From: Pseudobdellovibrionaceae bacterium
Lineage (GTDB): Bacteria > Bdellovibrionota > Bdellovibrionia > Bdellovibrionales > Bdellovibrionaceae
Assembly: GCA_022843825.1 (NCBI GenBank)
Contig: JALHMX010000001.1
Span: 1 to 64,000 of the forward strand
Direction: 5' to 3'
Length of the DNA: 64,000 nt
The notes beneath the pieces were generated by a model, which saw only the letters and a program-made list of their open reading frames with translations, made no database searches and had not been told where the DNA came from. The position numbers were made by a program, and so were the translations under genes. Below, in pieces: positions 1-64,000 of the stretch; within the stretch, counting starts at the first letter, position 1; each line of letters starts with the position of its first letter.

Positions 1-273
1 GGTTTTGTCTCCCACGCCGCCAGTTGAATGTTTATCGACTTTGAAACCCTTTAAGCCAGAAGTGTCGACTATAATTCCGGAATGCAACATTGATTTAGTC
101 AAAGCCAGAGTTTCAGACGTCGTCATACCCTTAAAAAAGATCGCCATTAACAGTGCTGACATTTGATAGTCAGGCAATGTTCCTTGAGTATAGCCTTGTA
201 TAAAAAATTGAATCTCTTTTTCTGTAAGCTCTAAGCCATTTCTTTTTTTCTTTATTATTTCTGGCGCTAACAT
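1..273 (-). CDS. deoA: Pyrimidine-nucleoside/thymidine phosphorylase, N-terminal part (runs off left edge)
   Basis: The first 91 codons of a nucleoside phosphorylase are visible on the minus strand; the rest lies outside the window. The enzyme cleaves thymidine or other pyrimidine (deoxy)nucleosides with phosphate to give a base and (deoxy)ribose-1-phosphate. The start reads MLAPEIIKKKRNG, followed by QGTLPDYQMSALLMAIFF and, near residue 80, DKHSTGGVGDKT, the phosphate-binding glycine-rich motif of the DeoA/Pdp family. Its ATG overlaps the deoC stop codon (TGATG), so the two are translationally coupled and form a deoxynucleoside catabolic operon. DeoA and Pdp cannot be told apart from this fragment. 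Confidence 0.9.
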   Translation of the reverse strand, partial: MLAPEIIKKKRNGLELTEKEIQFFIQGYTQGTLPDYQMSALLMAIFFKGMTTSETLALTKSMLHSGIIVDTSGLKGFKVDKHSTGGVGDKT

Positions 274-938
274 CAGTAGCTCCCCGGCTGGGCGGCTTGA
301 TGACGAATTAAAGCAACGCCCGAGCTTGTCCCTAAGCGGGTAGCTCCAACATTGATAAGCTCCATAGCGTACTCATAACTTTTTATTCCACCACTGGCCT
401 TGATTTCCATCTGTGATCCTACGGTCGCCTTCATCAGTTGAATATCTTGAATAGTGGCACCGCCGCCGCCGAAGCCGGTACAGGTTTTGACAAAATGTGC
501 TTTGGCCCTTAAAGATAACTCACAAGCTTTCTTTTTTTCATCGTTAGTTAACAAAGCTGTTTCTATAATGACTTTAACTTTATGGTTGGCAGCTGCTGAC
601 ACAACAGCTGCGATGTCGCTTTCAAAATAAGTGTAGTTTTTTTCTTTAAGTGAGCCGATATGCACCATCATGTCAATTTCAGTGGCGCCATTTTTTGTGG
701 CTCTGGCTGCTTCAAAGGCTTTTGAATCAGTATCCATAACGCCTAAAGGAAATCCTACGACACTGGCAATTTTTACAGAACTATTTTGAAGATGTTCGCG
801 ACACAAGGAAACATAGCTAGAGTTTACACATACAGCATAAAAATCATTTTCACGCGCTTCTGCACACAATTGAATGATTTGAGCTGATGTAGCATCAGGC
901 TTAAGTAAAGTGTGATCAATGTACTTTGACAATTTCAT
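273..938 (-). CDS. deoC: Deoxyribose-phosphate aldolase
   Basis: Converts 2-deoxyribose-5-phosphate to glyceraldehyde-3-phosphate and acetaldehyde, the last step of deoxynucleoside breakdown, in the cytoplasm. The 221-residue protein has the normal family length and is a TIM barrel: N-terminal IDHTLLKPDAT (7-17), CVNSSYV (37-43), the Schiff-base lysine K151 in VKTCTGFGGGGAT, and the second conserved lysine K180 in IKASGGI. It is followed, with a one-base overlap, by the nucleoside phosphorylase gene. Both probably let the cell use DNA-derived sugars, which would suit a predator that digests prey DNA (inference). Confidence 0.97.
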   Translation of the reverse strand: MKLSKYIDHTLLKPDATSAQIIQLCAEARENDFYAVCVNSSYVSLCREHLQNSSVKIASVVGFPLGVMDTDSKAFEAARATKNGATEIDMMVHIGSLKEKNYTYFESDIAAVVSAAANHKVKVIIETALLTNDEKKKACELSLRAKAHFVKTCTGFGGGGATIQDIQLMKATVGSQMEIKASGGIKSYEYAMELINVGATRLGTSSGVALIRHQAAQPGSY

Positions 939-996
939 ACTTTAAAGTATGAAGGCATTTTGTGTAATCTGCAAGTTATGTTGCTGCAAAAAAACT

Positions 997-2049
997 CTAA
1001 GCGGCTTTAACTCCGACGTCATCTTTGCCTAAGAAAGTTTTTGCCTCTGCTGGAGAAACAAGGCCTTTTCTAACCAGGTCCTCAATGTATTTTTCAAACA
1101 AAATCATTCCTTGGCCGGCGCTAGTTTGCATAATTGATGCTATCTGATGATTTTTTCCTTCGCGAATTAAGTTGGACACAGCTTTGTTAGATTTTAAAAT
1201 TTCAAAAGCGGCTACGCGTCCTTGTTTATCGGCTTTGGTAAAAAGAGTTTGAGCAATAATTCCCCGTAAAGACTCCGCCAACATAGTTCTGATTTGCGAT
1301 TGCTGTCCGGCAGGGAAAACATCAATAATACGATCCATAGTTTTTACGGCGGAATTCGTGTGAAGCGTTCCAAAAACAAGATGCCCAGTTTCTGCTGCCG
1401 TTAACGCCAATGAGATAGTCTCTTGATCGCGAAGCTCTCCCACAAGAATAATGTCTGGATCTTCACGCAGGGCAGCTTTTAGGGCATTAGCAAAAGTTTT
1501 TGTGTGTGAACCCACTTCGCGTTGATTAACCAATGATTTTAAATTGGGATGAACGAATTCGATAGGGTCTTCAACAGTTAAAATATGCGCTTCACGAGTA
1601 GCATTAATATGTTGAATCATTGCAGCTAATGTCGTTGATTTACCAGAGCCCGTAGGACCAGTAACTAAAATAAGTCCACGATCTGCATCGACCATTTCAA
1701 TGATCGCAGGAGGCAAATTAAGTTCTTGTGCAGTTTTAATTTTTTCCGGAATTGTTCTGAATACAGCCCCTAGGCCTTTTCTTTGCATAAAGATATTACA
1801 GCGAAAACGCCCCAAGCCTTCGACAAAGTAGGCGAAGTCCAGTTCCCATTTTTCTACAAAAGTCTTTTTTTGTTTTTCACTGAGTATTTCAAAGATAAGA
1901 GCTTGAACATCTTGGTTTGAAAGCTGTCGATAATTTATTGGGGACATTTCGCCATGAACTCGTAGATAGGGCGGAGCTCCACTCGTCAAATGAAGATCTG
2001 ACGCTTTTTGCTCAACCATTAATCTAAATAAATCGTCTATAACAGCCAT
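997..2049 (-). CDS. pilT: Twitching motility ATPase PilT
   Basis: Hexameric ATPase that powers retraction of type IV pili from the inner-membrane motor. The 350-residue protein has the PilT order of motifs: N-terminal ASDLHLTSGAPP (16-27), Walker A GPTGSGKST (131-139), Asp box around LTVEDPIEF (157-165), Walker B DIILVGELRD (199-208), His box GHLVFGTLHTNSA (222-234), and a C-terminal SNLIREGK resembling the AIRNLIRE retraction motif. The start MAVIDDLF is typical. It is transcribed away from the RNase G gene, with about 76 bp between the start codons. No pilU or pilB lies beside it; pilF-like and mglA genes elsewhere in the window fit a type IV pilus/polarity system. Confidence 0.95.
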   Translation of the reverse strand: MAVIDDLFRLMVEQKASDLHLTSGAPPYLRVHGEMSPINYRQLSNQDVQALIFEILSEKQKKTFVEKWELDFAYFVEGLGRFRCNIFMQRKGLGAVFRTIPEKIKTAQELNLPPAIIEMVDADRGLILVTGPTGSGKSTTLAAMIQHINATREAHILTVEDPIEFVHPNLKSLVNQREVGSHTKTFANALKAALREDPDIILVGELRDQETISLALTAAETGHLVFGTLHTNSAVKTMDRIIDVFPAGQQSQIRTMLAESLRGIIAQTLFTKADKQGRVAAFEILKSNKAVSNLIREGKNHQIASIMQTSAGQGMILFEKYIEDLVRKGLVSPAEAKTFLGKDDVGVKAA

Positions 2050-2125
2050 TATAACCTCTCACAAATTGATTATTCAGTGCTTATTCGGTACAAGTAGTGA
2101 ATCTATTAACAGGAGTAAAGTCCAA

Positions 2126-3640
2126 ATGGCTGCAGAAATCCTTATAAATATACGTCCTAACGAGACTCGAGTGGCCTACGTCGAATCTAGCAGCCTTATG
2201 GATCTAAAAATTGAAAGAAGATCTTCACCGACTTTAGTGGGGACAATTCACAGGGGAATCGTTACACGCGTTCTGCCAGGGATGCAGGCGGCGTTTGTGG
2301 ACATTGGTCTAGACAAAGCCGCCTTTTTATATGTCGGCGACATTATGACTGAAGAAAATAAAAATTTTTTCAATGATAATGAGGAAGATGATGTCTCAAA
2401 AAGCGATCAAGAAGATATAAGACCATCAAGAGAAATAAAAACTCCAATTCAAGATTTGATTAAAGATGGCCAACATCTGATGGTTCAGGTGGCTAAAGAT
2501 CCTTTAGGAACTAAAGGCGCACGCATAACGACACATATTTCTTTGCCAGGTCGAGGCATAGTTTATATGCCTTTCGTAAAGCACATCGGAATTTCAAGAA
2601 AAATTGAAGATGAAACTGAAAAAGAACGACTAAAAAAAATTATTCAAAAAATTAACCCAGCGGGCGGCGTTATTGTTCGCACTGCTTCCGAAGGAGCGAC
2701 CGAAGAAACTTTGCGCGCAGACATTGATTATTTGGATCGTTTAGGTAAAGAAATTCAAAAAAACTTTGAAAAGAAAAAGGCAGCAGGACTTGTTCATTCG
2801 GAGCTTGATGTTGAATTGCGCGCGCTTCGGGATTTAATGAATGAAGATGTGACCACCGTTTGGGTGGATGAAGCTGAAGCTTACAAAAGAGTTTCAAAAT
2901 TTGTAACTCAGCTAATGCCAAAGTATAAACATAACATTATTTTCTACGAAGAAAAAAAACCACTATTTGATCTTTACGACATTGATTTAGAAATTTCTCG
3001 CGCTACGGAAAGAAAAGTTTGGCTTAAGTCAGGTGGCTACATTGTTATAGACGAGGCCGAAGCTTTGGTCGTCATCGATGTTAATACAGGAAAGTACGTA
3101 GGGAAAAAAGATTTAGAAGACACTATTCTTAAAACAAACTTAGAGGCAGTAAAAGAAGTAGCCCATCAGTTGCGCGTGCGAAACGCCGGGGGAATTATTA
3201 TTATCGATTTTATTGATATGGAGAAAGAAGTTCATCGTGAGCAAGTTATGCAGGCCATGTCAGAAGAACTCAAAAAGGATCGTAGCCGTACCAATATAGT
3301 GTCGATGTCAGAACTGGGCTTGGTGGAGATGACGCGAAAAAGAATTCGACCAAGTGTAGTTAAAACATTATGTGAGCCGTGCTCATACTGCGACGGAAAA
3401 GGCTATATTAAGCGCAAATCTACCATTGCGAATGAAATTTTTCGGGATATTGAACGAGAAGTGGGTTTGATTGAGAACAAAAGAAAAAACCTGATCATTC
3501 ACTGCCACGGAGATATCGTGGATTGGATTTACGAAGAAGAAAACGACATGCTTGAGTACTTAGAAAAAAAATTCGGGCATTCCGTCGCTTTCAAAATAGA
3601 ACCTACTTATCATCTTGAGCAGTACGAAATATTTGATTGA
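2126..3640 (+). CDS. rng: Ribonuclease E/G family endoribonuclease
   Basis: Single-strand endoribonuclease of the RNase E/G family, acting in rRNA maturation and mRNA decay. I start it at the ATG at 2126, preceded by AGGAG at 2111-2115, rather than at 2066; this gives 504 residues, close to RNase G. The N terminus AAEILINIRPNETRVA is typical. An S1-like region follows (about 36-140) with an acidic insertion at 76-100. The catalytic Mg-binding aspartates are D318 (VVIDVNTG) and D361 (IIIIDFIDM), and a Zn-link-like cysteine cluster lies at C416/C419/C422. The long C-terminal scaffold of RNase E is absent. The 3' end overlaps the convergent ATPase gene by 38 bp. Confidence 0.93.
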   Translation: MAAEILINIRPNETRVAYVESSSLMDLKIERRSSPTLVGTIHRGIVTRVLPGMQAAFVDIGLDKAAFLYVGDIMTEENKNFFNDNEEDDVSKSDQEDIRPSREIKTPIQDLIKDGQHLMVQVAKDPLGTKGARITTHISLPGRGIVYMPFVKHIGISRKIEDETEKERLKKIIQKINPAGGVIVRTASEGATEETLRADIDYLDRLGKEIQKNFEKKKAAGLVHSELDVELRALRDLMNEDVTTVWVDEAEAYKRVSKFVTQLMPKYKHNIIFYEEKKPLFDLYDIDLEISRATERKVWLKSGGYIVIDEAEALVVIDVNTGKYVGKKDLEDTILKTNLEAVKEVAHQLRVRNAGGIIIIDFIDMEKEVHREQVMQAMSEELKKDRSRTNIVSMSELGLVEMTRKRIRPSVVKTLCEPCSYCDGKGYIKRKSTIANEIFRDIEREVGLIENKRKNLIIHCHGDIVDWIYEEENDMLEYLEKKFGHSVAFKIEPTYHLEQYEIFD

Positions 3641-4703
3641 AGAAGCTGACGTAATTTTCTGGGGTAACCAACATGATTTCAGACCGGGGCATGTCTTTGC
3701 CTAAAGCTGAAAGGGACTTTAGATGCACCGGCAAGATTTTCTTGGCCGTTGAAAACTGAATCAGCCTTAATGCGCCATCTTCAGCCACCAAGATAAGATC
3801 TATGCCCACGCCATCTTTGGTTTCTAAATAATACATTTTTACAGGCAAGTCTCTTTTTTGGATGAGCTGATGAACTTGACTTATCATCCAGCATTTAAAT
3901 AGATTTTCATATTCAGCAGAAGTTTCTTGTAACGGATAATCTAGTTTTTCGCCTAAGGCTCTTTGAAAGCCGGTATCAAAAAAATAAAAGCGCGGACGCT
4001 TAAGCTGAACTTTTCTGACTTGTTGAGGAAATGCAGGCAGATAAAAGCCGACGTAGTGACGAACGAACAAATTAAAATAGTGCTGAATTGTCTTGTAACT
4101 CACATCCAGATTTTGCGACAGCCAAGACAAGTTTAAATTATTCCCAGCCTGTTCCGCGGCTAAAGGTAAAAACAAGTGGAAGGGAACTAGATTTCTGATA
4201 TGATCATAGGAAAGCAGTTCTGCATCTAAGAAGCCTTGTGCGTAAGTTTTTAATTGCTTAATTTTCTCTGTCGATTTTTCCAGATTATATACTTCAGGCA
4301 GAGTGCCATAAGTTAAAGCCTCGGACAGTACTAGGCTGTCCTTGATTTGAAAAAAATCCAACGCACTAAAATAGCGATGTTTAAATAAAGAGGTCCATTT
4401 ATCGCTCGCACTATCAGGTATATAGCAAGCGGTAGCGGCTACTGCAAAATTTTTTTCCTCAATAGTTTTTAGAAGCAAAGGCCAGTATTTACCGATACGG
4501 TCAACGCGATTGATTGTTAAGGGCTCCCCCGCAGGAATTGAGGCTAAAAGATCTTTAAATAGATTGGGTGTTTTTAAAAGATCACCCAGTAAAGACCAAT
4601 TTTCTAAGTCTATGTAAAGAGGGCTGCGAGGGGCAAATAAAGTGAGCAAAGCTGAAGCTTTGCCGGTGCCCGGTGGTCCAAGAAGCATAAGATTGTTTTT
4701 CAT
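3603..4703 (-). CDS. AAA-type ATPase with DUF4143-like C-terminal domain
   Basis: A 366-residue protein of the common AAA_14/DUF4143 ATPase type, whose cellular role is generally unknown. It begins almost directly with a P-loop, GPPGTGKAS (9-17). A later segment with LTYGTLPEVY (about 151-160) resembles the start of DUF4143, and a C-terminal nuclease-fold-like part contains YYLETKDGVGIDLILV (about 292-307). The Walker B/arginine region is less typical than in canonical members. It is a single gene facing rng, with the two 3' ends overlapping by 38 bp, so the antisense ends could influence each other. No toxin-antitoxin or mobile partner is visible. Confidence 0.75.
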   Translation of the reverse strand: MKNNLMLLGPPGTGKASALLTLFAPRSPLYIDLENWSLLGDLLKTPNLFKDLLASIPAGEPLTINRVDRIGKYWPLLLKTIEEKNFAVAATACYIPDSASDKWTSLFKHRYFSALDFFQIKDSLVLSEALTYGTLPEVYNLEKSTEKIKQLKTYAQGFLDAELLSYDHIRNLVPFHLFLPLAAEQAGNNLNLSWLSQNLDVSYKTIQHYFNLFVRHYVGFYLPAFPQQVRKVQLKRPRFYFFDTGFQRALGEKLDYPLQETSAEYENLFKCWMISQVHQLIQKRDLPVKMYYLETKDGVGIDLILVAEDGALRLIQFSTAKKILPVHLKSLSALGKDMPRSEIMLVTPENYVSFFNQIFRTAQDDK

Positions 4704-4858
4704 TTTACTCCAAAAATACTAAATTAGCGTTAAAAATAGAGTTAGATACGCAAAATCTTTACTGCTGTCCAGACATTTTAACTCTTTAGCAGGAATTCTT
4801 TGACAGATTTAGGGCCGCAATGGCACAACTCAGTCTCTTACATACCTATGGAGGTTTC

Positions 4859-5443
4859 ATGTACGCAATTATCAAAACTGGTGGCAAACAATACAAGGTT
4901 CAAGCCGGAGACATCTTACAAGTTGAAAAATTGGATAACGACTTAGGAGCAGAAGTTACTATTACTGAAGTTCTTATGGTTGGTGGCGATAAGACACACG
5001 TGGGATCCCCACTTGTTAAAAACGCTTCGGTATTAGCTGTAGTTACTAAACAGGCTCGTACTCGCAAGGTCTATGTTTTTAAGAAAAAACGTCGTCAAAG
5101 CTATCGTCGATTTGGAACTCACAAACAAAGTTTTACGGAATTATTTATTAAGTCCATTACATCTCCTGACGGAGCAGTAACTAAATCTGATGCTACACCA
5201 GTAGTTAAAGATATGGGTTCATTGCGTGATGAACGTATTTTACAAAAAATCGCTGAAAGCCGTGCTCGTGCGGAAGCAGCAGTTGGTCAAGGCACTCAGG
5301 CTAAAGAAGAAGCGCCAAAAGCAAAAAAAGCTCCGGCTAAAAAGGCCGTAGTGAAAAAAGCTACAGCTAAAAAAGCCCCTTCTAAGCGTGCCACTAAAAA
5401 AGCAAGCGCTCCAAAGAAGACGGCAAAGAAGAAAACAAAGTAA
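4859..5443 (+). CDS. rplU: 50S ribosomal protein L21 with long basic tail
   Basis: Large-subunit ribosomal protein that binds 23S rRNA. The start at 4859 (MYAIIKTGGKQYKVQAGD) is preceded by GGAGG at 4850-4854; the upstream in-frame ATG at 4820 would add 13 residues not seen in the family. The L21 core occupies residues 1-105 and includes the basic loop KKKRRQSYRRFGTHKQ. The protein is 194 residues against the usual 100-105: the extra ~90 residues are a linker with an ERILQKIAESRARAEAA helix, then a lysine/alanine-rich tail resembling histone H1 repeats (APAKKA, ATAKKA, APSKRA). It is followed by rpmA after 40 bp, the universal L21-L27-Obg order. Confidence 0.97.
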   Translation: MYAIIKTGGKQYKVQAGDILQVEKLDNDLGAEVTITEVLMVGGDKTHVGSPLVKNASVLAVVTKQARTRKVYVFKKKRRQSYRRFGTHKQSFTELFIKSITSPDGAVTKSDATPVVKDMGSLRDERILQKIAESRARAEAAVGQGTQAKEEAPKAKKAPAKKAVVKKATAKKAPSKRATKKASAPKKTAKKKTK

Positions 5444-5483
5444 TAAGTTATTGAAATAATTTTTAAATTAATAGGAGTTAACT

Positions 5484-5834
5484 ATGGCAAGTAAAAAAGC
5501 TGGTGGTAGTACCAAGAACGGTCGGGATTCTCAGAGTAAGAGATTGGGTGTTAAGCGTTTCGGCGGGCAACTGGTTAAATCAGGAACAATCATCGTTCGT
5601 CAGCGCGGAACTAAATTCCAAACTGGAACAAACGTGAAGCTTGGTCGTGATCATACGATTTATGCGATTGCTGATGGTTTAGTGGCTTTTGAGAGATTCT
5701 CTAAAGATCGCTTTAAAGTAAGTATTGTACCTCAAGAAGCAAAAGCAGAAACTAAGGCAAAAGTTAAGGCGACAGCGCCGAAAGCGCCTGCTAAAGCGAA
5801 GGCCGCTCCTAAAGCAGCTCCAGCTAACGCTTAA
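5484..5834 (+). CDS. rpmA: 50S ribosomal protein L27 with basic tail
   Basis: Ribosomal protein near the peptidyl-transferase centre and tRNA acceptor end. Residues 1-84 are a standard L27 ([20 protein letters not shown], then [20 protein letters not shown]). There is no N-terminal extension needing protease processing of the firmicute kind: the glycine-rich N terminus starts right after MASKKA. The last ~30 residues are a lysine/alanine/proline tail ([21 protein letters not shown]) absent from most L27 proteins and similar in composition to the L21 tail. A good AGGAG lies at 5472-5476. A strong Rho-independent terminator follows 37 bp downstream, so rplU-rpmA is probably its own unit. Confidence 0.97.
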
Positions 5835-5870
5835 GAGTACATAAAAATTACAAATCGTTCGTATTTTTAA

Positions 5871-5905
5871 AGGAGCCTATTCCAGGCTCCTTTTCTTTTT
5901 CTTTT
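5871..5905 (+). terminator. Rho-independent terminator after rpmA
   Basis: Perfect 8-bp stem AGGAGCCT (5871-5878) / AGGCTCCT (5884-5891) with a 5-nt loop, followed by a T-rich run. It separates rplU-rpmA from obgE. Confidence 0.9.
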
Positions 5906-5963
5906 TACTTTAACATTGCATGCGGAATGCGCTATTACTGGCCACCTAGAAATAAGAGTGTTT

Positions 5964-7025
5964 ATGAAATTTGTTGATGAAGTTAAAATTACTATATCAT
6001 CTGGTCGCGGAGGTCCTGGCGCAGTGACTTTCCGTCGAGAATCACATCAGCCTCGTGGCGGTCCGGATGGGGGCGACGGCGGCAAAGGTGGCGATGTTAT
6101 TTTTCGCACATCTAAACATATTAACTCCTTGTTTGAATATAAAACTTATAAAAAATATGCGGCTGATAACGGACAACCCGGCGCCGCTGAAAAGTGTACT
6201 GGTGCCCATGGAGCGGATTTAGTTTTAGTCGTTCCAGAAGGAACACTTGTTCGCTCAGCTGAAACAAATGAAATTTTGCATGACCTAACAAACGTTGATG
6301 AAGTTAAAGTGCTTCAAGGCGGCCGTGGCGGCAAAGGTAATGAGTTTTTTAAAACGAGCGTTAATCAAGCTCCAGAATATGCTCAGCCAGGTGAAGACAA
6401 TCAGTCTTTAGAGATAGTTTTAGAACTTAAACTTATTGCAGACGTAGGTATAATTGGTTTTCCCAATGCCGGCAAATCAACTTTAATTTCTCGTATATCG
6501 GCAGCAAAACCAAAAATTGCAGACTACCCATTTACAACTTTAACACCTCAGTTGGGTGTGGTTAAAGTTGGGGATTACAGTAATTTTGTTGTTGCGGATA
6601 TTCCAGGATTAATTAAAGGCGCACATCAAGGGATAGGCTTAGGCATTCAGTTTTTAAAACATATTGAAAGAACATCACTGTTCATACACGTGATAGACGT
6701 TTCAGCCATGAGCGGTCGTGATCCGTTGGAAGATTTCGCAGATATAAATTTTGAAATCGAGCAGTATGATCAGCTTAATAAAGATAAAGATGGATTTTTC
6801 CCGCTGTCTACGCGCGAGCAGATTATTGTATTTAATAAAATCGACTTGCTGCGCAGTGAAGAGCTAGAAAAGCTTAAAAAAGCTTTTCAGAAAAAATATA
6901 ATAAAGAGGTTTATGCCATCTCTGGTGTAACTGGAAAAAACATTAAAGATTTGCTTACAACCGTTGCTGACAAAATACTAAAAGCCAAGGGTTTAACACA
7001 CGATGGTCCCACTGTTCAGCATTGA
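5964..7025 (+). CDS. obgE: Obg-family GTPase (CgtA)
   Basis: Essential GTPase that binds the 50S subunit and couples ribosome assembly to growth and stress. Start chosen at 5964 (MKFVDEVKITISSGRGGPG); the longer frame from 5916 adds 16 residues not typical of Obg. The 353-residue protein has the glycine-rich Obg fold (1-158, for example RGGPDGGDGGKGGDV) and the G domain: G1 GFPNAGKST (165-173), switch I YPFTTLTPQLG, G3 DIPGLI, G4 NKID, G5-like AISGVTG. It lacks the extra C-terminal OCT domain of some Obg proteins. It ends 10 bp before the nadD-rsfS gene, where an AAGGA precedes the next ATG. Confidence 0.97.
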   Translation: MKFVDEVKITISSGRGGPGAVTFRRESHQPRGGPDGGDGGKGGDVIFRTSKHINSLFEYKTYKKYAADNGQPGAAEKCTGAHGADLVLVVPEGTLVRSAETNEILHDLTNVDEVKVLQGGRGGKGNEFFKTSVNQAPEYAQPGEDNQSLEIVLELKLIADVGIIGFPNAGKSTLISRISAAKPKIADYPFTTLTPQLGVVKVGDYSNFVVADIPGLIKGAHQGIGLGIQFLKHIERTSLFIHVIDVSAMSGRDPLEDFADINFEIEQYDQLNKDKDGFFPLSTREQIIVFNKIDLLRSEELEKLKKAFQKKYNKEVYAISGVTGKNIKDLLTTVADKILKAKGLTHDGPTVQH

Positions 7026-7035
7026 AGGATAAAGA

Positions 7036-8049
7036 ATGAAAATAGGAATTTTTGGAGGAAGTTTTAATCCTCCGCATAATGGTCACGTAAACAGTTTAGT
7101 CACCGTTCAAAAAAAGATGGGATTTGATAAAATCCACATTATTCCCAACAATCAAAATCCTCTTAAAATACCTACAGAGTTGCCAGGTCCAGAACATCGT
7201 ATTGAAATGGTCAAGCAAGCTTTTTCAACCTATGGATCTGCCTTTTATGTCGATGATATCGAAATCAAGCGCGGTGGAAAAAGTTATACTATAGATACTG
7301 TAAAAGCATTGCGTAAAGAATTTGAATCCAAGGATCTTTATCTAATTATTGGAGCAGACAATTTTGAGAATTTTTCTGAGTGGAAAGATTATAAAAAAAT
7401 ACTTAAAGAAATAAATCTGGTCGTTACAACTCGCCCAGGATACGCCATACCCGAAACAGAAGATGAGTTTCCGGACTACTTAAATGGTATGATTGCGGAA
7501 AGTGATTTTGGAACAGTTGAATTAACCACCGGGCGTTCGATTGAATTCATTACCTTAAGTGATTTGGACATTTCTTCATCAGAGTTGAGAAAAAAATTAC
7601 GCCTTGGGCGACCTGTAGACAAGTTTTTACCGCTTTCGGTTGAAAGTTATATTAAAGCGAATAAAATTTATCGAAGCGCTAGTGAAAAAATATCTGATTA
7701 TTCTCAGTTTACAGCGTTTTGTGCACAAGTGCTATTTGATCGTAAGGCAATTGCCGTAAGAGCTTTTGACCTTCAAGCGTTAGGAACGACAACAGATTTC
7801 ACACTTATTGCTTCGGGCACAAGTACTCGTCACTCTGCATCCATAGCTGAAAATCTTGTCATGGCAGTGAAAGAAGAATTTAACGTGCTTCCTCAGGGCG
7901 TTGAAGGCGTGGATGAAGGCCGTTGGGTGGTCGTCGATTATGGCCCGCTTATAGTCCATGTGTTTTACGATTACGTTCGGCAGGAGTATCGACTTGAAGA
8001 GCTTTGGTCAGCCGGCAAGGAAATTACAGTAAAAGATCAAAAAATTTAG
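7036..8049 (+). CDS. nadD: Fusion: nicotinate-nucleotide adenylyltransferase (NadD) + ribosomal silencing factor RsfS
   Basis: One uninterrupted 337-residue frame joins two proteins usually encoded separately. Residues 1-212 are NadD, which adenylates nicotinate mononucleotide in NAD synthesis: GIFGGSFNPPHNGH (4-17, the HxGH nucleotidyltransferase motif), IIGADNF (104-110) and ISSSELRKKLRLG (179-191). Residues 217-332 are RsfS (DUF143), which binds L14 and blocks 30S-50S joining in starvation: FTLIASGTSTRHSASIAEN, EGVDEGRWVVVDYGPLIVHVF and a final RLEELW. The junction SASEKISDYS at 214-223 is short. In many bacteria nadD, rsfS and rlmH are consecutive genes; here the first two have merged. 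rlmH starts 2 bp after the stop. Confidence 0.95.
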   Translation: MKIGIFGGSFNPPHNGHVNSLVTVQKKMGFDKIHIIPNNQNPLKIPTELPGPEHRIEMVKQAFSTYGSAFYVDDIEIKRGGKSYTIDTVKALRKEFESKDLYLIIGADNFENFSEWKDYKKILKEINLVVTTRPGYAIPETEDEFPDYLNGMIAESDFGTVELTTGRSIEFITLSDLDISSSELRKKLRLGRPVDKFLPLSVESYIKANKIYRSASEKISDYSQFTAFCAQVLFDRKAIAVRAFDLQALGTTTDFTLIASGTSTRHSASIAENLVMAVKEEFNVLPQGVEGVDEGRWVVVDYGPLIVHVFYDYVRQEYRLEELWSAGKEITVKDQKI

Positions 8050-8051
8050 AC

Positions 8052-8522
8052 ATGAAATCAGTGTTGTTAGACTTTAAAACTTCGAAAGAAGATTGGTTTG
8101 AAAAAGCCTTGCAGCATTACACTAAAAAAATTTCGCACTATTGTGATTTTGAAGTCTTAACTTTAAAGACTCTCCGGCAAGGCCGTGAAGAGCTAGATCG
8201 TAAAAAACTGTTTGAAGAGCAAGAGTTGCTTAAAAAAATAAATTCTGACGATTTCGTAATCTTATTTGATGAAACCGGAAAAAGCCTAACCTCTGAAGGT
8301 TTTGCCGATCAAATTACCAAATGTGAAACGAGCGGAAAAAAAAGGATTTGTTATATTATTGGAGGAGCTTTTGGCGTCACGGATAAAATTAAAAACCGAG
8401 CCGACCTTAAGCTGAGCTTATCTTCATATGTGATGAACCATCTGGTGGCGGAAACCGTAGTGTTGGAACAAATCTACCGGGCTTACACCATTAAAAACCG
8501 TATTCCGTATCATAATTCGTAA
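8052..8522 (+). CDS. rlmH: 23S rRNA pseudouridine1915 N3-methyltransferase RlmH
   Basis: SPOUT-class methyltransferase that methylates pseudouridine 1915 in helix 69 of 23S rRNA. I start it at the ATG at 8052, just after the preceding stop, giving 156 residues, the normal family length; the longer frame from 8004 runs into the RsfS part. Diagnostic motifs are ILFDETGKSLTSEGFA, the knot segment YIIGGAFGV and the C-terminal RIPYHNS. The neighbourhood obgE-nadD-rsfS-rlmH is a standard ribosome-maturation cluster. Confidence 0.95.
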   Translation: MKSVLLDFKTSKEDWFEKALQHYTKKISHYCDFEVLTLKTLRQGREELDRKKLFEEQELLKKINSDDFVILFDETGKSLTSEGFADQITKCETSGKKRICYIIGGAFGVTDKIKNRADLKLSLSSYVMNHLVAETVVLEQIYRAYTIKNRIPYHNS

Positions 8523-8570
8523 AAACTTATTTATAGCGGGTTATAATTAAGCTCTTCTATTGCAGCTTGA

Positions 8571-9248
8571 ATGTCTATGCAAGCCATTAAAAACTTTTTA
8601 TATCATCAAATTTTATGTCCGATGTGCCTGCGCTGCGGTTCGTTTAGAGTGGGAACCAGTTTTTTTTGCAAGTTTTGTGAGGATAACTTTTTGCAGCCTC
8701 AGTTTAAAAAAGATCATCGAGTACTGTCGTTAAACGACATAACGCTGAACGTGCACTACTTAATTTCTTGGATTCCAGGACAAAGTGATTCGACTTCTGA
8801 GGTTCCCTATCTTCTAAAAAGTCGCCTTAGTCGTAAGGCTTGGGACTACTATGCAAAGCTTAGCGCCCAGCACATCAAGGTCGTTGTACCTACCGCGATA
8901 ATACCAGTGCCAGGCAGCAGACCGCTAAAAAAAGCCTTTCATACACAGTATTTTGCTCAAAGCATTGGGGCACGGCTGCAAGCGTCAGTTTACTCATGTC
9001 TCTATCGAAAAAGTGATTCAGTTTTAGCGCAGCAAAAGCGTCGTAGTCGCCAGGAGCGTCGAGAGGCAAATTATGCGGTTCTTGAAGAATTTACACATTT
9101 AATTTCGGAGTATAAAAAAATCATCTTAATAGATGATATAATCACGACCGGGGCCACACTTTCGGCTTGCGTTGAGGCTTTAAAACCGCATTTATCTGAG
9201 GACTGTAAGATCGAGATAATAGCCCTTTTTTCTAGAGAGAAAGTCTGA
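8571..9248 (+). CDS. comF: ComF-family phosphoribosyltransferase-like protein
   Basis: A 225-residue member of the ComF family, linked in some bacteria to uptake and processing of transforming single-stranded DNA. The N terminus has a zinc-ribbon-like cysteine set (C16, C19, C22, C33, C36). The C terminus has the PRPP-binding loop of type I phosphoribosyltransferases, IILIDDIITTGATL (184-197). VPVPGSRPLKKAFHTQ at about 112-127 matches the family's P-P-K-RxFNQ-like stretch loosely. The nearest alternative start is the second ATG at 8577. Other competence genes are not in the window, so a role in DNA uptake is only an inference. Confidence 0.85.
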   Translation: MSMQAIKNFLYHQILCPMCLRCGSFRVGTSFFCKFCEDNFLQPQFKKDHRVLSLNDITLNVHYLISWIPGQSDSTSEVPYLLKSRLSRKAWDYYAKLSAQHIKVVVPTAIIPVPGSRPLKKAFHTQYFAQSIGARLQASVYSCLYRKSDSVLAQQKRRSRQERREANYAVLEEFTHLISEYKKIILIDDIITTGATLSACVEALKPHLSEDCKIEIIALFSREKV

Positions 9249-9259
9249 TATACGAAGAT

Positions 9260-9916
9260 ATGGCTATGTATACGAAAATGATTCTAGTGGGCACTATTTT
9301 AAGTTCAACGTTTTTTGGTACGGCGGCGCTGGCTGACACTAAAAATCAAGCTTTAGAAATTTTAAAAAAATACAATTCCACTAAAGCCGTAAAAATTAAA
9401 ACGCATCGCACAGAAACTAAAAAGACCTTAGGAACGACGACGACGAGCGATGGCGAACTTATATATTCAAAAAATCGTGTATACTTTGTTACAGATCAAC
9501 CAACAAAAACTGAAATTATTTATAACAAAGATATATGGGTTATTGAGTATCCTGATATTGAGTTAGATGAAAACGCTAATCGAAAAGTAAGTGTATTTGG
9601 CGCAGAAAAAGCACCATTTATTAAAGCTATGGCGGAAATTTTTTCTGCTCCGAAAAAACTTTTTGGTAAAGATGCGGTTTTCAGTAAAAATGACGATGAG
9701 ATTATCATTAAGCTAAAGGAAATAAAAAACACATCACTGAAAGAACTTCAGCTTGTTCTGAACTCAAAAGAGCAAAACATTAAAAGTATCTCATTTATAG
9801 ATGATTTAATGACGAGTTCAGTTTTAAGTTTTGAGAAGACAGAGTTTCTTAAGTCTGAACCAAAAAATAGGTTCGTCTATAAAAAATTAAAAACCGATGA
9901 GATTTTAAAACCATGA
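9260..9916 (+). CDS. LolA-like periplasmic lipoprotein-carrier family protein
   Basis: A 218-residue exported protein with a signal peptide (MILVGTILSSTFFGTAALA, cleavage after about residue 25). The mature part looks like the LolA fold: a helix (NQALEILKKYNSTKAVKIK), then antiparallel strands including GELIYSKNRVYFV and KDIWVIEYPD, the stretch that in LolA corresponds to the gate over the lipid-binding cavity. LolA shuttles lipoproteins from LolCDE to the outer membrane. Identity to true LolA is weak, so it may be a paralogue. Its last codons overlap the rimO start (ATGA), so the two are co-translated. Confidence 0.65.
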   Translation: MAMYTKMILVGTILSSTFFGTAALADTKNQALEILKKYNSTKAVKIKTHRTETKKTLGTTTTSDGELIYSKNRVYFVTDQPTKTEIIYNKDIWVIEYPDIELDENANRKVSVFGAEKAPFIKAMAEIFSAPKKLFGKDAVFSKNDDEIIIKLKEIKNTSLKELQLVLNSKEQNIKSISFIDDLMTSSVLSFEKTEFLKSEPKNRFVYKKLKTDEILKP

Positions 9917-11289
9917 AAACGAGCTCCGATTTAGATTTAAAAAATAAGAAGGTACACTTCATTAGTCTTGGCTGTCCTAAGAATTTAGTTGATAGCGAGA
10001 TTATGGCGGGAACTCTGATGAAGGACGGGTACGAGGTTGTAGCTGACGCCGAAGGGGCGGACACAGTTATTGTTAACACCTGTGGTTTTATTGAAGAGTC
10101 GAAAAAGGAATCCATTCAGCGGATCTTTGACATGTCTGATCTAAAGGAAGCGGGAAAAATTAAAAAGGTTGTCGTGGCAGGCTGCTTAACTCAGCGCTAT
10201 AAAACTGATTTAGTCGACAGCTTGCCTGAGGCGGACTTGTTCGTAGGATCAGGAGAGTTTCAAAATATTTCTAAAATTTTAAAGGATCACGATCAGGGAA
10301 GCGCCAATAAAACTTTCTTTAACTTGCCAACGTATTTACAAGAAGCGACCACTCCTCGAGTTAATTCTCAGCCGAGGCACCGAGCGTACTTAAAAATTTC
10401 AGAGGGCTGCATGAAGCGCTGTGCATTTTGTGCTATTCCTTTAATTCGTGGAAACCTTCAGTCGCGCACAATTGAGAATGTAGTTAATGAAGCTAAGCTT
10501 TTAGTCGCCGGTGGAGTTAAAGAATTAATTATTATCAGTCATGATTTTACAGACTATGGTTGGGACATTACACGCAAGAATCCACAAGCTAAAGAATCGC
10601 CGTTTGAATTACTTAAGGCTTTAAATGAAATTGATGGCGCGCAGTGGATACGACTATTGTATCTTTATCCTGACGGTATTACTGATGAAATGGTGAATTT
10701 AATTAAAAACAGTCACAAGTTAGTTAAATATTTTGATATGCCATTGCAGCACATCAACAATCAAGTTCTTAAGTCAATGAACAGAAAAATGACTCGAGAA
10801 GAGATCGTTCAGGCATTGAATAAAATTCGAACTAATATACCTGATGCGGTCATTAGAACTCAGTTTATCGTAGGGTTTCCCGGAGAGACGGCAGAGCAGT
10901 TTGAAGAGTTATTAAAATTTATCAGTGAGCAAAAATTTGATCGTGTAGGCTGCTTTAAGTATTCTCCAGAGGAAAATACGCCGGGCGGACGAATGGAAAA
11001 TCAAATTGATGAAGAAACCAAAAACCGTCGCTACGAGGCGGTTATGGAAATTCAGCAAAATATTTCTCGCGATAAGCACAGAGCTTTTATAGGCAGGACT
11101 TTGGATGTTTTAGTTGAGGGCTATAGCGAAGAGACAGACCTGTTGTTACAAGGGCGAACGTCACAACAGGCGCCGGACATAGATGGAGTTGTTTTAATTA
11201 ATGATGGCCAGGCGAAGGTAGGCGACATGGTTAAAGTGCGCATTACCGACAGTATGGAATATGATCTTATTGGGGAAATTGCACAATAG
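9913..11289 (+). CDS. rimO: Ribosomal protein S12 methylthiotransferase RimO
   Basis: Radical-SAM enzyme that adds a methylthio group to the conserved aspartate of ribosomal protein S12. The 458-residue protein has the three domains in order: UPF0004 with cluster cysteines C21 (SLGCPKN), C57 (NTCGFI) and C91 (AGCLTQRY); radical SAM with C166/C170/C173 in EGCMKRCAFCAIPLIRG; and a C-terminal TRAM domain (about 390-455). SLGCPKNLVDSE is the RimO rather than MiaB version. Its start overlaps the upstream gene by 4 bp. Its stop is immediately followed by the stop of the convergent TPR gene, with no spacer for a terminator. Confidence 0.97.
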   Translation: MKTSSDLDLKNKKVHFISLGCPKNLVDSEIMAGTLMKDGYEVVADAEGADTVIVNTCGFIEESKKESIQRIFDMSDLKEAGKIKKVVVAGCLTQRYKTDLVDSLPEADLFVGSGEFQNISKILKDHDQGSANKTFFNLPTYLQEATTPRVNSQPRHRAYLKISEGCMKRCAFCAIPLIRGNLQSRTIENVVNEAKLLVAGGVKELIIISHDFTDYGWDITRKNPQAKESPFELLKALNEIDGAQWIRLLYLYPDGITDEMVNLIKNSHKLVKYFDMPLQHINNQVLKSMNRKMTREEIVQALNKIRTNIPDAVIRTQFIVGFPGETAEQFEELLKFISEQKFDRVGCFKYSPEENTPGGRMENQIDEETKNRRYEAVMEIQQNISRDKHRAFIGRTLDVLVEGYSEETDLLLQGRTSQQAPDIDGVVLINDGQAKVGDMVKVRITDSMEYDLIGEIAQ

Positions 11290-12459
11290 CTAGGGACGGT
11301 CTTTGCAAGACTGAATTTCAGAAAAATAGCTATCGCTAAGATTGCTTTTTTGATCTTTTAATATGTTTGTCACAGTAAACATTTCTGTTAAAGGTTTCAA
11401 ACCTAATTCACAACTTTTTTTGTAATATTCTAAGGCTTCAGAAAATAAGTTTTTCTTAACCAGGGTGTTTGCCAAACCTAAGTGAGCCCGCATGGAGAGC
11501 GGCTGTATTTTAATGGACTCTTTATACTGGGAAATAGCTTTGTCGTGCTGATCAATTAAAAAATAGGATTCTGCTAAACAGGTAGAAGCAAATTCCGAAG
11601 GCTTTATTTTTAACGACAGCTGAAATTGTTTTAAAGCCTCTGCATATTTTTCTTGATCGCGCCAAGAAATTCCTTGATAGATGTATCCCAAGTGGTTCGT
11701 TGGATATTTTCTGATCAGACGAGCACAATAGATATCTACATTAAGATGATCGGCGCCACGTGATGATGTTTCGCAAAGCTGTTCAGTATAGTCTTTTTTA
11801 GAATTTATTTTAGCCAAATCTTCGTACGCCATGCGGGCTTCCGTATAAGATTCTAATAATATATATACTTGGGCTACTTTTTCTAAAGCAGGAATATTCT
11901 TTGGGTTTTTTTCAAGGTAAAGATTTAAGTTATCTCTGGCCTGACGAAGCAACCCTTTTCCAATATCTAAATCACTAGAAAGCAATAGGGCTTCGTCCTC
12001 AGGAAAATTTGCACTTTCTTTTTTAAAATACTCTTCGGCTAATCGGAAATTCTCTTGTTGAAGATGCTCTTTAACAATCAAAGATTTAATTTTTGTCGTA
12101 AGAGTTGAGTTTTTTTTGGCTTCACTGGCTTTTAATTTTTTGTTCAACAAAGCCAGGCGTTTTGTATTTACTGATTCGCTGCGCGACGTTTTAAGTTGTT
12201 CTGGCTTAAGGCAAATTGATTTAAACTCGTAGTATTTAACTTTTAGCGTTGGATCTGCACTGACGGGAGTAACTGCAGGAGCCGGAACAACGGGTGCCGG
12301 TGTTGGAGTGATATTAATCGGCGGTATTGGCGGCATTACCGGAGCCTGCGCTTCTGCTGAGCTGGTACACATCAATTGTATTAAATTGAGACACGCAAGG
12401 GCGCAACACATCAGAATAACGCGATTAAGACGTAACATATTCATACAGATATTATTCAT
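11290..12459 (-). CDS. Exported TPR-repeat protein
   Basis: A 389-residue protein with an N-terminal signal sequence (VILMCCALACLNLIQL, cleavage near AEAQA) and a short proline-rich linker (PVMPPIPPINITPTPAPVVP). Several tetratricopeptide repeats follow from about residue 130 to 365, for example YIYQGISWRDQEKYAEALKQ and AHLGLANTLVKKNLFSEALE. TPR arrays mediate protein-protein contacts, here in the periplasm or at a membrane. The ATGs at codons 6 and 8 are alternative starts; none has a clear Shine-Dalgarno. It is divergent from, and only 20 bp away from, the pilin-like gene. I do not recognise a specific function. Confidence 0.75.
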   Translation of the reverse strand: MNNICMNMLRLNRVILMCCALACLNLIQLMCTSSAEAQAPVMPPIPPINITPTPAPVVPAPAVTPVSADPTLKVKYYEFKSICLKPEQLKTSRSESVNTKRLALLNKKLKASEAKKNSTLTTKIKSLIVKEHLQQENFRLAEEYFKKESANFPEDEALLLSSDLDIGKGLLRQARDNLNLYLEKNPKNIPALEKVAQVYILLESYTEARMAYEDLAKINSKKDYTEQLCETSSRGADHLNVDIYCARLIRKYPTNHLGYIYQGISWRDQEKYAEALKQFQLSLKIKPSEFASTCLAESYFLIDQHDKAISQYKESIKIQPLSMRAHLGLANTLVKKNLFSEALEYYKKSCELGLKPLTEMFTVTNILKDQKSNLSDSYFSEIQSCKDRP

Positions 12460-12479
12460 ACAATCCGATAAATAATCCA

Positions 12480-13388
12480 GTGAAACTCTTTAAAAAATTG
12501 TCTATCCGAAATAGGCCCCGTTTAAATAATCAATCGGGTCAGGCGGTGGTTGAGTATGTACTTATACTCATCATCTCGGTAACCCTTTTGTTTATAGCTC
12601 GCGGTTTTTTTTCTGGATTAAATAATTTTATGACTTCCTACGTCGGCGACTATTTTAAATGTTTGATGGTTCAAGGCGAGTTACCTGCGTTAGGTGTTGG
12701 CGATACTGATAATTTGGCCAAACATACTACGGCTGGATATAAGTGTACTGTAAATTATCAGGCGGCGACATCAACTCCTGGCACAGACATCGGCGGCACA
12801 TCTAGAAACGTGGGTACAGCAAAACCTATTTCTACGACTCAAGGGTCCACAAAAGAAACGGCGGCGCGACGGGGACCGACGGAGGCATCTAAAAGGGCTC
12901 GAAAACCTGTAAAAAAGACAGAGCCTGATGAATTAATCGGATCTTCTTCGGGAGCAGACTTCAGGTTTAGTTCAAATGTCCGCAACAGATCAAATAGTTA
13001 TAACACTATGGACGCAGAACCCATTTCAAATTCAGTGTCGTCGGTAAGGCTTTCCCCCAGCGGCTATGGTGACCCTGATCGCTATCGGACAGTCAGTGGC
13101 CGCATGCAGGAAGACTTACTTAAAAATACGCGTGGCGGTGGCGTCAATCAACGACGACCATCCTCTCGAAATGTTCCACTGCTGTCTGAAGATGATCAAC
13201 GGCCAGGGCCCAGACGATCAAAATTTATGCCTCCAACACGCGTCGTTGCGGCTATGGATGATGGCGTAGATGAGCCGCTGACCTTTGGAGATTTTTTGAA
13301 ATGGTTGATTATTGCAGGAATAGGTATCGCACTATTTGTACTGATTGGCGGTCAAGTTTTGAGCTACAGTAAAGCCGAACGAGAGTAA
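12480..13388 (+). CDS. Pilin-like membrane protein with class III-type signal and C-terminal anchor
   Basis: A 302-residue protein starting with GTG. Residues 17-40 read NQSGQAVVEYVLIL plus a hydrophobic helix: a glycine at -1, then a mature start with glutamate at +5, as in Flp/TadE-type pilins cut by a TadV/PilD-like peptidase. The middle (90-260) is low-complexity, basic and Ser/Thr/Arg-rich, unlike a pilin. The end has a second hydrophobic segment (LKWLIIAGIGIALFVLIGG, about 274-292). It may be a pseudopilin-like anchor or an envelope protein that uses a pilin leader. There is no recognisable Shine-Dalgarno. No Tad machinery is adjacent; TadB/TadC-like genes lie 15 kb away. Confidence 0.6.
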   Translation: MKLFKKLSIRNRPRLNNQSGQAVVEYVLILIISVTLLFIARGFFSGLNNFMTSYVGDYFKCLMVQGELPALGVGDTDNLAKHTTAGYKCTVNYQAATSTPGTDIGGTSRNVGTAKPISTTQGSTKETAARRGPTEASKRARKPVKKTEPDELIGSSSGADFRFSSNVRNRSNSYNTMDAEPISNSVSSVRLSPSGYGDPDRYRTVSGRMQEDLLKNTRGGGVNQRRPSSRNVPLLSEDDQRPGPRRSKFMPPTRVVAAMDDGVDEPLTFGDFLKWLIIAGIGIALFVLIGGQVLSYSKAERE

Positions 13389-13524
13389 CTCAGGTTAAAA
13401 AAGCATCAATAATTTTGAATAGATATGCAAACTTGGCCTGCATGGTTGTATTGCATGAGCTGTATCTTATACAAACTTATCGATCTTAGTTGAAACTTTA
13501 ATAAATATATAAAATAACCGTGCA

Positions 13525-13956
13525 ATGTTCGAAATCGTTGGCAGCTCACAAGTTAAAATTTTTAATCTTAAACAAGTCGAAGAGATTCTGCCGTTGGTTT
13601 ATCGTGTTACTGAAGAATATAGTAAAGAAGTCAAATATCTAATGGCTTGTATTGATGCCATACCGGAACGATCTTCGATTCGAAGCATCGAGCTGCAAGA
13701 TAAAATCAATGAGCACATTCAAAAATGGCAAAACAAAATTGAACGATTGGGCGGCAAGCCAAAAGGTTTGTGGTTAGCGGATTTTGATTATGGGGACGGC
13801 TACTATTGCTGGAAGTTTCCCGAAACAGAAATACTCTATTATCACGGCTACCAAGATGGCTTTACTGGGCGACGTTTAATCGAAAACAATGTGATTGATA
13901 AAATATCTACAAAGCCTGAAACTGATAAACATGAGAATAGCCCTAGCACAATTTAA
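13525..13956 (+). CDS. DUF2203-like small protein
   Basis: A 143-residue cytoplasmic protein resembling the DUF2203 family (function unknown). The N-terminal half is helical (KQVEEILPLVYRVTEEYSKEV; IQKWQNKIERLGGKPKG). The C-terminal half holds the family-like segment LADFDYGDGYYCWKFPETEILYYHGYQDGFTGRR, where a W-C-W-like core and an H-x-x-x-G-F-x-x-R pattern are recognisable. The last 26 bp overlap the nadE start, so the pair is probably co-expressed. Confidence 0.65.
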   Translation: MFEIVGSSQVKIFNLKQVEEILPLVYRVTEEYSKEVKYLMACIDAIPERSSIRSIELQDKINEHIQKWQNKIERLGGKPKGLWLADFDYGDGYYCWKFPETEILYYHGYQDGFTGRRLIENNVIDKISTKPETDKHENSPSTI

Positions 13957-15535
13957 TTCAGTTCTTGGTGATTTTGATCACAATAAAAATAAAATTATAA
14001 ATTCTATTGAATCCTTATCAGCAAAAAAAGCGGAGCTGATTATTTTTCCAGAGGCCGCATTATTTGGGTATAATCCCTTTGATTTATTTGAGCGCAACGC
14101 TTTAGTTGAGCAACAGCTAAAAGCATTAAAAGAAATTATTAAAAAGATCCCTAAAAATACGTATGTAATTATTGGCGGCTTTGAGCCAAATCCTAAAAAC
14201 GGCAGACCATATTACAATACAGCTTTTTTATGTACTCATAAAAAAATTATAAAAACTTTTCATAAAGAACTTTTACCAACCGGTGACGTCTTTGATGAAG
14301 CAAGATTTATAGAAAAAGGAAATATTAAAAATAACTATTTCACTGTTAAAGGGAAAAAGTTTCTGCTGACTATATGTGAAGACATATGGGGCTGGGGCGC
14401 ACAGTACAAAGAAAATCCATTAAAAAATCTTCCGAAAAAGAAAATAGATCTTATTATTAATATCAGCGCATCACCTTTCTATAAGGGAAAAATGAAGCAG
14501 CGGCTGAACATGGCCAGTCAGACAGCGCGCTATCTTAAGGCTCCGATAGCTTATGTCAATTTGGTAGGCGCTCAGGATGAAATTATTTATGATGGCCAAA
14601 GTTTTATTTTAGATAAAAAAGGCTCTCTAGTTCAGAAGATGATTTCGTTTGAGGAAGATCAAAATATTTTCGATTTAAATACTATGGAAAGTTGGAATCG
14701 TGATTCGGCTAAAGAAACAGAGCTTGAGCAAATGCGCAAAGCGCTGGTTTTAGGAATTAAGGAGTTTACGCATAAAATAGGATTACAAAAAGTCCACCTG
14801 GGTCTGTCCGGTGGCGTAGACTCTGCTTTAGTCGCCGCTTTGGCTGTTGATGCATTGGGACCAAATAACGTAAAACTTTTTGCGCTGCCAACAAAATTCA
14901 ATGCAGAAGAAAGTTTCGAGGCCGCTGCACAATTGGCAAAAAATATAGGCGCAGAACTTAAAAACATCAGCATAGAGTCAAGCTATCAACATATAAAATC
15001 AATTTTGGATCAAGAGCTGAATATCAATGAATTTTCTTTGGTGCATGAAAATCTTCAGGCCCGGTTGCGCGGAGTTTTTCTAATGGCGTATTCTAACTTA
15101 GCTAACAGCCTGCTTTTAACGACGGGGAATAAATCTGAGTATGCTGCGGGCTACGCGACTTTGTATGGCGATATGTGTGGAGGCCTGGCTGTTATTGGTG
15201 ATTTAACAAAAAAAGAGGTCTACGATTTATGTAAGCTATACAACAGAGAAGGCGAAATTATACCTGAATTTATTTTGGCCAGACCGCCATCAGCAGAACT
15301 ACGCCCAAACCAAAAGGATCAAGACTCATTGCCGCCGTATGAATTATTGGATCAATCCGTAGTAAATATAGTTGAACTAAAAAAGCCAGCTAAAACAAAA
15401 ACGGATCATTGGCTGTTAGCTCAACTGTTGAAAACAGAGTTTAAACGCTGGCAAGCCGCACCTATTTTAAAGGTTAGCGAACACTCGTTTGGACGAGGCC
15501 GTCGCTATCCGATCGCTCATCGGGCGCGGGGATAA
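13931..15535 (+). CDS. nadE: Glutamine-dependent NAD+ synthetase
   Basis: Makes NAD+ from deamido-NAD, ATP and glutamine. Start chosen at 13931 (MRIALAQFNSVLGDF), giving 534 residues; the upstream in-frame ATG at 13895 lies deeper in the neighbour. The N-terminal glutaminase (nitrilase fold) has the Glu-Lys-Cys triad E41 (FPEAALFG), K112 (HKELLPT) and C149 (TICEDIWGW). The C-terminal synthetase domain has the PP-loop SGGVDSAL (293-300) and TTGNKSEYAAGYATLYGDMCGG. With nadD and nadA also present, the window carries three NAD-synthesis steps in separate operons. It converges on the exonuclease gene with 9 bp between stops. Confidence 0.96.
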   Translation: MRIALAQFNSVLGDFDHNKNKIINSIESLSAKKAELIIFPEAALFGYNPFDLFERNALVEQQLKALKEIIKKIPKNTYVIIGGFEPNPKNGRPYYNTAFLCTHKKIIKTFHKELLPTGDVFDEARFIEKGNIKNNYFTVKGKKFLLTICEDIWGWGAQYKENPLKNLPKKKIDLIINISASPFYKGKMKQRLNMASQTARYLKAPIAYVNLVGAQDEIIYDGQSFILDKKGSLVQKMISFEEDQNIFDLNTMESWNRDSAKETELEQMRKALVLGIKEFTHKIGLQKVHLGLSGGVDSALVAALAVDALGPNNVKLFALPTKFNAEESFEAAAQLAKNIGAELKNISIESSYQHIKSILDQELNINEFSLVHENLQARLRGVFLMAYSNLANSLLLTTGNKSEYAAGYATLYGDMCGGLAVIGDLTKKEVYDLCKLYNREGEIIPEFILARPPSAELRPNQKDQDSLPPYELLDQSVVNIVELKKPAKTKTDHWLLAQLLKTEFKRWQAAPILKVSEHSFGRGRRYPIAHRARG

Positions 15536-15544
15536 AAAACATTA

Positions 15545-16156
15545 TTAAATAAAAAAGCCCATTTGTTTTGGTTGTCGATCAATCTGCGGAAAAGTGAATG
15601 CCGGCTTCCCAGTTAAAGACACTAAATTTTCTATCAACGGTGGTTTGCCACCGATGGAAATTCGTTTATGCATTTCTATAAATAGCCGACCACAATAAGT
15701 TGCATCTTCTTCGGCACGGTGAAAATTAGACGAAGGAATTTTTAAATGTTGAACTAAAGTTCCTAGTTTATAATTAGGTAAACCTGGAAACACCTTGCGT
15801 GCTATTGGAAGCGTATCCAACACAATTCCTTTTGGACCACTGATTTCATATCTTTTTACGTCAGCCAGTACAAACTGGGCGTCAAAGGGTGCATTGTGTG
15901 CGACCAATGGAATATCTTGGCAGAACTCAGAAAATGAAGGAAGTATTTCCTCTATAAGAGGTTTGCCGTAAACCATTTCATCGCTGATCCCATTAACGGC
16001 GGTCGCGCCGGCAGGAATTGGCTTTTGAGGATTAATTAAAGTTGAAAATACGGACTCAACTTGGCTGCCATTAAATAGCACAGCACCTATTTCTACGATT
16101 TGATCGACGCCTGGGACAGTGCCCGTTGTTTCTAAGTCAAAAGCTATGAATCTCAT
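15545..16156 (-). CDS. DnaQ-like 3'-5' exonuclease (DEDDh)
   Basis: An exonuclease of the PolC-epsilon/DnaQ type, about 203 residues when started at 16156 (MRFIAFDLETTGTVPG). Exo I: FDLETTG (D and E ligands). Exo II: VAHNAPFDAQFV. Exo III region: HRAEEDATYCGRLF, with the H-x4-D of the DEDDh subclass. Such proteins proofread or trim DNA ends; free-standing copies are of uncertain partner. The longer frame to 16192 would overlap the start of the divergent ferredoxin gene by 13 bp. Neither start shows a clear Shine-Dalgarno. Confidence 0.88.
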   Translation of the reverse strand: MRFIAFDLETTGTVPGVDQIVEIGAVLFNGSQVESVFSTLINPQKPIPAGATAVNGISDEMVYGKPLIEEILPSFSEFCQDIPLVAHNAPFDAQFVLADVKRYEISGPKGIVLDTLPIARKVFPGLPNYKLGTLVQHLKIPSSNFHRAEEDATYCGRLFIEMHKRISIGGKPPLIENLVSLTGKPAFTFPQIDRQPKQMGFFI

Positions 16157-16179
16157 GTATTTTTTGATACAGATAAAAC

Positions 16180-16518
16180 ATGTTAGTATCAAGGAAAAGA
16201 CTTAAAATTACTGAAACTTTTTTTCAAGAAGAAATGACTTTGGAACTTGAGTTAAAAGCAGGACTAAAGACTACACTTTTAGAGGCACTAAACGCCAACA
16301 AAGTAAGCATCAATCAATCCTGCGGAGGTAATGGGACATGCGGTACTTGTCGGGTAGAAATTGTAAGCGGCATTAATGCTGTCGAACAGTCATCATCATA
16401 TGAGCAAGAGCAGTCGATTGAATTGCAGTTGCGCGCTTGTCAGCGGCTGGCCTGTCAAACAGAGTTTTCCTCCTCGACTGAAGATTTGCATATTAAAATT
16501 GTAAACGAAGCTATTTAA
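16180..16518 (+). CDS. Plant-type 2Fe-2S ferredoxin
   Basis: A 112-residue electron-transfer protein with the plant/vertebrate-type [2Fe-2S] pattern C-x5-C-x2-C in QSCGGNGTCGTCRVEI and the fourth cysteine in LRACQRLACQT. Typical members are 90-110 residues. A second ATG at 16234 (MTLELELKAG), preceded by AAGAAG, would give a 94-residue version that starts inside the first sheet; I keep the longer form but the start is open. The redox partner is not evident nearby. Its 3' end overlaps the convergent cysteine-peptidase gene by 8 bp. Confidence 0.88.
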   Translation: MLVSRKRLKITETFFQEEMTLELELKAGLKTTLLEALNANKVSINQSCGGNGTCGTCRVEIVSGINAVEQSSSYEQEQSIELQLRACQRLACQTEFSSSTEDLHIKIVNEAI

Positions 16519-17335
16519 TTTTTGATTCAATCACGGCTAAATTATTTTTAGCTGTCTCTGATTCCGGATGATTTTTTACAGCTTGTCTTAGAAAATTTTT
16601 AGCTGATGCATAGTCTTGGCTTTGATAAGATAGATTGGCCATTCCAATCAGTGCAATTAAATTAGTGGGCCACTTTTTTAAAATGCTATTATAACTTAAC
16701 TTAGCTTCTTTGATTTTTTTGACTTGCTCCAGACCTGCGGCTGCTGCTGCATTGGCATTTTCATCGACACTTACTGCAAGCTGGCCTGCAGGCAGAACGA
16801 CTAATCCCCAGTAATCTCCTAACATCCATGAACGCTCAAACTTTTCCATGTCCCAGTGGCGATCAGCATCGTGACCTGAATGCATAATAATTTCTTTTTT
16901 ATTGAGATCGTAACCAAGAATAATGGAGTAATGCCAAGTCGGAAGCCAGCTGACGCTTAAATTTTTAAAAACTATAACTGGGTGACCTGCGGCGACCTCA
17001 GTTAAAAGAGAGTTTAAATTTTTAATAGGCACAGCCATGAATCCCAAGCGTCGAGATGTGCTGATCATATCTGTTTGTAAAGAACCCTTAAGTCCTGGGG
17101 TATAGGCTAAAGCCGCGACCTCATCCACCGAAACTTTGCTTCCGCTCCATTGCATAGCCATAGTCAATGTTGCTGGTCCGCAATAACCAACGCTTTGATC
17201 AATAAAGGGAACACTTTCTATTTTGGTATACTGTGAGCGTGATCCCGGGGAAGCCAACAGAGCTTCTGTTTGAATTGCGCGCGAAGCACAGCCCAAACTT
17301 AAGAATAATAAAATCAGTGCACTAAAAAATTTCAC
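16511..17335 (-). CDS. PA2778-family C39-like cysteine peptidase lipoprotein
   Basis: A 274-residue exported protein, probably a lipoprotein cut before C16 (LFLSLGC). It has a papain-like C39 domain: catalytic Cys C52 in VGYCGPATLTMAMQW, and His H136 in WHYSIILGYD followed by an HSGHDADRHWDME segment. A C-terminal TPR-like part (about 205-270) ends the protein. This domain order is that of the PA2778 family, whose substrate is unknown. GTG start; its first base is the last base of the upstream PA2779-family stop codon (TAGTG), so the two are coupled. Confidence 0.82.
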   Translation of the reverse strand: MKFFSALILLFLSLGCASRAIQTEALLASPGSRSQYTKIESVPFIDQSVGYCGPATLTMAMQWSGSKVSVDEVAALAYTPGLKGSLQTDMISTSRRLGFMAVPIKNLNSLLTEVAAGHPVIVFKNLSVSWLPTWHYSIILGYDLNKKEIIMHSGHDADRHWDMEKFERSWMLGDYWGLVVLPAGQLAVSVDENANAAAAAGLEQVKKIKEAKLSYNSILKKWPTNLIALIGMANLSYQSQDYASAKNFLRQAVKNHPESETAKNNLAVIESKIK

Positions 17336-17706
17336 TATATGCGTTTAACCAGGAAGATGATCAGTATGATGACTAAAATAGTGATTAGAATATCTCCACC
17401 AGCACGAGCTTCTTGTATTTGAAAAGAAAGTTGCTGCAGTTCTTGCTGTGACAATGAAGCTATGCGTTCGCTGGCCTCATCTGCGGATAGTCCTTGCTTC
17501 ACAAAAGCCTCACGAATTTCATCAGATTGCAATAAATCGCGAACTTCTTTTTCAGCCTGCTCACGAGAGACTTCTTCAACCACCACACTTGTGGGCAGCA
17601 TTTTTAGAGCTTGCGCAGTTTCCGCAAGCGTCACCTGTGGAGCATGAGAAAGCAAAAGACTGAGTGCGATCGCAACATATTTTCGAGTCCATTTAGAAAA
17701 TTGCAT
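17335..17706 (-). CDS. PA2779-family small membrane protein
   Basis: A 123-residue protein with a signal peptide (cleavage around TLAETA, residue 30), a central helical part (REQAEKEVRDLLQSDEIREAF; ERIASLSQQELQQLS) and a C-terminal hydrophobic helix with a terminal basic anchor (LITILVIILIIFLVKRI). This is the layout of the PA2779 family, which is found next to PA2778-type cysteine peptidases, as here. A plausible reading is a membrane partner or substrate of the peptidase, but no function has been shown as far as I know. Confidence 0.75.
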   Translation of the reverse strand: MQFSKWTRKYVAIALSLLLSHAPQVTLAETAQALKMLPTSVVVEEVSREQAEKEVRDLLQSDEIREAFVKQGLSADEASERIASLSQQELQQLSFQIQEARAGGDILITILVIILIIFLVKRI

Positions 17707-17826
17707 AGTGTATCCTTTTGTTTATGGGGGACATTTTGCCCCGGTTTATTTTTGTTTTCTAATATACGTTAACCAGAAGTGTTAGTCAGCAAATAGCAGA
17801 CCATAGATCACTTTAGCTGATTAAGA

Positions 17827-18990
17827 TTAGCGGATATAAAAATTATTGGTAAAAATCCAGGTCAACCATTTGTTGTCCGCATCGGGAAAAGGCAAAACAG
17901 TTTCTAGTCTGACCTGCAACCTGTAAACGCCGCTGCTGGTAATAGGAAAATCGCCGAAAGAAGTGTTTCGGTGATCTATGCGTTGGCCATTTTTATAAAG
18001 AATAACCTCATGATGAGTATTTGGTTCTCTGGGCAGCCGAAAAACCAGACGCATATTAGGTCGCAAAGTATGCTCATCTCCCATAAAAATATATTCATTT
18101 TTTTTATCAGTAACTATGTAGGTTTCAAATCCTGTAGAGTCGCCGAGGGTATCAATCGATATATAAAATGAGCCTCTTTTAAGCGCATCAAATAAGGGAT
18201 ACTTATCAATACTCATATTCGTCGTAAGTTCTGAAGTCACTAATACGCGTTGGCTAGCCATATTAAAAACATTCTCATAGCTTGGAAACTTAAGCAGCCA
18301 ATTTGTAACTGGAACAGCACGAGCAGTTACTTCAGAGGACAGATGTAAATTTACTTTTTGAGTGAGTGATTTTTGATCGAACAGCTTAAGCTCATCGACA
18401 GGGTCTCGATAGAGGCGCAGTAGAGAAAGTCGAGGATTAAAGGGATAAAAAATAAGACTCCAAATGGTTGATATTTTTTTATTCGCTCCGACTTTATAGG
18501 CCATTGTTTTTAAATTAAGTGCATCGACTCCGTCAGCATGCGAAATTCCCTCAAAGCTGGTATTTAGATGATCGATGATTAAATAATCTTTGGAGTTATT
18601 TTTAAGATAAGCTAGATCATAATAGTTCGCTGAGTTTTTATCAGTTGGTGAATAGACAGTGTAAGCTGCTGTGTCGGTCAGTATTTTGGCACCAAACAAC
18701 TGTCCAGTGTTGGTCAAATATCGATCTTGATCCAAAATTGTTGCTGGATTTAAATCAGTAAAAAGTACAAATTTGGACTGTGTTCTTCGGTGCTCTTCTG
18801 CTATCGAACTGTAAGTGCCAGACCCAATCGACATCTGCGTGTAAATGTTTTGATGAAGTTTATAATTATAGAAAACATTTTGACCCGCAATGTCTTTGCC
18901 AATCAGATTAAACTGAAATTGGGACAAATAAAATCCATATATGACATAGCCCATGAATAAAATGCTTATTGAAATAAAAAATCTATTCAT
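17827..18990 (-). CDS. Membrane-anchored degenerate PHP-domain protein
   Basis: A 387-residue protein with one N-terminal membrane helix (residues 5-22). Residues 46-82 resemble the start of a PHP phosphoesterase (SIGSGTYSSIAEEHRRT, then KFVLFTDLNP), and LNTSFEGISHADGVDALN (about 149-166) matches the later 'H-x-n, ADG-x-E' region. However, the HxH and TDH metal ligands are replaced (HQN, TDL), so the metal site is probably lost. The C-terminal 130 residues form a beta-rich part typical of exported PHP proteins. It is the last gene of the mdh-to-rodZ minus-strand run and overlaps the GT39 gene by 8 bp, suggesting an envelope role (inference). Confidence 0.6.
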   Translation of the reverse strand: MNRFFISISILFMGYVIYGFYLSQFQFNLIGKDIAGQNVFYNYKLHQNIYTQMSIGSGTYSSIAEEHRRTQSKFVLFTDLNPATILDQDRYLTNTGQLFGAKILTDTAAYTVYSPTDKNSANYYDLAYLKNNSKDYLIIDHLNTSFEGISHADGVDALNLKTMAYKVGANKKISTIWSLIFYPFNPRLSLLRLYRDPVDELKLFDQKSLTQKVNLHLSSEVTARAVPVTNWLLKFPSYENVFNMASQRVLVTSELTTNMSIDKYPLFDALKRGSFYISIDTLGDSTGFETYIVTDKKNEYIFMGDEHTLRPNMRLVFRLPREPNTHHEVILYKNGQRIDHRNTSFGDFPITSSGVYRLQVRLETVLPFPDADNKWLTWIFTNNFYIR

Positions 18991-20383
18991 AAGAAGACAC
19001 TCTATAAACTTCTAGACTGTGTTGGTTTAAGTACGAAAGATTTTCATCAGTAATCAGCTCAAGCTTGTAGTTTTCAATCCATGCTGGCCAGCCTGAGTGA
19101 GTATACTTAAGAACATAAAAAGTATTTTCTACAGGAAAAGATTGCGGCATACGATCATAAAAATCGTGCCGAGATAGTCCCTTAAGTTTGTACACGGGTT
19201 CTTTAGAAATAAAGTGTAACAGTGAAGATATCTGATAGGTCGGCCCATACAGAGGCCTATAGTCTTTTGTGGCATTATAAATTTGTGTCGCCATGTGCGA
19301 CTGAGGAAATAGACGCAGCTTTTCAGTTCCAAATGGAGTCAATAGCACGGCAATCAGTCCCAACCAAAACAGACTTGCATAAATTAAACTGAATTTAAAA
19401 TAGTCTTTAAATTTTTTATCTACTGCTGCTAGGGCCTGTACATGAGCCGTGATTGTCCAGTTTCCCTCAACTACAGCTTTAAATGAGCTATAAGTAAAGA
19501 AGGCCCACTGTGAAAAAGCCATACTTTTAGAAAAGGATTTTTGCACATGTTTTACAAGATAAAAAAGAATGACGGGATTAAAAATAAGAGACTGCGCTAA
19601 AAAATAGCCCGCAGTCCACTTCCAATCATAAGGCTTGGGTGCATTTAAGCCATGATTTAATTGAAAATTAAAAGAGGCCCAATCATTTTGAGCATTCCAA
19701 ATAAGAACAGGTGCACAAAAAATTAGACCGAATATAAATGTAAGAAACAATTTTCTAAATTGAATCAGCTTGTAATCTTTTAACCAAAGCAAGGCGATTA
19801 ACACCGCAGGAGGAAAAAGTACAATGTGGTATTTAGAGCAGAACCCCAGGCCTAAACTAACCCCAAGCAAAATATACCATAGCCTTTTTTGCGTAAGACG
19901 AATTTTAAGAACTGAAAAATAAGCCAATGACCAAAAAAGCATAAGCGGAATATCAGGAGTCGCAAAAATTCCACCCAGTCCAAGCAAGGGATTCAATAAA
20001 TAGAGTATAGAAAACAAGACAAGATCGCCGCGATCTTCATTTTCCAGACTGTAGTTTTTGAGCCAGACAAACAGCGTAAGACTACTTAAAAAAATAAATG
20101 GCAGTCGAAAACTGAGACTCATCAGATCAGGGGGAAATAAATTGTAAAAAAAATTAGATATAAGAGTCAGCCAAGCGACGGCAGGTGGATGGTCAAAATA
20201 GCTCAGCTGAAGGTTTTGACCCCAAAACCAGTAGTAAGACTCGTCTCCAGCAATAGGGATAAAAAAAGCTAATACAATTTTAGCTAAAACAGAAAATAAA
20301 AATATCTTTAGTAAGGTTGAGTTCTTAGTAAGTAAGTTCAACGGGTTTTGTATCACTTGCTGCTTGCCCTCTGTGAATGCCAT
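18983..20383 (-). CDS. GT39/ArnT-like membrane glycosyltransferase
   Basis: A 466-residue polytopic protein of the PMT_2/ArnT family, which transfers sugars from polyprenyl-phosphate donors to lipids or proteins on the periplasmic side. The first loop has the catalytic-type acidic pair D47-E48 in GDESYYWFWGQ, followed by YFDHPPAVAW; about 8-10 hydrophobic segments follow. The marked start overlaps rodZ by 59 bp; GTG (codon 10) or TTG (codon 15) starts nearer the rodZ stop are equally possible. The acceptor cannot be predicted. Confidence 0.82.
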   Translation of the reverse strand: MAFTEGKQQVIQNPLNLLTKNSTLLKIFLFSVLAKIVLAFFIPIAGDESYYWFWGQNLQLSYFDHPPAVAWLTLISNFFYNLFPPDLMSLSFRLPFIFLSSLTLFVWLKNYSLENEDRGDLVLFSILYLLNPLLGLGGIFATPDIPLMLFWSLAYFSVLKIRLTQKRLWYILLGVSLGLGFCSKYHIVLFPPAVLIALLWLKDYKLIQFRKLFLTFIFGLIFCAPVLIWNAQNDWASFNFQLNHGLNAPKPYDWKWTAGYFLAQSLIFNPVILFYLVKHVQKSFSKSMAFSQWAFFTYSSFKAVVEGNWTITAHVQALAAVDKKFKDYFKFSLIYASLFWLGLIAVLLTPFGTEKLRLFPQSHMATQIYNATKDYRPLYGPTYQISSLLHFISKEPVYKLKGLSRHDFYDRMPQSFPVENTFYVLKYTHSGWPAWIENYKLELITDENLSYLNQHSLEVYRVSSYE

Positions 20384-21209
20384 TTACGGTAACTAGCACA
20401 GCATCACCTTCGGTTATTTTTACATGCAAACCGTTTTTAGACTTAATAATTTGTAAAGTATCTTTTTTAAGGTTTAATGTCTTAAACTGACTGTCCGTGC
20501 CAGTGGCATAAGAGATGACCGTATCGCGTGTAGCTTCTATGACCATTTCAATAGATTTACCAAGAGTAGCTTTTGATTTTACTATTTCAGAGGCTTCTGG
20601 TGCCGGCGTCGGTGGCTTAACCTCAACGACTTGCTCTTCAGTTTCAGATTCTACTGCGGGCTCTGGCTCTTCAGTTGGCTGCTCAATTTCTTTGGCAGCG
20701 TTAACTTCTTGATTAATTGTTTCTACGCTCAGATGAGGTGTCTCTTGCTGCAAACCTTCTTTTTGATATTTATTAATAATTTGGTTAATACCGCCAAGTA
20801 TTATTACTGCGGCAGTAATGAGAACAACGACCTTGAAGGTGTTTCGATTCAAAGAAACTTTTAAATTCGGCGTTACAGTTGAAATCTCTTGAGATACGGC
20901 CAGAGGACTATCTTCAGCAGGCTTTTTTTTGATGGGCTCATTCGAAGTGGAAATTAATTTAGAGTTCAGCGAAGCTGTGCCCATCTCTTCATGATACTGA
21001 TTAAGTACTGTAGTCGAATTTAATTTTAGCATTTCGGCATAGGATTTAATAAATCCACGCACAAAGGTTTTAGCCGGCAGATTATCAACGTCACCCTCTT
21101 CAATGGCATTAATTACTCGTGGACTTAGCTTTAAAGCGAAAGCAATGTCTTGCTGAGACAGCTTTAATTTTTTTCTTTCTGACTTCAGCAATTCGCCAGT
21201 TATTTTCAT
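20325..21209 (-). CDS. rodZ: RodZ-like cytoskeletal/membrane HTH protein
   Basis: A 294-residue bitopic protein of the RodZ type, which links MreB to the elongation machinery and affects cell shape. The N-terminal helix-turn-helix domain (residues 1-75: LKSERKKLKLSQQDIAFALKL) is followed by a linker, a single membrane helix (about 125-145, VVVLITAAVIILGGINQII), an acidic Pro/Glu-rich periplasmic linker, and a DUF4115-like beta domain (about 220-294) with a final KPVELTY. It starts within the stop of a PilF-like gene (4-bp overlap). rodZ beside pilF is a familiar arrangement in proteobacteria. Confidence 0.9.
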   Translation of the reverse strand: MKITGELLKSERKKLKLSQQDIAFALKLSPRVINAIEEGDVDNLPAKTFVRGFIKSYAEMLKLNSTTVLNQYHEEMGTASLNSKLISTSNEPIKKKPAEDSPLAVSQEISTVTPNLKVSLNRNTFKVVVLITAAVIILGGINQIINKYQKEGLQQETPHLSVETINQEVNAAKEIEQPTEEPEPAVESETEEQVVEVKPPTPAPEASEIVKSKATLGKSIEMVIEATRDTVISYATGTDSQFKTLNLKKDTLQIIKSKNGLHVKITEGDAVLVTVNGIHRGQAASDTKPVELTY

Positions 21210-22000
21210 CGAAGCTCCTTCTGAATTAATTCAATCATCTGAGTAGCTTTGACGAAGTTTTTTCCTTGAGGGAAAGTTTGGGTTGTTTCCTGAAAACGCA
21301 ATAAAGACTGCTGCTTGTTGCCTAATCGATACATGGCAATGGCCGAGTAAAAGTGGGCTTCGTCTTGAGTTTCAGCTGTGCAAATTGGACGAGCTCGATC
21401 AAGAAGCGTTGATGCTTGCTTAACTAAAGAAGCCTCCATGAAAGAACGAGCATAGTAGACGTGTGCTAAACAACCTTGGCGACCATTCCTTATCACCTTA
21501 GCGAAATGAGTTTTAGCCTGTGCATATTTTTTTTGTTCAAAATAAAGAAGACCGAAGTTGTAATGAGCACTATCACTGTTGGTGTAGGTTAGATCACTTA
21601 AAACTTCATTAAGAAGACTGTTTGCCTTAGCATAATTTTTTTGCTCTATATTTACACGGGCCAGATTGTTTTTTGCATCAGTAAATTTTGGATTTAAAAC
21701 AATAGCTTCATTAAAATATTTTGAAGCTAAATCGTAGCGATCACGCATAAAATAAACAATTCCCAGATTATTACAAATCAAAGAATTTTTAGGATCAAGC
21801 TGGTAGGCTCCCAACAACTCTTTTAATGCCAATGGAAGATTATTGTTTGCTAAATGAGATAACCCAATTTCCATTTTAAGCTCAGCAGAGCGGCTTTTAT
21901 TGCTTGGACCAGTAGAAACGCAGCTGGTCAATAAAAGACAGAAAAAGGTCAACGCCAGCAAATATGGATTTAGAATATTTTTGAAAGTTTTCTTCACCAT
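21206..22000 (-). CDS. pilF: PilF/PilW-like TPR lipoprotein
   Basis: A 264-residue lipoprotein (lipobox LLTSC, C27) made of six or so TPR repeats (for example ICNNLGIVYFMRDRYDLASKY, AHYNFGLLYFEQKKYAQAKTH). In type IV pilus systems PilF/PilW is the outer-membrane pilotin needed for PilQ secretin assembly; the fold, lipobox and position directly before rodZ support this. Since TPR lipoproteins are common, the pilotin role is an inference. Start ATG at 22000 is 47 bp after the rlmD/rumA-type methyltransferase gene. Confidence 0.75.
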   Translation of the reverse strand: MVKKTFKNILNPYLLALTFFCLLLTSCVSTGPSNKSRSAELKMEIGLSHLANNNLPLALKELLGAYQLDPKNSLICNNLGIVYFMRDRYDLASKYFNEAIVLNPKFTDAKNNLARVNIEQKNYAKANSLLNEVLSDLTYTNSDSAHYNFGLLYFEQKKYAQAKTHFAKVIRNGRQGCLAHVYYARSFMEASLVKQASTLLDRARPICTAETQDEAHFYSAIAMYRLGNKQQSLLRFQETTQTFPQGKNFVKATQMIELIQKELR

Positions 22001-22047
22001 GATTTATGCTAACATCCAAGAGCGTCGAGTCAACGAATGAATGTGTT

Positions 22048-23226
22048 TTAGTGCGATTCGACTTTGGTTAAAACGCATAAGGTTTCAAAGTGATCTGTCT
22101 GTGGAAACATATCAAAAATTTGCAAGTACTGAATACGATATTCAGGCCGCTGCTTAAGTAGTAAGGCTAAGTCGCGCACCAGCATAGTGGGATGACAGCT
22201 TATATAAACAATATTCTCTGGGATTGTATCTGCAATCTTGCGAATAACATCGGGATGGCAGCCGCTTCGTGGGGGGTCTAATAAAATTAAATTTCTGGAA
22301 AGGGGATAATTTAAAGCATAGATTTCACACTTTGCAGTAAAAAAATTGATTTGCTTAACACGTTTTTGCAGCTTTATATTTTCCGCAGCTGCTGCCGTAA
22401 GGCGAGGGTTAAGTTCGACAGCGTTGATTTTCACTTTCGGAAATTTTTTTGCCAATGGAAAGGTAAAATTTCCAGATCCAGCATAAAGCTCCGTGATACT
22501 TTTTTCAGAATCTAGCTGCATGACCTTAGAGATACTGTTTAGTACGGCCTCTATCAGAAGATCATTAACTGAGTTATTTACCTGTGAAAAAGCCAGGCCC
22601 TCGCTGCTTTCCCCGATTTGGTAGTGCTCTACTTGACCTTCTTGATTTATTTTAACTTCATACTTCTTCAGCTCCGCTGTTGGCTTCAGGGTTTCATTCA
22701 GTTCGGCTATTTTTTTTCGCAAAGGCGCTTGCGCAATTAAACAGTCGCTAATGGGCACGATTTCATGAGACCCAGATTTAAAATAGCCCAACTTGCTTCC
22801 GAGGTGTTTAAGTTGAATTCGGTTTCGATATTCAAATTTTTGAGAAGTTTGAATTGTTGGTAATAGTTGATAATCAATTTGCGGCAAGAACTTTTTAAAA
22901 AGTTCTTTAAGCAATTCTTCCTTTTGATGGATCTGTTCGTCTTCGTTAAATTGTTGCCACGAGCAGCCACCACATTCAAAAGCAACGGGACAAGGCGGCT
23001 GGCGACGAGAGGGACCGGGCGCAATAATTTCGATAATTTCACCAAGTAGAAAAGTTTTTTCTGTGCGAGATATTTTAATCTTAAGCTGATCTTGCGGAGC
23101 GGAATGAGGAATAAATATCACGACATTTCGCTCATTAAACATCATACGTGCTACGCCATCGCCCCCGATGGACATCTTCTCTATTTTGATTATGTGCTCT
23201 GAATGTAAAAGGGACTCTAATTTCAT
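22048..23226 (-). CDS. rlmD: RlmD/RumA/TrmA-family RNA (uracil-5-)-methyltransferase
   Basis: SAM-dependent RNA m5U methyltransferase, 392 residues. An N-terminal TRAM domain (about 1-70) is followed by Fe-S cysteines C79, C85, C88 and C162 (CPVAFECGGCSWQQ; ISDCLIAQ), the SAM motif ELYAGSGNFTFPLA (247-260), LDPPRSGC (316-323) and the catalytic C344 in YISCHP. The Fe-S cluster points to the RumA/RlmD type rather than TrmA; which uridine is modified (747 or 1939 of 23S rRNA) cannot be told. The start codon sits directly against one arm of a 20-bp perfect inverted repeat, with no ordinary ribosome-binding site. Confidence 0.9.
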   Translation of the reverse strand: MKLESLLHSEHIIKIEKMSIGGDGVARMMFNERNVVIFIPHSAPQDQLKIKISRTEKTFLLGEIIEIIAPGPSRRQPPCPVAFECGGCSWQQFNEDEQIHQKEELLKELFKKFLPQIDYQLLPTIQTSQKFEYRNRIQLKHLGSKLGYFKSGSHEIVPISDCLIAQAPLRKKIAELNETLKPTAELKKYEVKINQEGQVEHYQIGESSEGLAFSQVNNSVNDLLIEAVLNSISKVMQLDSEKSITELYAGSGNFTFPLAKKFPKVKINAVELNPRLTAAAAENIKLQKRVKQINFFTAKCEIYALNYPLSRNLILLDPPRSGCHPDVIRKIADTIPENIVYISCHPTMLVRDLALLLKQRPEYRIQYLQIFDMFPQTDHFETLCVLTKVESH

Positions 23227-23285
23227 AAAGGTACCAGTTCCCTTTTGGTATTGCAGCGCCCTACAAAAAGGGAACTGGTACCTTT
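23227..23285. repeat. Perfect 20-bp inverted repeat between ndk and rlmD
   Basis: Arm AAAGGTACCAGTTCCCTTTT at 23227-23246 and its exact complement at 23266-23285, separated by 19 nt. It fills almost the whole gap between the ndk stop (23289) and the rlmD start (23226). A 16-bp copy of one arm recurs at 44174-44189. As RNA it forms a long hairpin ending right at the rlmD start codon. It may act as a terminator, a translation barrier or a repeat of a mobile family; none is proven. Confidence 0.9.
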
Positions 23286-23288
23286 AAA

Positions 23289-23714
23289 TTAAAAATTAAC
23301 TAATTCATGTTTATCGAAAAAGATCGCTAATTCGCGCTCAGCAGATGCTAAAGAGTCTGATCCATGGACCGCGTTTTCACCCATAGAGTCGCCGTGTTTA
23401 GCGCGGATAGTTCCTGCGTCAGCTTTTTTAGGATCAGTTGCACCCATAATTTCGCGGTTTTTAAGAACAGCGTTTTCACCAGTTAAACACATCAGCATCA
23501 CAGGGCCTGAGGTCATAAATGTCACAAGTTCTCCGAAAAAAGGACGCTCTTTGTGTTCAGCATAGAAAAGCTCGCACTTTTCTTTTGAAAGCAAAGTAAG
23601 TTTTGCCGCCGCGACTTTTAAGCCTTTTGATTCAAAGGTGTGGATGATGTCGCCGATGGCATTTTTTTTAACTGCGTTCGGTTTAATAATTGAAAAAGTT
23701 CTTTCCTTAGCCAT
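23289..23714 (-). CDS. ndk: Nucleoside diphosphate kinase
   Basis: Transfers the gamma phosphate of ATP to other NDPs through a phosphohistidine. The 141-residue protein has the family length; active-site H117 lies in NAVHGSDS, and the N-terminal [12 protein letters not shown] and [14 protein letters not shown] are characteristic. It lies 9 bp after sucD, whose enzyme regenerates nucleoside triphosphates, a frequent pairing. Downstream is the 20-bp inverted repeat and then rlmD. Confidence 0.97.
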
Positions 23715-23723
23715 ATCTATCTC

Positions 23724-24593
23724 CTATTTTAACATTGATTTAAGTGTCGTTCCCATATCTGCCGGACTTCGCGAAATTTTGCAACCAGCAGCTTGGAGTG
23801 CTGTAAATTTAGCCTCTGCAGTGCCTTTGCCCCCGCTAATAATCGCTCCGGCATGACCCATGCGCTTTCCTGCAGGAGCAGCAGCGCCGGCAATAAACAC
23901 CGCAATGGGTTTTTTAAATTCTTTCTTAATATACTCAGCGGCTTCTTCTTCGGCTGAGCCTCCAATTTCACCGATCATGATAACGGCATCTGTGTTGGGA
24001 TCGGCGTTAAACATTTTTAAAGCGTCGATAAAATTAGTACCATTTACGGGGTCGCCTCCAATGCCAACGCAAGTAGATTGTCCTAAATCCAAAGCCGTCA
24101 GCTGTCCCACAGCTTCGTAGGTTAAGGTTCCTGAGCGCGATAATACACCAATTCGGCCTGGCTTGTGAATATGACCCGGCATAATTCCAATTTTGCATTC
24201 ACCTGGCGTGATGACGCCGGGACAGTTGGGGCCGATCAAACGAGTTTTTTTGCCTTCCATGTATTTTTTTACACGAACCATATCTAAAACCGGGATGCCT
24301 TCAGTGATACAAACAATTAAATCAAGGCCAGCATCGACGGCTTCCATAATGGAATCCGCTGCAAACGCCGGTGGTACAAATATCATCGTAGCGGTACATC
24401 CAGTTTTTGCTTTAGCTTCTTTGACGGTATTAAAAACGGGTAGTCCTAAATGAGTCGTTCCACCTTTACCCGGCGTTACTCCCCCAACAAATTTAGTTCC
24501 ATAGGCCAAGCATTGCTCTGTGTGAAAAGAGCCTTGTGCTCCGGTAATTCCTTGGCAAATCACTTTTGTATTTTTATCGACGATAATTGACAT
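23724..24593 (-). CDS. sucD: Succinyl-CoA synthetase alpha subunit
   Basis: With SucC converts succinyl-CoA, NDP and phosphate to succinate, CoA and NTP (TCA cycle). The 289-residue protein has the CoA-binding segment [18 protein letters not shown] (16-33), the phospho-histidine H247 in [15 protein letters not shown] and GPNCPG (121-126). It starts 8 bp after sucC stops. Confidence 0.97.
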
Positions 24594-24601
24594 GTGTGTT
24601 C

Positions 24602-25765
24602 CTACTTCTTTATTGCCGCAGTAATTTTTTTAGCTGCATCTGTTAAATCGTTAGCTGGGATAATGTTAAGCCCGCTATCTGCCAGAATCTTTTTACCTAG
24701 TTCGACATTTGTTCCTTCTAAACGAACGACTAAAGGCACTTTTAAACCGACTTCTTTCGAAGCAGCAATAACCCCTTCAGCAATGATGTCACACTTCATA
24801 ATTCCACCGAATATGTTAACTAGAATTCCTTTAACATTAGGGTCCTTAAGAATAATCTTGAAAGCATTAGTCACTTTTTCTTTATTAGCGCCGCCGCCGA
24901 CATCAAGAAAATTGGCCGGCGATTCACCGTGAAGTTTAATAATGTCCAAGGTCGCCATCGCAAGGCCGGCCCCGTTCACCAAGCAGCCGATGTTTCCATC
25001 TAACTTAATAAAGGCTAAATCAAATTGAGAAGCTTCGATTTCTGTAGGATCTTCTTCGTTAAGGTCGCGTAATTCGACGATCGCCGGATGCCGAAATAAG
25101 GCATTCGAGTCAAAATTCATTTTAGCATCCAAGCAGATGACATCATTTTCTTTAGTGACGACGAGGGGATTAATTTCTGCGATCGAGCAATCATATTTTA
25201 TAAAGGCCTCATAAAGGCCAAGGAAAAACTTTGTCGCCTTATTAACAACTTCAGGAGCCATGCCAATGGCAAAAGCCAATTCGCGCGCTTGCCACGCACC
25301 TAAACCCGTAATGGGATCAATATCTACTTTAACAATGGCCTCAGGGCGATGCTCAGCCACTTCTTCTATATCTACGCCGCCTTCGCTAGAGGCCATCATA
25401 GCCACGCGTCCAGTGGCTCGATCGATTAAACAAGCCACATAGTATTCCTTAGCGATATTGCAACCGGCTTCGATAAAAATTTTCTGAACCTTTTTGCCTT
25501 CGGGTCCAGTTTGATGAGTAACCAAAGTCATTCCCAACATTTTGTTCGCCAAATCACGAACTTCATCTAAGGTTTTTGCGATTTTAACTCCGCCGCCTTT
25601 TCCGCGGCCGCCAGCATGAATCTGCGCCTTAACGACCCAGATGTTTCCACCGATAGTTTTAGCGGCCGCAACTGCTTCCTCAGGTGTATGAGCAACTTGA
25701 CCTTTTAGCGTAGCCACTCCGAATTTTCGCAAAACCTCTTTGGCTTGATACTCATGTATGTTCAT
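24602..25765 (-). CDS. sucC: Succinyl-CoA synthetase beta subunit
   Basis: The ATP-grasp subunit of succinyl-CoA synthetase, 387 residues. [17 protein letters not shown] opens the protein; [18 protein letters not shown] binds nucleotide; [22 protein letters not shown] carries the metal ligands; and [15 protein letters not shown] is near the C terminus. It begins 16 bp after mdh, forming an mdh-sucC-sucD TCA operon. Confidence 0.97.
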
Positions 25766-25781
25766 AGAATCCTATCTTTAC

Positions 25782-26726
25782 TTATTGAACGGTTTTTAAA
25801 GTTGAAACTAGAGCGCGTACAGCCTCTACGGATTTATCAAACTCAGCTTTTTCATCGGCATTCATTTTAAAATCGATAATGCCTTCCATGCCAGACCCAC
25901 CAAGTTTAGCTAACACGCCAACCATTAAGTTGTCTTTAACGCCAAACTCACCGTTAAGCTCAACGGCGACGGGCAAAATTCTTTTTTGATCTTTTAAGAT
26001 GGCTTCCGCCATTTCGATCGCACCGCGTGAGGGCGCATAATAAGCTGAACCTGTTTTAAGGTGGCCGCCGATCTCAGCGCCTGCTTGTTTGGTGCGAGCC
26101 ACGATCGCGTTAATTTTTTCCATAGAAAGTAAATCAATCAACGGAGTTGTCCCTACGGCAGCTGTGCGGATGACTGGCATCATGGCATCACCGTGGTTTC
26201 CAAGAACCACGCCAGTAACATCTTTAACTGAAACATTAAGTTCTTCTGCAATAAAAGCACGGAAGCGAGCCGAATCTAAACAACCACCCATTCCTAAAAC
26301 GCGTTCGCGTGGAAATCCTAGTTGTTGCTTAGCGTATACAGCCATGACATCCATTGGATTACACACCACGATCACAACAGAGTTAGGTGCGTGTTGTTTA
26401 ATTCCCGCACAACAGTCTTTAACTATCTTCGCATTGATTCCCACAAGTTCGTCGCGGCTCATTCCTGGTTTGCGCGGCATACCCGCGGTTAAAATGACAA
26501 CGTCGGCGTTCTTAATATCTGCATAATTAGCTGTACCCTTAACTTTTGAATCAAAGTTTTCAATAGGTGCAGATTGAAATAAGTCTAATGATTTACCGAT
26601 CGCGGCTCCTTCATTAACATCCAAAAGAACGACGTCGCCCAGTTCCTTTTGTGCGGCCCAGTGAGCCGTCGTTGACCCCACAAAACCAGCGCCGATGACA
26701 GCAATTTTTTTACGTGTATGAGCCAT
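25782..26726 (-). CDS. mdh: Malate dehydrogenase (LDH-like type)
   Basis: Oxidises malate to oxaloacetate with NAD. The 314-residue protein has the Rossmann motif VIGAGFVGS (10-18) and D36 for NAD selectivity. R85 in GMPRKPGMSR is the substrate-discriminating arginine of malate enzymes; R91 and R154 bind carboxylates; H178 (VLGNHGD) is the catalytic base. It is the first gene of the minus-strand run down to the PHP-like gene; AGGAG lies just before its ATG (complement of 26732-26736). A promoter is expected in 26727-26961, where I see no clear consensus. Confidence 0.96.
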   Translation of the reverse strand: MAHTRKKIAVIGAGFVGSTTAHWAAQKELGDVVLLDVNEGAAIGKSLDLFQSAPIENFDSKVKGTANYADIKNADVVILTAGMPRKPGMSRDELVGINAKIVKDCCAGIKQHAPNSVVIVVCNPMDVMAVYAKQQLGFPRERVLGMGGCLDSARFRAFIAEELNVSVKDVTGVVLGNHGDAMMPVIRTAAVGTTPLIDLLSMEKINAIVARTKQAGAEIGGHLKTGSAYYAPSRGAIEMAEAILKDQKRILPVAVELNGEFGVKDNLMVGVLAKLGGSGMEGIIDFKMNADEKAEFDKSVEAVRALVSTLKTVQ

Positions 26727-26961
26727 ATGATCTCCTTGTAGTATTGATCTTTCTTTGTTTTAGATAAGCAGACTTATCAGTTGTAGAGGGAAAACGTCAA
26801 AACCTCAAGCCTGGCGAACAGAGACAAGTTTTTTCCGCGTTGCTTCGTCAAAGCTCTGTATACAGATGAAAAATAGCGCAATCAGGAGTTTTATATTGCG
26901 TTTATTCGAAGCATTAATATTATAGTCTTGGTACTAGTTCTAATCTAAACATGGAGGCTTT

Positions 26962-27576
26962 GTGATACGTACATTAATATTCGTTGCCGCTTTAGGGTTT
27001 TCTTTCGTTACTCAGTTTGCACATGCTCAAAGTGGAACTTCATCCTCTATTTTTTCTAAGAATCAAAAATTTGATCATGAAGGCGTAGAGCTTTATGATA
27101 CCAATCTTGATATGAAAGCCATGAAAAGAATTGGTTTAGGGGTGGCCGCTGGAGGGGTAACCGGAATGGTTGGTCTTAATGCTGAGTTCAACATTGAACC
27201 TGAACACGCTTTGTTCTTAGGTCTAGGGACAGGTAAAGGCTTTAATACATTTAACTTTGGTTACAAAAGAAACTTTGAAGGCATCTATTTATCACCCTAC
27301 ACAAAGGTCGGGTTTTCTAAGTGGTTTGATTCATCTAGTTCGGCTGGCGGAAGCGCAAGTGACTCAGATATTTTACGTCAGGTTTTAGCAGACAGACAGA
27401 TTCAAGAAAATAATTTTGATGTAAATTTTTTAGCTGGCGGAGCTGGACTTGAATACAATCAGCTTGAAGGCGAGATGGCTGGAGTTAACTTTTTTGGTGA
27501 GCTGCTTGTGATGGTAGAAGCTTCTACATTTAAAGTTTTACCGACAGGATCTGTAGGTATTACCTACTTCTATTAG
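26962..27576 (+). CDS. Exported protein, probably small outer-membrane barrel
   Basis: A 204-residue protein starting with GTG (GGAGG at 26953-26957). Signal peptide FVAALGFSFVTQFAHAQSG, cut after about residue 23. The mature part has alternating hydrophobic/glycine strands (AEFNIEPEHALFLGLGTGKG, FNFGYKRNFEGIYLSPYTKVGF, GSVGITYFY) and ends in an aromatic residue, as outer-membrane barrels do. I do not recognise a family. It is transcribed divergently from mdh and ends at a bidirectional terminator. Confidence 0.65.
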   Translation: MIRTLIFVAALGFSFVTQFAHAQSGTSSSIFSKNQKFDHEGVELYDTNLDMKAMKRIGLGVAAGGVTGMVGLNAEFNIEPEHALFLGLGTGKGFNTFNFGYKRNFEGIYLSPYTKVGFSKWFDSSSSAGGSASDSDILRQVLADRQIQENNFDVNFLAGGAGLEYNQLEGEMAGVNFFGELLVMVEASTFKVLPTGSVGITYFY

Positions 27577-27628
27577 TTCTTAGCGTATAGAAAAACACAA
27601 TTATTATAGATAGTTACAAACAAAAAAT

Positions 27629-27660
27629 AAAGGGCCGGTATTGCTACCGACCCTTTTTTT
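27629..27660. terminator. Bidirectional Rho-independent terminator
   Basis: Stem AAAGGGcCGGTA (27629-27640) / TACCGaCCCTTT (27645-27656) with one internal mismatch, a 4-nt loop, T7 on the plus strand and an A-rich flank (T-rich on minus). It lies between the convergent 26962-27576 and 27689-27769 genes. A second small stem AAAGCG/CGCTTT follows at 27662-27678. Confidence 0.85.
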
Positions 27661-27688
27661 GAAAGCGTTTATCGCTTTACAAAACAAA

Positions 27689-27769
27689 CTACTTCTTTTT
27701 CTTTTTAGTAGCTTTTTTTGTAGATTTTTTAGCTTTCTTAGTAGCTTTTTTCGCTTTTTTCTTAGCCAT
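27689..27769 (-). CDS. 26-residue lysine-rich (histone H1-like) peptide
   Basis: A tiny gene: the ATG at 27769 is preceded by AGGAG with 6-nt spacing, the best ribosome-binding site in this stretch, and the frame closes at TAG (27689). The product contains only M, A, K, T and S: it begins MAKKKAKKATKKAKKS and ends in five lysines, with 17 lysines in 26 residues. This resembles the KKA repeats of H1-like DNA-binding proteins and of the L21 tail in this genome. Expected to bind nucleic acid non-specifically; unverified. The longer frame reaching 27976 has no such start signal. Confidence 0.7.
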   Translation of the reverse strand: MAKKKAKKATKKAKKSTKKATKKKKK

Positions 27770-27931
27770 GGTATGCTCCTTCTCGGCGATAATATTGCTA
27801 TTATCACAGTTGTTGTTGTTTCGACTTTTCAGTCTTCTTAATAAAATTGTTCCTAAAATCAATACATTCGTCAACAAATATTTTACACGCGCGTCATTTG
27901 CACTCCTCTTTTCGACTATCGAGAGGACTGA

Positions 27932-28666
27932 ATGACTTATTTTGTGTTGTCGATCATCGGATTGATCTCCGCCCATCGATTTATTTCTAGATTAGAGAAG
28001 TATTTTTTCATCGATCGAAAAAAAAGTTTATCAATATTCGCTTTTTTGACGGTTCCAATATATTTTTTAGTCGTTATCAAAGAACATTTGTCGTTATCTA
28101 TTATATATATCGGTCTAATTTTGCTGAGCTTGATATTTTTTTCTCTTATTTTGGAAAAAAAACTTAAAAAAGTATTCTTGAAGACTCATTTGAACGTCAT
28201 TAATGGTCTTCTTTTGCAGATTAAAGCCGGATATTCTCCTCAGAAAGCGATTTCTGAGATGTTTTTGCAGTTTATGGCACATGAAAAAATTATTTATGAG
28301 CCACTTATGGGCTTGCTGAAGCCTGATTTTGATATCCAAACCACACAAAACCATTGGATGAGATTCTTTTTTGTCGAGCTTCGAACAGTTTTAACGTCGG
28401 AAGCGCAGGTTGTTCAGCAATTGGAGATGTTTAAACAGGGTTTAAAAGTAAAAAATAAGTTTATTTTGCGAACGGGACAAGTTACTCGTCAAATTAAGGC
28501 TCAAGCTGGTGTCGCAATGGCTATTTATGGGCTCATTTTTGCTATATCACACCTTCATTTGCAACTTATGGACAATATTTTGACGGTTATCGTTTCAGTA
28601 TGTCTGTTTTCGTTAGGTATTTTTGTCATTTTTAAATTAGGAAAGCGCATTCGATGGACGATTTAA
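27932..28666 (+). CDS. TadB/GspF-like inner-membrane protein
   Basis: A 244-residue protein with two N-terminal membrane helices (1-60), a cytoplasmic part and two C-terminal helices. The cytoplasmic part (THLNVINGLLLQIKAGYSPQKAISEM; KFILRTGQVTRQIKAQAGVAMAIYG) resembles the T2SS F domain of TadB, where a repeated-helix bundle is followed by an R-x3-GxRxQ-like run. TadB/TadC form the platform of Tad (Flp) pili. Here only about 70 residues separate the two halves, and no TadA ATPase is adjacent, so assignment is by pattern only. It overlaps the next gene by 13 bp. Confidence 0.6.
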   Translation: MTYFVLSIIGLISAHRFISRLEKYFFIDRKKSLSIFAFLTVPIYFLVVIKEHLSLSIIYIGLILLSLIFFSLILEKKLKKVFLKTHLNVINGLLLQIKAGYSPQKAISEMFLQFMAHEKIIYEPLMGLLKPDFDIQTTQNHWMRFFFVELRTVLTSEAQVVQQLEMFKQGLKVKNKFILRTGQVTRQIKAQAGVAMAIYGLIFAISHLHLQLMDNILTVIVSVCLFSLGIFVIFKLGKRIRWTI

Positions 28667-29100
28667 ATTTACCATCATCTCTTATTCTGGTCTGGGATTT
28701 GCGTCGAGCCATTGAAACGCATCAATCGCTGCATATGGGAATCAAAAATTTTAACAATCGTCAGCTTAAGTCAACATTTGCGATGCAGTTTAATCATTGG
28801 TGGCAGCAGTATCGTGCGGTTCACACTGAAAATGACCTGAACTCAAAAATAACAGTGTTTAACGGGTCGAACATTCATCACAGCGTATTGATTCAACTGA
28901 TTCAAAAAGGATTACAAGGTGTTCCTATATACGATCATCTTGTGGATTTGGATCAGAACATGATTAATTCTTGTGACGATGATATTGAAAAACACGTTTC
29001 ATTGTTGCCTTTAATATTGCAAATACCTTTACTTGGTCTACTGTTTCCAGCTATTTTAATATTGTTATTGGTGCCTGCGCTGAGATTGTTGCAGCTCTAA
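28654..29100 (+). CDS. Small TadC/GspF-like membrane protein
   Basis: A 148-residue protein, translationally coupled to the TadB-like gene. Most is soluble; the end, SLLPLILQIPLLGLLFPAILILLLVPALRLLQL (split here: SLLPLILQIPLLGLLF, then PAILILLLVPALRLLQL), is one long hydrophobic segment with the proline pattern seen at the C terminus of TadC/GspF. It looks like a shortened TadC lacking the first helices. Function in a platform complex is an inference from the neighbour. Confidence 0.5.
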   Translation: MDDLNLPSSLILVWDLRRAIETHQSLHMGIKNFNNRQLKSTFAMQFNHWWQQYRAVHTENDLNSKITVFNGSNIHHSVLIQLIQKGLQGVPIYDHLVDLDQNMINSCDDDIEKHVSLLPLILQIPLLGLLFPAILILLLVPALRLLQL

Positions 29101-29137
29101 TTAGATTAGTTGAAATAACGTATCGAAATGGGAAATC

Positions 29138-29383
29138 ATGGAAAATAAATCAGAGAAAAATAAAGAATCGCGAGAGCTAGAATGTATTTATGGTCTTATC
29201 GGTGAATTAAGCCGTGAAAAGCCTGATATCCGGACGCTTAAAACTCTGTGTGCAGATGTAGGGATCGTATACGAAAATAATCTTGTCCAGCTCATGTCTA
29301 AGGTATTGGTTCGGGCCAGTTGTATTGCACCACCGCCCCTTAAAAATCGAAAATCTTTAAAAGTTTTGACCGGAGAGGCCTAG
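29138..29383 (+). CDS. Small unknown protein coupled to CBS-like gene
   Basis: An 81-residue, soluble protein (ELECIYGLIGELSREKPDIR; VQLMSKVLVRASCIAPPPLK) of no family I recognise. Its TAG stop is followed directly by the ATG of the CBS-like gene, whose ribosome-binding site (GGAGAGG) lies inside this frame, so expression is coupled. Coding status is supported by the tight packing; a role in sulfur metabolism is possible but unsupported. Confidence 0.55.
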   Translation: MENKSEKNKESRELECIYGLIGELSREKPDIRTLKTLCADVGIVYENNLVQLMSKVLVRASCIAPPPLKNRKSLKVLTGEA

Positions 29384-30463
29384 ATGTCATTAAAAATTTC
29401 CGAATCGATATTAGATACTATTGGTGAAACTCCTTTGGTGCGACTGCAGAAAGTGATTCGAAGCAGTCCTTTGGCGTCTTCGTTATCACACCATCAGTTT
29501 TTTGGTAAAATTGAATATTTTAATCCCGGAGGCTCAGTTAAGGATCGTATTGCATTGGCTATGATTGCTGCCGCAGAAAAGCGGGGGGAATTAAAAGCGG
29601 GGGGAACCATTGTTGAGGCGACTGCTGGGAATACGGGTCTTGGGTTGGCTTTGGTGGCCGCCGTTAAAGGCTACAAGTGCATTTTTGTTTTGCCAGCAAA
29701 AATGAGTGAAGAAAAAAGAGCTCTACTTCGTGCTTATGGAGCTAAAGTTGTAATTACTCCAACTGGAGTTGAGCCTGAAAATCCATTAAGTCATTATTCA
29801 GTGGCAAAAAAAATTGCGACGTCGTTAAAAGAAAAGACGGGAAACTGTTTTTACGCCAATCAATATCACAACATGGACAATATGCAGCTTCATTATGATG
29901 TGACAGGTCCAGAAATTTGGAAGCAGACCAAAGGCGAAATGGATATGTTTATAGCCGGAGTTGGAACCGGCGGCACATTGTCTGGTGTAGCGAAATATCT
30001 AAAAGAACAAAATAAAGATATTAAAATTATATGTACCGACCCGGTGGGCAGCATTTTATATGACCTTTTCTATCATGGAAAAATTGTTGATCCCCCAGGG
30101 GCGTACATGGTTGAAGGGGTTGGAGAGGACATGCTTCCAGATAATTGTAAGCTAAAGCTTTACGACGATTTTATTAAAGTAACTGATCAAGAGGCTTTTC
30201 AACTGACGCGCAAGCTTGCGACCGAAGAAGGGCTGTGTGTGGGGCCGTCCAGTGCTTTGATCTTAGCTGGTGCCATGAACTACGCGGCCAAAGTTAAAAA
30301 GCCATCCAGAATTGTGGTGATGATGCCAGATTCAGGAAAATCATATTTAAGTAAAGTTTTTAATGATCAGTGGATGGTGGATAATAATCTGGAAAAAGTT
30401 GAAACCATCAAGTCGGCTTTTAACGTTGAAGTTATGGCTGAAAAAGAATTAAAAAACTATTAA
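29384..30463 (+). CDS. Cystathionine beta-synthase-like PLP enzyme
   Basis: Fold-type II PLP enzyme, 359 residues: K53 in FNPGGSVKDR binds PLP, TAGNTGLGLA (81-90) and GVGTGGTLSG hold substrate and phosphate. VEGVGEDMLP and, later, MMPDSGKSYLSKVFNDQWM are hallmarks of cystathionine beta-synthase rather than CysK (about 310 residues). The regulatory CBS-pair domain of eukaryotic CBS is missing; only about 30 residues follow the catalytic part. It probably condenses serine (or O-acetylserine) with homocysteine, feeding the CGL-like enzyme 10 bp downstream. Confidence 0.85.
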   Translation: MSLKISESILDTIGETPLVRLQKVIRSSPLASSLSHHQFFGKIEYFNPGGSVKDRIALAMIAAAEKRGELKAGGTIVEATAGNTGLGLALVAAVKGYKCIFVLPAKMSEEKRALLRAYGAKVVITPTGVEPENPLSHYSVAKKIATSLKEKTGNCFYANQYHNMDNMQLHYDVTGPEIWKQTKGEMDMFIAGVGTGGTLSGVAKYLKEQNKDIKIICTDPVGSILYDLFYHGKIVDPPGAYMVEGVGEDMLPDNCKLKLYDDFIKVTDQEAFQLTRKLATEEGLCVGPSSALILAGAMNYAAKVKKPSRIVVMMPDSGKSYLSKVFNDQWMVDNNLEKVETIKSAFNVEVMAEKELKNY

Positions 30464-30472
30464 GGAATTTGT

Positions 30473-31642
30473 ATGTCTTCTGTAAAAGATAAAATGAAAT
30501 TTGCAACGCGCGCTATTCATGCCGGGCAAAAGCCGGACCCGTCGACAGGCGCGATCATGACTCCGGTTTATTTGACCTCAACTTATGTTCAAGAATCGCC
30601 AGGGGTTCATAAGGGCTGGGAGTACTCTCGCACCCATAATCCCACGCGCCGGGCTTATGAAGATTGTATTGCTAACTTAGAGTCTGCAAAATACGGTTTT
30701 GCTTTTGCCTCTGGTTGTGCGGCGGCGACGACGATTGTTCATATGCTGAAACAAGGCGATCATGTCGTCGCGATGGACGATATGTACGGCGGTACGTTTC
30801 GCCTTTTTGATAAAGTGATTAGACATCAAGGTATCGAATTTACTTATACAGATTTAACAGACACTAATAACTTAGAAAAATCCATTAAGCCTAATACTAA
30901 ATTGTTGTGGTTAGAAACTCCGACGAATCCCACACTTAAACTGGCAGACATTAAAACGCTTTCAAGCCTAGCCAAAAAGAAAAATATTATCGTGGTGGTG
31001 GATAACACTTTTATGTCTCCGTATTTTCAACGTCCTATCGAATTAGGTGCCGACATTGTCGTTCATTCTGCAACGAAATACATTGGCGGGCATAGTGATA
31101 TGGTGGGCGGGGTGGCCGTCACTAATGAGGCACAGATCGCAGAAAAATTGGCCTTCCTGAGTAACTCTATGGGTGGAATTCAAGGACCGTTTGATTCTTT
31201 TATGGCGTTAAGAAGTTTAAAAACATTACCTATTCGCATGAAGGCGCACGCCGAAAACGCGATGAAGTTGGCCGAATTTTTAGAATCACATTCACAAGTA
31301 GAAAAAGTTCTTTATCCAGGCTTGAAATCTCATCCACAGCATGAACTTGCGAAAGCGCAGATGTCAGGTTTCGGCGGCATGATCACTTTCTTCATTAAAG
31401 GCGGATTCAACGCAGCGAAAAAGTTTTTGGAAAGTGTTCAAGTCTTTGCATTGGCAGAATCCCTGGGTGGAGTAGAATCCTTAGTCGAGCATCCGGCGAT
31501 TATGACCCATGCTTCAGTTCCGCCAGAGCAACGTAAAATCCTAGGCATTGATGATTCTTTAATCAGATTATCAGTAGGTATTGAAGATTATGATGATTTG
31601 TTAACGGATCTAAAACAGGCTTTCGCTAAAATTCAGTCCTAA
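30473..31642 (+). CDS. Cystathionine gamma-lyase/synthase (PLP, Cys/Met family)
   Basis: A 389-residue fold-type I PLP enzyme. YSRTHNPTR (51-59) and ASGCAAATTI mark the family; PLP lysine K202 lies in HSATKYIGGHSD. PGLKSHPQHELAKAQMSGFGGM and SLGGVESLVEHPA near the end are typical of gamma-lyase/gamma-synthase. Next to a CBS-like gene it most likely cleaves cystathionine to cysteine (reverse transsulfuration); gamma-synthase activity cannot be excluded from sequence alone. Confidence 0.88.
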   Translation: MSSVKDKMKFATRAIHAGQKPDPSTGAIMTPVYLTSTYVQESPGVHKGWEYSRTHNPTRRAYEDCIANLESAKYGFAFASGCAAATTIVHMLKQGDHVVAMDDMYGGTFRLFDKVIRHQGIEFTYTDLTDTNNLEKSIKPNTKLLWLETPTNPTLKLADIKTLSSLAKKKNIIVVVDNTFMSPYFQRPIELGADIVVHSATKYIGGHSDMVGGVAVTNEAQIAEKLAFLSNSMGGIQGPFDSFMALRSLKTLPIRMKAHAENAMKLAEFLESHSQVEKVLYPGLKSHPQHELAKAQMSGFGGMITFFIKGGFNAAKKFLESVQVFALAESLGGVESLVEHPAIMTHASVPPEQRKILGIDDSLIRLSVGIEDYDDLLTDLKQAFAKIQS

Positions 31643-31656
31643 AGGACTGATTTGTT
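31633..31656 (+). terminator. Possible terminator hairpin over the CGL stop codon
   Basis: TCAGTCC (31633-31639) / GGACTGA (31644-31650), loop TAAA that includes the stop codon, followed by a short T-rich stretch. The T run is weak. Confidence 0.45.
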
Positions 31657-31714
31657 GACTTAAATTCGCCTAATCGTTAATTTTCTAGTTCACTTTGAAC
31701 TCAATTCAAAAATT

Positions 31715-31790
<76 letters not shown>

Positions 31791-31857
31791 TTTCGAAACC
31801 CGTATAGTTCTGGTATTTTCTATTTAATAACAAGTCCAATTAAGCTAATCTTTTTAA

Positions 31858-32328
31858 ATGAGAAAAATATTTCGTATCCTTTTGTCTTTAATTTTTATAG
31901 CTGTACTTCAAATATTTTATAGCTGGGGTGATCGTTCTTTTGAAATGAGTGGTAATTACATATCAGAGACAGCCTTTGCGCTTATTTCTGGAACAGAAGT
32001 TAGTGGGACTATAGACAAAATTTCAGTTAACACTGAAATCTCGGTAACAAGTAACTATTTAGCTACGGTTTCGTATGTTACATTGGAAAATCAAAAAATT
32101 ACGCGTGATTTTCGTTATTCAGAAGACAAAATTCCTTTAAATACGCAAGTACATGTTTTGTACGATCCTAAAAATCCATTAAAAGCTGCTTTAAAAGAAG
32201 ATGCGAATTATTTTAAGTACACATGCTATGGAGCTTTAGCCTTTATAGGTTCATTTACGATACTCTTATTTTTGATTGCATTTTTAATATATTGGTTAAG
32301 AACACCTAAACCCAATACAACTGGTTAG
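31858..32328 (+). CDS. DUF3592-like membrane protein
   Basis: A 156-residue protein lying between the two tRNA-Phe end repeats. One N-terminal helix (5-24) and one C-terminal helix (about 122-145, GALAFIGSFTILLFLIAFLI) flank a beta-rich domain with IDKISVNTEISV and QVHVLYDPKNPLKAALKE; the last is the V-x-YDP-x-NP-x-x-A pattern of DUF3592. Function unknown. As the only gene between the repeats it is the likely cargo of a small or shrunken integrated element. Confidence 0.7.
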   Translation: MRKIFRILLSLIFIAVLQIFYSWGDRSFEMSGNYISETAFALISGTEVSGTIDKISVNTEISVTSNYLATVSYVTLENQKITRDFRYSEDKIPLNTQVHVLYDPKNPLKAALKEDANYFKYTCYGALAFIGSFTILLFLIAFLIYWLRTPKPNTTG

Positions 32329-32335
32329 AAGCGCA

Positions 32336-32355
32336 TCCGTCTCTGGCCACCATTT
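32336..32355. repeat. att-like direct repeat, copy 2
   Basis: Exact copy of TCCGTCTCTGGCCACCATTT from the tRNA-Phe 3' end, 8 bp after the DUF3592 gene. No upstream tRNA body accompanies it, so it is an att remnant and not a second tRNA. Confidence 0.85.
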
Positions 32356-32384
32356 TTTTGTTTAAAATATTGATATTACTAATG

Positions 32385-32417
32385 ATCTTTGAGGTGACAA
32401 ATTGGAACCTCAAAGAT
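32385..32417. promoter_or_regulatory. Palindrome upstream of the ORF6N gene (candidate operator)
   Basis: Perfect 11-bp arms ATCTTTGAGGT (32385-32395) and ACCTCAAAGAT (32407-32417), spacer 11 bp, 43 bp before the start codon. The half-site TTGAGGT recurs as a palindrome inside the coding region. Suggests autoregulation; not proven. Confidence 0.6.
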
Positions 32418-32460
32418 TTGACTTACGAGTAGGCCGTCAAATTGCTCACGCAAGTTAGTT

Positions 32461-32955
32461 ATGACAAAAATATCCAAAATTGAAATAGAGAAAAGCATTT
32501 TTATAGTTCGTAAACAGAAGGTCATGTTGGATTCTGATTTAGCTCGAATCTATGGGGTTACAACAAAAAATTTGAATAAGTCAGTAAAGCGAAATTCGGA
32601 TCGTTTTCCATTGGATTTTATGTTCCAGCTTACAACTCTCGAAGCTGACAACTTGAGGTTCCAAACTGGAACCTCAAGTTCATATGGTGGCCGCCGTTAT
32701 TCGCCCTATGTTTTCACAGAGCACGGAGCTTTAATGTTAGCAGGCGTATTAAATAGTGATATTGCGATTGAAGCCAGTATTCAAGTTGTACGATCTTTCA
32801 TTCAATTGCGAGAGTTTGTAATCTCTCACAAAGAATTATCGCGAAAGCTTTCAGATCTTGAAAAAAAATACGATTCGCAATTCAAAGTCGTGTTTGAGGC
32901 CATTGAACAGCTTATGACTATTCCCGAAGTGCCGCCTAAGAAGATTGGGATTTAA
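32461..32955 (+). CDS. ORF6N-domain DNA-binding protein (phage/mobile type)
   Basis: A 164-residue protein. The N-terminal ORF6N domain (about 5-95) is clear: FIVRKQKVMLDSDLARIYGVTTKNLNKSVKRN (as segments VRKQKVMLDSDLARIYGV and TTKNLNKSVKRN), then FPLDFMFQLT and YSPYVFTEHGALMLAGVL. A C-terminal coiled-coil part follows (LSRKLSDLEKKYDSQF). ORF6N/KilA-N proteins are common in phages and islands; their targets are largely unknown. Palindromes sharing one half-site lie upstream (32385-32417) and within the codons for NLRFQTGTSS (32650-32680). Confidence 0.88.
   Translation: MTKISKIEIEKSIFIVRKQKVMLDSDLARIYGVTTKNLNKSVKRNSDRFPLDFMFQLTTLEADNLRFQTGTSSSYGGRRYSPYVFTEHGALMLAGVLNSDIAIEASIQVVRSFIQLREFVISHKELSRKLSDLEKKYDSQFKVVFEAIEQLMTIPEVPPKKIGI
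32650..32680. repeat. Perfect 13-bp inverted repeat inside the ORF6N gene
   Basis: AACTTGAGGTTCC (32650-32662) / GGAACCTCAAGTT (32668-32680), loop AAACT. It encodes N-L-R-F-Q-T-G-T-S-S of the ORF6N domain. The half-site TTGAGGT matches the upstream palindrome; GGAACCTCAA also occurs there at 32404-32413. Confidence 0.85.
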
Positions 32956-32998
32956 TTTTTAAGAAGACTATTTTGTTATGTTGCGATAGCCTTTTTCA

Positions 32999-33586
32999 AT
33001 GAAGTCCAAATTACCTAAAGATTATGTGATTAAAGAAGTGCCTACCGAAGAATTTGGCGACCTATGGATTAAGCAAGCCCAAAAAATTTTTAGAGACAAT
33101 CTTGATTATTATGGCAGCGAGCCGATTGACACGAAATCTGAGCAGAAAAAATTTAAAAAACTGACAAAACAGTTTAATGGATCTGAGCATTATAGAGTTA
33201 ACCTCGGGTTGTACTATAAAAATAAATTTGTAGGGTGGTCATGGGGATATCAGCAGGCACCAACGACTTTTTATATGTGCAATTCCGCAATCTTTCCCCC
33301 GCACCGGCGCAAAGGTTTATACACGTATTTAATGAACGAAATTGTCAATAAAGCTTCGGCTAAAGGATTTCAAAGCATTTATAGCCGCCATATTATAACC
33401 AATAACGATATTATTATCGCCAAACTTAAAGCCGGTTTTAAAATAACTAGCATTGAATTATCCGAAAGATTTGGAACCATGATTCATTTAACTTATTTCC
33501 CCCAAAAAATTCGCAATGAGATATTAGATTTCCGTTCAGGCTTTAAGTACCCTGATAAAAAAATGAAGAAGCTTTTTAAGTTGTAA
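32999..33586 (+). CDS. GNAT-family N-acetyltransferase
   Basis: A 195-residue acetyltransferase with the acetyl-CoA loop in motif A: CNSAIFPPHRRKGLYTYLMNEIV (HRRKGLY is the R/Q-x-x-G-x pattern), then KGFQSIYSRHIITNNDIIIAKLKAGFK as the motif B region, where N and K-G-F are conserved. Substrate unknown. It is downstream of the ORF6N gene, separated by 43 bp, with its own start, and may or may not belong to the island. Confidence 0.8.
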   Translation: MKSKLPKDYVIKEVPTEEFGDLWIKQAQKIFRDNLDYYGSEPIDTKSEQKKFKKLTKQFNGSEHYRVNLGLYYKNKFVGWSWGYQQAPTTFYMCNSAIFPPHRRKGLYTYLMNEIVNKASAKGFQSIYSRHIITNNDIIIAKLKAGFKITSIELSERFGTMIHLTYFPQKIRNEILDFRSGFKYPDKKMKKLFKL

Positions 33587-33802
33587 TTTTGGGGCTTCCA
33601 AACATCTCATTATGATATATTTTTTATGAAATTCGTCTCGTTTTTAGCGTCGAACTTTTGGGCGATGTCTAAAGTCTTTTAATCGAAAAATCAAACATTC
33701 TGTATTTATATAAAACACTTTTCTTATAGCGCAGATCATAGCGTCTATTCGCTCGATGACGTCACGTCATTCTGGTCTTTTTATTGAACTAATAATACCT
33801 AT

Positions 33803-34486
33803 ATGAAGATATTTAATATAAAAATTCAAAATTTACTTTTTTTGCTTGTGGTGTCTGGTTTTATTTTTTCGTGTCAAAGCACGCAGTATCGGCATAACGA
33901 GAAGGCCCGAAAAGATCATGCGAAGGAAATACTTAATAAAAAGTATTATGGATCGGCGGTGTCGCGGCTAGCGAATGACCCTGAGTTATCTATATATATG
34001 AAAGAGTATTTGAAAAAAACAAGCCTTAAAAAGGACTATCGTAATGTAGTTAAGACTTTATTAGAAACCAGCCACGCGAATCATTATGATCCTATTTTTT
34101 TGATGGCAGTTATAAAAACTGAAAGTGAATTTAGAGCGGGCGTGATAGGAAGCGCCGGCGAGATCGGCCTGATGCAAATTAAACCTGATACGGCGAAATG
34201 GATTTGTCAAAAAAAAGGGTTTGCGTGGAAGGGTAATAACGCCTTAAAAGATCCTCACTACAATATTCAAGTCGGCGCGCTGTATTTTAAGTATTTAAAA
34301 AAATCACTCAATTCAAGAGCCTCTCACTACATCGCTGCTTATAACACAGGGCCTGCTGGGCTAAACCGATGGCCTGCCAGCATTGAAAAGCACCCGTATT
34401 TGTCTCGCGTACTTAATAACTATTTAAGTATTTACGGTGATTTAGAAAAAATTAAACTAGAGCGGGTAGCACTGGCTAAATTATAG
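33803..34486 (+). CDS. SLT-family lytic transglycosylase lipoprotein
   Basis: A 227-residue lipoprotein (lipobox FSC24) that cuts peptidoglycan glycan strands. Catalytic glutamate E107 in KTESEFRAGVIGSAGEIGLMQI (as KTESEF plus GSAGEIGLMQI), and further ALKDPHYNIQVGALYF and IAAYNTGPAGLNRW, the usual SLT motifs. The N-terminal ~75 residues form a short linker. The upstream gap 33587-33802 holds nothing I recognise. Confidence 0.9.
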   Translation: MKIFNIKIQNLLFLLVVSGFIFSCQSTQYRHNEKARKDHAKEILNKKYYGSAVSRLANDPELSIYMKEYLKKTSLKKDYRNVVKTLLETSHANHYDPIFLMAVIKTESEFRAGVIGSAGEIGLMQIKPDTAKWICQKKGFAWKGNNALKDPHYNIQVGALYFKYLKKSLNSRASHYIAAYNTGPAGLNRWPASIEKHPYLSRVLNNYLSIYGDLEKIKLERVALAKL

Positions 34487-34579
34487 TCCAAACTTAAGTC
34501 CAGATATATAGTCCAAACAATGCTTTAGTCTTTATTATACAGTCAGCTCTGTGGAAAATTGTTTAAAAGGGTAAACAAT

Positions 34580-34912
34580 ATGAAATTAATTAAATATCTA
34601 TGTTTCGCGTTGATATGCGGTTTTGGTTTTAAGGCAATAGCTGAGTTTGATAAGTACAAGCGCGGCGAGGTTATTTGTACCTTTTCAGATGATCAATCAT
34701 GCAACGAAGAAGTAAAAAAGATAAAGAAAAAATTTCCTCATGCAAAATTTGATCTAATTTGTGTGCCGCCAGTAGATTTGATAGCTCCCAATAAAAGGTG
34801 TTTGCAAGTTACTTTAGATCATGCCCAAGAAGCTAAAGATGCTGTCAGTAGTAAGACCAATTCTGCGCCTCGAAAAAATCGTCCTTCGCAAAAAGATGCA
34901 TCTGTAAGATAG
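34580..34912 (+). CDS. Small exported protein of unknown function
   Basis: A 110-residue protein with a signal peptide (MKLIKYLCFALICGFGFKAIA). I start it at the ATG 34580, with AAAAGGG 9-15 bp upstream, not at the TTG 34559. The mature part has an acidic-basic ferredoxin-like pattern (VICTFSDDQSCNEEVKKIKKKFPHAKFDLICV), four cysteines and a basic, disordered tail. No family recognised. The next gene, also a small secreted protein, begins 11 bp later. Confidence 0.55.
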   Translation: MKLIKYLCFALICGFGFKAIAEFDKYKRGEVICTFSDDQSCNEEVKKIKKKFPHAKFDLICVPPVDLIAPNKRCLQVTLDHAQEAKDAVSSKTNSAPRKNRPSQKDASVR

Positions 34913-34923
34913 GAGTTATTAAA

Positions 34924-35226
34924 ATGTTTTTTTCAAAATTAATTTTATCTGTGTTGTCTTTTGGCTTAATAATGATCACAACAAATGAAGCGACAGCAGC
35001 AAGTCCGTGCGCAGGATTAACCGGCTGTAGCGCCTATGAATGTGTTTATCGAAATGCAGCCCAGTGTAATTCCGATGTATGCAGTGAAAAAGCCTGCAAG
35101 CAATATACAAGAACTTTAGCTTCAGAAGATGGATACTTAGGACGCAAGAAGCTTACCGCAATCAAAGGCTGTGTTTTACGTAAGCTTCTTGTTAAAAACG
35201 GATATCCTTGCGGAGAAGAAAAGTAA
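34924..35226 (+). CDS. Cysteine-rich small secreted protein
   Basis: A 100-residue protein with signal peptide (cut near ATAAS, residue 26). The mature part holds eight cysteines (C29, C35, C40, C48, C53, C58, C83, C96), an even number suited to four disulfides, as in secreted effectors or inhibitors. Spacing 6-5-8-5-5-25-13. AGGAG precedes the ATG. It probably shares an operon with the gene before it. No family recognised. Confidence 0.65.
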   Translation: MFFSKLILSVLSFGLIMITTNEATAASPCAGLTGCSAYECVYRNAAQCNSDVCSEKACKQYTRTLASEDGYLGRKKLTAIKGCVLRKLLVKNGYPCGEEK

Positions 35227-35244
35227 AAGAGTTGTGATCAAGCT

Positions 35245-36066
35245 TTAAAACGGATCTAGCCAGTCCCAGAAAAAGTCTACTGCATCATCGTACGGTTCTG
35301 GCGTTACATCTTCGTCTGATATAATTAAAGTAATGTGATAAAGTGGATTGGCCCACTTATCTCGGCACGAGGCCGTGTAGTCTACAAAACTATTAGCTAC
35401 ATAATCTACGGGGTCACCACCACCAAAAGTCAAAGCAACGCCGCGTGAACCGGGGGCCAAGTTACTTGCTACATTGGCGTTGGTAATTAATGAACGATTT
35501 ATTTGTTGTCCAGCACCACCCGCCAGACGTCTTTTGTTGCTCGACTTTAAGTTAAATTCAGAGACCTCTCCGTTGGCTAACAAGAAATAATGGCTTTTGC
35601 TGGCAGGAAATTTTGCACCTAAAATATCAGGTGCGGCTCCGCCATAGCACTTGGTTTCTGAAGGATCAGCACATTCGATGTCATCATCAGCTCCGCCAGT
35701 GCCCTCGGGAAAATAGCCGTTAGCGGTTGAATATCTAAAATAAAACGGTGAAAACTCGACAAATTCGCATTCCGCGCCCATAGAGCTTCCTACACGAAAA
35801 ACTAGATCGCTATAATATAGTTCCAGCTCTGGTATTTTAATCGTACAGGTTTTAGTTGAACCAATAGCATCCGTAGTTTCAAATTTACAGCTTCCTGCGT
35901 AAGTCGTATTTTCATTTTTTTCATATTTTTTAAGAACTTCGATATACAACGGCGAACTTAAGGGATTAATTAAAGCAACGCTAGCCGCTTCTTCTTCAGA
36001 CTCAGCGACGCCGCAAGAAACGAACACAAGTATTGCCGGATAAATTAAAAATTTAAGTTTTTTCAT
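35245..36066 (-). CDS. Lipoprotein of unknown function
   Basis: A 273-residue lipoprotein (lipobox FVSC18). The mature part has cysteine pairs (CKFETTDAIGSTKTC; DIECADPSETKC) and is beta-rich. The last residues include an acidic stretch (DEDVTPEPYDDAVDFFWDW). No family recognised. Its 3' end converges on the Cys-rich gene with 18 bp between stops. Confidence 0.6.
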   Translation of the reverse strand: MKKLKFLIYPAILVFVSCGVAESEEEAASVALINPLSSPLYIEVLKKYEKNENTTYAGSCKFETTDAIGSTKTCTIKIPELELYYSDLVFRVGSSMGAECEFVEFSPFYFRYSTANGYFPEGTGGADDDIECADPSETKCYGGAAPDILGAKFPASKSHYFLLANGEVSEFNLKSSNKRRLAGGAGQQINRSLITNANVASNLAPGSRGVALTFGGGDPVDYVANSFVDYTASCRDKWANPLYHITLIISDEDVTPEPYDDAVDFFWDWLDPF

Positions 36067-36138
36067 ATACGATCGAATCGGTCATGCAATTATTAAACTT
36101 AATAAACCATGGTCTAGTTAATGAGATCACTGAATGGT

Positions 36139-37482
36139 CTAGTTTATCATTTCAATGAGTGTTCGATGTAGTTTTTGAATACTAGGAGTAGCGTCCGCTT
36201 CTTTAACTAAAAAATTAAAGTTATATGAACTGGCCCCTAGACTCATCATGCGTATAGAATGTTCGTCTAGTGATGTAAAAATTGTTTTAGCAAGGCTTGC
36301 ACGATTAAAAAGATCGTTTCCAATTAATGAAATCAGCGCATAGTCCGTTTCAATATCAATTTTACCCACGCTTTCCAGATCACTGATAAATTTTGTGTTT
36401 TCAAGGGTGGCGCGATCCACAGTGACCGCGATGGAAATTTCTGAAGTTGTCACACAATCCACAGAAACACGATGTCTTCCAAACAGTCCAAAAATTTCGC
36501 CCATAAAGCCGTAGGCATTTAACATATTAGGATTAGAAATAGTTAACAACACCTGATGAGATCTTTTGGTGATGGCGCGCACTGCAGGCTGATGATCCAC
36601 AGTTTTTCTTATCCATGTTCCCGGAGAGTCTTTATCAAAAGTCGATCCTACAAAAACCGGAATCGACTTTCTGACCGCCGGAGCAATCGTCGCGGGATGC
36701 AAAATTTTAGCACCATACTGAGCCATCTCGCCAGCTTCGGCATAACTGATTTCCGGTATAATTTTAGTGTTCGGGCACAGTCTTGGATCGGTGGTGGCTA
36801 CGCCAGCCACATCAGTCCAAATTTCTAAAGCAGTGGCATTAACACCTTCAGCAAATAGCGCCGCAGAGTAATCAGAGCCGCCACGTCCTAATATTGTAGT
36901 ATTACCCTCAAGATCAGATCCGATAAATCCTTGCGTGACATAAACACAATTGGAATCAAGCTTTTTGCAAGCCTTGGCAATTTCAGAAATTAACGGCATA
37001 GCCTTTCCAAAATTAGAATCTGTTTTAATTATAGTTCGTGCATCCAGAAGAACGACGCTTTTTTGCGGAAGCTTAAGGCGCAAAACTTCAGTGAAAATTA
37101 AAGAAGACATGCGTTCACCTAAGCTCAGCACATGATCATGGGCCTTTGGTGTAAGTTCTTTTAATAAAGAAATATTTTGCACTAAAAGATCAAGCTCTGT
37201 AAAATAACTTTCTAAAATTTCAGCGCTGTCATTTTTAGGCAATTGGTTGAGTAAAGTTTTATGACGGTCTTTAATTGAAAGCACCAGCGACGCACACTCT
37301 TCTTCTTGCCCACTCGAGGCCATCCTCGCGACCTGCACCAATTTATCAGTCGTGCCTGAAGTCGCAGAGACCACGATAACAAAAGAATTTTTTTCGGCGC
37401 AGATCCCTGCGCTTCTTTCCATGGCGCTAAGATCACCCATAGAAGTTCCACCAAATTTAGATACAACGACTGAAGGCTTCAT
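36139..37482 (-). CDS. lysC: Aspartate kinase
   Basis: Phosphorylates aspartate, first step to lysine, threonine and methionine. I start it at 37482 (MKPSVVVSKFGGTSMGD), which has GGAG 6 nt upstream; the frame to 37497 adds five residues and would place the Shine-Dalgarno inside. KFGGTS (9-14) is the kinase N-terminal motif; TTILGRGGSDYSAAL and TDPRLCPNTKIIPEISYAEA follow. Two ACT domains end the protein (about 300-447). At 447 residues it is a monofunctional E. coli LysC-type enzyme. The upstream gap 37498-37738 includes a CAGATAAA/TTTATCTG inverted repeat. Confidence 0.93.
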   Translation of the reverse strand: MKPSVVVSKFGGTSMGDLSAMERSAGICAEKNSFVIVVSATSGTTDKLVQVARMASSGQEEECASLVLSIKDRHKTLLNQLPKNDSAEILESYFTELDLLVQNISLLKELTPKAHDHVLSLGERMSSLIFTEVLRLKLPQKSVVLLDARTIIKTDSNFGKAMPLISEIAKACKKLDSNCVYVTQGFIGSDLEGNTTILGRGGSDYSAALFAEGVNATALEIWTDVAGVATTDPRLCPNTKIIPEISYAEAGEMAQYGAKILHPATIAPAVRKSIPVFVGSTFDKDSPGTWIRKTVDHQPAVRAITKRSHQVLLTISNPNMLNAYGFMGEIFGLFGRHRVSVDCVTTSEISIAVTVDRATLENTKFISDLESVGKIDIETDYALISLIGNDLFNRASLAKTIFTSLDEHSIRMMSLGASSYNFNFLVKEADATPSIQKLHRTLIEMIN

Positions 37483-37738
37483 GTTTTTCTCCATCAAGTT
37501 TTTAAAAATATAAAACTAGCCTAAAATATTCAAGATCTTTCCTATTCGCTCAGAGTCGACTACACATCGAGTACAAATCATTTGGCTTAAGAGCGGTCTG
37601 AGTCGAGCAGATAAAATATAGTCCTTGGTACTCTACTTTATCTGTGCTACAGTCCGATAAGTAAATAGCTACTTCGAGACATCTGTTCATTCCGTTCAGT
37701 TCCTCCAATCTAGCGCTCAATGCCTATAGGAGGTCAAA

Positions 37739-38005
37739 ATGAGTAAAAAACTATATATCGGTAATCTACCGTATTCCGCTACAGACGAATCTTTAAACAC
37801 AAAGTTTTCTGAATTTGGTACTGTTAATTCAGCTAAAGTAATCATGGATCGTGATTCTGGACGCAGTAAAGGTTTTGCCTTTGTTGAAATGTCTACAGAT
37901 TCAGAAGCAGCTAATTCAATTAGCCGTGCTAATGGAACTGACTTAGATGGTCGAGTGATCAGCGTTGCTGAAGCTAAGCCACAAGCTCCGCGCCGTTCTT
38001 ACTAA
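37739..38005 (+). CDS. RRM-type RNA-binding protein
   Basis: An 88-residue protein that is one RNA-recognition motif: RNP2 LYIGNL (4-9), RNP1 KGFAFVEM (44-51), ending in a short basic tail (PQAPRRSY). In cyanobacteria and some proteobacteria such proteins are cold-induced. TAGGAGG at 37726-37732 gives a strong start. The 5' region contains possible folded RNA (inverted repeat 37608-37644), so post-transcriptional control is possible. A terminator follows. Confidence 0.93.
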   Translation: MSKKLYIGNLPYSATDESLNTKFSEFGTVNSAKVIMDRDSGRSKGFAFVEMSTDSEAANSISRANGTDLDGRVISVAEAKPQAPRRSY

Positions 38006-38030
38006 GTTTTATTATAAAATTTAAGTTTAA

Positions 38031-38055
38031 ACCGACCTTTTAGGTCGGTTTTTAT
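38031..38055 (+). terminator. Rho-independent terminator after RRM gene
   Basis: Stem ACCGACCT (38031-38038) / AGGTCGGT (38042-38049), loop TTT, then T-rich tail. Confidence 0.9.
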
Positions 38056-38074
38056 TTTTGAAAAGAGGTATTTT

Positions 38075-38545
38075 ATGGATTCTCAGATTATCTCGTTTAA
38101 TTGCATTCTTAAAAACACAGCAGGACACTTAATCAGTTCGACTTATAATCGTGATGTTTTAACCGCAATAGATAACGACCAAGCCATGCTTTTGGGTCTT
38201 TCACGCGGATTACTTAATTTAAAAAAGGGTGAGAAAAGAAAAATTTCCCTTTCAGCGGCAGAGGCTTACGGCTTCTATGATTTGAAAAAAATTATCCTTT
38301 ACCCCACTAAAAAACTTCCTAAAGATTTACGTGTTGGTCAGTCCATTTCTATCGTGGGAAAAAGTGGAAGCCTAAGAACTTATAAAATCGTCCAATTTCA
38401 TAGTGATATGGTCAGTCTTGACGGTAATCACCCTTTGGCCGGGCAAGATTTGATTTTTGAAATTGAAGCCTTAGATGTTCGTGATGCTACAGCAGAAGAA
38501 GTTGTTGCCTCGCAAAACACAGTGGGCCTTCAGCTATTGCATTAA
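38075..38545 (+). CDS. SlyD-like FKBP peptidyl-prolyl isomerase
   Basis: A 156-residue protein: FKBP half LLGLSRGLLNLKKGEKRKISLSAAEAYGFYD (as GLLNLKKGEKRKISLS and AAEAYGFYD), an inserted-flap segment (KLPKDLRVGQSISIV) and LDGNHPLAGQDLIFEIE, the SlyD signature LD-x-NHPLAG. It lacks the His-rich metal tail of E. coli SlyD. Acts as a folding helper. AGAGG precedes the ATG. Confidence 0.88.
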   Translation: MDSQIISFNCILKNTAGHLISSTYNRDVLTAIDNDQAMLLGLSRGLLNLKKGEKRKISLSAAEAYGFYDLKKIILYPTKKLPKDLRVGQSISIVGKSGSLRTYKIVQFHSDMVSLDGNHPLAGQDLIFEIEALDVRDATAEEVVASQNTVGLQLLH

Positions 38546-38627
38546 GCAAAACGTTAGACAAAAACTTGACTCATATTATAAATAAAGGTCTCCTAGTTTT
38601 ATAACACAAAACAATAAAGGAGAATTT

Positions 38628-39005
38628 ATGAAAAAATATCTAGCGATAGCATTCGTTATTTTAGGTACGTCTTCTATGGCTCAAGCGGCGACGTGGTGGC
38701 TTAATTGCGTAATTCAAGAAACCACAACAAGCCATACAGAAGAATACTCAATAGAGAGTCGTTCTTCGATTGGCGCACAGGCCTCTCGATTAACTAGCGG
38801 ACTTGCATTTGAGGCTTACATGGAAGTAAAAAGAACCGCGAATCCAATGACTCCATGGATAAAAATCGGCGATCGCCAAGTCATTATTAACGTACTTCAT
38901 AACGGCGTGAATTTATCTCATATTGTCAGCAAAGACGATGCATTAAGCCTTACTTATATGAATGGCAAAAGATTAATGATTGCCTGCCACATCTTTAAAA
39001 AATAG
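38628..39005 (+). CDS. Small exported protein of unknown function
   Basis: A 125-residue protein with a clear signal peptide (MKKYLAIAFVILGTSSMAQA, cut after 20). The mature part starts ATWWLNCVIQE and is beta-rich with two cysteines (C26, near end CHIFKK). AAGGAG at 38615-38620 sets the start. Downstream, a near-perfect inverted repeat GGAGTAGTGCC/GGCATTACTCC (39020-39059) separates it from the convergent gene. Confidence 0.65.
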   Translation: MKKYLAIAFVILGTSSMAQAATWWLNCVIQETTTSHTEEYSIESRSSIGAQASRLTSGLAFEAYMEVKRTANPMTPWIKIGDRQVIINVLHNGVNLSHIVSKDDALSLTYMNGKRLMIACHIFKK

Positions 39006-39062
39006 TAATTTTTTACAGTGGAGTAGTGCCATTAACGAACAGCTCTAGGGCATTACTCCGCA

Positions 39063-39251
39063 TTAATTTAAATCCACAGTAGTCTCATAAACATCATAAA
39101 CAGGCATAACTTCAGTAGCGGTCGTATTGGCCTGCATCAAACTTCCATAGGCGTAAGCCAGCATTGCTGCCAGAATGATAGCGCCGATCAACATATACAC
39201 TTTGTTGTTTTCTGCGACGTAGCTTGAGGGTTTAATTGTTGTAGTTGCCAT
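39063..39251 (-). CDS. 62-residue single-span membrane protein
   Basis: Start chosen at 39251 because AGGAGG lies just before it; a longer frame to 39434 runs into the next gene. One membrane helix, VYMLIGAIILAAMLAYAYGSL (about 18-37), with a short soluble N terminus (MATTTIKPSSYVAENNK) and an acidic C terminus (YDVYETTVDLN). No family recognised. It lies 89 bp downstream of the DUF4421-like gene. Confidence 0.6.
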   Translation of the reverse strand: MATTTIKPSSYVAENNKVYMLIGAIILAAMLAYAYGSLMQANTTATEVMPVYDVYETTVDLN

Positions 39252-39339
39252 GCATCCTCCTAGAATAATGTCTAAATAAACATTTGGTGAACATTTTAGG
39301 AATGCAAGTAACGCTCCAAAAGCGCTATGGCGTGGTGTT

Positions 39340-40374
39340 TCACGGTAGATAGTTGTCGTGCACATTGTCGACCGATGAAAATCGAATATTTTCAAATCTC
39401 CATCCAAAAGTGAGTCTAACTTCACTGACATCATACAGAACGCGACTGCTCATGGCGGTCAGGCTTTGACCATCATTGATTATAGACATAAAAGTGAAAA
39501 ACTGATCTCCATTGTGTCCCAAAGAGCCTCTGATGTGAAAACGATTGCCGTTAGCATTTTCAGTAAGTTGCGGAGCTGTTACCAAAGTGATTTTGTTATT
39601 AACATGGTCCAGACTTATACCTAGCATTCCACCCAGAAAGAAATTATTAAACACATAATTGTAAGCCCCACCAAACCCTAAAGATAAAACGGTGCTGTTG
39701 ATTTTTGTAATTTCTAAAGACGAACCATAGCCTGCGACGGTGCTGGGTATAATCGGCTGGTCTGCATCTAGGTTGTATTGATTAAAGCCACCCAAAACGA
39801 ACCAACTGCCACCACTTTCAATTTGTTTGTTGGACAAGTTAAAATTTCCCGCCAAGGTATAATTAGAGGGATTAAGATTGTAATAAAGATTAGTTCCCCA
39901 GTGTTCTAATCCTATATCTGGACGGTAATAAGTTTCGTGCGAATTCGTTGCAGCAACGCCCAACTGATTATGATTATTAAGGTGATATCCCTTATATTTT
40001 TGATAAAAAAATTCCGGAGTCCACCGATCACCATAAAATCGAAACTGGTAATCTGTGGCCGAAGTTTCTCCATATTTATCCGGGTTTAAAGTGTGATTTA
40101 AATCAAGAAATGAAACAGATAGGGCAAATGATCGGTAGGATAGATTTAAAAAAATGTGGGGCTGCTTGTTGGTTTTATAAAATAGTATTGGCGCGCGATT
40201 ATCTTTTTCTTGCCACTCTAGGCCCAGATCCGTATTTAGCAATCCCATGGAAACCGCCAGAGTGTCTTTTTTTGATTTTGTCCACTTGCGCGAAGTATTT
40301 TCTTCTAAGGCATCAGCACTTGCAAGGTTGCCAATACTTAAAATGTAAAAAAACAGAAAAAACTTTTTTATCAT
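39340..40374 (-). CDS. DUF4421-like outer-membrane barrel protein
   Basis: A 344-residue exported protein (signal MIKKFFLFFYILSIGNLASA). The mature sequence alternates polar/aromatic strands and contains YGDRWTPEFFYQKYKGYHLNN, close to the F-x-Q-x-Y-K-G-[FY]-Y-L segment of DUF4421. It ends on aromatic-rich LTFGWRFENIRFSS. Probably a beta-barrel of the outer membrane. It is 16 bp downstream of the propeller gene. Confidence 0.65.
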   Translation of the reverse strand: MIKKFFLFFYILSIGNLASADALEENTSRKWTKSKKDTLAVSMGLLNTDLGLEWQEKDNRAPILFYKTNKQPHIFLNLSYRSFALSVSFLDLNHTLNPDKYGETSATDYQFRFYGDRWTPEFFYQKYKGYHLNNHNQLGVAATNSHETYYRPDIGLEHWGTNLYYNLNPSNYTLAGNFNLSNKQIESGGSWFVLGGFNQYNLDADQPIIPSTVAGYGSSLEITKINSTVLSLGFGGAYNYVFNNFFLGGMLGISLDHVNNKITLVTAPQLTENANGNRFHIRGSLGHNGDQFFTFMSIINDGQSLTAMSSRVLYDVSEVRLTFGWRFENIRFSSVDNVHDNYLP

Positions 40375-40390
40375 ATCTAGGTTGTAATAT

Positions 40391-41932
40391 TTAATCTTCG
40401 ATATCAGTTGGGATGCTTAAATTTCTTTGGATCACCATGATACCGGGCCCAAAATTAGGTGCTGGAATAGCATAGTCGCGTGGAGTTAGCGGGGCTAACT
40501 CTCCAGTTGTTTTATTGACAGAAAAGGCACTGATCGACGGCGGATTGGTTGAGTTACAGGTATAAGCAAAATTTCCGGTGGTGTCGATGCGAACATCATT
40601 AGGTCCGCCACCGGTATCAACGTTGGATACTCGAGTTAAGCCACCAGTGGTTTGATCGATGGCATAGACGACAATTTTTTTAGGATCTGTACCAGTGGTA
40701 GAAAAAGCAGTACCGTACAGGAAGCGTCCATCGGCGGAGACCGTAGAGGCCGATCCTTGGTTGTCATTAAACGGAGTCGGACTGTTGTTAGAAATAGGAG
40801 CTTCAATCGGAGTAAGAACACCGCTAATGGGATCAATGGTCCATCCGGAAACTTTTCTAATGCCGACTAAACCCATATATAACCAATGACCATTCGGATG
40901 AATGGTAATTCCATCTCCCGGATTCGAAGCGTCTCCACCTAGATTATTTCTGAAGGGGCTACCAGGAATTAAGGTCAGCGCACCGCTGTCTTGGTTAATT
41001 GCAAAACCTACGACGCCGCCATTGCCACCCATAGATGCGGCATACAAAAATTTACCATCGGAGCTAACGACTACACCATTGATAGTGGTTGCGCCTGTGG
41101 TGGCGAAAGGACTTCCAGCAATCGGGGTAGGAGTTCCATCGGAGTTAATACTAAATGCGGACACAGTATTTCCATTATAGTTAGTTACATATAAGAATTT
41201 TCCAGTGGGATGAAAAAACATTCCATTAGCACCGGGAGAGCCCGAAGCCACTGGAGTACCCACAGCTGTAAGTCGTCCATTCGCAGGATTAATAGAGTAG
41301 GTTGATACTGTGCTTGAGCCTACGTTAGCTGAATAAAGAAATCGATTATTAGGATGAATAACCACGCCATAGGTTTGAGCAGCGCTAGCGGGAATTGAAA
41401 AAGGGCTACCAACAATAGTTATTAAAGCACCGGATGTTGGATGTTGGGCGTAACCGTAAACTCGACCGGGATTTTCCTGAGATCCAAGATATAAAAATGA
41501 AGTGTAAGAAAACTGCATGGTCGTAGGATCTACAATTGTGTCTGCAAACTTAGAAGATTTTCCATCACCGTTAACTACACGAATATCATAAACTCCATTT
41601 TGAGCAGGTCCCGCTGTACAATTGATTTGAGTTCGACCAGTGATAACAATATCCTGACAGAGATAGTCGCCAATGTAGACCTTGGCGTTTGTAAAAAAAT
41701 TATTACCAATAATAGTTACCGGACAACCACCAGATATACTGCAGTAGAAGGCATCGCCATTACCGGTATTAACAGTTATTCCAGAAATTTCAGCCTGAGG
41801 TAAATCTGAAGGAGAAAAACTTTCTTGGTCAAAGTCGTTACCTTTACAGTTAGAGATAAACGCTGCGGCCATAAGGGCCGCTAAAAAAAATCCAATGTTT
41901 TTATAATAACTACTGGATTTTAAAGTCATCAT
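40391..41932 (-). CDS. Beta-propeller lipoprotein with IPT/TIG-like domain
   Basis: A 513-residue lipoprotein (ISNC29). Residues 45-130 look like an IPT/TIG domain (GGCPVTIIGNNFFTNAKVYIGD). Residues 140-500 form repeated blades with G-x-x-x-N-P-x-G-R-L, FLYVTNYNGNTVSAFSIN and FLYAASMGGNGG, the lactonase/YncE seven-blade pattern. It may bind or scan surface polymers; an enzymatic lactonase role is unlikely for a lipoprotein. Its ATG overlaps the stop of the upstream gene (TAATG). Confidence 0.8.
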   Translation of the reverse strand: MMTLKSSSYYKNIGFFLAALMAAAFISNCKGNDFDQESFSPSDLPQAEISGITVNTGNGDAFYCSISGGCPVTIIGNNFFTNAKVYIGDYLCQDIVITGRTQINCTAGPAQNGVYDIRVVNGDGKSSKFADTIVDPTTMQFSYTSFLYLGSQENPGRVYGYAQHPTSGALITIVGSPFSIPASAAQTYGVVIHPNNRFLYSANVGSSTVSTYSINPANGRLTAVGTPVASGSPGANGMFFHPTGKFLYVTNYNGNTVSAFSINSDGTPTPIAGSPFATTGATTINGVVVSSDGKFLYAASMGGNGGVVGFAINQDSGALTLIPGSPFRNNLGGDASNPGDGITIHPNGHWLYMGLVGIRKVSGWTIDPISGVLTPIEAPISNNSPTPFNDNQGSASTVSADGRFLYGTAFSTTGTDPKKIVVYAIDQTTGGLTRVSNVDTGGGPNDVRIDTTGNFAYTCNSTNPPSISAFSVNKTTGELAPLTPRDYAIPAPNFGPGIMVIQRNLSIPTDIED

Positions 41933-42546
41933 TATCTACGACCTCTTGAAGGAGCGAAGTTAGAGAATACGATTCCAAGTCCGATACGGTTCCACTTGAT
42001 GTTTCCGTTACTTAAGCTTTCAGTAAACTCTTCCGTGGTGTAATCCACGATGAATCCCCAGTTATTTCTAATCTGGCGCATATACTGAATACTAAAACCT
42101 GACGTCGCTTTATAGGTTGCTGTTGTGCCCGCCAAGGTCTGCTTTTCTAGATTATAATTCGTCGACATACGATATACAGCACCAAAGCTTTGTTTCATGT
42201 CGTAGTATTCAAGCCGAATACCCATAGAAGAGCCTGATCCCGTAGTATTCGTATTAGCCACTTCTACAGGGTCAGTGGTTTGATTACCCATCATGTATTC
42301 GTAGTTTAAGCCTAAGCGAAACCAACGGATGTTATAGCCGGCAAAAAAGCTGACAGGAATAAACATCATGTCACGGTCAGGAGCATTGTCTAAGCCGTTA
42401 CCCATTTTACCCTGGCCGACCATAGCATTTACACCGTAAGACAGACCGGTGCCGCCTCGTCGACCTCTTTGGGCGAAACTTTCTTCGATAGTTAATATGC
42501 TCACCGCGGCCATAACTAGTGAGAATCCAAGTATTTTTCTAAGCAT
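41932..42546 (-). CDS. Small outer-membrane barrel-like protein
   Basis: A 204-residue exported protein; signal to about residue 25 (SILTIEESFAQRG). Mature part is basic (RGRRGG) then has alternating strands such as FAGYNIRWFRLGLNYEYMMGN and SFGAVYRMSTNYNLEKQ, and ends in NFAPSRGRR. It resembles eight- to ten-strand porin-like domains but no family is recognised. It is the first gene of a three-gene minus-strand surface operon. Confidence 0.6.
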   Translation of the reverse strand: MLRKILGFSLVMAAVSILTIEESFAQRGRRGGTGLSYGVNAMVGQGKMGNGLDNAPDRDMMFIPVSFFAGYNIRWFRLGLNYEYMMGNQTTDPVEVANTNTTGSGSSMGIRLEYYDMKQSFGAVYRMSTNYNLEKQTLAGTTATYKATSGFSIQYMRQIRNNWGFIVDYTTEEFTESLSNGNIKWNRIGLGIVFSNFAPSRGRR

Positions 42547-42771
42547 AATAATCTCCTCTATTAATTTTACCAGACTTTGTAATAAGTATAGACGTAAAAC
42601 GGAGAAAAATTGAACTGATACGTCTCATAACAAGACTTATGGCCGACAAATAAATGTCAGAGGCCATATAACCGCTTGAAGAAATTTCAAACCACTCTGG
42701 CAAACTTGTGTAATGAGACAGAGTCACATAATATTGGCTTGTTTTAAAACGCGATTTTTCCAGGGGGAAAA

Positions 42772-43470
42772 GTGAAAATAATCACTCATATATTAAAATT
42801 TTATGCAGCACTGATATTAGTGGGCTCTGTGGCTTTTGCGCAGGAAATTTCTACGGATCAGAATGAAAATACGCCGCCGGCGGATTATCCAGCTCGAGCA
42901 TTTTCTGAAGCAGATTTTAGTAAGTATCCGGCATTGAAAGAATTTACCAATGTGATTGTGATCAATAAAGCTAACGAGGGCTCAGACAAACAATCTTTAC
43001 GGGTTTATGTAAACGGAAAATTAAAAGAATACACGCGCATTTCCAGCGGCCGTGAAAAATTTGAAAAAGGCTGTGCACCGGGACAAACACCTAAGCGTGA
43101 TCGTTGTTCTCGTCGGGCTTATTGGTCTGAAACTCCGGTGGGACATTTTCATGTTGATGAACTAGTTGAAAACTACTTATCTAAATTATGGGAAACGTGG
43201 ATGCCTTATTCAGTTTTTTTTGAATCTGGAATTGCGTTTCACCAAGCTCCTGCGGGATCAGAAGCGAAAATAGGACAAAGAGCTTCTGGTGGTTGTGTGC
43301 GCCTTCATCCTTCTATAGCACCGAAAATATATTTTATGGTTGAAAAGGCAGGCAAAGGGCTGGTTCCTAAGATGGGTCGTAACGGTGAGCCACTGAAAAC
43401 CTCTCGTGGTGATATAATTCGTTGGCAAGGCTATAAAACTTTAGTTATTGTTCATAACGTTATTGAATAA
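42772..43470 (+). CDS. L,D-transpeptidase (YkuD) exported protein
   Basis: A 232-residue peptidoglycan enzyme that forms 3-3 crosslinks or attaches proteins. GTG start after AGGGGG. Signal to about residue 24. The YkuD catalytic pattern is present: H157 in FHQAP, then ASGGCVRLHP with C175 and R177. An insertion (EKGCAPGQTPKRDRCSRRAYW) with two cysteines lies just before the core. Such genes are common in predators that rebuild prey and own walls. Confidence 0.9.
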   Translation: MKIITHILKFYAALILVGSVAFAQEISTDQNENTPPADYPARAFSEADFSKYPALKEFTNVIVINKANEGSDKQSLRVYVNGKLKEYTRISSGREKFEKGCAPGQTPKRDRCSRRAYWSETPVGHFHVDELVENYLSKLWETWMPYSVFFESGIAFHQAPAGSEAKIGQRASGGCVRLHPSIAPKIYFMVEKAGKGLVPKMGRNGEPLKTSRGDIIRWQGYKTLVIVHNVIE

Positions 43471-43488
43471 TATTTAAGGATCTACGCC

Positions 43489-44136
43489 ATGACTGAATTG
43501 AACAAGCTGCTCGAAACCTCTGAACAAGATCGCAATTTTAGTTGGGATGAAAAATTTTTTAAAACTTTTTCAGAGCAACAAGTCAGTCTTTTGTCTCAGG
43601 ATCCGCAGCAAGGCCCCGATGGTTGGCCTTATCTTATCTGCGAAACTCAAATAGCTGATGGATCTGAAGTAGAAAGCACTCAAAAGATATTTCATTGGTT
43701 ATCGACGCGCGGAATAGGTTTAGTGGTTAATCCTCGTCGCGAGCCCTATCCTGATTACGTTTTTTCTTATGGCATGATTTGGTCTTTTCGGGAAACAGGC
43801 TTTTTTATGCGCCCGGATTTGGCCAATAAATCAGGATTAGTGGCTTTTGAAAATCAGAAACTATTTACCGGAGCACCGACCGAGCAGTTTCTTCCGCTAT
43901 ATGTAAGAAAAGTTTTAAAAGATTTTTTCCGCGACCAATCTGTACTGTCACCAAAAGTACTGATGATCTCGCAAGATGAAAAAAATTATGATTTATGTTT
44001 TTCGCTGGAGTCTTTAGGAAATCCGCCGCAAGCTGAACACGCCGGTGTCGCCGAAGCCATCGCCTGGTTTCTGCCACCACACTACTCTGTCGTGCTGATC
44101 AGCGAACAGGGCCTCCCCCCATTCATCGCCCTTTAA
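43489..44136 (+). CDS. Unknown soluble protein
   Basis: A 215-residue cytoplasmic protein 18 bp after the L,D-transpeptidase gene. Recognisable pieces: PDGWPYLICETQ, GIGLVVNPRREPYPDYVFSYG and VAEAIAWFLPPHYSVVLISEQG. I know no family. The stop codon overlaps the start of a repeat element (44135 onward). Confidence 0.5.
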   Translation: MTELNKLLETSEQDRNFSWDEKFFKTFSEQQVSLLSQDPQQGPDGWPYLICETQIADGSEVESTQKIFHWLSTRGIGLVVNPRREPYPDYVFSYGMIWSFRETGFFMRPDLANKSGLVAFENQKLFTGAPTEQFLPLYVRKVLKDFFRDQSVLSPKVLMISQDEKNYDLCFSLESLGNPPQAEHAGVAEAIAWFLPPHYSVVLISEQGLPPFIAL

Positions 44137-44148
44137 AGGGGTCAGGCT
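44135..44148. repeat. Dispersed repeat, arm AAAGGGGTCAGGCT
   Basis: Matched as an inverted copy at 44779-44792 (AGCCTGACCCCTTT). The pair flanks the PilZ-like gene. Confidence 0.7.
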
Positions 44149-44173
44149 CCCTTCCTTCACGCGTCGCGATACT

Positions 44174-44189
44174 AAAAGGGAACTGGTAC
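44174..44189. repeat. Dispersed repeat, half-arm AAAAGGGAACTGGTAC
   Basis: Identical over 16 bp to the right arm of the 23227-23285 inverted repeat; here only one arm is present. Confidence 0.75.
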
Positions 44190-44195
44190 GTATTC

Positions 44196-44603
44196 TTATT
44201 TCGTGGGAAGAAAATCCATAAGGCACTCGCGCCAGTATTCAGGCGAGCCCTCGCTGTAATCTACAGCGATAAGAAATCCAGTTTTTCCGGTAAATTTAGT
44301 GCGAGCCACTCGGCCCGATATTTCTAAATCCATTTCGTGAATATTAAAAAATACTTCTTTTCCTACCAATTGATCTATATTTAAATTGGCTCGAAGCTCT
44401 TTATTAAGAAAATCTTTTCGATCGATACGCAGTAAAATTCCAGTGGCTGAGGCCTCAACGATTTCACCATACTGAGCTAGTTTTTCTAAGTTATCCATCG
44501 AACACAAAGCATCAACAGTGAGTTTAGCATCTTCGCGATTGATCTCTCGACGAGGAGCTCGGTAGTTAGCGGTTTTAATTTTTCTTGCCGTAGACATATT
44601 CAT
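44196..44603 (-). CDS. PilZ-like domain protein
   Basis: About 136 residues when started at 44603 (MNMSTARKIKTANYRAPRRE); the TTG at 44651 is a poorer start, and the ATG at 44597 is also possible, with AAAGG upstream. YRAPRREINREDAK near the N terminus and VEASATGILLRIDR plus FNIHEMDLEISGRVARTKF fit a degenerate PilZ (c-di-GMP-binding) fold, with an R-x3-R-like basic start and an A-S-x-T-G in place of the usual D/N-x-S-x-x-G. It may sense c-di-GMP or have lost this. It is flanked by inverted copies of a repeat. Confidence 0.6.
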   Translation of the reverse strand: MNMSTARKIKTANYRAPRREINREDAKLTVDALCSMDNLEKLAQYGEIVEASATGILLRIDRKDFLNKELRANLNIDQLVGKEVFFNIHEMDLEISGRVARTKFTGKTGFLIAVDYSEGSPEYWRECLMDFLPTK

Positions 44604-44766
44604 GGCCTTTCTTTGTTGTTCTACATAGTCTTTCGGCTGCGACTGGACCAAAGTAAAGTCGTTGACTAGCTTTTTTTAAAAATAAACTCTGTATTCTCAA
44701 TATGAGATAGAAAAATTTAGACAGTTTTAAATTATCTTCGTAAAGAATTATTTATTGATGCGCTGT

Positions 44767-45285
44767 TTACAGGAAAGTAGCCTGACCCCTTTTAAAAGCC
44801 ACAGCTAAACAATAATCTCCGTCAATCCACACGAAGCCAGTGGCTTCGCGAGTTTCAAATTGATTATTTTGGAATTTACGAACCACAACTTCGGACATCA
44901 ATGATGCCGATAACAACTTAACTAAAGATTCTTTAATCGGCCACAGCAGGCGAACATCTTCAAACAGGGCGCATTCAGCTTCAGAGGAAATGCGTTTTAC
45001 CGCCGCCGGAGTTAATCGCGAGATAAGTTCGATATCAAATCCTACGGGCTGGGATGAGGCCACATAGCCGCCGAGCAAGTTAGTATGGGCGATTGAAAAA
45101 AAACTATTTTCTGATTTTGGTCGTCGATCTAAATCTAAAACAGCTTTTTGCTCTTCATCCGTTAGCGGATAATTTTTCAGGATATGCTGGCGGATGTTCA
45201 GGCGATGGCTCTCGACAGCGGAGCTAAAGCTCGCATCCAGATGAAAATTTATTTTATACTTTTCAGCCAGTATTTTTTGATTCAC
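44767..45285 (-). CDS. 4'-phosphopantetheinyl transferase-like protein
   Basis: A 172-residue protein of the AcpS/Sfp-like superfamily, which loads the phosphopantetheine arm on acyl- or peptidyl-carrier proteins. FFSIAHTNLLGGYV, PVGFDIELISRLTPA (acidic Mg-binding pair) and LLWPIKESLVKLL (the W-x-x-K-E-S/A-x-x-K motif) are present. It is longer than AcpS (about 126) and shorter than Sfp (about 225). The C-terminal codons (AFKRGQATFL) run into a repeat arm (44779-44792). It starts 1 bp after the nadA stop; the carrier protein is not in the window. Confidence 0.78.
   Translation of the reverse strand: MNQKILAEKYKINFHLDASFSSAVESHRLNIRQHILKNYPLTDEEQKAVLDLDRRPKSENSFFSIAHTNLLGGYVASSQPVGFDIELISRLTPAAVKRISSEAECALFEDVRLLWPIKESLVKLLSASLMSEVVVRKFQNNQFETREATGFVWIDGDYCLAVAFKRGQATFL
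44779..44792. repeat. Dispersed repeat, inverted arm AGCCTGACCCCTTT
   Basis: Exact complement of the copy at 44135-44148, within the last codons of the phosphopantetheinyl transferase gene. Confidence 0.7.
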
Positions 45286-45286
45286 A

Positions 45287-46249
45287 TCAACCTTCGAAAC
45301 GCTCAGGCCATGTGACAGGCTGACCGCTGGTGATTTTCATCATGCGATCCAGCGGAATAAAAGCTTTCTGACGTAAAGTATCTGGAATACTGACTTCAGG
45401 CTTAAAGGTTTTTAACGCGTGATAAATTTTTTCCACCGTGTTCATTTTCATAAACGGGCAGTCGTTGCATTTGCAGTTTTCATCCACCACCGGGGCTTGA
45501 ATAAGCTCGGCATCCGGTCGCTGTTTTTGCATTTGATGAAAAATTCCGGTCTCCGTAGCCACAATAAATTTTTTGTATTTAAGGTTGGTCTTAACTTCGT
45601 TGAGCAGTTTTGACGTCGATCCAATAACGGTGGCGTACTTTAATACTTCGTCATCACATTCAGGGTGAGCAATCACCAGTGCGTCGGGGTGCTGTGCGGT
45701 CAGCAGCTTTAATCGTTCTGCATTAAATAAAATATGCACCTGACAAGCGCCAGGCCAGAAAATCATGGGACGGTTATATTTTTTACTCAGCCATTTTCCT
45801 AAGTGTTGATCGGGACCAAACAGAATACGACGATCTTTGGGAATGGTTTCTAAAATATCTGCGGCGTTGCTGGAGGTAATGATCACGTCGGAAATGGATT
45901 TTACTTCGGCGCTGGAATTTATATACGTCATGCAAAGCGCATCAGGGTATTGGTTGCGCCAATTGAGATATTTATCATACGGGGCGCCTTCTACCAGCGA
46001 GCAGCTGGCCATAAGATCGGGAACCAGTACGGTTTTTTCGGGATTAAGTATTTTCACGCTTTCAGCCATAAAAACCACGCCGGCCAAAAGAATATTCTTC
46101 TGCGGAATCTGTTGACCCACTTTCGCCAGAAAAAAACTGTCGCCCACATGATCAGCTAAATCTTGAATTGCGCCCTCTTCATAGTAGTGAGCTAAGATGG
46201 CCACATCTTTTTCTGTTTTAAGTTTTTGAATTTCGCTGACGTAATCCAT
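45287..46249 (-). CDS. nadA: Quinolinate synthase A
   Basis: Makes quinolinate from iminoaspartate and DHAP with a [4Fe-4S] cluster. The 320-residue protein carries cluster cysteines C83 (ASCSLVEG), C169 (PGACQVH) and one of C259/C261/C264 (ENCKCNDCPFMKMN), plus AHYYEEGAIQDLAD at 20-33. It is the NAD de novo gene; nadB/nadC are not adjacent. It lies 8 bp downstream of mglA, an unusual neighbour. Confidence 0.95.
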   Translation of the reverse strand: MDYVSEIQKLKTEKDVAILAHYYEEGAIQDLADHVGDSFFLAKVGQQIPQKNILLAGVVFMAESVKILNPEKTVLVPDLMASCSLVEGAPYDKYLNWRNQYPDALCMTYINSSAEVKSISDVIITSSNAADILETIPKDRRILFGPDQHLGKWLSKKYNRPMIFWPGACQVHILFNAERLKLLTAQHPDALVIAHPECDDEVLKYATVIGSTSKLLNEVKTNLKYKKFIVATETGIFHQMQKQRPDAELIQAPVVDENCKCNDCPFMKMNTVEKIYHALKTFKPEVSIPDTLRQKAFIPLDRMMKITSGQPVTWPERFEG

Positions 46250-46257
46250 AAGGCGGA

Positions 46258-46851
46258 CTATACAGCAGTTCCCCCTTTAAGGGTATGAATAATTGCTTTA
46301 GAGACAGCCTTAAAGCTTTCTAAAACGCCTTTGCCTTCGAAGGCACTGGCTTCAATTTCAATAGAATTGTAGCGGTTTAAATGCTTACGTAGCTCGGCAA
46401 TCGGTAGGGAATTAGGAAGATCGCGTTTGTTGTACTGCAAAACCAACGGAATATCTTTAATGTTATAACCTTGCTGGTACAGATTTTTTTCTAAGTTCTC
46501 AAAGGCTTGCAGATTTTCATCTAAACGATCAGCTTGTGAGTCCGCCACAAAAATAACGCCATCAATTCCCTGAAGAATTAATTTTCGGGTTGCATCATAG
46601 ACGATTTGTCCGGGCACGCTGTAAAGATGAAAACGCGTTTGATAACCGCGGATCTCTCCAACCTCTAATGGTAAAAAATCAAATAACAACGTACGCTCGA
46701 CTTCTGTGTTTAATGCCATCAGCTTCGATTTCTGATCTTGAGCCAACGATTGGTACATCCATTGGATATTCGTGGTCTTACCGCCCAACGAAGGCCCGTA
46801 GTACACGATTTTACAATGAATCTCTTTGGCGTTGTAATTAAATAAAGACAT
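46258..46851 (-). CDS. mglA: MglA-like small GTPase
   Basis: A 197-residue Ras-like GTPase that sets pole identity and type IV pilus/gliding activity in myxobacteria and Bdellovibrio. G1 GPSLGGKTT (19-27), the G3 region with SVPGQIVYDATRKL in place of D-x-x-G, and G4 NKRD. The N-terminal MSLFNYNAKEIHCKIVYYG is nearly typical. Its GAP MglB is not next to it. With pilT, a pilF-like gene and rodZ in the same window it points to a motile, polarised cell. Confidence 0.93.
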   Translation of the reverse strand: MSLFNYNAKEIHCKIVYYGPSLGGKTTNIQWMYQSLAQDQKSKLMALNTEVERTLLFDFLPLEVGEIRGYQTRFHLYSVPGQIVYDATRKLILQGIDGVIFVADSQADRLDENLQAFENLEKNLYQQGYNIKDIPLVLQYNKRDLPNSLPIAELRKHLNRYNSIEIEASAFEGKGVLESFKAVSKAIIHTLKGGTAV

Positions 46852-46878
46852 CTTAAAGTTTTGCTCCGCAAACCAATA

Positions 46879-47490
46879 TCATAGTTCTATCCGGTTTTCT
46901 AAAGCGCGACCCATGGTGCGATCGTCAATAAAGTCGATATCAGACCCAATCGGAATTCCATGGGCGATACGAGAAATTTTAATATGTTTGCCTTGCAAAG
47001 TTTTAGCTAAGTACAAAGCCGTAGTGTCACCTTCAAGATCAGCATCTAAAGCTAAAATAACTTCGGTGATAGGACGGCCGGCTTCGCTGGCTTTATGAAG
47101 ACGATCAACCAGTTCTTGAATTTTTAAACTTTTAGCCGAGATCCCTTCCAGCGGAGAAATCACTCCGTGAAGCACGTGATATCTTCCGCGAAAGGCTCCG
47201 GAAGATTCAATTCTTGAAATATCCGAAGGCTCTTCAACCACGCAAAGGCTTTCACTGTGGCGTGAAGAATCATCGCAAAATTTACAAATATCGCGATCAG
47301 TAAAACTGTAGCACTCTGGACATAAATGAACTTCGCTTTTTACTCGCAGTACAGCATCAGTAAGCTTTTCTGCATAGGCATCCTTGGTCTGTAAAATATA
47401 ATAAGCTAAGCGCTGGGCCGTCTTAGGGCCGATGCCTGGCAGACGGTTAAGCTCATGAACTAATTTTTCAAGCGAAGCTATATGTAACAT
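46879..47490 (-). CDS. recR: Recombination mediator RecR
   Basis: Works with RecF/RecO to load RecA at gaps. 203 residues; HhH region LPGIGPKTAQRLAYYIL (17-33), zinc cysteines C57, C60, C69, C72, Toprim ILALDADLEGDTTALYLAK, and C-terminal GRALENR. It follows ybaB by 3 bp in the conserved dnaX-ybaB-recR order. Confidence 0.96.
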   Translation of the reverse strand: MLHIASLEKLVHELNRLPGIGPKTAQRLAYYILQTKDAYAEKLTDAVLRVKSEVHLCPECYSFTDRDICKFCDDSSRHSESLCVVEEPSDISRIESSGAFRGRYHVLHGVISPLEGISAKSLKIQELVDRLHKASEAGRPITEVILALDADLEGDTTALYLAKTLQGKHIKISRIAHGIPIGSDIDFIDDRTMGRALENRIEL

Positions 47491-47493
47491 CTT

Positions 47494-47820
47494 TTAGAAC
47501 ATTCCAGGAATATTCATTCCACCAGTGATTTTAGCCATTTCTTTCTGAGAGTCTTCTTTTGCCGTTTTGTTAGCGTCATTAACTGCAGCTAAAATTAAAT
47601 CTTGCAGCATTTCAACATCACCCGACTTAACCACTTCTGGATCAATCACTAAATTAATTACTTTATTTTCGCCATTAACAGTAGCCGTGACGGCGCTGCC
47701 GCCCGCTGTTCCGGTGTATTCCTTAGCCGCAAGTTCTTCTTGGGTTTTTTTCATCTTAGCTTGCATTTGGTTGGCCTGCTTCATCAAGTTAGCCATTCCG
47801 CCCATTCCCATACCTTTCAT
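47494..47820 (-). CDS. ybaB: YbaB/EbfC nucleoid-associated protein
   Basis: A 108-residue DNA-binding dimer. MKGMGMGGMANLMKQANQMQAKMKKTQEELA (read as GMANLMKQANQMQAKMKK) forms the N-terminal coiled coil, followed by GSAVTATVNGENKVINLVIDP. Glycine/methionine-rich start and end (MAKITGGMNIPGMF) are typical. It sits between dnaX (13 bp) and recR. Confidence 0.95.
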   Translation of the reverse strand: MKGMGMGGMANLMKQANQMQAKMKKTQEELAAKEYTGTAGGSAVTATVNGENKVINLVIDPEVVKSGDVEMLQDLILAAVNDANKTAKEDSQKEMAKITGGMNIPGMF

Positions 47821-47833
47821 CTGCTGCCTCCTC

Positions 47834-49477
47834 CTAATGAGTATTCTTATTAACTAATTTAATTTTACCGTTAAATATTTCCTGGGCCTTAACAATACGA
47901 GAATCCTGCGCCCACGAATCTTTTAATTTCTCTTCAGCTTGTATTTCTTTTTTCTGTGAAATATTTAAAGCTGATTCACCGGTGGCATTTTTAGTTTTTT
48001 GTACATAAAAAGTGTAGCCATCGCCAAAGAAAGAATCAATCAATCCTTGCAGTTTTTCTTTGGATTCGGGCTGCATGATTTGATCCACCAAAAAACTAAA
48101 AACTAACGGCGCCTCAAGCTGTAAAGTTTTGGTGGAAACGTCATAGCCAGCAAAGGCCACATTTTCAATTTTAGCAGCCAAAATAGGCTGAGTTTGCTTT
48201 AACAGCTGGACGAAATCAAACCAGGTCTCTGTTGAAGGAGTTTTGCTGGGAGTTTTAATCGGAGCAGACATCTTTGTCGCCAAAGGCGTTGTCTGCTCTT
48301 TAGGCTTTGGGAGCGGGGCGCTGACTCCCGACAGCAAGGATTGTATATCTCGGATATTCGGCGCCTGAGCCATGCGTAATAATGAAATTTCTAAAACCAA
48401 CAACGGATCATGCGATCTTGAAATATCCGTCAGCGACTTAAGACACATATCAAAAAGCATATGCAAGTCTGATAAACTGACGGGCTTAATTAAGTTTTGG
48501 AGAATTTCGATTTCATCCACCGGCAAATCAATATGCTGTGCGGGCGAAGCCTCGGTAGTTAATGATTTAAGTAAAATGGCATGACGGAATAAACGAATCA
48601 GATCGTCTAGAAATAATGTTCCATTAACAGAGGTCGTGGACAATTTTTCCAACAAAGCCAGCATGGCTTGATCATCTCGTAGTAACAAGCTTTCAAAGGC
48701 CGCGAAAATAAGTGAACGGGAAGTTAAGCCTAAAATTTCTGAAACCATGGTGTCAGTGATCACCGCTGAATCAGCGCCCGCGTGCAAGCCTGAAGAAAAA
48801 TTAATGACCTGATCCAACAAGCTGATGCTGTCCCGCGCGGAACCTTCTCCCTGACGAGAGATCATCCACAAAGCTTTATCTTGGATTTGAATATTTTCCT
48901 GCTGGCAGATAAATTTTAAATGAGCCGACAATTGTTTAATAGGAATACGGCGAAAATCAAAGCGCTGACAACGAGACAAAATAGTTTGTGGAATTTTTTG
49001 AATCTCGGTCGTGGCCATAATAAAAACCACATGCGCCGGGGGCTCTTCCAAAGTTTTTAATAGCGCATTAAAGGCACTAGTCGACAACATATGAACTTCA
49101 TCGATGATAAAGACTTTATATTTTCCTGAAGATGGGCTGAACATCACATTGTCACGCAAATCACGAATGGCATCGACGCCGTTATTCGATGCTCCATCGA
49201 TTTCGATCACGTCCATAGCCTTGCCAGACGTGATTTCCACACAGTTGGTACAAACCCCACATGGAACAAAATCTTTAGCATCAACACAACGAATGCTTTT
49301 AGCTAAAATTCGCGCCGAAGACGTTTTCCCTGTTCCGCGAATCCCGGTAAATAGCATAGCATGCGGCAAGCGATCAGCGCGCAAAGCATTGATCAGTGTT
49401 TGTGAAATATGATCTTGCCCGATCATTTGATCGAAAGTTTGGGAACGATATTTTCGGGCGAGCACTTGATATGACAA
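47834..49477 (-). CDS. dnaX: DNA polymerase III subunit gamma/tau
   Basis: Clamp-loader ATPase, 547 residues. Walker A TGIRGTGKTSSA (44-55), zinc cysteines in RCVDAKDFVPCGVCTNC, FIIDEVHML Walker B/DExx and SRCQRFDFRRI sensor region. The domain III part extends to about 360, followed by a tau-like linker and C-terminal domain. I see no slippery A-AAA-AAG run with a following stem that would clearly produce gamma. The SRP RNA gene lies 30 bp before its start. Confidence 0.95.
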   Translation of the reverse strand: MSYQVLARKYRSQTFDQMIGQDHISQTLINALRADRLPHAMLFTGIRGTGKTSSARILAKSIRCVDAKDFVPCGVCTNCVEITSGKAMDVIEIDGASNNGVDAIRDLRDNVMFSPSSGKYKVFIIDEVHMLSTSAFNALLKTLEEPPAHVVFIMATTEIQKIPQTILSRCQRFDFRRIPIKQLSAHLKFICQQENIQIQDKALWMISRQGEGSARDSISLLDQVINFSSGLHAGADSAVITDTMVSEILGLTSRSLIFAAFESLLLRDDQAMLALLEKLSTTSVNGTLFLDDLIRLFRHAILLKSLTTEASPAQHIDLPVDEIEILQNLIKPVSLSDLHMLFDMCLKSLTDISRSHDPLLVLEISLLRMAQAPNIRDIQSLLSGVSAPLPKPKEQTTPLATKMSAPIKTPSKTPSTETWFDFVQLLKQTQPILAAKIENVAFAGYDVSTKTLQLEAPLVFSFLVDQIMQPESKEKLQGLIDSFFGDGYTFYVQKTKNATGESALNISQKKEIQAEEKLKDSWAQDSRIVKAQEIFNGKIKLVNKNTH

Positions 49478-49507
49478 AGATTAATCCTTTAAACAGTAAA
49501 AATAAAA

Positions 49508-49608
49508 AGGACTAGGCACCCCATATCGCATAGCTTGTTAGACACCGTTGCTTCCTTCCGGACCTAGCGGAATTCACTAGCAAGTCTATCGTATGGGACC
49601 TAGCCCCT
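49508..49608 (-). ncRNA. ffs: Small (4.5S-type) signal recognition particle RNA
   Basis: The minus strand carries AGGTCCGGAAGGAAGCA, the conserved Ffh-binding apical loop, at about 49549-49565. The flanks pair over the full length: GGGGCTAGG near 49606 with CCTAGTCC near 49509, and CCCATACGATAG with the partner strand CTATGCGATATGGGG. It is an about 100-nt hairpin without Alu domain. ffs next to dnaX-ybaB-recR is conserved in many bacteria. End positions are approximate. Confidence 0.95.
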
Positions 49609-49737
49609 TGTTGGTTTAGCTGATTCACAAAAATCTATCAAGTAAATGCTACCCCATTTCCCAGAAAGCACCGCACTTCATGCTTGATCTGTAAGCTGCT
49701 GTGCGGCCCCCTGTAAAAACATTAGACACTTTGCAGT

Positions 49738-49762
49738 GTCTCATTTGTGAGAAAATCAGTCT
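49738..49762 (+). promoter_or_regulatory. Upstream element shared by two lipoprotein genes, copy 1
   Basis: GTCTCATTTGTGAGAAAATC aligns with GTCTCTTTTCGAGAAATTC at 52291-52315. It overlaps an AGACACT/AGTGTCT inverted repeat (49724-49741). Followed about 100 bp later by GGAGGTTTTATG. Function unknown. Confidence 0.4.
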
Positions 49763-49867
49763 TATTCGGTGTTTAATCACATCTGACAGGGTGAACCGAC
49801 CATCCCAATTCATGGAATGGGTTTTGAAACATGAACTGATGAAGACAATTCTTTTATCGGAGGTTTT

Positions 49868-51211
49868 ATGTTTATCGGATTCTCAAAATTAATGCTTACA
49901 GGAGTGATCGCAGCTTCATGTTTATTTATGGGCTGTCAAAAAAAAGGTAATGGACGAAAAAGTGTAACGCCTCAAGCAGCGGCTGAGAACACGACAAATC
50001 AATCGGGAAATCGAGTTGATGGTGCGGATCTTAACCGACCAGGCGGCGACATAAGCATGGATGATAATAAAAATACTCCGGCGCCAGAAAATAAAGACAC
50101 CGCAAACGTAGACGTAGATAAAGACGATAAAGACGATAAAGACGAAGCTGAAGTTCCAGCGACCATCGGCAACGTAACAAGTAATGATAATACGCCTGTT
50201 GTGGTAACCCCAGCAGTCACTTCAAGTGGTGACGCAAGTGTAGATGAACCTGTAAAACCTACAGTAACCAGCGCCGACACAACAGTTGCGACTTCAAGCG
50301 GAGACACAACTCCATCGAAACCAACGGTTACAAGTGGTGATGCGACGACTGTGACGACAACCAGCGGTGATGCAACTTCAGTTACAACAGAAGTAGTAGC
50401 TAAAGCTTGTTCTGAAGAGATGGAAGCGATTTCTTCAAATATTATAAAAAATATAAATGAAGTTTACAAAAAAATTAGTGATAAAAACGATAAGACTTCT
50501 CAAGCAGATCGAGTTAAAGACGTCGAGGCCATTTTAACACTTTGTGATAACTGGGAAAAACAATTTGTTAAAGAGAGCGTGACAGCTTGTATTACTAAAA
50601 ATATACAAACCAAAAAAGATATTACCGTTAGCGCTTCAAGCTTAAATGATAACGCCTGTTATCCTTATGGAGATTATTTAAAATCTTTAACTGGTAAAGA
50701 CAACAAGCAGACTAAAGCAGCTGACGCCTCTAACGCGGCACTTGTTAAGCGTTTGAAAGAAATCGAGTTCACAGTGGCCACTGAAGAAGCTAAAGAATTG
50801 TTTAACAAAAACAATACAGACTGGAAGATGTACTTAGTCGATGGGAAAATTAAATCCAGCGCTAAAGAGTTGATGAGTATTTTAGATGTGGGACTTTATA
50901 ATGTACACACTAAGGCTGTGTGTACCGTTAGAAATGTTGATGAGATTGAGTACAGCGCAGATACAGTGATCAAAATTAGAATTACAAAAATTTCTGATTT
51001 GAAGCCTAAAAACGCAGAAGACAAAGTTCAAAAAGGTATCGACATGGCATTAGATTTAACTTTGGACTCTAAGTCTAAGCCAGATGCTAAAACGGCAAAA
51101 AAAGCTAAGGCGACTTTATCGTGTGCCAAATTAAAAGCGAATCGCATAAGTCAGACCCTTTTAGGAAAAGCGATTCATGAGCAAATTACGTTTGATCCAA
51201 ACAAAAAATAA
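49868..51211 (+). CDS. Lipoprotein with low-complexity Thr/Asp/Ser linker
   Basis: A 447-residue lipoprotein (signal to C18 or C23, LFMGCQKKG) with a linker of about 130 residues rich in T, D, S and V, including KDDKDDKDE and imperfect TSGDATT units. The mature domain (175-447) has five or more cysteines (C182, C223, C242, C263, C345) and looks helical. No family recognised. GGAGG precedes the ATG. The gap between the SRP RNA and this gene, 49609-49867, contains the inverted repeats described separately. Confidence 0.6.
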   Translation: MFIGFSKLMLTGVIAASCLFMGCQKKGNGRKSVTPQAAAENTTNQSGNRVDGADLNRPGGDISMDDNKNTPAPENKDTANVDVDKDDKDDKDEAEVPATIGNVTSNDNTPVVVTPAVTSSGDASVDEPVKPTVTSADTTVATSSGDTTPSKPTVTSGDATTVTTTSGDATSVTTEVVAKACSEEMEAISSNIIKNINEVYKKISDKNDKTSQADRVKDVEAILTLCDNWEKQFVKESVTACITKNIQTKKDITVSASSLNDNACYPYGDYLKSLTGKDNKQTKAADASNAALVKRLKEIEFTVATEEAKELFNKNNTDWKMYLVDGKIKSSAKELMSILDVGLYNVHTKAVCTVRNVDEIEYSADTVIKIRITKISDLKPKNAEDKVQKGIDMALDLTLDSKSKPDAKTAKKAKATLSCAKLKANRISQTLLGKAIHEQITFDPNKK

Positions 51212-52210
51212 TTATTGATTATTAAGAGTCCTGGCGATTTGCGCTAAGGACTCTGTTTCTTCCGCCCAGTACTTGTAAGTGTTAAATTCAGGAAAAATTT
51301 TAGGAAAACTGGGATCTGACCATCGATTTAAAATCCACGCCGCATAAGTAATTATTCGATAACCCCGTAGCAAGGGAATTAAATCTATTTCATCATAGGG
51401 AAAATGGCGAAGCTCTTCATAGCCCGCAACAAAAGATTCAAATTCTTCCGTTTGTTTAAAATCAGTATCAGGCATCAACATCCAAACATCTTGAATTGAC
51501 GGTCCATTTAGAAAATCATCAAAATCAACAACAACTAATCCTTCGGTTGGTGATTCTAAAATATTGCCGCGGTGAAGATCGCCGTGAATACGAATCATTT
51601 TCGCATCCGCTAGGCGCTCATCTAAATGTGAAAAAATAGTTTCAGCGTAATCAAAATAAGCGGATCTGACCTCTAAGGAAACATGAGAGTATAATTGATC
51701 TAAGACTTCCCACTTATTGGCGTTGGTGGGTCCCAGCCTAGGACGGTGTTTCGCCGTGGATCTTTCAGAAATATTGTGAAGTTGTCCCAGCCAGCGGCCA
51801 ATACTTTTGAACTGAGATGGAAGAAGCTCTTGCAGTAATCGACCACGCACTTTTTCAAAAAAAGAAAAATAGATTCCCTCAAACTCATCTATGGTTTTAA
51901 AATTTTTATCTGCATTTAATAAGGGATAGGCCGTGGCCACCGCTAAATCTTCGCCTTTAAGCTCAGCTTCGAACAGGTGCTCATCGCGCAAGGTCTCTTT
52001 GCTCCAGCGCCCTGGTCGATAGAACTTGGCGATCAATTCCGTCATGGGATAGCGGTCACTTTTTTCGAGGCGAATACTGAAAACCCGATTTTCATAGGAG
52101 TTCAGCTGTTGAATTTCCCCGGTGGGGATATAGCCGTTTTGCTCAACACAGTTAAGGATGGCGTCGGGATTAAGCTGGTAAAAGTTTTGATGCTGATTGG
52201 AAGTATTCAT
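51212..52210 (-). CDS. SrkA/YihE-like stress-response kinase
   Basis: A 332-residue aminoglycoside-phosphotransferase-fold Ser/Thr kinase. ENRVFSIRLE, AKFYRPGRWSKETLRDEHLFEAEL (as AKFYRPGRWS and DEHLFEAEL), catalytic RIHGDLHRGNIL and metal-binding VVDFDDFLNGPSIQDVW match SrkA, which protects cells from stress-induced death. E. coli srkA pairs with dsbA; here it lies alone between two lipoprotein genes, its stop 1 bp from the convergent one. Confidence 0.87.
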   Translation of the reverse strand: MNTSNQHQNFYQLNPDAILNCVEQNGYIPTGEIQQLNSYENRVFSIRLEKSDRYPMTELIAKFYRPGRWSKETLRDEHLFEAELKGEDLAVATAYPLLNADKNFKTIDEFEGIYFSFFEKVRGRLLQELLPSQFKSIGRWLGQLHNISERSTAKHRPRLGPTNANKWEVLDQLYSHVSLEVRSAYFDYAETIFSHLDERLADAKMIRIHGDLHRGNILESPTEGLVVVDFDDFLNGPSIQDVWMLMPDTDFKQTEEFESFVAGYEELRHFPYDEIDLIPLLRGYRIITYAAWILNRWSDPSFPKIFPEFNTYKYWAEETESLAQIARTLNNQ

Positions 52211-52290
52211 CTGAGTAAAAAGATATAGCCTGATCTTACGTGCAAGTCAGCGAATAGAATATAAGTTCAACAACTTAAGTGTCGTAAATA

Positions 52291-52315
52291 GTCTCTTTTC
52301 GAGAAATTCTGATCT
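52291..52315 (+). promoter_or_regulatory. Upstream element shared by two lipoprotein genes, copy 2
   Basis: GTCTCTTTTCGAGAAATTC aligns to the element at 49738. Here it is 73-97 bp before the start codon, again with GGAGGTTTTATG. Confidence 0.4.
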
Positions 52316-52387
52316 GAGATCAAATATAAGTTAGTTTAACAGGCATTGGTTTAGCATATTCTTTTCTTAGTCATTGCTGGAGGTTTT

Positions 52388-53680
52388 ATGCAATCAGTAT
52401 CTTATAAACGACCGGGTTCTTTTTTTTCGACATCAACGTTATCGTTGTTGTTGTGTGCTGCCGTCATTTCAAGTTGCGGAGCCAGCAAAAATGAAAAGCG
52501 CGCGGTTCAACCGATAGCAGCTCCGTCGGCGCAAACTTTGCCAGCGCCAACCACCAGCACGACAGCCACGCCAGAAGCCACCGCGACAACGACACTTCCA
52601 CAACCAGCGCCAACTGAAGCCGGTGCTCCAGTGGGCCAGCAAACGGGCGAAACAGGTAGCACACCAGCCGGTGAAGCAGCAGCCCCAGTAGGCCGTGTAA
52701 ATAATGATAATTCAAACTCAGGTGGAACATCTGAAAATGATGATAAGAAGCAACCTGCTCAAACTTCTGTTCCCGATTTTAAAGACGCGCAAGCGGTCAA
52801 GACCGGCGGAAAAGTTGGAGCTTTAAGTTATACCAGTGCTGCAGACGATGGGATTATGAAATTATTTTTAGAAAATTCAACGAAAGTCAGCCAAGCCCAA
52901 CAGACGATGAATTCTAACTTAGCTCAGGCGATTAATGGTGCGCGGTTACGAAAAAGCGGCGCTGGAATGGTGATCGACTTAGCCACGATAGAATTTGGTC
53001 AAGCGCGAATTTATCGTATGAGTGCGACTAACGAAGGTGATAAATATAGATTATCTGCCACTTCGAGCGGTGGCGACCTTGAGTTTCAAGGCGGTTTTGT
53101 TAAGTGTTTAGATGATTCCTGTGACAACGCTTACGCGAAAATTAAAATGGAAGGCGCTTACGCCCGCATTATTTTCCGTACTATGACGATGGATAATCAC
53201 TTCCAAATTCAAAAAGACATTCAAGATTCAGGATTTTTACAGTGGAAGAACTACATCACTAATTCAGTGACCGGAGCTGACAGCTCTGCACGTATTCAAT
53301 CGGTGACGGCTTCTTCATATGAAGTGTTAAATGGTAAAGCGGCGATGGGTATACAGTTGCTGACTAACGATAGCGAAGCCTTGGTTTTAAATACTTTGTT
53401 AGTGGCTCCAGAAACGGGAACAGCATTAACTCAAAAAGTAACGAAGGTGACGGATTTGTCGGATAATTACAATTTAGCTTCAACAGCAGGAAAAGCTAAA
53501 AACTTATCGAACCTGATCAATGAAGTGAACTTAGTGAATAACAACGGGCAAGGCGCTTTAAAAATAAGATTATCTTTTAACGATGGTTCCATCTGGATGG
53601 TGTTATCACCAGCTAAAAAAGCCGGCGCGATGACCGCCGACCAAGTCAGAGCCTTCGAAGCCACCGTCCCCAACTTTTAG
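52388..53680 (+). CDS. Lipoprotein with Ala/Pro/Thr-rich linker
   Basis: A 430-residue exported protein; signal with lipobox ISSC30 (LLLCAAVISSCGAS). Linker about 40-135 is low-complexity (TTSTTATPEATATTTLPQ). The mature domain (140-430) is beta-rich with one disulfide-like pair (CLDDSC). It shares layout, upstream element and ribosome-binding site with the gene at 49868 but little sequence beyond this. No family recognised. Confidence 0.6.
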   Translation: MQSVSYKRPGSFFSTSTLSLLLCAAVISSCGASKNEKRAVQPIAAPSAQTLPAPTTSTTATPEATATTTLPQPAPTEAGAPVGQQTGETGSTPAGEAAAPVGRVNNDNSNSGGTSENDDKKQPAQTSVPDFKDAQAVKTGGKVGALSYTSAADDGIMKLFLENSTKVSQAQQTMNSNLAQAINGARLRKSGAGMVIDLATIEFGQARIYRMSATNEGDKYRLSATSSGGDLEFQGGFVKCLDDSCDNAYAKIKMEGAYARIIFRTMTMDNHFQIQKDIQDSGFLQWKNYITNSVTGADSSARIQSVTASSYEVLNGKAAMGIQLLTNDSEALVLNTLLVAPETGTALTQKVTKVTDLSDNYNLASTAGKAKNLSNLINEVNLVNNNGQGALKIRLSFNDGSIWMVLSPAKKAGAMTADQVRAFEATVPNF

Positions 53681-53730
53681 GTGCCAGGCAACCAAACTGT
53701 AAGCAGAGCGGCATTCATTAAGGGTAGTAT

Positions 53731-54897
53731 ATGTTACAAAAGTTTATTTTTATATTTATTTTTGCGCTGACGTCTACGAGTTATGCTCGAAACGTATTTG
53801 AGGCAACGACTCCAATTAAAGTTAAAATCACGGCGCCGCTAAAGTCCTTATTTGAAAAGAAAAATTATTCGATGTCATTGACCGCAAATGTGAATGGCAC
53901 TTTAGAAGTAAAAAATGAAACGACTTCGCAAATAGAAACTTATGATATTCAAATAGCAATGCGAGGAAATTCTAGCTTGTCCATGTGTCAATTTCCTAAA
54001 TTAAAAATTCGATTTAAGAAAGAGCAAACCACTAAAAAGCGAGTTTTCAATCGTCCGGTTTATGATATTGCGACCCATTGTATAGATAACAAAGACGATC
54101 TAGACAATGTGATAGCGGATACGCGTACGATGTCTTCGCCTCATCGCGAAAAATTTATTTTCGACTTACAAAGCGAACTGGGCTTACCCAGCCCATTAAC
54201 CAGAAATGCAATTATAAATTATATAGATATCACAGACTTGAATAACCCTACAGTCAATGTAAACAGGCCGGCTTTTTTCATTGAAAATACGGGGACGATG
54301 ATAAAAAGATTAAATGGCTTGTACAGTATAATAGGCAAAACTGATGTTTCTAAAAAAAATCTTATAACAAAAGCAAAGCAGGCCGTAGATGACAATCCTC
54401 CGCGAGCTTTATTTGACAATTTGAGTGTTCAATCAGAAATAAACGCCGAAGATGTGATCAAGCTTCATTTGCTTCACTTGTTAATATTAAATGCAGATTT
54501 TTATATTAAACTTATTGAAAATGACCCCCTTATAGTTGATGGATATGGAACCTTGGGTTTTTGGAATGTTAAGGCTATGGCGATTACTGATAAAAAATGG
54601 ATTGTGTATTCAAATGACTTCAATTTAGCACAGTTATTAGCGGATCACGATCAGGCAAATAAACAGCATAAATCGTTTTTTCTACATTACGACCCATATA
54701 TTGCTAGAAAAACTTCAGATCGCTTAAGCCTTATCGGAACAGCGGAAAACAGAAGAAACGTTATTAATTTTTTTATGGCGAAAAAAGATGATCTTTATTC
54801 TATGCTTGAGCAACTTCAGGCAGACCCTGTGTTTCAGTCCAACGTTAGGCTTTATCTTGATAATTTCTATGAAAAGCTAATTTTGTTCACAAAATAA
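53731..54897 (+). CDS. Exported protein with faint CotH-kinase-like motifs
   Basis: A 388-residue protein with a signal peptide (cut near SYARN). MRGNSSLSMCQFPKLKIRFKK (as MRGNSSLSMCQFPKLK) resembles the R-G-N-S-S...K motif of CotH, and WIVYSNDFNLAQLLADHD resembles its later D-F-D/N. Other CotH residues cannot be confirmed, so the kinase assignment is tentative; an unknown secreted protein is the safe call. A CAGAGTCAG hairpin follows. Confidence 0.5.
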   Translation: MLQKFIFIFIFALTSTSYARNVFEATTPIKVKITAPLKSLFEKKNYSMSLTANVNGTLEVKNETTSQIETYDIQIAMRGNSSLSMCQFPKLKIRFKKEQTTKKRVFNRPVYDIATHCIDNKDDLDNVIADTRTMSSPHREKFIFDLQSELGLPSPLTRNAIINYIDITDLNNPTVNVNRPAFFIENTGTMIKRLNGLYSIIGKTDVSKKNLITKAKQAVDDNPPRALFDNLSVQSEINAEDVIKLHLLHLLILNADFYIKLIENDPLIVDGYGTLGFWNVKAMAITDKKWIVYSNDFNLAQLLADHDQANKQHKSFFLHYDPYIARKTSDRLSLIGTAENRRNVINFFMAKKDDLYSMLEQLQADPVFQSNVRLYLDNFYEKLILFTK

Positions 54898-54919
54898 GAT
54901 GTTAAATAAAGCATTTACC

Positions 54920-54950
54920 CAGAGTCAGCGCCAGTCTGACTCTGATTTTA
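54920..54950 (+). terminator. Likely terminator hairpin
   Basis: CAGAGTCAG (54920-54928) / CTGACTCTG (54936-54944), loop 7 nt, followed by ATTTTAT. Confidence 0.55.
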
Positions 54951-55081
54951 TGGGCCTATAATTTGCTTTAACCCCCAAGAACAAGATCGAAAAGTACAGA
55001 GTGCAAACAATAGGCAAATTAACAGCGATGAAGTCGTTGTCAAAGGGCCAAAGCGCTGAGATGATTTTACGGGGTGGTTAA

Positions 55082-56038
55082 ATGGAAAATTCAACAGAAC
55101 AGTTACATCAAAATTTAAGAAATTCAGGCACTTCGGATGCTTCAATAAATACTCCGTTAATATCGGATTACATGGATTATCGCCTTTTTTTAGCGGATTT
55201 TTATCGCTTTAAACAGGCCTCTACCAAGCATTTACTGCGTCCGTATAATTACACTATTTTCTCGGCGGCGGCGGATATCAAGTCGCCGAATTATTTAAAA
55301 ATGATTATCGAAGGCAAACGAAATTTATCGGAAGATATGATTTCTAAGTTCGCTAAGGCGTGCTCGTTAAATAAATCTCAGGCGGAAGAGTTTAAATTAT
55401 TAGTTTTATTTAATCAGTCGGAAGATCCGGCGGATCGAAACTACGCCTTAAAAAAATTATCTGAATATCGCGTAGATCAAAAACTAAAAGACGGACAGTT
55501 GGATCGTAAAGTTTTTGATAAGGTGCCGAACTGGATTGGTTGGATCATTTATGCCTTAGCCGACCAAGAGGGCGTATCCTTTGAACCCACGCAGCTGAAG
55601 CACGCCTTGCGCGGTAAAGCTTCGGAGTCAGAAATCACGACATCGTTGAATCATTTGTTGGACAGCGGAGAGCTGATTCGCGATCCAGCGACGGGAATGA
55701 TTACTAAAGGGCAAAGCAAAGAAGTGGTGGATGAGATTCCTCCGGCGTTGATTCGTAAATTGCAAATGCAGTTGATGTATTTAGGTTTAGAGTCGCTTTA
55801 TCAAGATGAGCCCGATCAGCGCGAGTTCGGATCACTGACCTTGTCGTTAACCGAAAAAGAATTTAGTGATATAAAATTCAAGCTTCGTCAGCTGCGAAAA
55901 GCCTTACATAAGGAAAATTCCATCGCGCGCATGAACGAAAAAGGAGAGCGAGTTTATCAACTTAACCTTCAGCTTTTTCCGGTCAGTAATGCCTCACAAA
56001 AACAGCCCAAAAAATCTACACCAAATTTTAACGCTTAA
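55082..56038 (+). CDS. TIGR02147-family regulator-like protein
   Basis: A 318-residue protein of the TIGR02147 family, expanded in Bdellovibrio and Fibrobacter. The N-terminal region (30-95) is HTH-like: MDYRLFLADFYRFKQ, FSAAADIKSPNYLKMIIEGKRNL and ISKFAKACSLNKSQAEEFKLL. The middle has NWIGWIIYALADQEG, and a second HTH-like part has ITTSLNHLLDSGELIRD. Likely transcription factor; its targets are unknown. The upstream region 54951-55081 has no clear operator. Confidence 0.85.
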   Translation: MENSTEQLHQNLRNSGTSDASINTPLISDYMDYRLFLADFYRFKQASTKHLLRPYNYTIFSAAADIKSPNYLKMIIEGKRNLSEDMISKFAKACSLNKSQAEEFKLLVLFNQSEDPADRNYALKKLSEYRVDQKLKDGQLDRKVFDKVPNWIGWIIYALADQEGVSFEPTQLKHALRGKASESEITTSLNHLLDSGELIRDPATGMITKGQSKEVVDEIPPALIRKLQMQLMYLGLESLYQDEPDQREFGSLTLSLTEKEFSDIKFKLRQLRKALHKENSIARMNEKGERVYQLNLQLFPVSNASQKQPKKSTPNFNA

Positions 56039-56389
56039 AAAATAGGTAAATTATTTTGTAAGTTTGAAAAAAATTATTTCAGATTTCAGTGTCATAGAGA
56101 CACTGGATAACTGTGTTAATTGTGGAAAACTCTGTGGGTTTGGTTGATAACTCACTCTGAAAATGACAAATGTCCTTAAAAGGTCTAGTTCTGATCAGCT
56201 CTAAAATTAACCAAAAAAAACTGACGAGGAATATGGCACCAGGTTAAATTTTTTTATTGACCAAGAAAATTTCTGTCAAAATCTTACATTTTTTGGCTTT
56301 TAACACTAGTGGTAAAAACACATCACTTTCTAAAAATTGCTTAAATTTTGGTTACATTTTTTGTGGGCTTTTGCCACAATTAAAAGTCT
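56039..56389. other. 351-bp AT-rich gap without a supported gene
   Basis: Holds a perfect CAGTGTC (56087-56093) / GACACTG (56099-56105) inverted repeat with loop ATAGA, and a GGCACCAGGT stretch at 56226-56235 that faintly resembles the dispersed repeat family. The frame 56257-56523 starts without a Shine-Dalgarno and overlaps the next gene in another frame; I judge it non-coding. Confidence 0.5.
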
Positions 56390-57070
56390 ATGGGATATTA
56401 CTTTACCGGTTATTCATTGCATGCGACATCATTAGAAAATTTAAGAAAACTTTTCGAAAATCCCAGCTTTTCGCAGCCCGGCGAATTTCATCAAAGACAT
56501 TTCAAGCCCGAAACTTTTCCTGAAGCGCACCAGTTCGCCAAAAATAAAATAAACGCAGCAACCCCAACAAGCCCCACAAACACACTGACAGCGGAAGAGT
56601 GCGCGATTTTTTTTGATCTGCTGGTACTGCAAGCCACTTCCACCATAGAAAGTCTGTCCACGGCGCTGGAGGTAGGCCGTCAGGTCAAACCTTTCTTGCA
56701 GAAGTGGTTACCAATAGCTTTAAACAATAAAGAGATTGCCGATCAGATGATGACGGGCGGGGCTTGGGGATTAAAGGGCACGGCACCGTTTGAGTTCGGC
56801 CATTTTGGCCTAAAAGATTTATCGGTTCACGACTGGGATGATTACGTGGGTTTTCTGGAAAAGTTCACGCCGGAGCAGCTTATCGAGATCACGCAAGATT
56901 ACGCCATCGGTGATTTGCTGACGGACACCATGGCGATCTCATTTCAGCAGGCGGTGAAGGCGCTTAAGACCGAGTTCCCGCACCGATCTGACGCTTTGAT
57001 CATTTGCGCCCCGTTTTACATCCACTTAATTCACGATGAAGACGACGCCCACGCGGATATTCCTAAGTAG
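56390..57070 (+). CDS. Unknown soluble protein upstream of tmRNA
   Basis: A 226-residue protein: ECAIFFDLLVLQATSTIESL, GGAWGLKGTAPFEFGHFGLKD and FPHRSDALIICAPFYIHLIHDEDDAHADIP, ending in an acidic His-rich tail. It could be a globular all-alpha protein. I know no family. No clear Shine-Dalgarno precedes the ATG at 56390, and an internal start is possible. Higher G+C in the last third than in the first. Confidence 0.45.
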   Translation: MGYYFTGYSLHATSLENLRKLFENPSFSQPGEFHQRHFKPETFPEAHQFAKNKINAATPTSPTNTLTAEECAIFFDLLVLQATSTIESLSTALEVGRQVKPFLQKWLPIALNNKEIADQMMTGGAWGLKGTAPFEFGHFGLKDLSVHDWDDYVGFLEKFTPEQLIEITQDYAIGDLLTDTMAISFQQAVKALKTEFPHRSDALIICAPFYIHLIHDEDDAHADIPK

Positions 57071-57127
57071 TATACAATTTTTTAAAAATCAGCTACACTA
57101 CCAAGTTGTACACTAGATAAGAAAAGT

Positions 57128-57477
57128 GGGGGTGTACTGGCTTCGACGTGGGTCGTGAAGCAAGAGGAGCATACATGGGCGCATGAGGACCCATTCAAAA
57201 CGTGCACATTTGTAGTTTCAAACGATAACTACGCACTAGCAGCTTAGGCCGCTACGGAACTTGGGTGAGTCGCCGGTGTTGATTCAAGTTCCGTCATTAA
57301 TGCCGGATCGGCTCTGCGGGTTTTCTCCAGCAGCAGAGCCTAAGAGTTACTGGGGGAGTGTCGCGAAGAATTTTGTTCGTAGAAGTCTTCGCGGCAAACT
57401 AAAATACGAACTAAGTATGTAGGGCCTCTTTTGTGGAACTCTTGCGGACGCGGGTTCAATTCCCGCCACCTCCACCA
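57128..57477 (+). ncRNA. ssrA: One-piece tmRNA (ssrA)
   Basis: Rescues stalled ribosomes and tags the protein for degradation. A 350-nt single-piece molecule: 5' GGGGGTGTACTGGCTTCGAC pairs with 3' CACCTCC-ACCA; T arm GCGGGTTCAATTCCCGC is intact and CCA is encoded. The tag frame (57218-57247) follows TAGTT, with resume codon TCA giving SNDNYALAA and stop TAG. Pseudoknot-like pairs follow. The permuted (two-piece) form is absent. The 3' end is a common island integration site, and the genes to its right look accessory. Confidence 0.97.
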
Positions 57478-57489
57478 ATTTCAGAGTTT

Positions 57490-57663
57490 GAGAACCCGGG
57501 TCGTCCCCCGGAGTTCTCGCCACTCCGAATTTGGGAATGGGTTACGGATTTTAATAAGTTGATCTGAGCCGCAGTTCTGAAGCGGCAAATTCAAAAGTGA
57601 AAATTGGGGACGAAAACGTTGAACCCGAAGGGCTGAGACAACGCAGACTTCGGGCTTTTTTAT
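57490..57663 (+). ncRNA. Structured non-coding stretch after ssrA, ending in a terminator
   Basis: Three hairpins in a row: GAGAACcCGGG (57490-57500)/CCCGGaGTTCTC (57507-57518); GCCGC (57568-57572)/GCGGC (57582-57586); and CCCGAAG (57624-57630)/CTTCGGG (57648-57654) followed by T6. No open frame. It may be a long tmRNA trailer removed in maturation, or a separate small RNA. The last hairpin is a Rho-independent terminator. Confidence 0.5.
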
Positions 57664-57675
57664 GGGGTGCGGACG

Positions 57676-58227
57676 ATGTCAAATTTGCCTAAAGTATCTG
57701 TGTTCATTGCAACAAGTCTTGATGGTTTTATTGCTCGCAAAGATGGAAGAATAGATTGGCTCGAAAAGGCCAATACTACTTTGCCAACCGGCGAGGATTG
57801 CGGATACCAATCCTTTTTTGAATCAGTCGATACACTTGTTATTGGTCGAAAGACTTTTGAGACCGTACTTTCTTTTGAAACTTGGCCTTATGGAGATAAG
57901 CGAGTCATTGTTTTGAGTACTCAGCTAAAACAAGTACCGCCACGCTTAGCAAAAACAGTTTCAGTATTTTCTTTTGCTCCAAAAATGATTCTCGAAAATC
58001 TTACAGCTGAAGGTTCACAGCACATTTATCTAGATGGCGGTCGTACAATTCAGAGTTTTTTAGCAGATAACCTTGTCGATGAGATTACGGTAACAAGTAT
58101 CCCAGTTCTCTTGGGTGAGGGCCTTCCTTTATTTAGTAAAGTTATGGCCGATATTTCACTCACGCATATTAAAACTCATGCTTACGCTAATGGGTTTGTA
58201 CAAAGTCGGTATGCTGTGCAAAAATAA
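57676..58227 (+). CDS. RibD C-terminal/dihydrofolate reductase-like protein
   Basis: A 183-residue protein of the DHFR-fold RibD_C family (YyaP/YwjB type). FIATSLDGFIARKDGRIDWL (6-25) and LVIGRKTFETVL are characteristic, and HIYLDGGRTIQSFL plus LLGEGLPLF are later motifs. It lacks the RibD deaminase domain. Start ATG 57676; GTG at 57667 is possible. Substrate unknown. First gene after tmRNA, followed by a strong terminator at 58290. Confidence 0.88.
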   Translation: MSNLPKVSVFIATSLDGFIARKDGRIDWLEKANTTLPTGEDCGYQSFFESVDTLVIGRKTFETVLSFETWPYGDKRVIVLSTQLKQVPPRLAKTVSVFSFAPKMILENLTAEGSQHIYLDGGRTIQSFLADNLVDEITVTSIPVLLGEGLPLFSKVMADISLTHIKTHAYANGFVQSRYAVQK

Positions 58228-58289
58228 GTATCAATTGCTTTAAGCTCAAGGGGCAGTGACCACGTGTGGACGTTTCGTGTGTTTAAATT

Positions 58290-58325
58290 AAAAAAGCTAA
58301 TCCAAGTGATTGGCTTTTTTATTTT
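58290..58325 (+). terminator. Rho-independent terminator
   Basis: AAAAAAGCTAATC (58290-58302) / GATTGGCTTTTTT (58308-58320), one G-U pair, loop CAAGT, U-rich tail. Confidence 0.9.
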
Positions 58326-58417
58326 TATGGACTCGCGCCTAACTCCCGTTCAACACTCGATCCCATCAATCATTCTTTCTTGGTTTTAACAGAAGCTTGA
58401 TTGTAGGATTAAGCCTT

Positions 58418-60190
58418 ATGGAATCACTATTAGTTGATCTACTTATTTTCACATCGGTCTCTGTTGTTTTGGTCCCGCTTTTTAAATGGCTCAAGCTTGG
58501 AGCTATTTTGGCTTACCTTACGGCGGGCCTTCTTATTGGCCCAGGGGTTATAGGTTGGATCAAAGATCCCGAAGTGATCCTTCACTTTTCTGAACTGGGA
58601 GTGGTGTTTTTACTTTTCCTTATCGGTTTAGAGCTTGCCCCGTCAAGACTTTGGAAGATGAGGGGAGCTATCTTTGGAATGGGCCTTCTTCAAGTGACTT
58701 TGACTGGGTTAGTATTTGCAGGAGTGGGTCTTTTCTTTGGACTGTCTCCGGCCGTGGCCTACATTGCAGGATTTGGTTTGGCTCTTTCTTCAACAGCCTT
58801 TGCCATGCAAATTCTTGAAGAAAAAAGGCAGCTAAAGACCACTCACGGACAAAGTTCTTTTGCCATTTTGATGTTTCAAGATATTGCTGTGGTTCCTTTG
58901 CTGGCCTCTTTGGCCTTTTTTTCCAGCGGGGCTTCCGGCACTTCAGTGACCTGGACAAAAATGCTTTATGCATTGGCCGCAGTTTTAGGCGTGGTCTTTG
59001 TCGGCCGCTTTCTAGTGCGAAGACTTTTTAGGTGGGTGGCCGAAACAGAAATTCAGGAAGTCTTTACAGCCATGTCTTTGTTAATTGTGGTGGGCACGGG
59101 TTTGCTTTTGCAGTCTGTGGGTCTTTCTATGGGACTTGGAGCATTTCTGGCCGGGGTGCTTCTTGCGGACTCCGAGTACCGTCATGAGCTTGAAACCAAC
59201 TTATTGCCTTTTAAAGGTTTGCTTTTAGGACTTTTTTTTATTGCGGTTGGAATGTCTTTGGACTTAGAGATTTTAAAAAGTAAACCTTTTTTGATTTTGG
59301 GTCTTGGGCTTGGTTTTATGACTGTGAAAATGATTCTTTTATTTGTGATCGGAAAGCTGTTTAAGCTTCCTTCAGAATCCGCTCGAAACATGGCTTTCAC
59401 CCTTCCTCAAGGGGGCGAATTTGCCTTTGTTCTTTTTAGTACGGCCTTTGCTCAGGGACTTTTAAGTGCTGAAGTGCAGTCCATCTTAAATGCTTCAGTG
59501 ATTTTAAGTATGGCTTTGACTCCATTTTTGTTTAGTCTGAATCAAAATTACTTTAGAAGCTTTAGTGAAATTTCCGAACGCCCCTTTGACGAAATTGACG
59601 ACGGCGACACCGAGATCATCGTGGCTGGCTACGGACGCTTCGGTCAGATTGTCACACGGTTTTTAAAAGCTCAAGAGGTCAGCTTCACCATCTTAGAGCA
59701 CAGTGCCGCTCAAGTCGATGTGGCCCGAAAGTTTGGATCGAAAATTTTTTACGGGGACGCGTCTCGGTTTGAAGTACTTGAAAGAGCAGGGGCGAAGGCC
59801 GCTAAATATTTCGTGCTGGCCATTGATGACCCTGAAAAGTCTGTGCAGGCTGCACGAGTGGTGGTTGAAAAATTTCCTCATTTAAAAATATTTGCTCGCG
59901 CTCGAAATCGTCAACATGCCATCGATCTGATGGAGTTGGGCGTGACCCACATACACAGAGAAACTTTTTTAACCAGCTTGGAAGTGGCCAAAGAGTTGAT
60001 GCTTCATCGGGGGGCTTCGGAGCTTCAAGTTCAAAACCAGCTTAAAAGATTCCGCACCCACGATGACGAGGTCTTAAAAAAGCAGTTCGACCTGAGGGGC
60101 GACGAAACCAAAATGATCTCATTCACCACTCAGGCCAACAAAGAGCTTGAGGACCTGCTTAAAGAGGATCGCCGGAAGGAATTGACCTAA
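58418..60190 (+). CDS. KefC-type potassium/proton antiporter (CPA2) with TrkA-N domain
   Basis: A 590-residue transporter. Start ATG 58418 (MESLLVDLLIFTSVSVV), AGGA upstream. Ten or more membrane helices (1-375) with LGVVFLLFLIGLELAPSRLW and FGLALSSTAFAMQIL, a CPA2 pattern. A cytoplasmic RCK domain follows (about 395-515) with VAGYGRFGQIVTRF (G-x-G-x-x-G nucleotide-binding). Related proteins are ligand-gated K+ efflux systems used against electrophiles. The G+C and codon use look higher than in surrounding genes, consistent with transfer. The KefF/KefG ancillary gene is not adjacent. Confidence 0.9.
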   Translation: MESLLVDLLIFTSVSVVLVPLFKWLKLGAILAYLTAGLLIGPGVIGWIKDPEVILHFSELGVVFLLFLIGLELAPSRLWKMRGAIFGMGLLQVTLTGLVFAGVGLFFGLSPAVAYIAGFGLALSSTAFAMQILEEKRQLKTTHGQSSFAILMFQDIAVVPLLASLAFFSSGASGTSVTWTKMLYALAAVLGVVFVGRFLVRRLFRWVAETEIQEVFTAMSLLIVVGTGLLLQSVGLSMGLGAFLAGVLLADSEYRHELETNLLPFKGLLLGLFFIAVGMSLDLEILKSKPFLILGLGLGFMTVKMILLFVIGKLFKLPSESARNMAFTLPQGGEFAFVLFSTAFAQGLLSAEVQSILNASVILSMALTPFLFSLNQNYFRSFSEISERPFDEIDDGDTEIIVAGYGRFGQIVTRFLKAQEVSFTILEHSAAQVDVARKFGSKIFYGDASRFEVLERAGAKAAKYFVLAIDDPEKSVQAARVVVEKFPHLKIFARARNRQHAIDLMELGVTHIHRETFLTSLEVAKELMLHRGASELQVQNQLKRFRTHDDEVLKKQFDLRGDETKMISFTTQANKELEDLLKEDRRKELT

Positions 60191-60273
60191 ATACATTAGC
60201 GCGATGCGATTTGCCAATGCGCGGGATGCAGCTATGATCAAAACTACAAAAATATATAGCAAAGGACTACATC

Positions 60274-60963
60274 GTGAAATTAAAAAATATTCTGTTATTC
60301 GCCACTCTTTCATTTTTACTCGTAAGTTGTAACAACACCACCAGCGACAAGCAAATTGAAGCTTGGGTGGAAAAAAATCCAGAAAAAATTATTGCAGCCT
60401 TGACGAATTATCAGCGAGCTCAGCAAGAAGCTAATCAGCCAAAGCCTGAACATGTTAAAGAAAACTCTGATGGCTTGTTTAACAATGCAGGAAGCCCGAA
60501 GGTCGGTGGCGGAAGTATTAAAATCGCTTACTTCTTCGATTTCAATTGTGGACACTGCGCACGCCAGAGTGAAACCATAAAAGCCGTTCTGGAAGCGAAT
60601 AAAAATGTCGAAGTGGTTTATAAAAGCTTGCCCGTACTTGGCCCGTCTTCAGAGCTAGCCGCACGAGGAGCAATGGCCGCACACCTGCAAAACAAATTTA
60701 AGGATTTCTACGAAGAGACTTATAAGCTTCGCGAAAAGACACCGGACTCTCTTAAGGGGGTTGCTAAAAAAGTTGGTCTTGACGTCAGCAAGTGGGAAAA
60801 AGATTTAAACGGCGAAGTAGTCTCTGCCGAAATCACCCACGTGCGTGATTTAGCGACGAAAATGAAAATCAACGGAACTCCATTCTTAGCCATCGCTCCG
60901 GACAAAGTATTTCCTGGTCGTGTGGATCAATTGATGGAAATTGTGAATTCAATTAAGGAATAA
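60274..60963 (+). CDS. DsbA/DsbG-like thioredoxin-fold lipoprotein
   Basis: A 229-residue lipoprotein (LLVSC19), GTG start. Thioredoxin fold with active site FNCGHCARQ (C92, C95) and cis-Pro INGTPFLAIAP, plus a helical insertion (EETYKLREKTPDSLKGVAKKVGL). It resembles DsbA/Com1-type oxidoreductases. Being lipid-anchored it likely works on exported proteins. It is 83 bp downstream of the antiporter gene and shows the host's base use. The gap 60964-61242 has nothing I recognise. Confidence 0.88.
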   Translation: MKLKNILLFATLSFLLVSCNNTTSDKQIEAWVEKNPEKIIAALTNYQRAQQEANQPKPEHVKENSDGLFNNAGSPKVGGGSIKIAYFFDFNCGHCARQSETIKAVLEANKNVEVVYKSLPVLGPSSELAARGAMAAHLQNKFKDFYEETYKLREKTPDSLKGVAKKVGLDVSKWEKDLNGEVVSAEITHVRDLATKMKINGTPFLAIAPDKVFPGRVDQLMEIVNSIKE

Positions 60964-61242
60964 GTAGGCGTGGGGTTGGGGAGGAAGTGGGCTTCAGCCA
61001 TTCAGATCCAGAGGAGTATCCGAGAAGACGTCTTGATAAAATCGCTACTCCGATTCGGAATTGTATTGTTTGAACAGGGCTTCTTACTCATGAATGAAAC
61101 CTGAGCATTTACGAAAAGTGAAAGGGTGAGTATTCTCTTCATCACCGCCATTGTTTTGTAACAAAGAAAAACTAGATTTGGCAGTACTCTAAAGGTTAGA
61201 ATCTGATTTTGGCAAGATTCGATATAAAAATAGAGAGTGGAT

Positions 61243-62073
61243 ATGGGGAGCTTAGATCATTATAAAGAGGACCTAAATAGCGTTGGTTGGTTTATACCTC
61301 CTTATGTAAGTTTGGGATTTTTGAGCGAAATGATCCAAAAAATTAAAAATGCAAATGGTTCTTATACGCAGGTAGAATTAGAATCAATGCTATCACTGAT
61401 TTATTCACCAGAAAACTTAGCCGCTATGGTTCTCCATCGCTATAGCATTACTCCTTATATTAAAGATTACACGAAAATCATTTCAGAAGCAGTCTTGGCA
61501 CACTTTTCATGTTTAGATCATGTTGCTGTCGTGGGCTTAATGCCAGCTATAGAGGGAGTCGGCAGATCTCTTGCTAAAAGCAGAGGAATTTCTAATGTGC
61601 GGCAGAACGGAACAGACAAGTCTCCTAAAGAAGTCTTTTCTGAATTGGCGGATGCTTGTAAGGAATTTTCTAGCAAGCATAATATTGGCGCAGTAGATGA
61701 AATTGATTCGATGATGAATTCATTTAAAGAATATGCAAAAGACCACTTATATATAAATTCTTCAAAGTATAGACATACTGATAAGACAAATCGTCATGGA
61801 ATTTTGCATGGAGCTTATTCAGATGACGATTACGGAGCACCAATTAATTTCTATAAAGCAATTTCAACTATCAACTTCCTTTGCTTTATCTCAGCATTTC
61901 AAGCCTCTATTTCTTGGTATGCACCTAGTATAACAAGTGAATCAAAAAAACTTGCTGAGCATTACATTAACTGTCTGGTTTTTAGCGCATCTAATCCAGA
62001 TAAGAACTTTAAACCTAATATAGATCCTAGAGTTATCGGCGCAATGTTTGAATCACACAGGCCCGGGCGATAG
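61243..62073 (+). CDS. HEPN-like protein (candidate toxin or abortive-infection factor)
   Basis: A 276-residue, mostly helical protein of AT-rich codon use. Start ATG at 61243 (GTG at 61237 possible). Near the C-terminal third it carries NRHGILHGAYSDDDYG, an R-x4-H-like motif with following H-G, as in HEPN (Apea-type) RNases; the upstream LGFLSEMIQKIKNANGSYTQVE is helical. HEPN proteins act in toxin-antitoxin and anti-phage systems, often as RNases. No obvious MNT partner sits beside it. The assignment rests on one motif. Confidence 0.45.
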   Translation: MGSLDHYKEDLNSVGWFIPPYVSLGFLSEMIQKIKNANGSYTQVELESMLSLIYSPENLAAMVLHRYSITPYIKDYTKIISEAVLAHFSCLDHVAVVGLMPAIEGVGRSLAKSRGISNVRQNGTDKSPKEVFSELADACKEFSSKHNIGAVDEIDSMMNSFKEYAKDHLYINSSKYRHTDKTNRHGILHGAYSDDDYGAPINFYKAISTINFLCFISAFQASISWYAPSITSESKKLAEHYINCLVFSASNPDKNFKPNIDPRVIGAMFESHRPGR

Positions 62074-62217
62074 ACTAAAGTGTGAAAACAAAAATCGCGA
62101 AATACTTTCATTAATTTCTGCACAATAGTTAAGTAAAAAAATATATTTTTGGTCTGGTTTATTAATTTTAGTTTGCTTTAACTTGTTCGCAAATGAAAAT
62201 TTATGTAATTTTTGATA

Positions 62218-62859
62218 ATGATAAATCAAATTTTAAATTTTATAGAAAAATTTCAATTGTTTTTAATATTTTTCGTATGTTTTATAGGATTTTTCTTTGA
62301 AACATATCAAACGCTTTTTGTAGGTATTATAGCGGGCTTGATAGCAATATGCTACGAAAGGCAAAAGACTAAGATTGAGGATCAAACATTCAAAAGAGAG
62401 ATTTTTCATCGATATAATGAAAAATATAATTTGTTAAATGATAACCTAGTAGATTTGTCGAAGATTTCAGTTAATGCACATCTAGAGTTCTATAGTGGCG
62501 GTAAATCGGATTTAAAAGATTGGATAGAATATATCGAAGACACAAAAAATATTGAATATACGAAAAATATTTTTGATTATTTAAATTTATGCGCAGAAGA
62601 ATATTACTGGCACAAAAAAGGATTTGTAGAAAAAGAGGTTTGGGGCTGCTGGCACAGTGGAATGATTAGTTGGTATAAGAAGGCGAAGCTAATGCAAGCA
62701 GTAGTTCACATTGAGAAAAGTACGGAGGCATCCTATTACAATGAAGATTTTTTAGAGTTATTTGATGAAAAAGTAATAAAAGATTCATTTGAAGTGCGAA
62801 AAATAGAAGATATGTCCCATTGTAACAATAAATTAATATTAAGACGCAATATATTTTAG
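62218..62859 (+). CDS. DUF4760-like membrane protein
   Basis: A 213-residue protein with two hydrophobic N-terminal helices (FLIFFVCFIGFFFETY and LFVGIIAGLIAICYE), then a soluble helical part (HRYNEKYNLLNDNLVDLSKI; FDYLNLCAEEYYWHKKGFVEKEVW; GMISWYKKAKLMQAVVHIEK). The pattern E-Y-Y-x-x-G-x-[IV]-x-x-x-x-W resembles DUF4760 proteins found near mobile genes. Start ATG at 62218; the TTG at 62212 is unlikely. Function unknown; strongly AT-rich. Confidence 0.55.
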   Translation: MINQILNFIEKFQLFLIFFVCFIGFFFETYQTLFVGIIAGLIAICYERQKTKIEDQTFKREIFHRYNEKYNLLNDNLVDLSKISVNAHLEFYSGGKSDLKDWIEYIEDTKNIEYTKNIFDYLNLCAEEYYWHKKGFVEKEVWGCWHSGMISWYKKAKLMQAVVHIEKSTEASYYNEDFLELFDEKVIKDSFEVRKIEDMSHCNNKLILRRNIF

Positions 62860-62906
62860 CAACTAAAAATGATTGCATTATTTGCAATATATTTCACAAT
62901 AAAATT

Positions 62907-63092
62907 ATGAAAATAATTAAAGAGAAAGATAATAATCCGGCAGTTGCAGTTACGTTTAGGTTACCAAAAGCACTGATGATTCAAATTTCAGATCTTGCTG
63001 AAAAAAATGAATTATCTAAACAAAAGCTCGTCGCAGCTATTTTAGATCAAGCAATTAAAGATAAAAATTTTCAAATTAAGATTAAGGATTAG
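62907..63092 (+). CDS. Small ribbon-helix-helix-like protein
   Basis: A 61-residue protein: VAVTFRLPKALMIQISDLAEKNELSKQKLVAAILDQAI (split: VAVTFRLPKALMIQIS, DLAEKNELSKQKLVAAILDQ). The R-L-P strand and two helices suit a CopG/Arc-type DNA-binding dimer. It ends 3 bp before hsdM's ATG and probably controls that operon; this is an inference. Confidence 0.65.
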   Translation: MKIIKEKDNNPAVAVTFRLPKALMIQISDLAEKNELSKQKLVAAILDQAIKDKNFQIKIKD

Positions 63093-63095
63093 CTT

Positions 63096-64000
63096 ATGGC
63101 AATCAAAAAATCAGAACTATATTCAAAACTCTGGGCAAGCTGTGATGAACTTCGTGGCGGCATGGATGCCAGCCAATACAAGGACTATGTGCTTGTACTT
63201 CTTTTCATTAAGTACGTTTCAGACAAGTATGCAGGCAAGAAAGATGCACCCATCGAAGTTCCCAAAGGCGGTAGCTTTAATGATCTTATCGAGCTTAAAA
63301 ATAAGAAGGATATCGGCGACAAAATTAACGTCGTAATTAAGAAACTAGCTCAATCCAACGATCTTGTTGGTGTAATTGATGTCGCCGACTTCAATAACCC
63401 AGATAAGCTGGGTAATGGTAACGAGATGGTAGACCGTCTCACCAAGCTAGTCGGAATTTTTCAAGATCTGAATCTTACCAGCAACAAAGCAGAAGACGAC
63501 GATCTGCTCGGCGATGCTTACGAATATCTAATGCGCCACTTCGCTACTGAATCGGGAAAGAGTAAAGGACAATTCTATACTCCTTCTGAAGTTTCTAGGA
63601 TTATGGCTAAAGTGATTGGCTTATCTGAAGCTAAAAGGGCAGATCAATCAATCTATGATCCGACCTGTGGGTCAGGATCATTGCTGTTGAAGGCCCACGA
63701 TGAAGCACCGAAGGACCTAACGATATTTGGTCAAGAAATGGATAATGCCACTCGAGCTTTATCCAAAATGAATATGATTCTGCATGGATGCCCCGACGCT
63801 TCGATCTTACAGGGCAATACTTTGGCAAATCCACTTTTTAAAGATGCAAAGACGGGTAAATTGAAATCGTTTGATTTCATTGTGGCTAATCCGCCGTTTT
63901 CTACAAAGTCATGGACGAGTGGATTTAATCCCGCAGAAGACGAATACAAACGCTTCGAGTACGGCATTCCGCCAGAAAAAAATGGTGACTACGCATTCTT
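63096..64000 (+). CDS. hsdM: Type I restriction-modification methyltransferase HsdM, N-terminal part (runs off right edge)
   Basis: About 301 codons visible, still open at 64000. N-terminal HsdM domain: ELYSKLWASCDELRGGMDAS and YVLVLLFIKYVSDKYAG. N6-adenine methylase: SKGQFYTPSEVSRIMA, SAM-binding DPTCGSGSLLLKA and catalytic NPPF (ANPPFSTKSW). It modifies its own recognition sequence; hsdS and hsdR are expected to follow outside the window. G+C is higher than in the AT-rich genes before it. No Shine-Dalgarno is evident; the short gap after the RHH gene suggests coupling. Confidence 0.95.
   Translation, partial: MAIKKSELYSKLWASCDELRGGMDASQYKDYVLVLLFIKYVSDKYAGKKDAPIEVPKGGSFNDLIELKNKKDIGDKINVVIKKLAQSNDLVGVIDVADFNNPDKLGNGNEMVDRLTKLVGIFQDLNLTSNKAEDDDLLGDAYEYLMRHFATESGKSKGQFYTPSEVSRIMAKVIGLSEAKRADQSIYDPTCGSGSLLLKAHDEAPKDLTIFGQEMDNATRALSKMNMILHGCPDASILQGNTLANPLFKDAKTGKLKSFDFIVANPPFSTKSWTSGFNPAEDEYKRFEYGIPPEKNGDYAF

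What the first reader, a model, noticed from the sequence alone, without database searches (positions are those of the whole stretch)
32385..32680. ORF6N gene carries a palindrome in its own codons matching one upstream
A 13-bp perfect inverted repeat (loop AAACT) lies inside the ORF6N-domain codons, and an 11-bp palindrome with the same half-site TTGAGGT lies before the gene. The protein may bind both sites; an operator embedded in the domain that reads it would be self-contained and transferable. The residues it encodes (LR-x-Q-x-x-TS) look like a conserved part of the family, which may itself be constrained by DNA.
Basis: partly seen in the sequence, partly recalled or inferred. Interest (0 to 1): 0.65.

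Follow-up and report, generated by a model that had tools for sequence, protein, structure and literature searches.

The report
Gene carrying its protein's own binding site
Genes of the ORF6N family of bacterial and phage DNA-binding proteins carry, inside their own coding sequence, the palindromic DNA site that the encoded protein appears to read, and the reading residues and the site have changed together across many phyla, so regulator and target travel as one piece.

Summary
The window's ORF6N gene (32461-32955) has a 14-bp-arm palindrome in codons 64-73 (32650-32680). A second site with 22/25 of the same bases lies 60 bp before the start codon (32385-32417). Among 261 distinct ORF6N genes from many phyla and plasmids, 247 have at least 10/12 matched arm pairs at this position; none reach that in a control stretch of the same genes. 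The arms vary by paired changes, and a subfamily carries the same core in another reading frame, so the constraint is on DNA.

Recognition-helix residues predict the bases of the gene's own palindrome. Residue 40: Q gives A, E gives G, R/K gives C at half-site position -4. This was 95% and 100% correct in held-out Verrucomicrobiota and Bacteroidota, and 68/68 in viral contigs. Even the synonymous Ser67 codon follows residue 40 (E: 76/77 TCG; Q: 72/74 TCA). ORF6N proteins therefore very probably bind a site embedded in their own gene.

Not shown: binding in vitro, and what binding does. Autorepression is most likely; an origin-like role, as for lambda O, is the main rival. A cognate promoter site is present in only a minority of genes. 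No paper describing this was found.

The parts
32461..32955 (+). ORF6N gene, 164 aa: N-terminal winged helix-turn-helix-like DNA-binding domain and C-terminal long helices (probable dimerisation)
   Evidence: PF10543 E 8.7e-33; AlphaFold2 model pLDDT 83.7; VIA matches to RacA-DNA, NmlR-DNA, Ski/Dach domains
32650..32680 (+). Intragenic palindromic binding site (core 32653-32677, centre 32665); codes for residues 64-73, in the flexible tip of the putative wing
   Evidence: conserved in 256/261 ORF6N genes; loop residues 72-75 have pLDDT <50
32385..32417 (+). Upstream site (core 32389-32413, centre 32401, 60 bp before ATG); its right half TTGAGGTTCCAA equals the in-gene half-site, its left half differs at -4 and -5
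   Evidence: same place in the G003 relative, where it is perfect and cognate
32566..32583 (+). Codons of residues 36-41 (K N L N K S), start of the recognition helix (35-44); 36 predicts base -7, 37 and 40 predict -5 and -4
   Evidence: mutual information, code tables, paired contrasts; helix
32689..32700 (+). Codons of residues 77-80 (G R R Y), just after the palindrome-coded loop; 80 covaries with base -8, 77/79 with base -10

Best explanation
The ORF6N protein is a dimeric winged-HTH DNA-binding protein whose cognate operator lies inside its own coding sequence, in the codons of the loop at the tip of its putative wing. Each subunit reads a 12-bp half-site TTGARRTNNCAA. Residue 36 reads position -7, residues 37 and 40 read -5 and -4, and residues 77-80 read -8 and -10. 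In the window N37/K40 reads TTCCAA. Shown by computation: the site is conserved at DNA level and coevolves with the reading residues. Inferred: direct binding by a homodimer, and the consequence, autorepression by blocking transcription inside the gene and, where a promoter site exists (as here), by occluding the promoter. The arrangement makes regulation self-contained: any transferred copy brings its own operator, and reader and operator, about 70-90 bp apart, can diversify together.
For: Universality: 256/261 genes have at least 9/12 arm pairs and 247/261 at least 10/12; the control stretch has 0/261 at 10 or more. Compensatory variation: at +-4, 97% Watson-Crick versus 33% expected by independence. 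The same core occurs in two reading frames. Recognition-helix coupling: residue 40 with -4, MI 0.87 nats, median column z 0.5. Code tables. Among disjoint relatives differing at -4, 49/57 changed residue 40 as predicted, against 8/57 residue differences in same-base pairs. Held-out accuracy at -4: 95% and 100% versus 34% and 52% baseline; viral contigs 68/68 half-sites. Ser67 synonymous codon follows residue 40, p 1e-39; frame-B genes 20/20. The core motif is about 30 times denser in the 250 nt upstream of these genes than elsewhere in the same loci. Promoter sites are cognate more often than swapped pairs (0.55 versus 0.38, sd 0.06). wHTH-like fold.
Against: No binding or expression data. Promoter copies are found in a minority, and about half of the upstream sites do not fit their gene's code at -4 (17 of 46 have no cognate half). 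Three perfect palindromes lie in relatives with no ORF6N hit beside them, two of these in genomes with no ORF6N hit at all. A few genes lack the site (L023, some SQxxIPSKKxLGG types). Fold matches are modest (Z below 7). Repression is inferred only from position.
Confidence: 0.8

Rival explanations
1. The embedded site is bound by the protein but works as an initiator-origin or similar replicon site, as in lambda O and RepA_N proteins, not as an operator.
For: Known initiators carry their binding sites inside their own gene, where the site codes for a linker (PMC7466680, PMC5703833, PMC2783167). ORF6N genes also occur on plasmids and viral contigs. Some genes have two in-gene sites (16 of 256) or small clusters of sites.
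Against: Most sampled genes are short solitary chromosomal genes without a replication domain; usually there is one site, not an iteron array; on the 4.1-kb Segatella plasmid a separate replication initiator is annotated beside the ORF6N gene.
Confidence: 0.1
2. The palindrome is selected as a hairpin in the mRNA or in single-stranded DNA.
For: Arms covary symmetrically and the central position +-1 is uncoupled; sites in one locus can differ in arms.
Against: G-U pairs are not favoured: 0 of 209 at +-4 although both G-C and A-T are common; in sites outside genes G-T 22 versus A-C 16. A hairpin does not explain why recognition-helix residues set the bases.
Confidence: 0.03
3. The symmetry is mutational (quasipalindrome template switching) or a by-product of the conserved peptide LRSQxxTS.
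For: Perfect palindromes persist in several broken genes and as orphans.
Against: Synonymous null rejected in 252/253 genes; a second reading frame; mismatches shared and retained by orthologues such as L061/L085/L102/L106/L097, so correction is not fast; coupling with helix residues.
Confidence: 0.02
4. The palindromes are mobile elements that insert near and into ORF6N genes and have nothing to do with the protein's specificity.
For: Clusters of palindromes with different arms beside some genes; tandem copies in the loop of 16 genes; about half of upstream sites not fully cognate.
Against: In 30 ORF6N-rich genomes nearly all sites lie in or beside ORF6N genes or remnants; the in-gene copy fits the code in 94% of half-sites.
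Confidence: 0.05

Closest known systems
[quoted passage not shown]
   Same: The binding sites of the encoded DNA-binding protein lie inside its own coding sequence (PMC7466680)
   Different: Array of 4-6 nearly identical iterons used for replication initiation; ORF6N usually has one long palindrome whose sequence differs between family members and covaries with the recognition helix, and no replication role is known
RepA_N plasmid initiators (pSK41 Rep) and RepC of repABC plasmids
   Same: Winged-HTH protein (RepA_N), Rep boxes within the rep gene, the site codes for a linker (PMC5703833); RepC binds within its own coding sequence (PMC2783167)
   Different: Plasmid replicons; in ORF6N the site lies inside the DNA-binding domain itself, at the putative wing, and the genes are mostly solitary and chromosomal
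Intragenic operators of single regulators (from memory: araO2 at araC, PurR sites at purR)
   Same: A regulator site in or at the regulator's own gene
   Different: Single cases recalled from memory, not tested here; no family-wide site with a residue-base code
KilA-N / Bro-N / ORF6N phage DNA-binding domains
   Same: Member of the ORF6N family (PF10543)
   Different: No embedded binding site is described in the papers searched

Membership tests
ORF6N (PF10543) | Match to the curated profile above the gathering score | tested here: met
   112.9 bits versus 27.8, E 8.7e-33
Winged helix-turn-helix DNA-binding domain | HTH with recognition helix followed by a beta wing | tested here: inconclusive
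   Model helices 24-31 and 35-44, strands 54-56 and 83-85; best VIA matches SnoN/Dach/SKI Z 5.6-6.9, RacA-DNA 6.0, NmlR-DNA 5.7, MBP1 4.9, all below Z 8
Autoregulatory intragenic operator | Site inside the gene matches the specificity of the encoded protein | tested here: met
   Residue-base code, held-out tests and synonymous codon test
Autoregulatory intragenic operator | Binding changes expression of the gene | not testable with these tools
   Needs binding and reporter experiments
Initiator gene with embedded origin (lambda O / RepA_N type) | Iteron array within the gene | tested here: not met
   Usually one site; a second in-gene site in only 16 of 256 genes
Initiator gene with embedded origin (lambda O / RepA_N type) | Supports autonomous replication | not testable with these tools
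   Needs experiment

The most novel reading that the evidence does not exclude
ORF6N genes are self-contained reader-plus-operator cassettes: the DNA site codes for part of the domain that reads it, so operator and reader are inherited and diversify as one unit. New specificities would let a copy escape repression by resident copies, giving something like incompatibility groups. This would be the first family-wide case in which a protein loop's sequence is dictated by the DNA the same protein recognises.
Probability: 0.4. Interest if true: 0.93.

Novelty: new variant of a known kind. Interest (0 to 1): 0.88.

Why it matters
A large family of DNA-binding domains, with no binding site described in the papers searched, gets a predicted binding site for nearly every member and a near-deterministic residue-to-base code, readable from sequence alone. 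It is a natural laboratory for coevolution of protein and DNA specificity, because both partners are in the same gene, and it shows codons and a protein loop constrained by the DNA they form. It also suggests how mobile regulators can stay regulated wherever they land.

Tried and rejected
RNA hairpin: no G-U excess. An eyeball impression of G-U excess outside genes (note) did not hold in the main count (22 versus 16); in the small core-only set G-T was more common than A-C, and I do not rely on either. Dispersed REP-like repeat or genome-wide regulon: pattern scans show sites almost only at ORF6N genes. Fast quasipalindrome repair: shared mismatches persist in orthologues. Avoidance of equal specificities among paralogues of one genome: none seen (0.28 within versus 0.27 between); this counts against the escape part of the novel case. 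Sigma-70 promoter scan around the upstream site: no more matches than shuffles. Homology in the PDB beyond DHD/MerR/APSES-like folds was not found; best matches are modest. A first statistic based only on arm similarity between a gene's sites suggested the protein could not be reading the arms; the residue-base analysis overturned that for the in-gene site.

Full report
What is there. The ORF6N gene at 32461-32955 (PF10543, E 8.7e-33) contains a palindrome with 14-bp perfect arms at 32650-32680, exactly codons 64-73 plus one base. An inverted repeat at 32385-32417, centred 60 bp before the ATG, shares 22 of 25 bases with it. The same genome has a second ORF6N gene, broken by a TAA, with a perfect 15-bp-arm palindrome at the same codons; relative to the window, AGG...ACC has become AGA...ATC, a paired change that also alters a residue. 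Both parts of the observation are therefore confirmed.

Is it general? I collected ORF6N genes from relatives of the window's genome, one-per-species genomes, plasmids and phage records, and Verrucomicrobiota and Bacteroidota samples. Of 261 distinct reading frames, 256 have at least 9 and 247 at least 10 of 12 matched arm pairs in the 150 nt before the FTExG motif. In an equal stretch downstream in the same genes none reaches 10. Recoding each peptide with synonymous codons gives 5.5 matches on average against 11.2 observed; 252 of 253 genes are individually significant.

The constraint is on DNA. The arms vary, but in pairs: at half-site position 4, 97% are Watson-Crick against 33% expected if the two sides were independent, and similarly at 5, 7, 8 and 9-13. 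Positions 2, 3 and 6 are nearly invariant and position 1 is uncoupled. A subfamily (EVVxNCDHL instead of LRSQxxTS) carries the same core, GGTCRCAAATTGYGACC, shifted by one base in the reading frame, so no amino-acid requirement can explain it. In the AlphaFold2 model the coded residues lie at the end of helix 59-69 and in the low-confidence loop between it and strand 83-85, that is, at the tip of the putative wing of a winged-HTH-like domain.

What reads it. In 232 genes I computed mutual information between the palindrome bases and each protein column. Apart from the residues the palindrome itself codes for, the strongest columns are in helix 35-44, which follows the first HTH helix: residue 40 and then 37 for bases -4 and -5, residue 36 for -7; residue 80 just after the loop for -8, and 77/79 for -10. 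The median column shows almost nothing. The tables are almost a code: Q40 gives A, E40 gives G, R40 or K40 gives C at -4; R37/E40 gives TCGCAA, V or A37/Q40 gives TCACAA, A37/R40 gives TGCCAA, N37/K40 gives TTCCAA; K36 gives G at -7, while G, F or I give A and R gives a mixture. The window protein has K36, N37, K40, Y80 and its in-gene half-site is TTGAGGTTCCAA, as the code says.

Controls on the code. (a) Relatedness: in 57 disjoint pairs of similar proteins that differ at -4, 49 changed residue 40 in the predicted way; in 57 pairs with the same base only 8 differ in residue 40. (b) Prediction: a table learned from the first set predicts -4 in 95% of Verrucomicrobiota and 100% of Bacteroidota half-sites, where the commonest base would give 34% and 52%. 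(c) A fresh set of IMG/VR viral contigs, not used before: 30 of 36 genes have the palindrome and 68 of 68 half-sites fit at -4. (d) Not a protein-protein effect: in the second reading frame 20 of 20 genes fit. Among genes with Ser67, the synonymous choice TCG or TCA is set by residue 40 (E: 76 of 77 TCG; Q: 72 of 74 TCA; p 1e-39).

Upstream and other copies. Family-like sites lie within 250 nt upstream of 35 of 256 genes and downstream of 9; 16 genes have a second site in the loop. The invariant core alone is about 30 times denser upstream of these genes than elsewhere in the same loci. Upstream sites fit the adjacent gene's code at -4 more often than swapped pairs (0.55 versus 0.38, sd 0.06), and 18 of the 35 genes have a fully cognate one, but 17 of the 46 upstream sites fit in neither half. 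In the window the right half of the upstream site is an exact copy of the in-gene half-site and the left half has diverged. In the relative G003 the corresponding upstream site is perfect and fits its protein (K36, I37, Q40, TCACAA), although the gene sits on the other side of the GNAT gene. In G009 the in-gene site is lost but a perfect cognate upstream site remains. Genome-wide, such sites are found almost only in or near ORF6N genes or their remnants.

Mechanism. The best-supported reading is a dimeric DNA-binding protein whose cognate site is inside its own gene. Shown: DNA-level conservation and residue-base coevolution. Inferred: direct binding, dimerisation through the C-terminal helices, and autorepression by a block within the gene plus promoter occlusion where an upstream site exists. 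An origin-like use, as for lambda O, pSK41 Rep and RepC, where the binding sites also lie in the initiator's own gene (PMC7466680, PMC5703833, PMC2783167), is not excluded but has no positive support. Hairpin, mutational and mobile-repeat explanations fail to account for the code.

Caveats. The profile used to find genes includes the loop, so members without it may be under-sampled. The genome-contig search used one peptide from the palindrome codons as one of six probes. Genomes are mostly MAGs, so the absence of paralogues is uncertain. Start codons in the large set were chosen by rule, so distances to the start are approximate. Reference to araC and purR is from memory. No paper in the searched library describes the palindrome or a binding site of ORF6N, but subscription journals are not covered.

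Noticed in passing
window 31715-32357: The 3' end of tRNA-Phe (31715-31790) is repeated at about 32338-32357 (TCCGTCTCTGGCCACCATTT), flanking the DUF3592-like gene 31858-32328: a likely remnant of an element integrated at the tRNA, just before the ORF6N unit.
   Followed up: partly
L162 (G003:C16) versus window 31600-33600: The ORF6N unit lies after the GNAT gene in G003 but before it in the window, with shared sequence starting at ATTACTAATGATC next to the upstream palindrome, so the unit appears to have moved locally.
   Followed up: partly
L122 (G004:C6:122909), L125 (G009:C1:502074), L128 (G078:C8:841): Perfect orphan palindromes of this family in intergenic DNA with no ORF6N gene beside them; G004 and G078 have no ORF6N hit in the whole genome. 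Arms of up to about 20 bp in L122.
   Followed up: no
L348 1161-1290, L054 1330-1485, L050 1340-1447, L301 (reverse) 1995-2145: Clusters of about 4 palindromes with different, each nearly symmetric, arms beside ORF6N genes, in L348 at a regular 34-bp spacing with 7-nt spacers; many do not fit the adjacent protein's code.
   Followed up: partly
L169, L171, L172: ORF6N domains fused to a C-terminal region with an HDRF/Y-type motif resembling phospholipase-D-like proteins; in Butyrivibrio (L172) the unusual half-site ATCGAGATGCCAA occurs both 29 bp before the start and in the gene.
   Followed up: no
L324 129-1175: A gene resembling an IS200-like/REP-associated tyrosine transposase next to a decayed ORF6N fragment that keeps its palindrome.
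   Followed up: no
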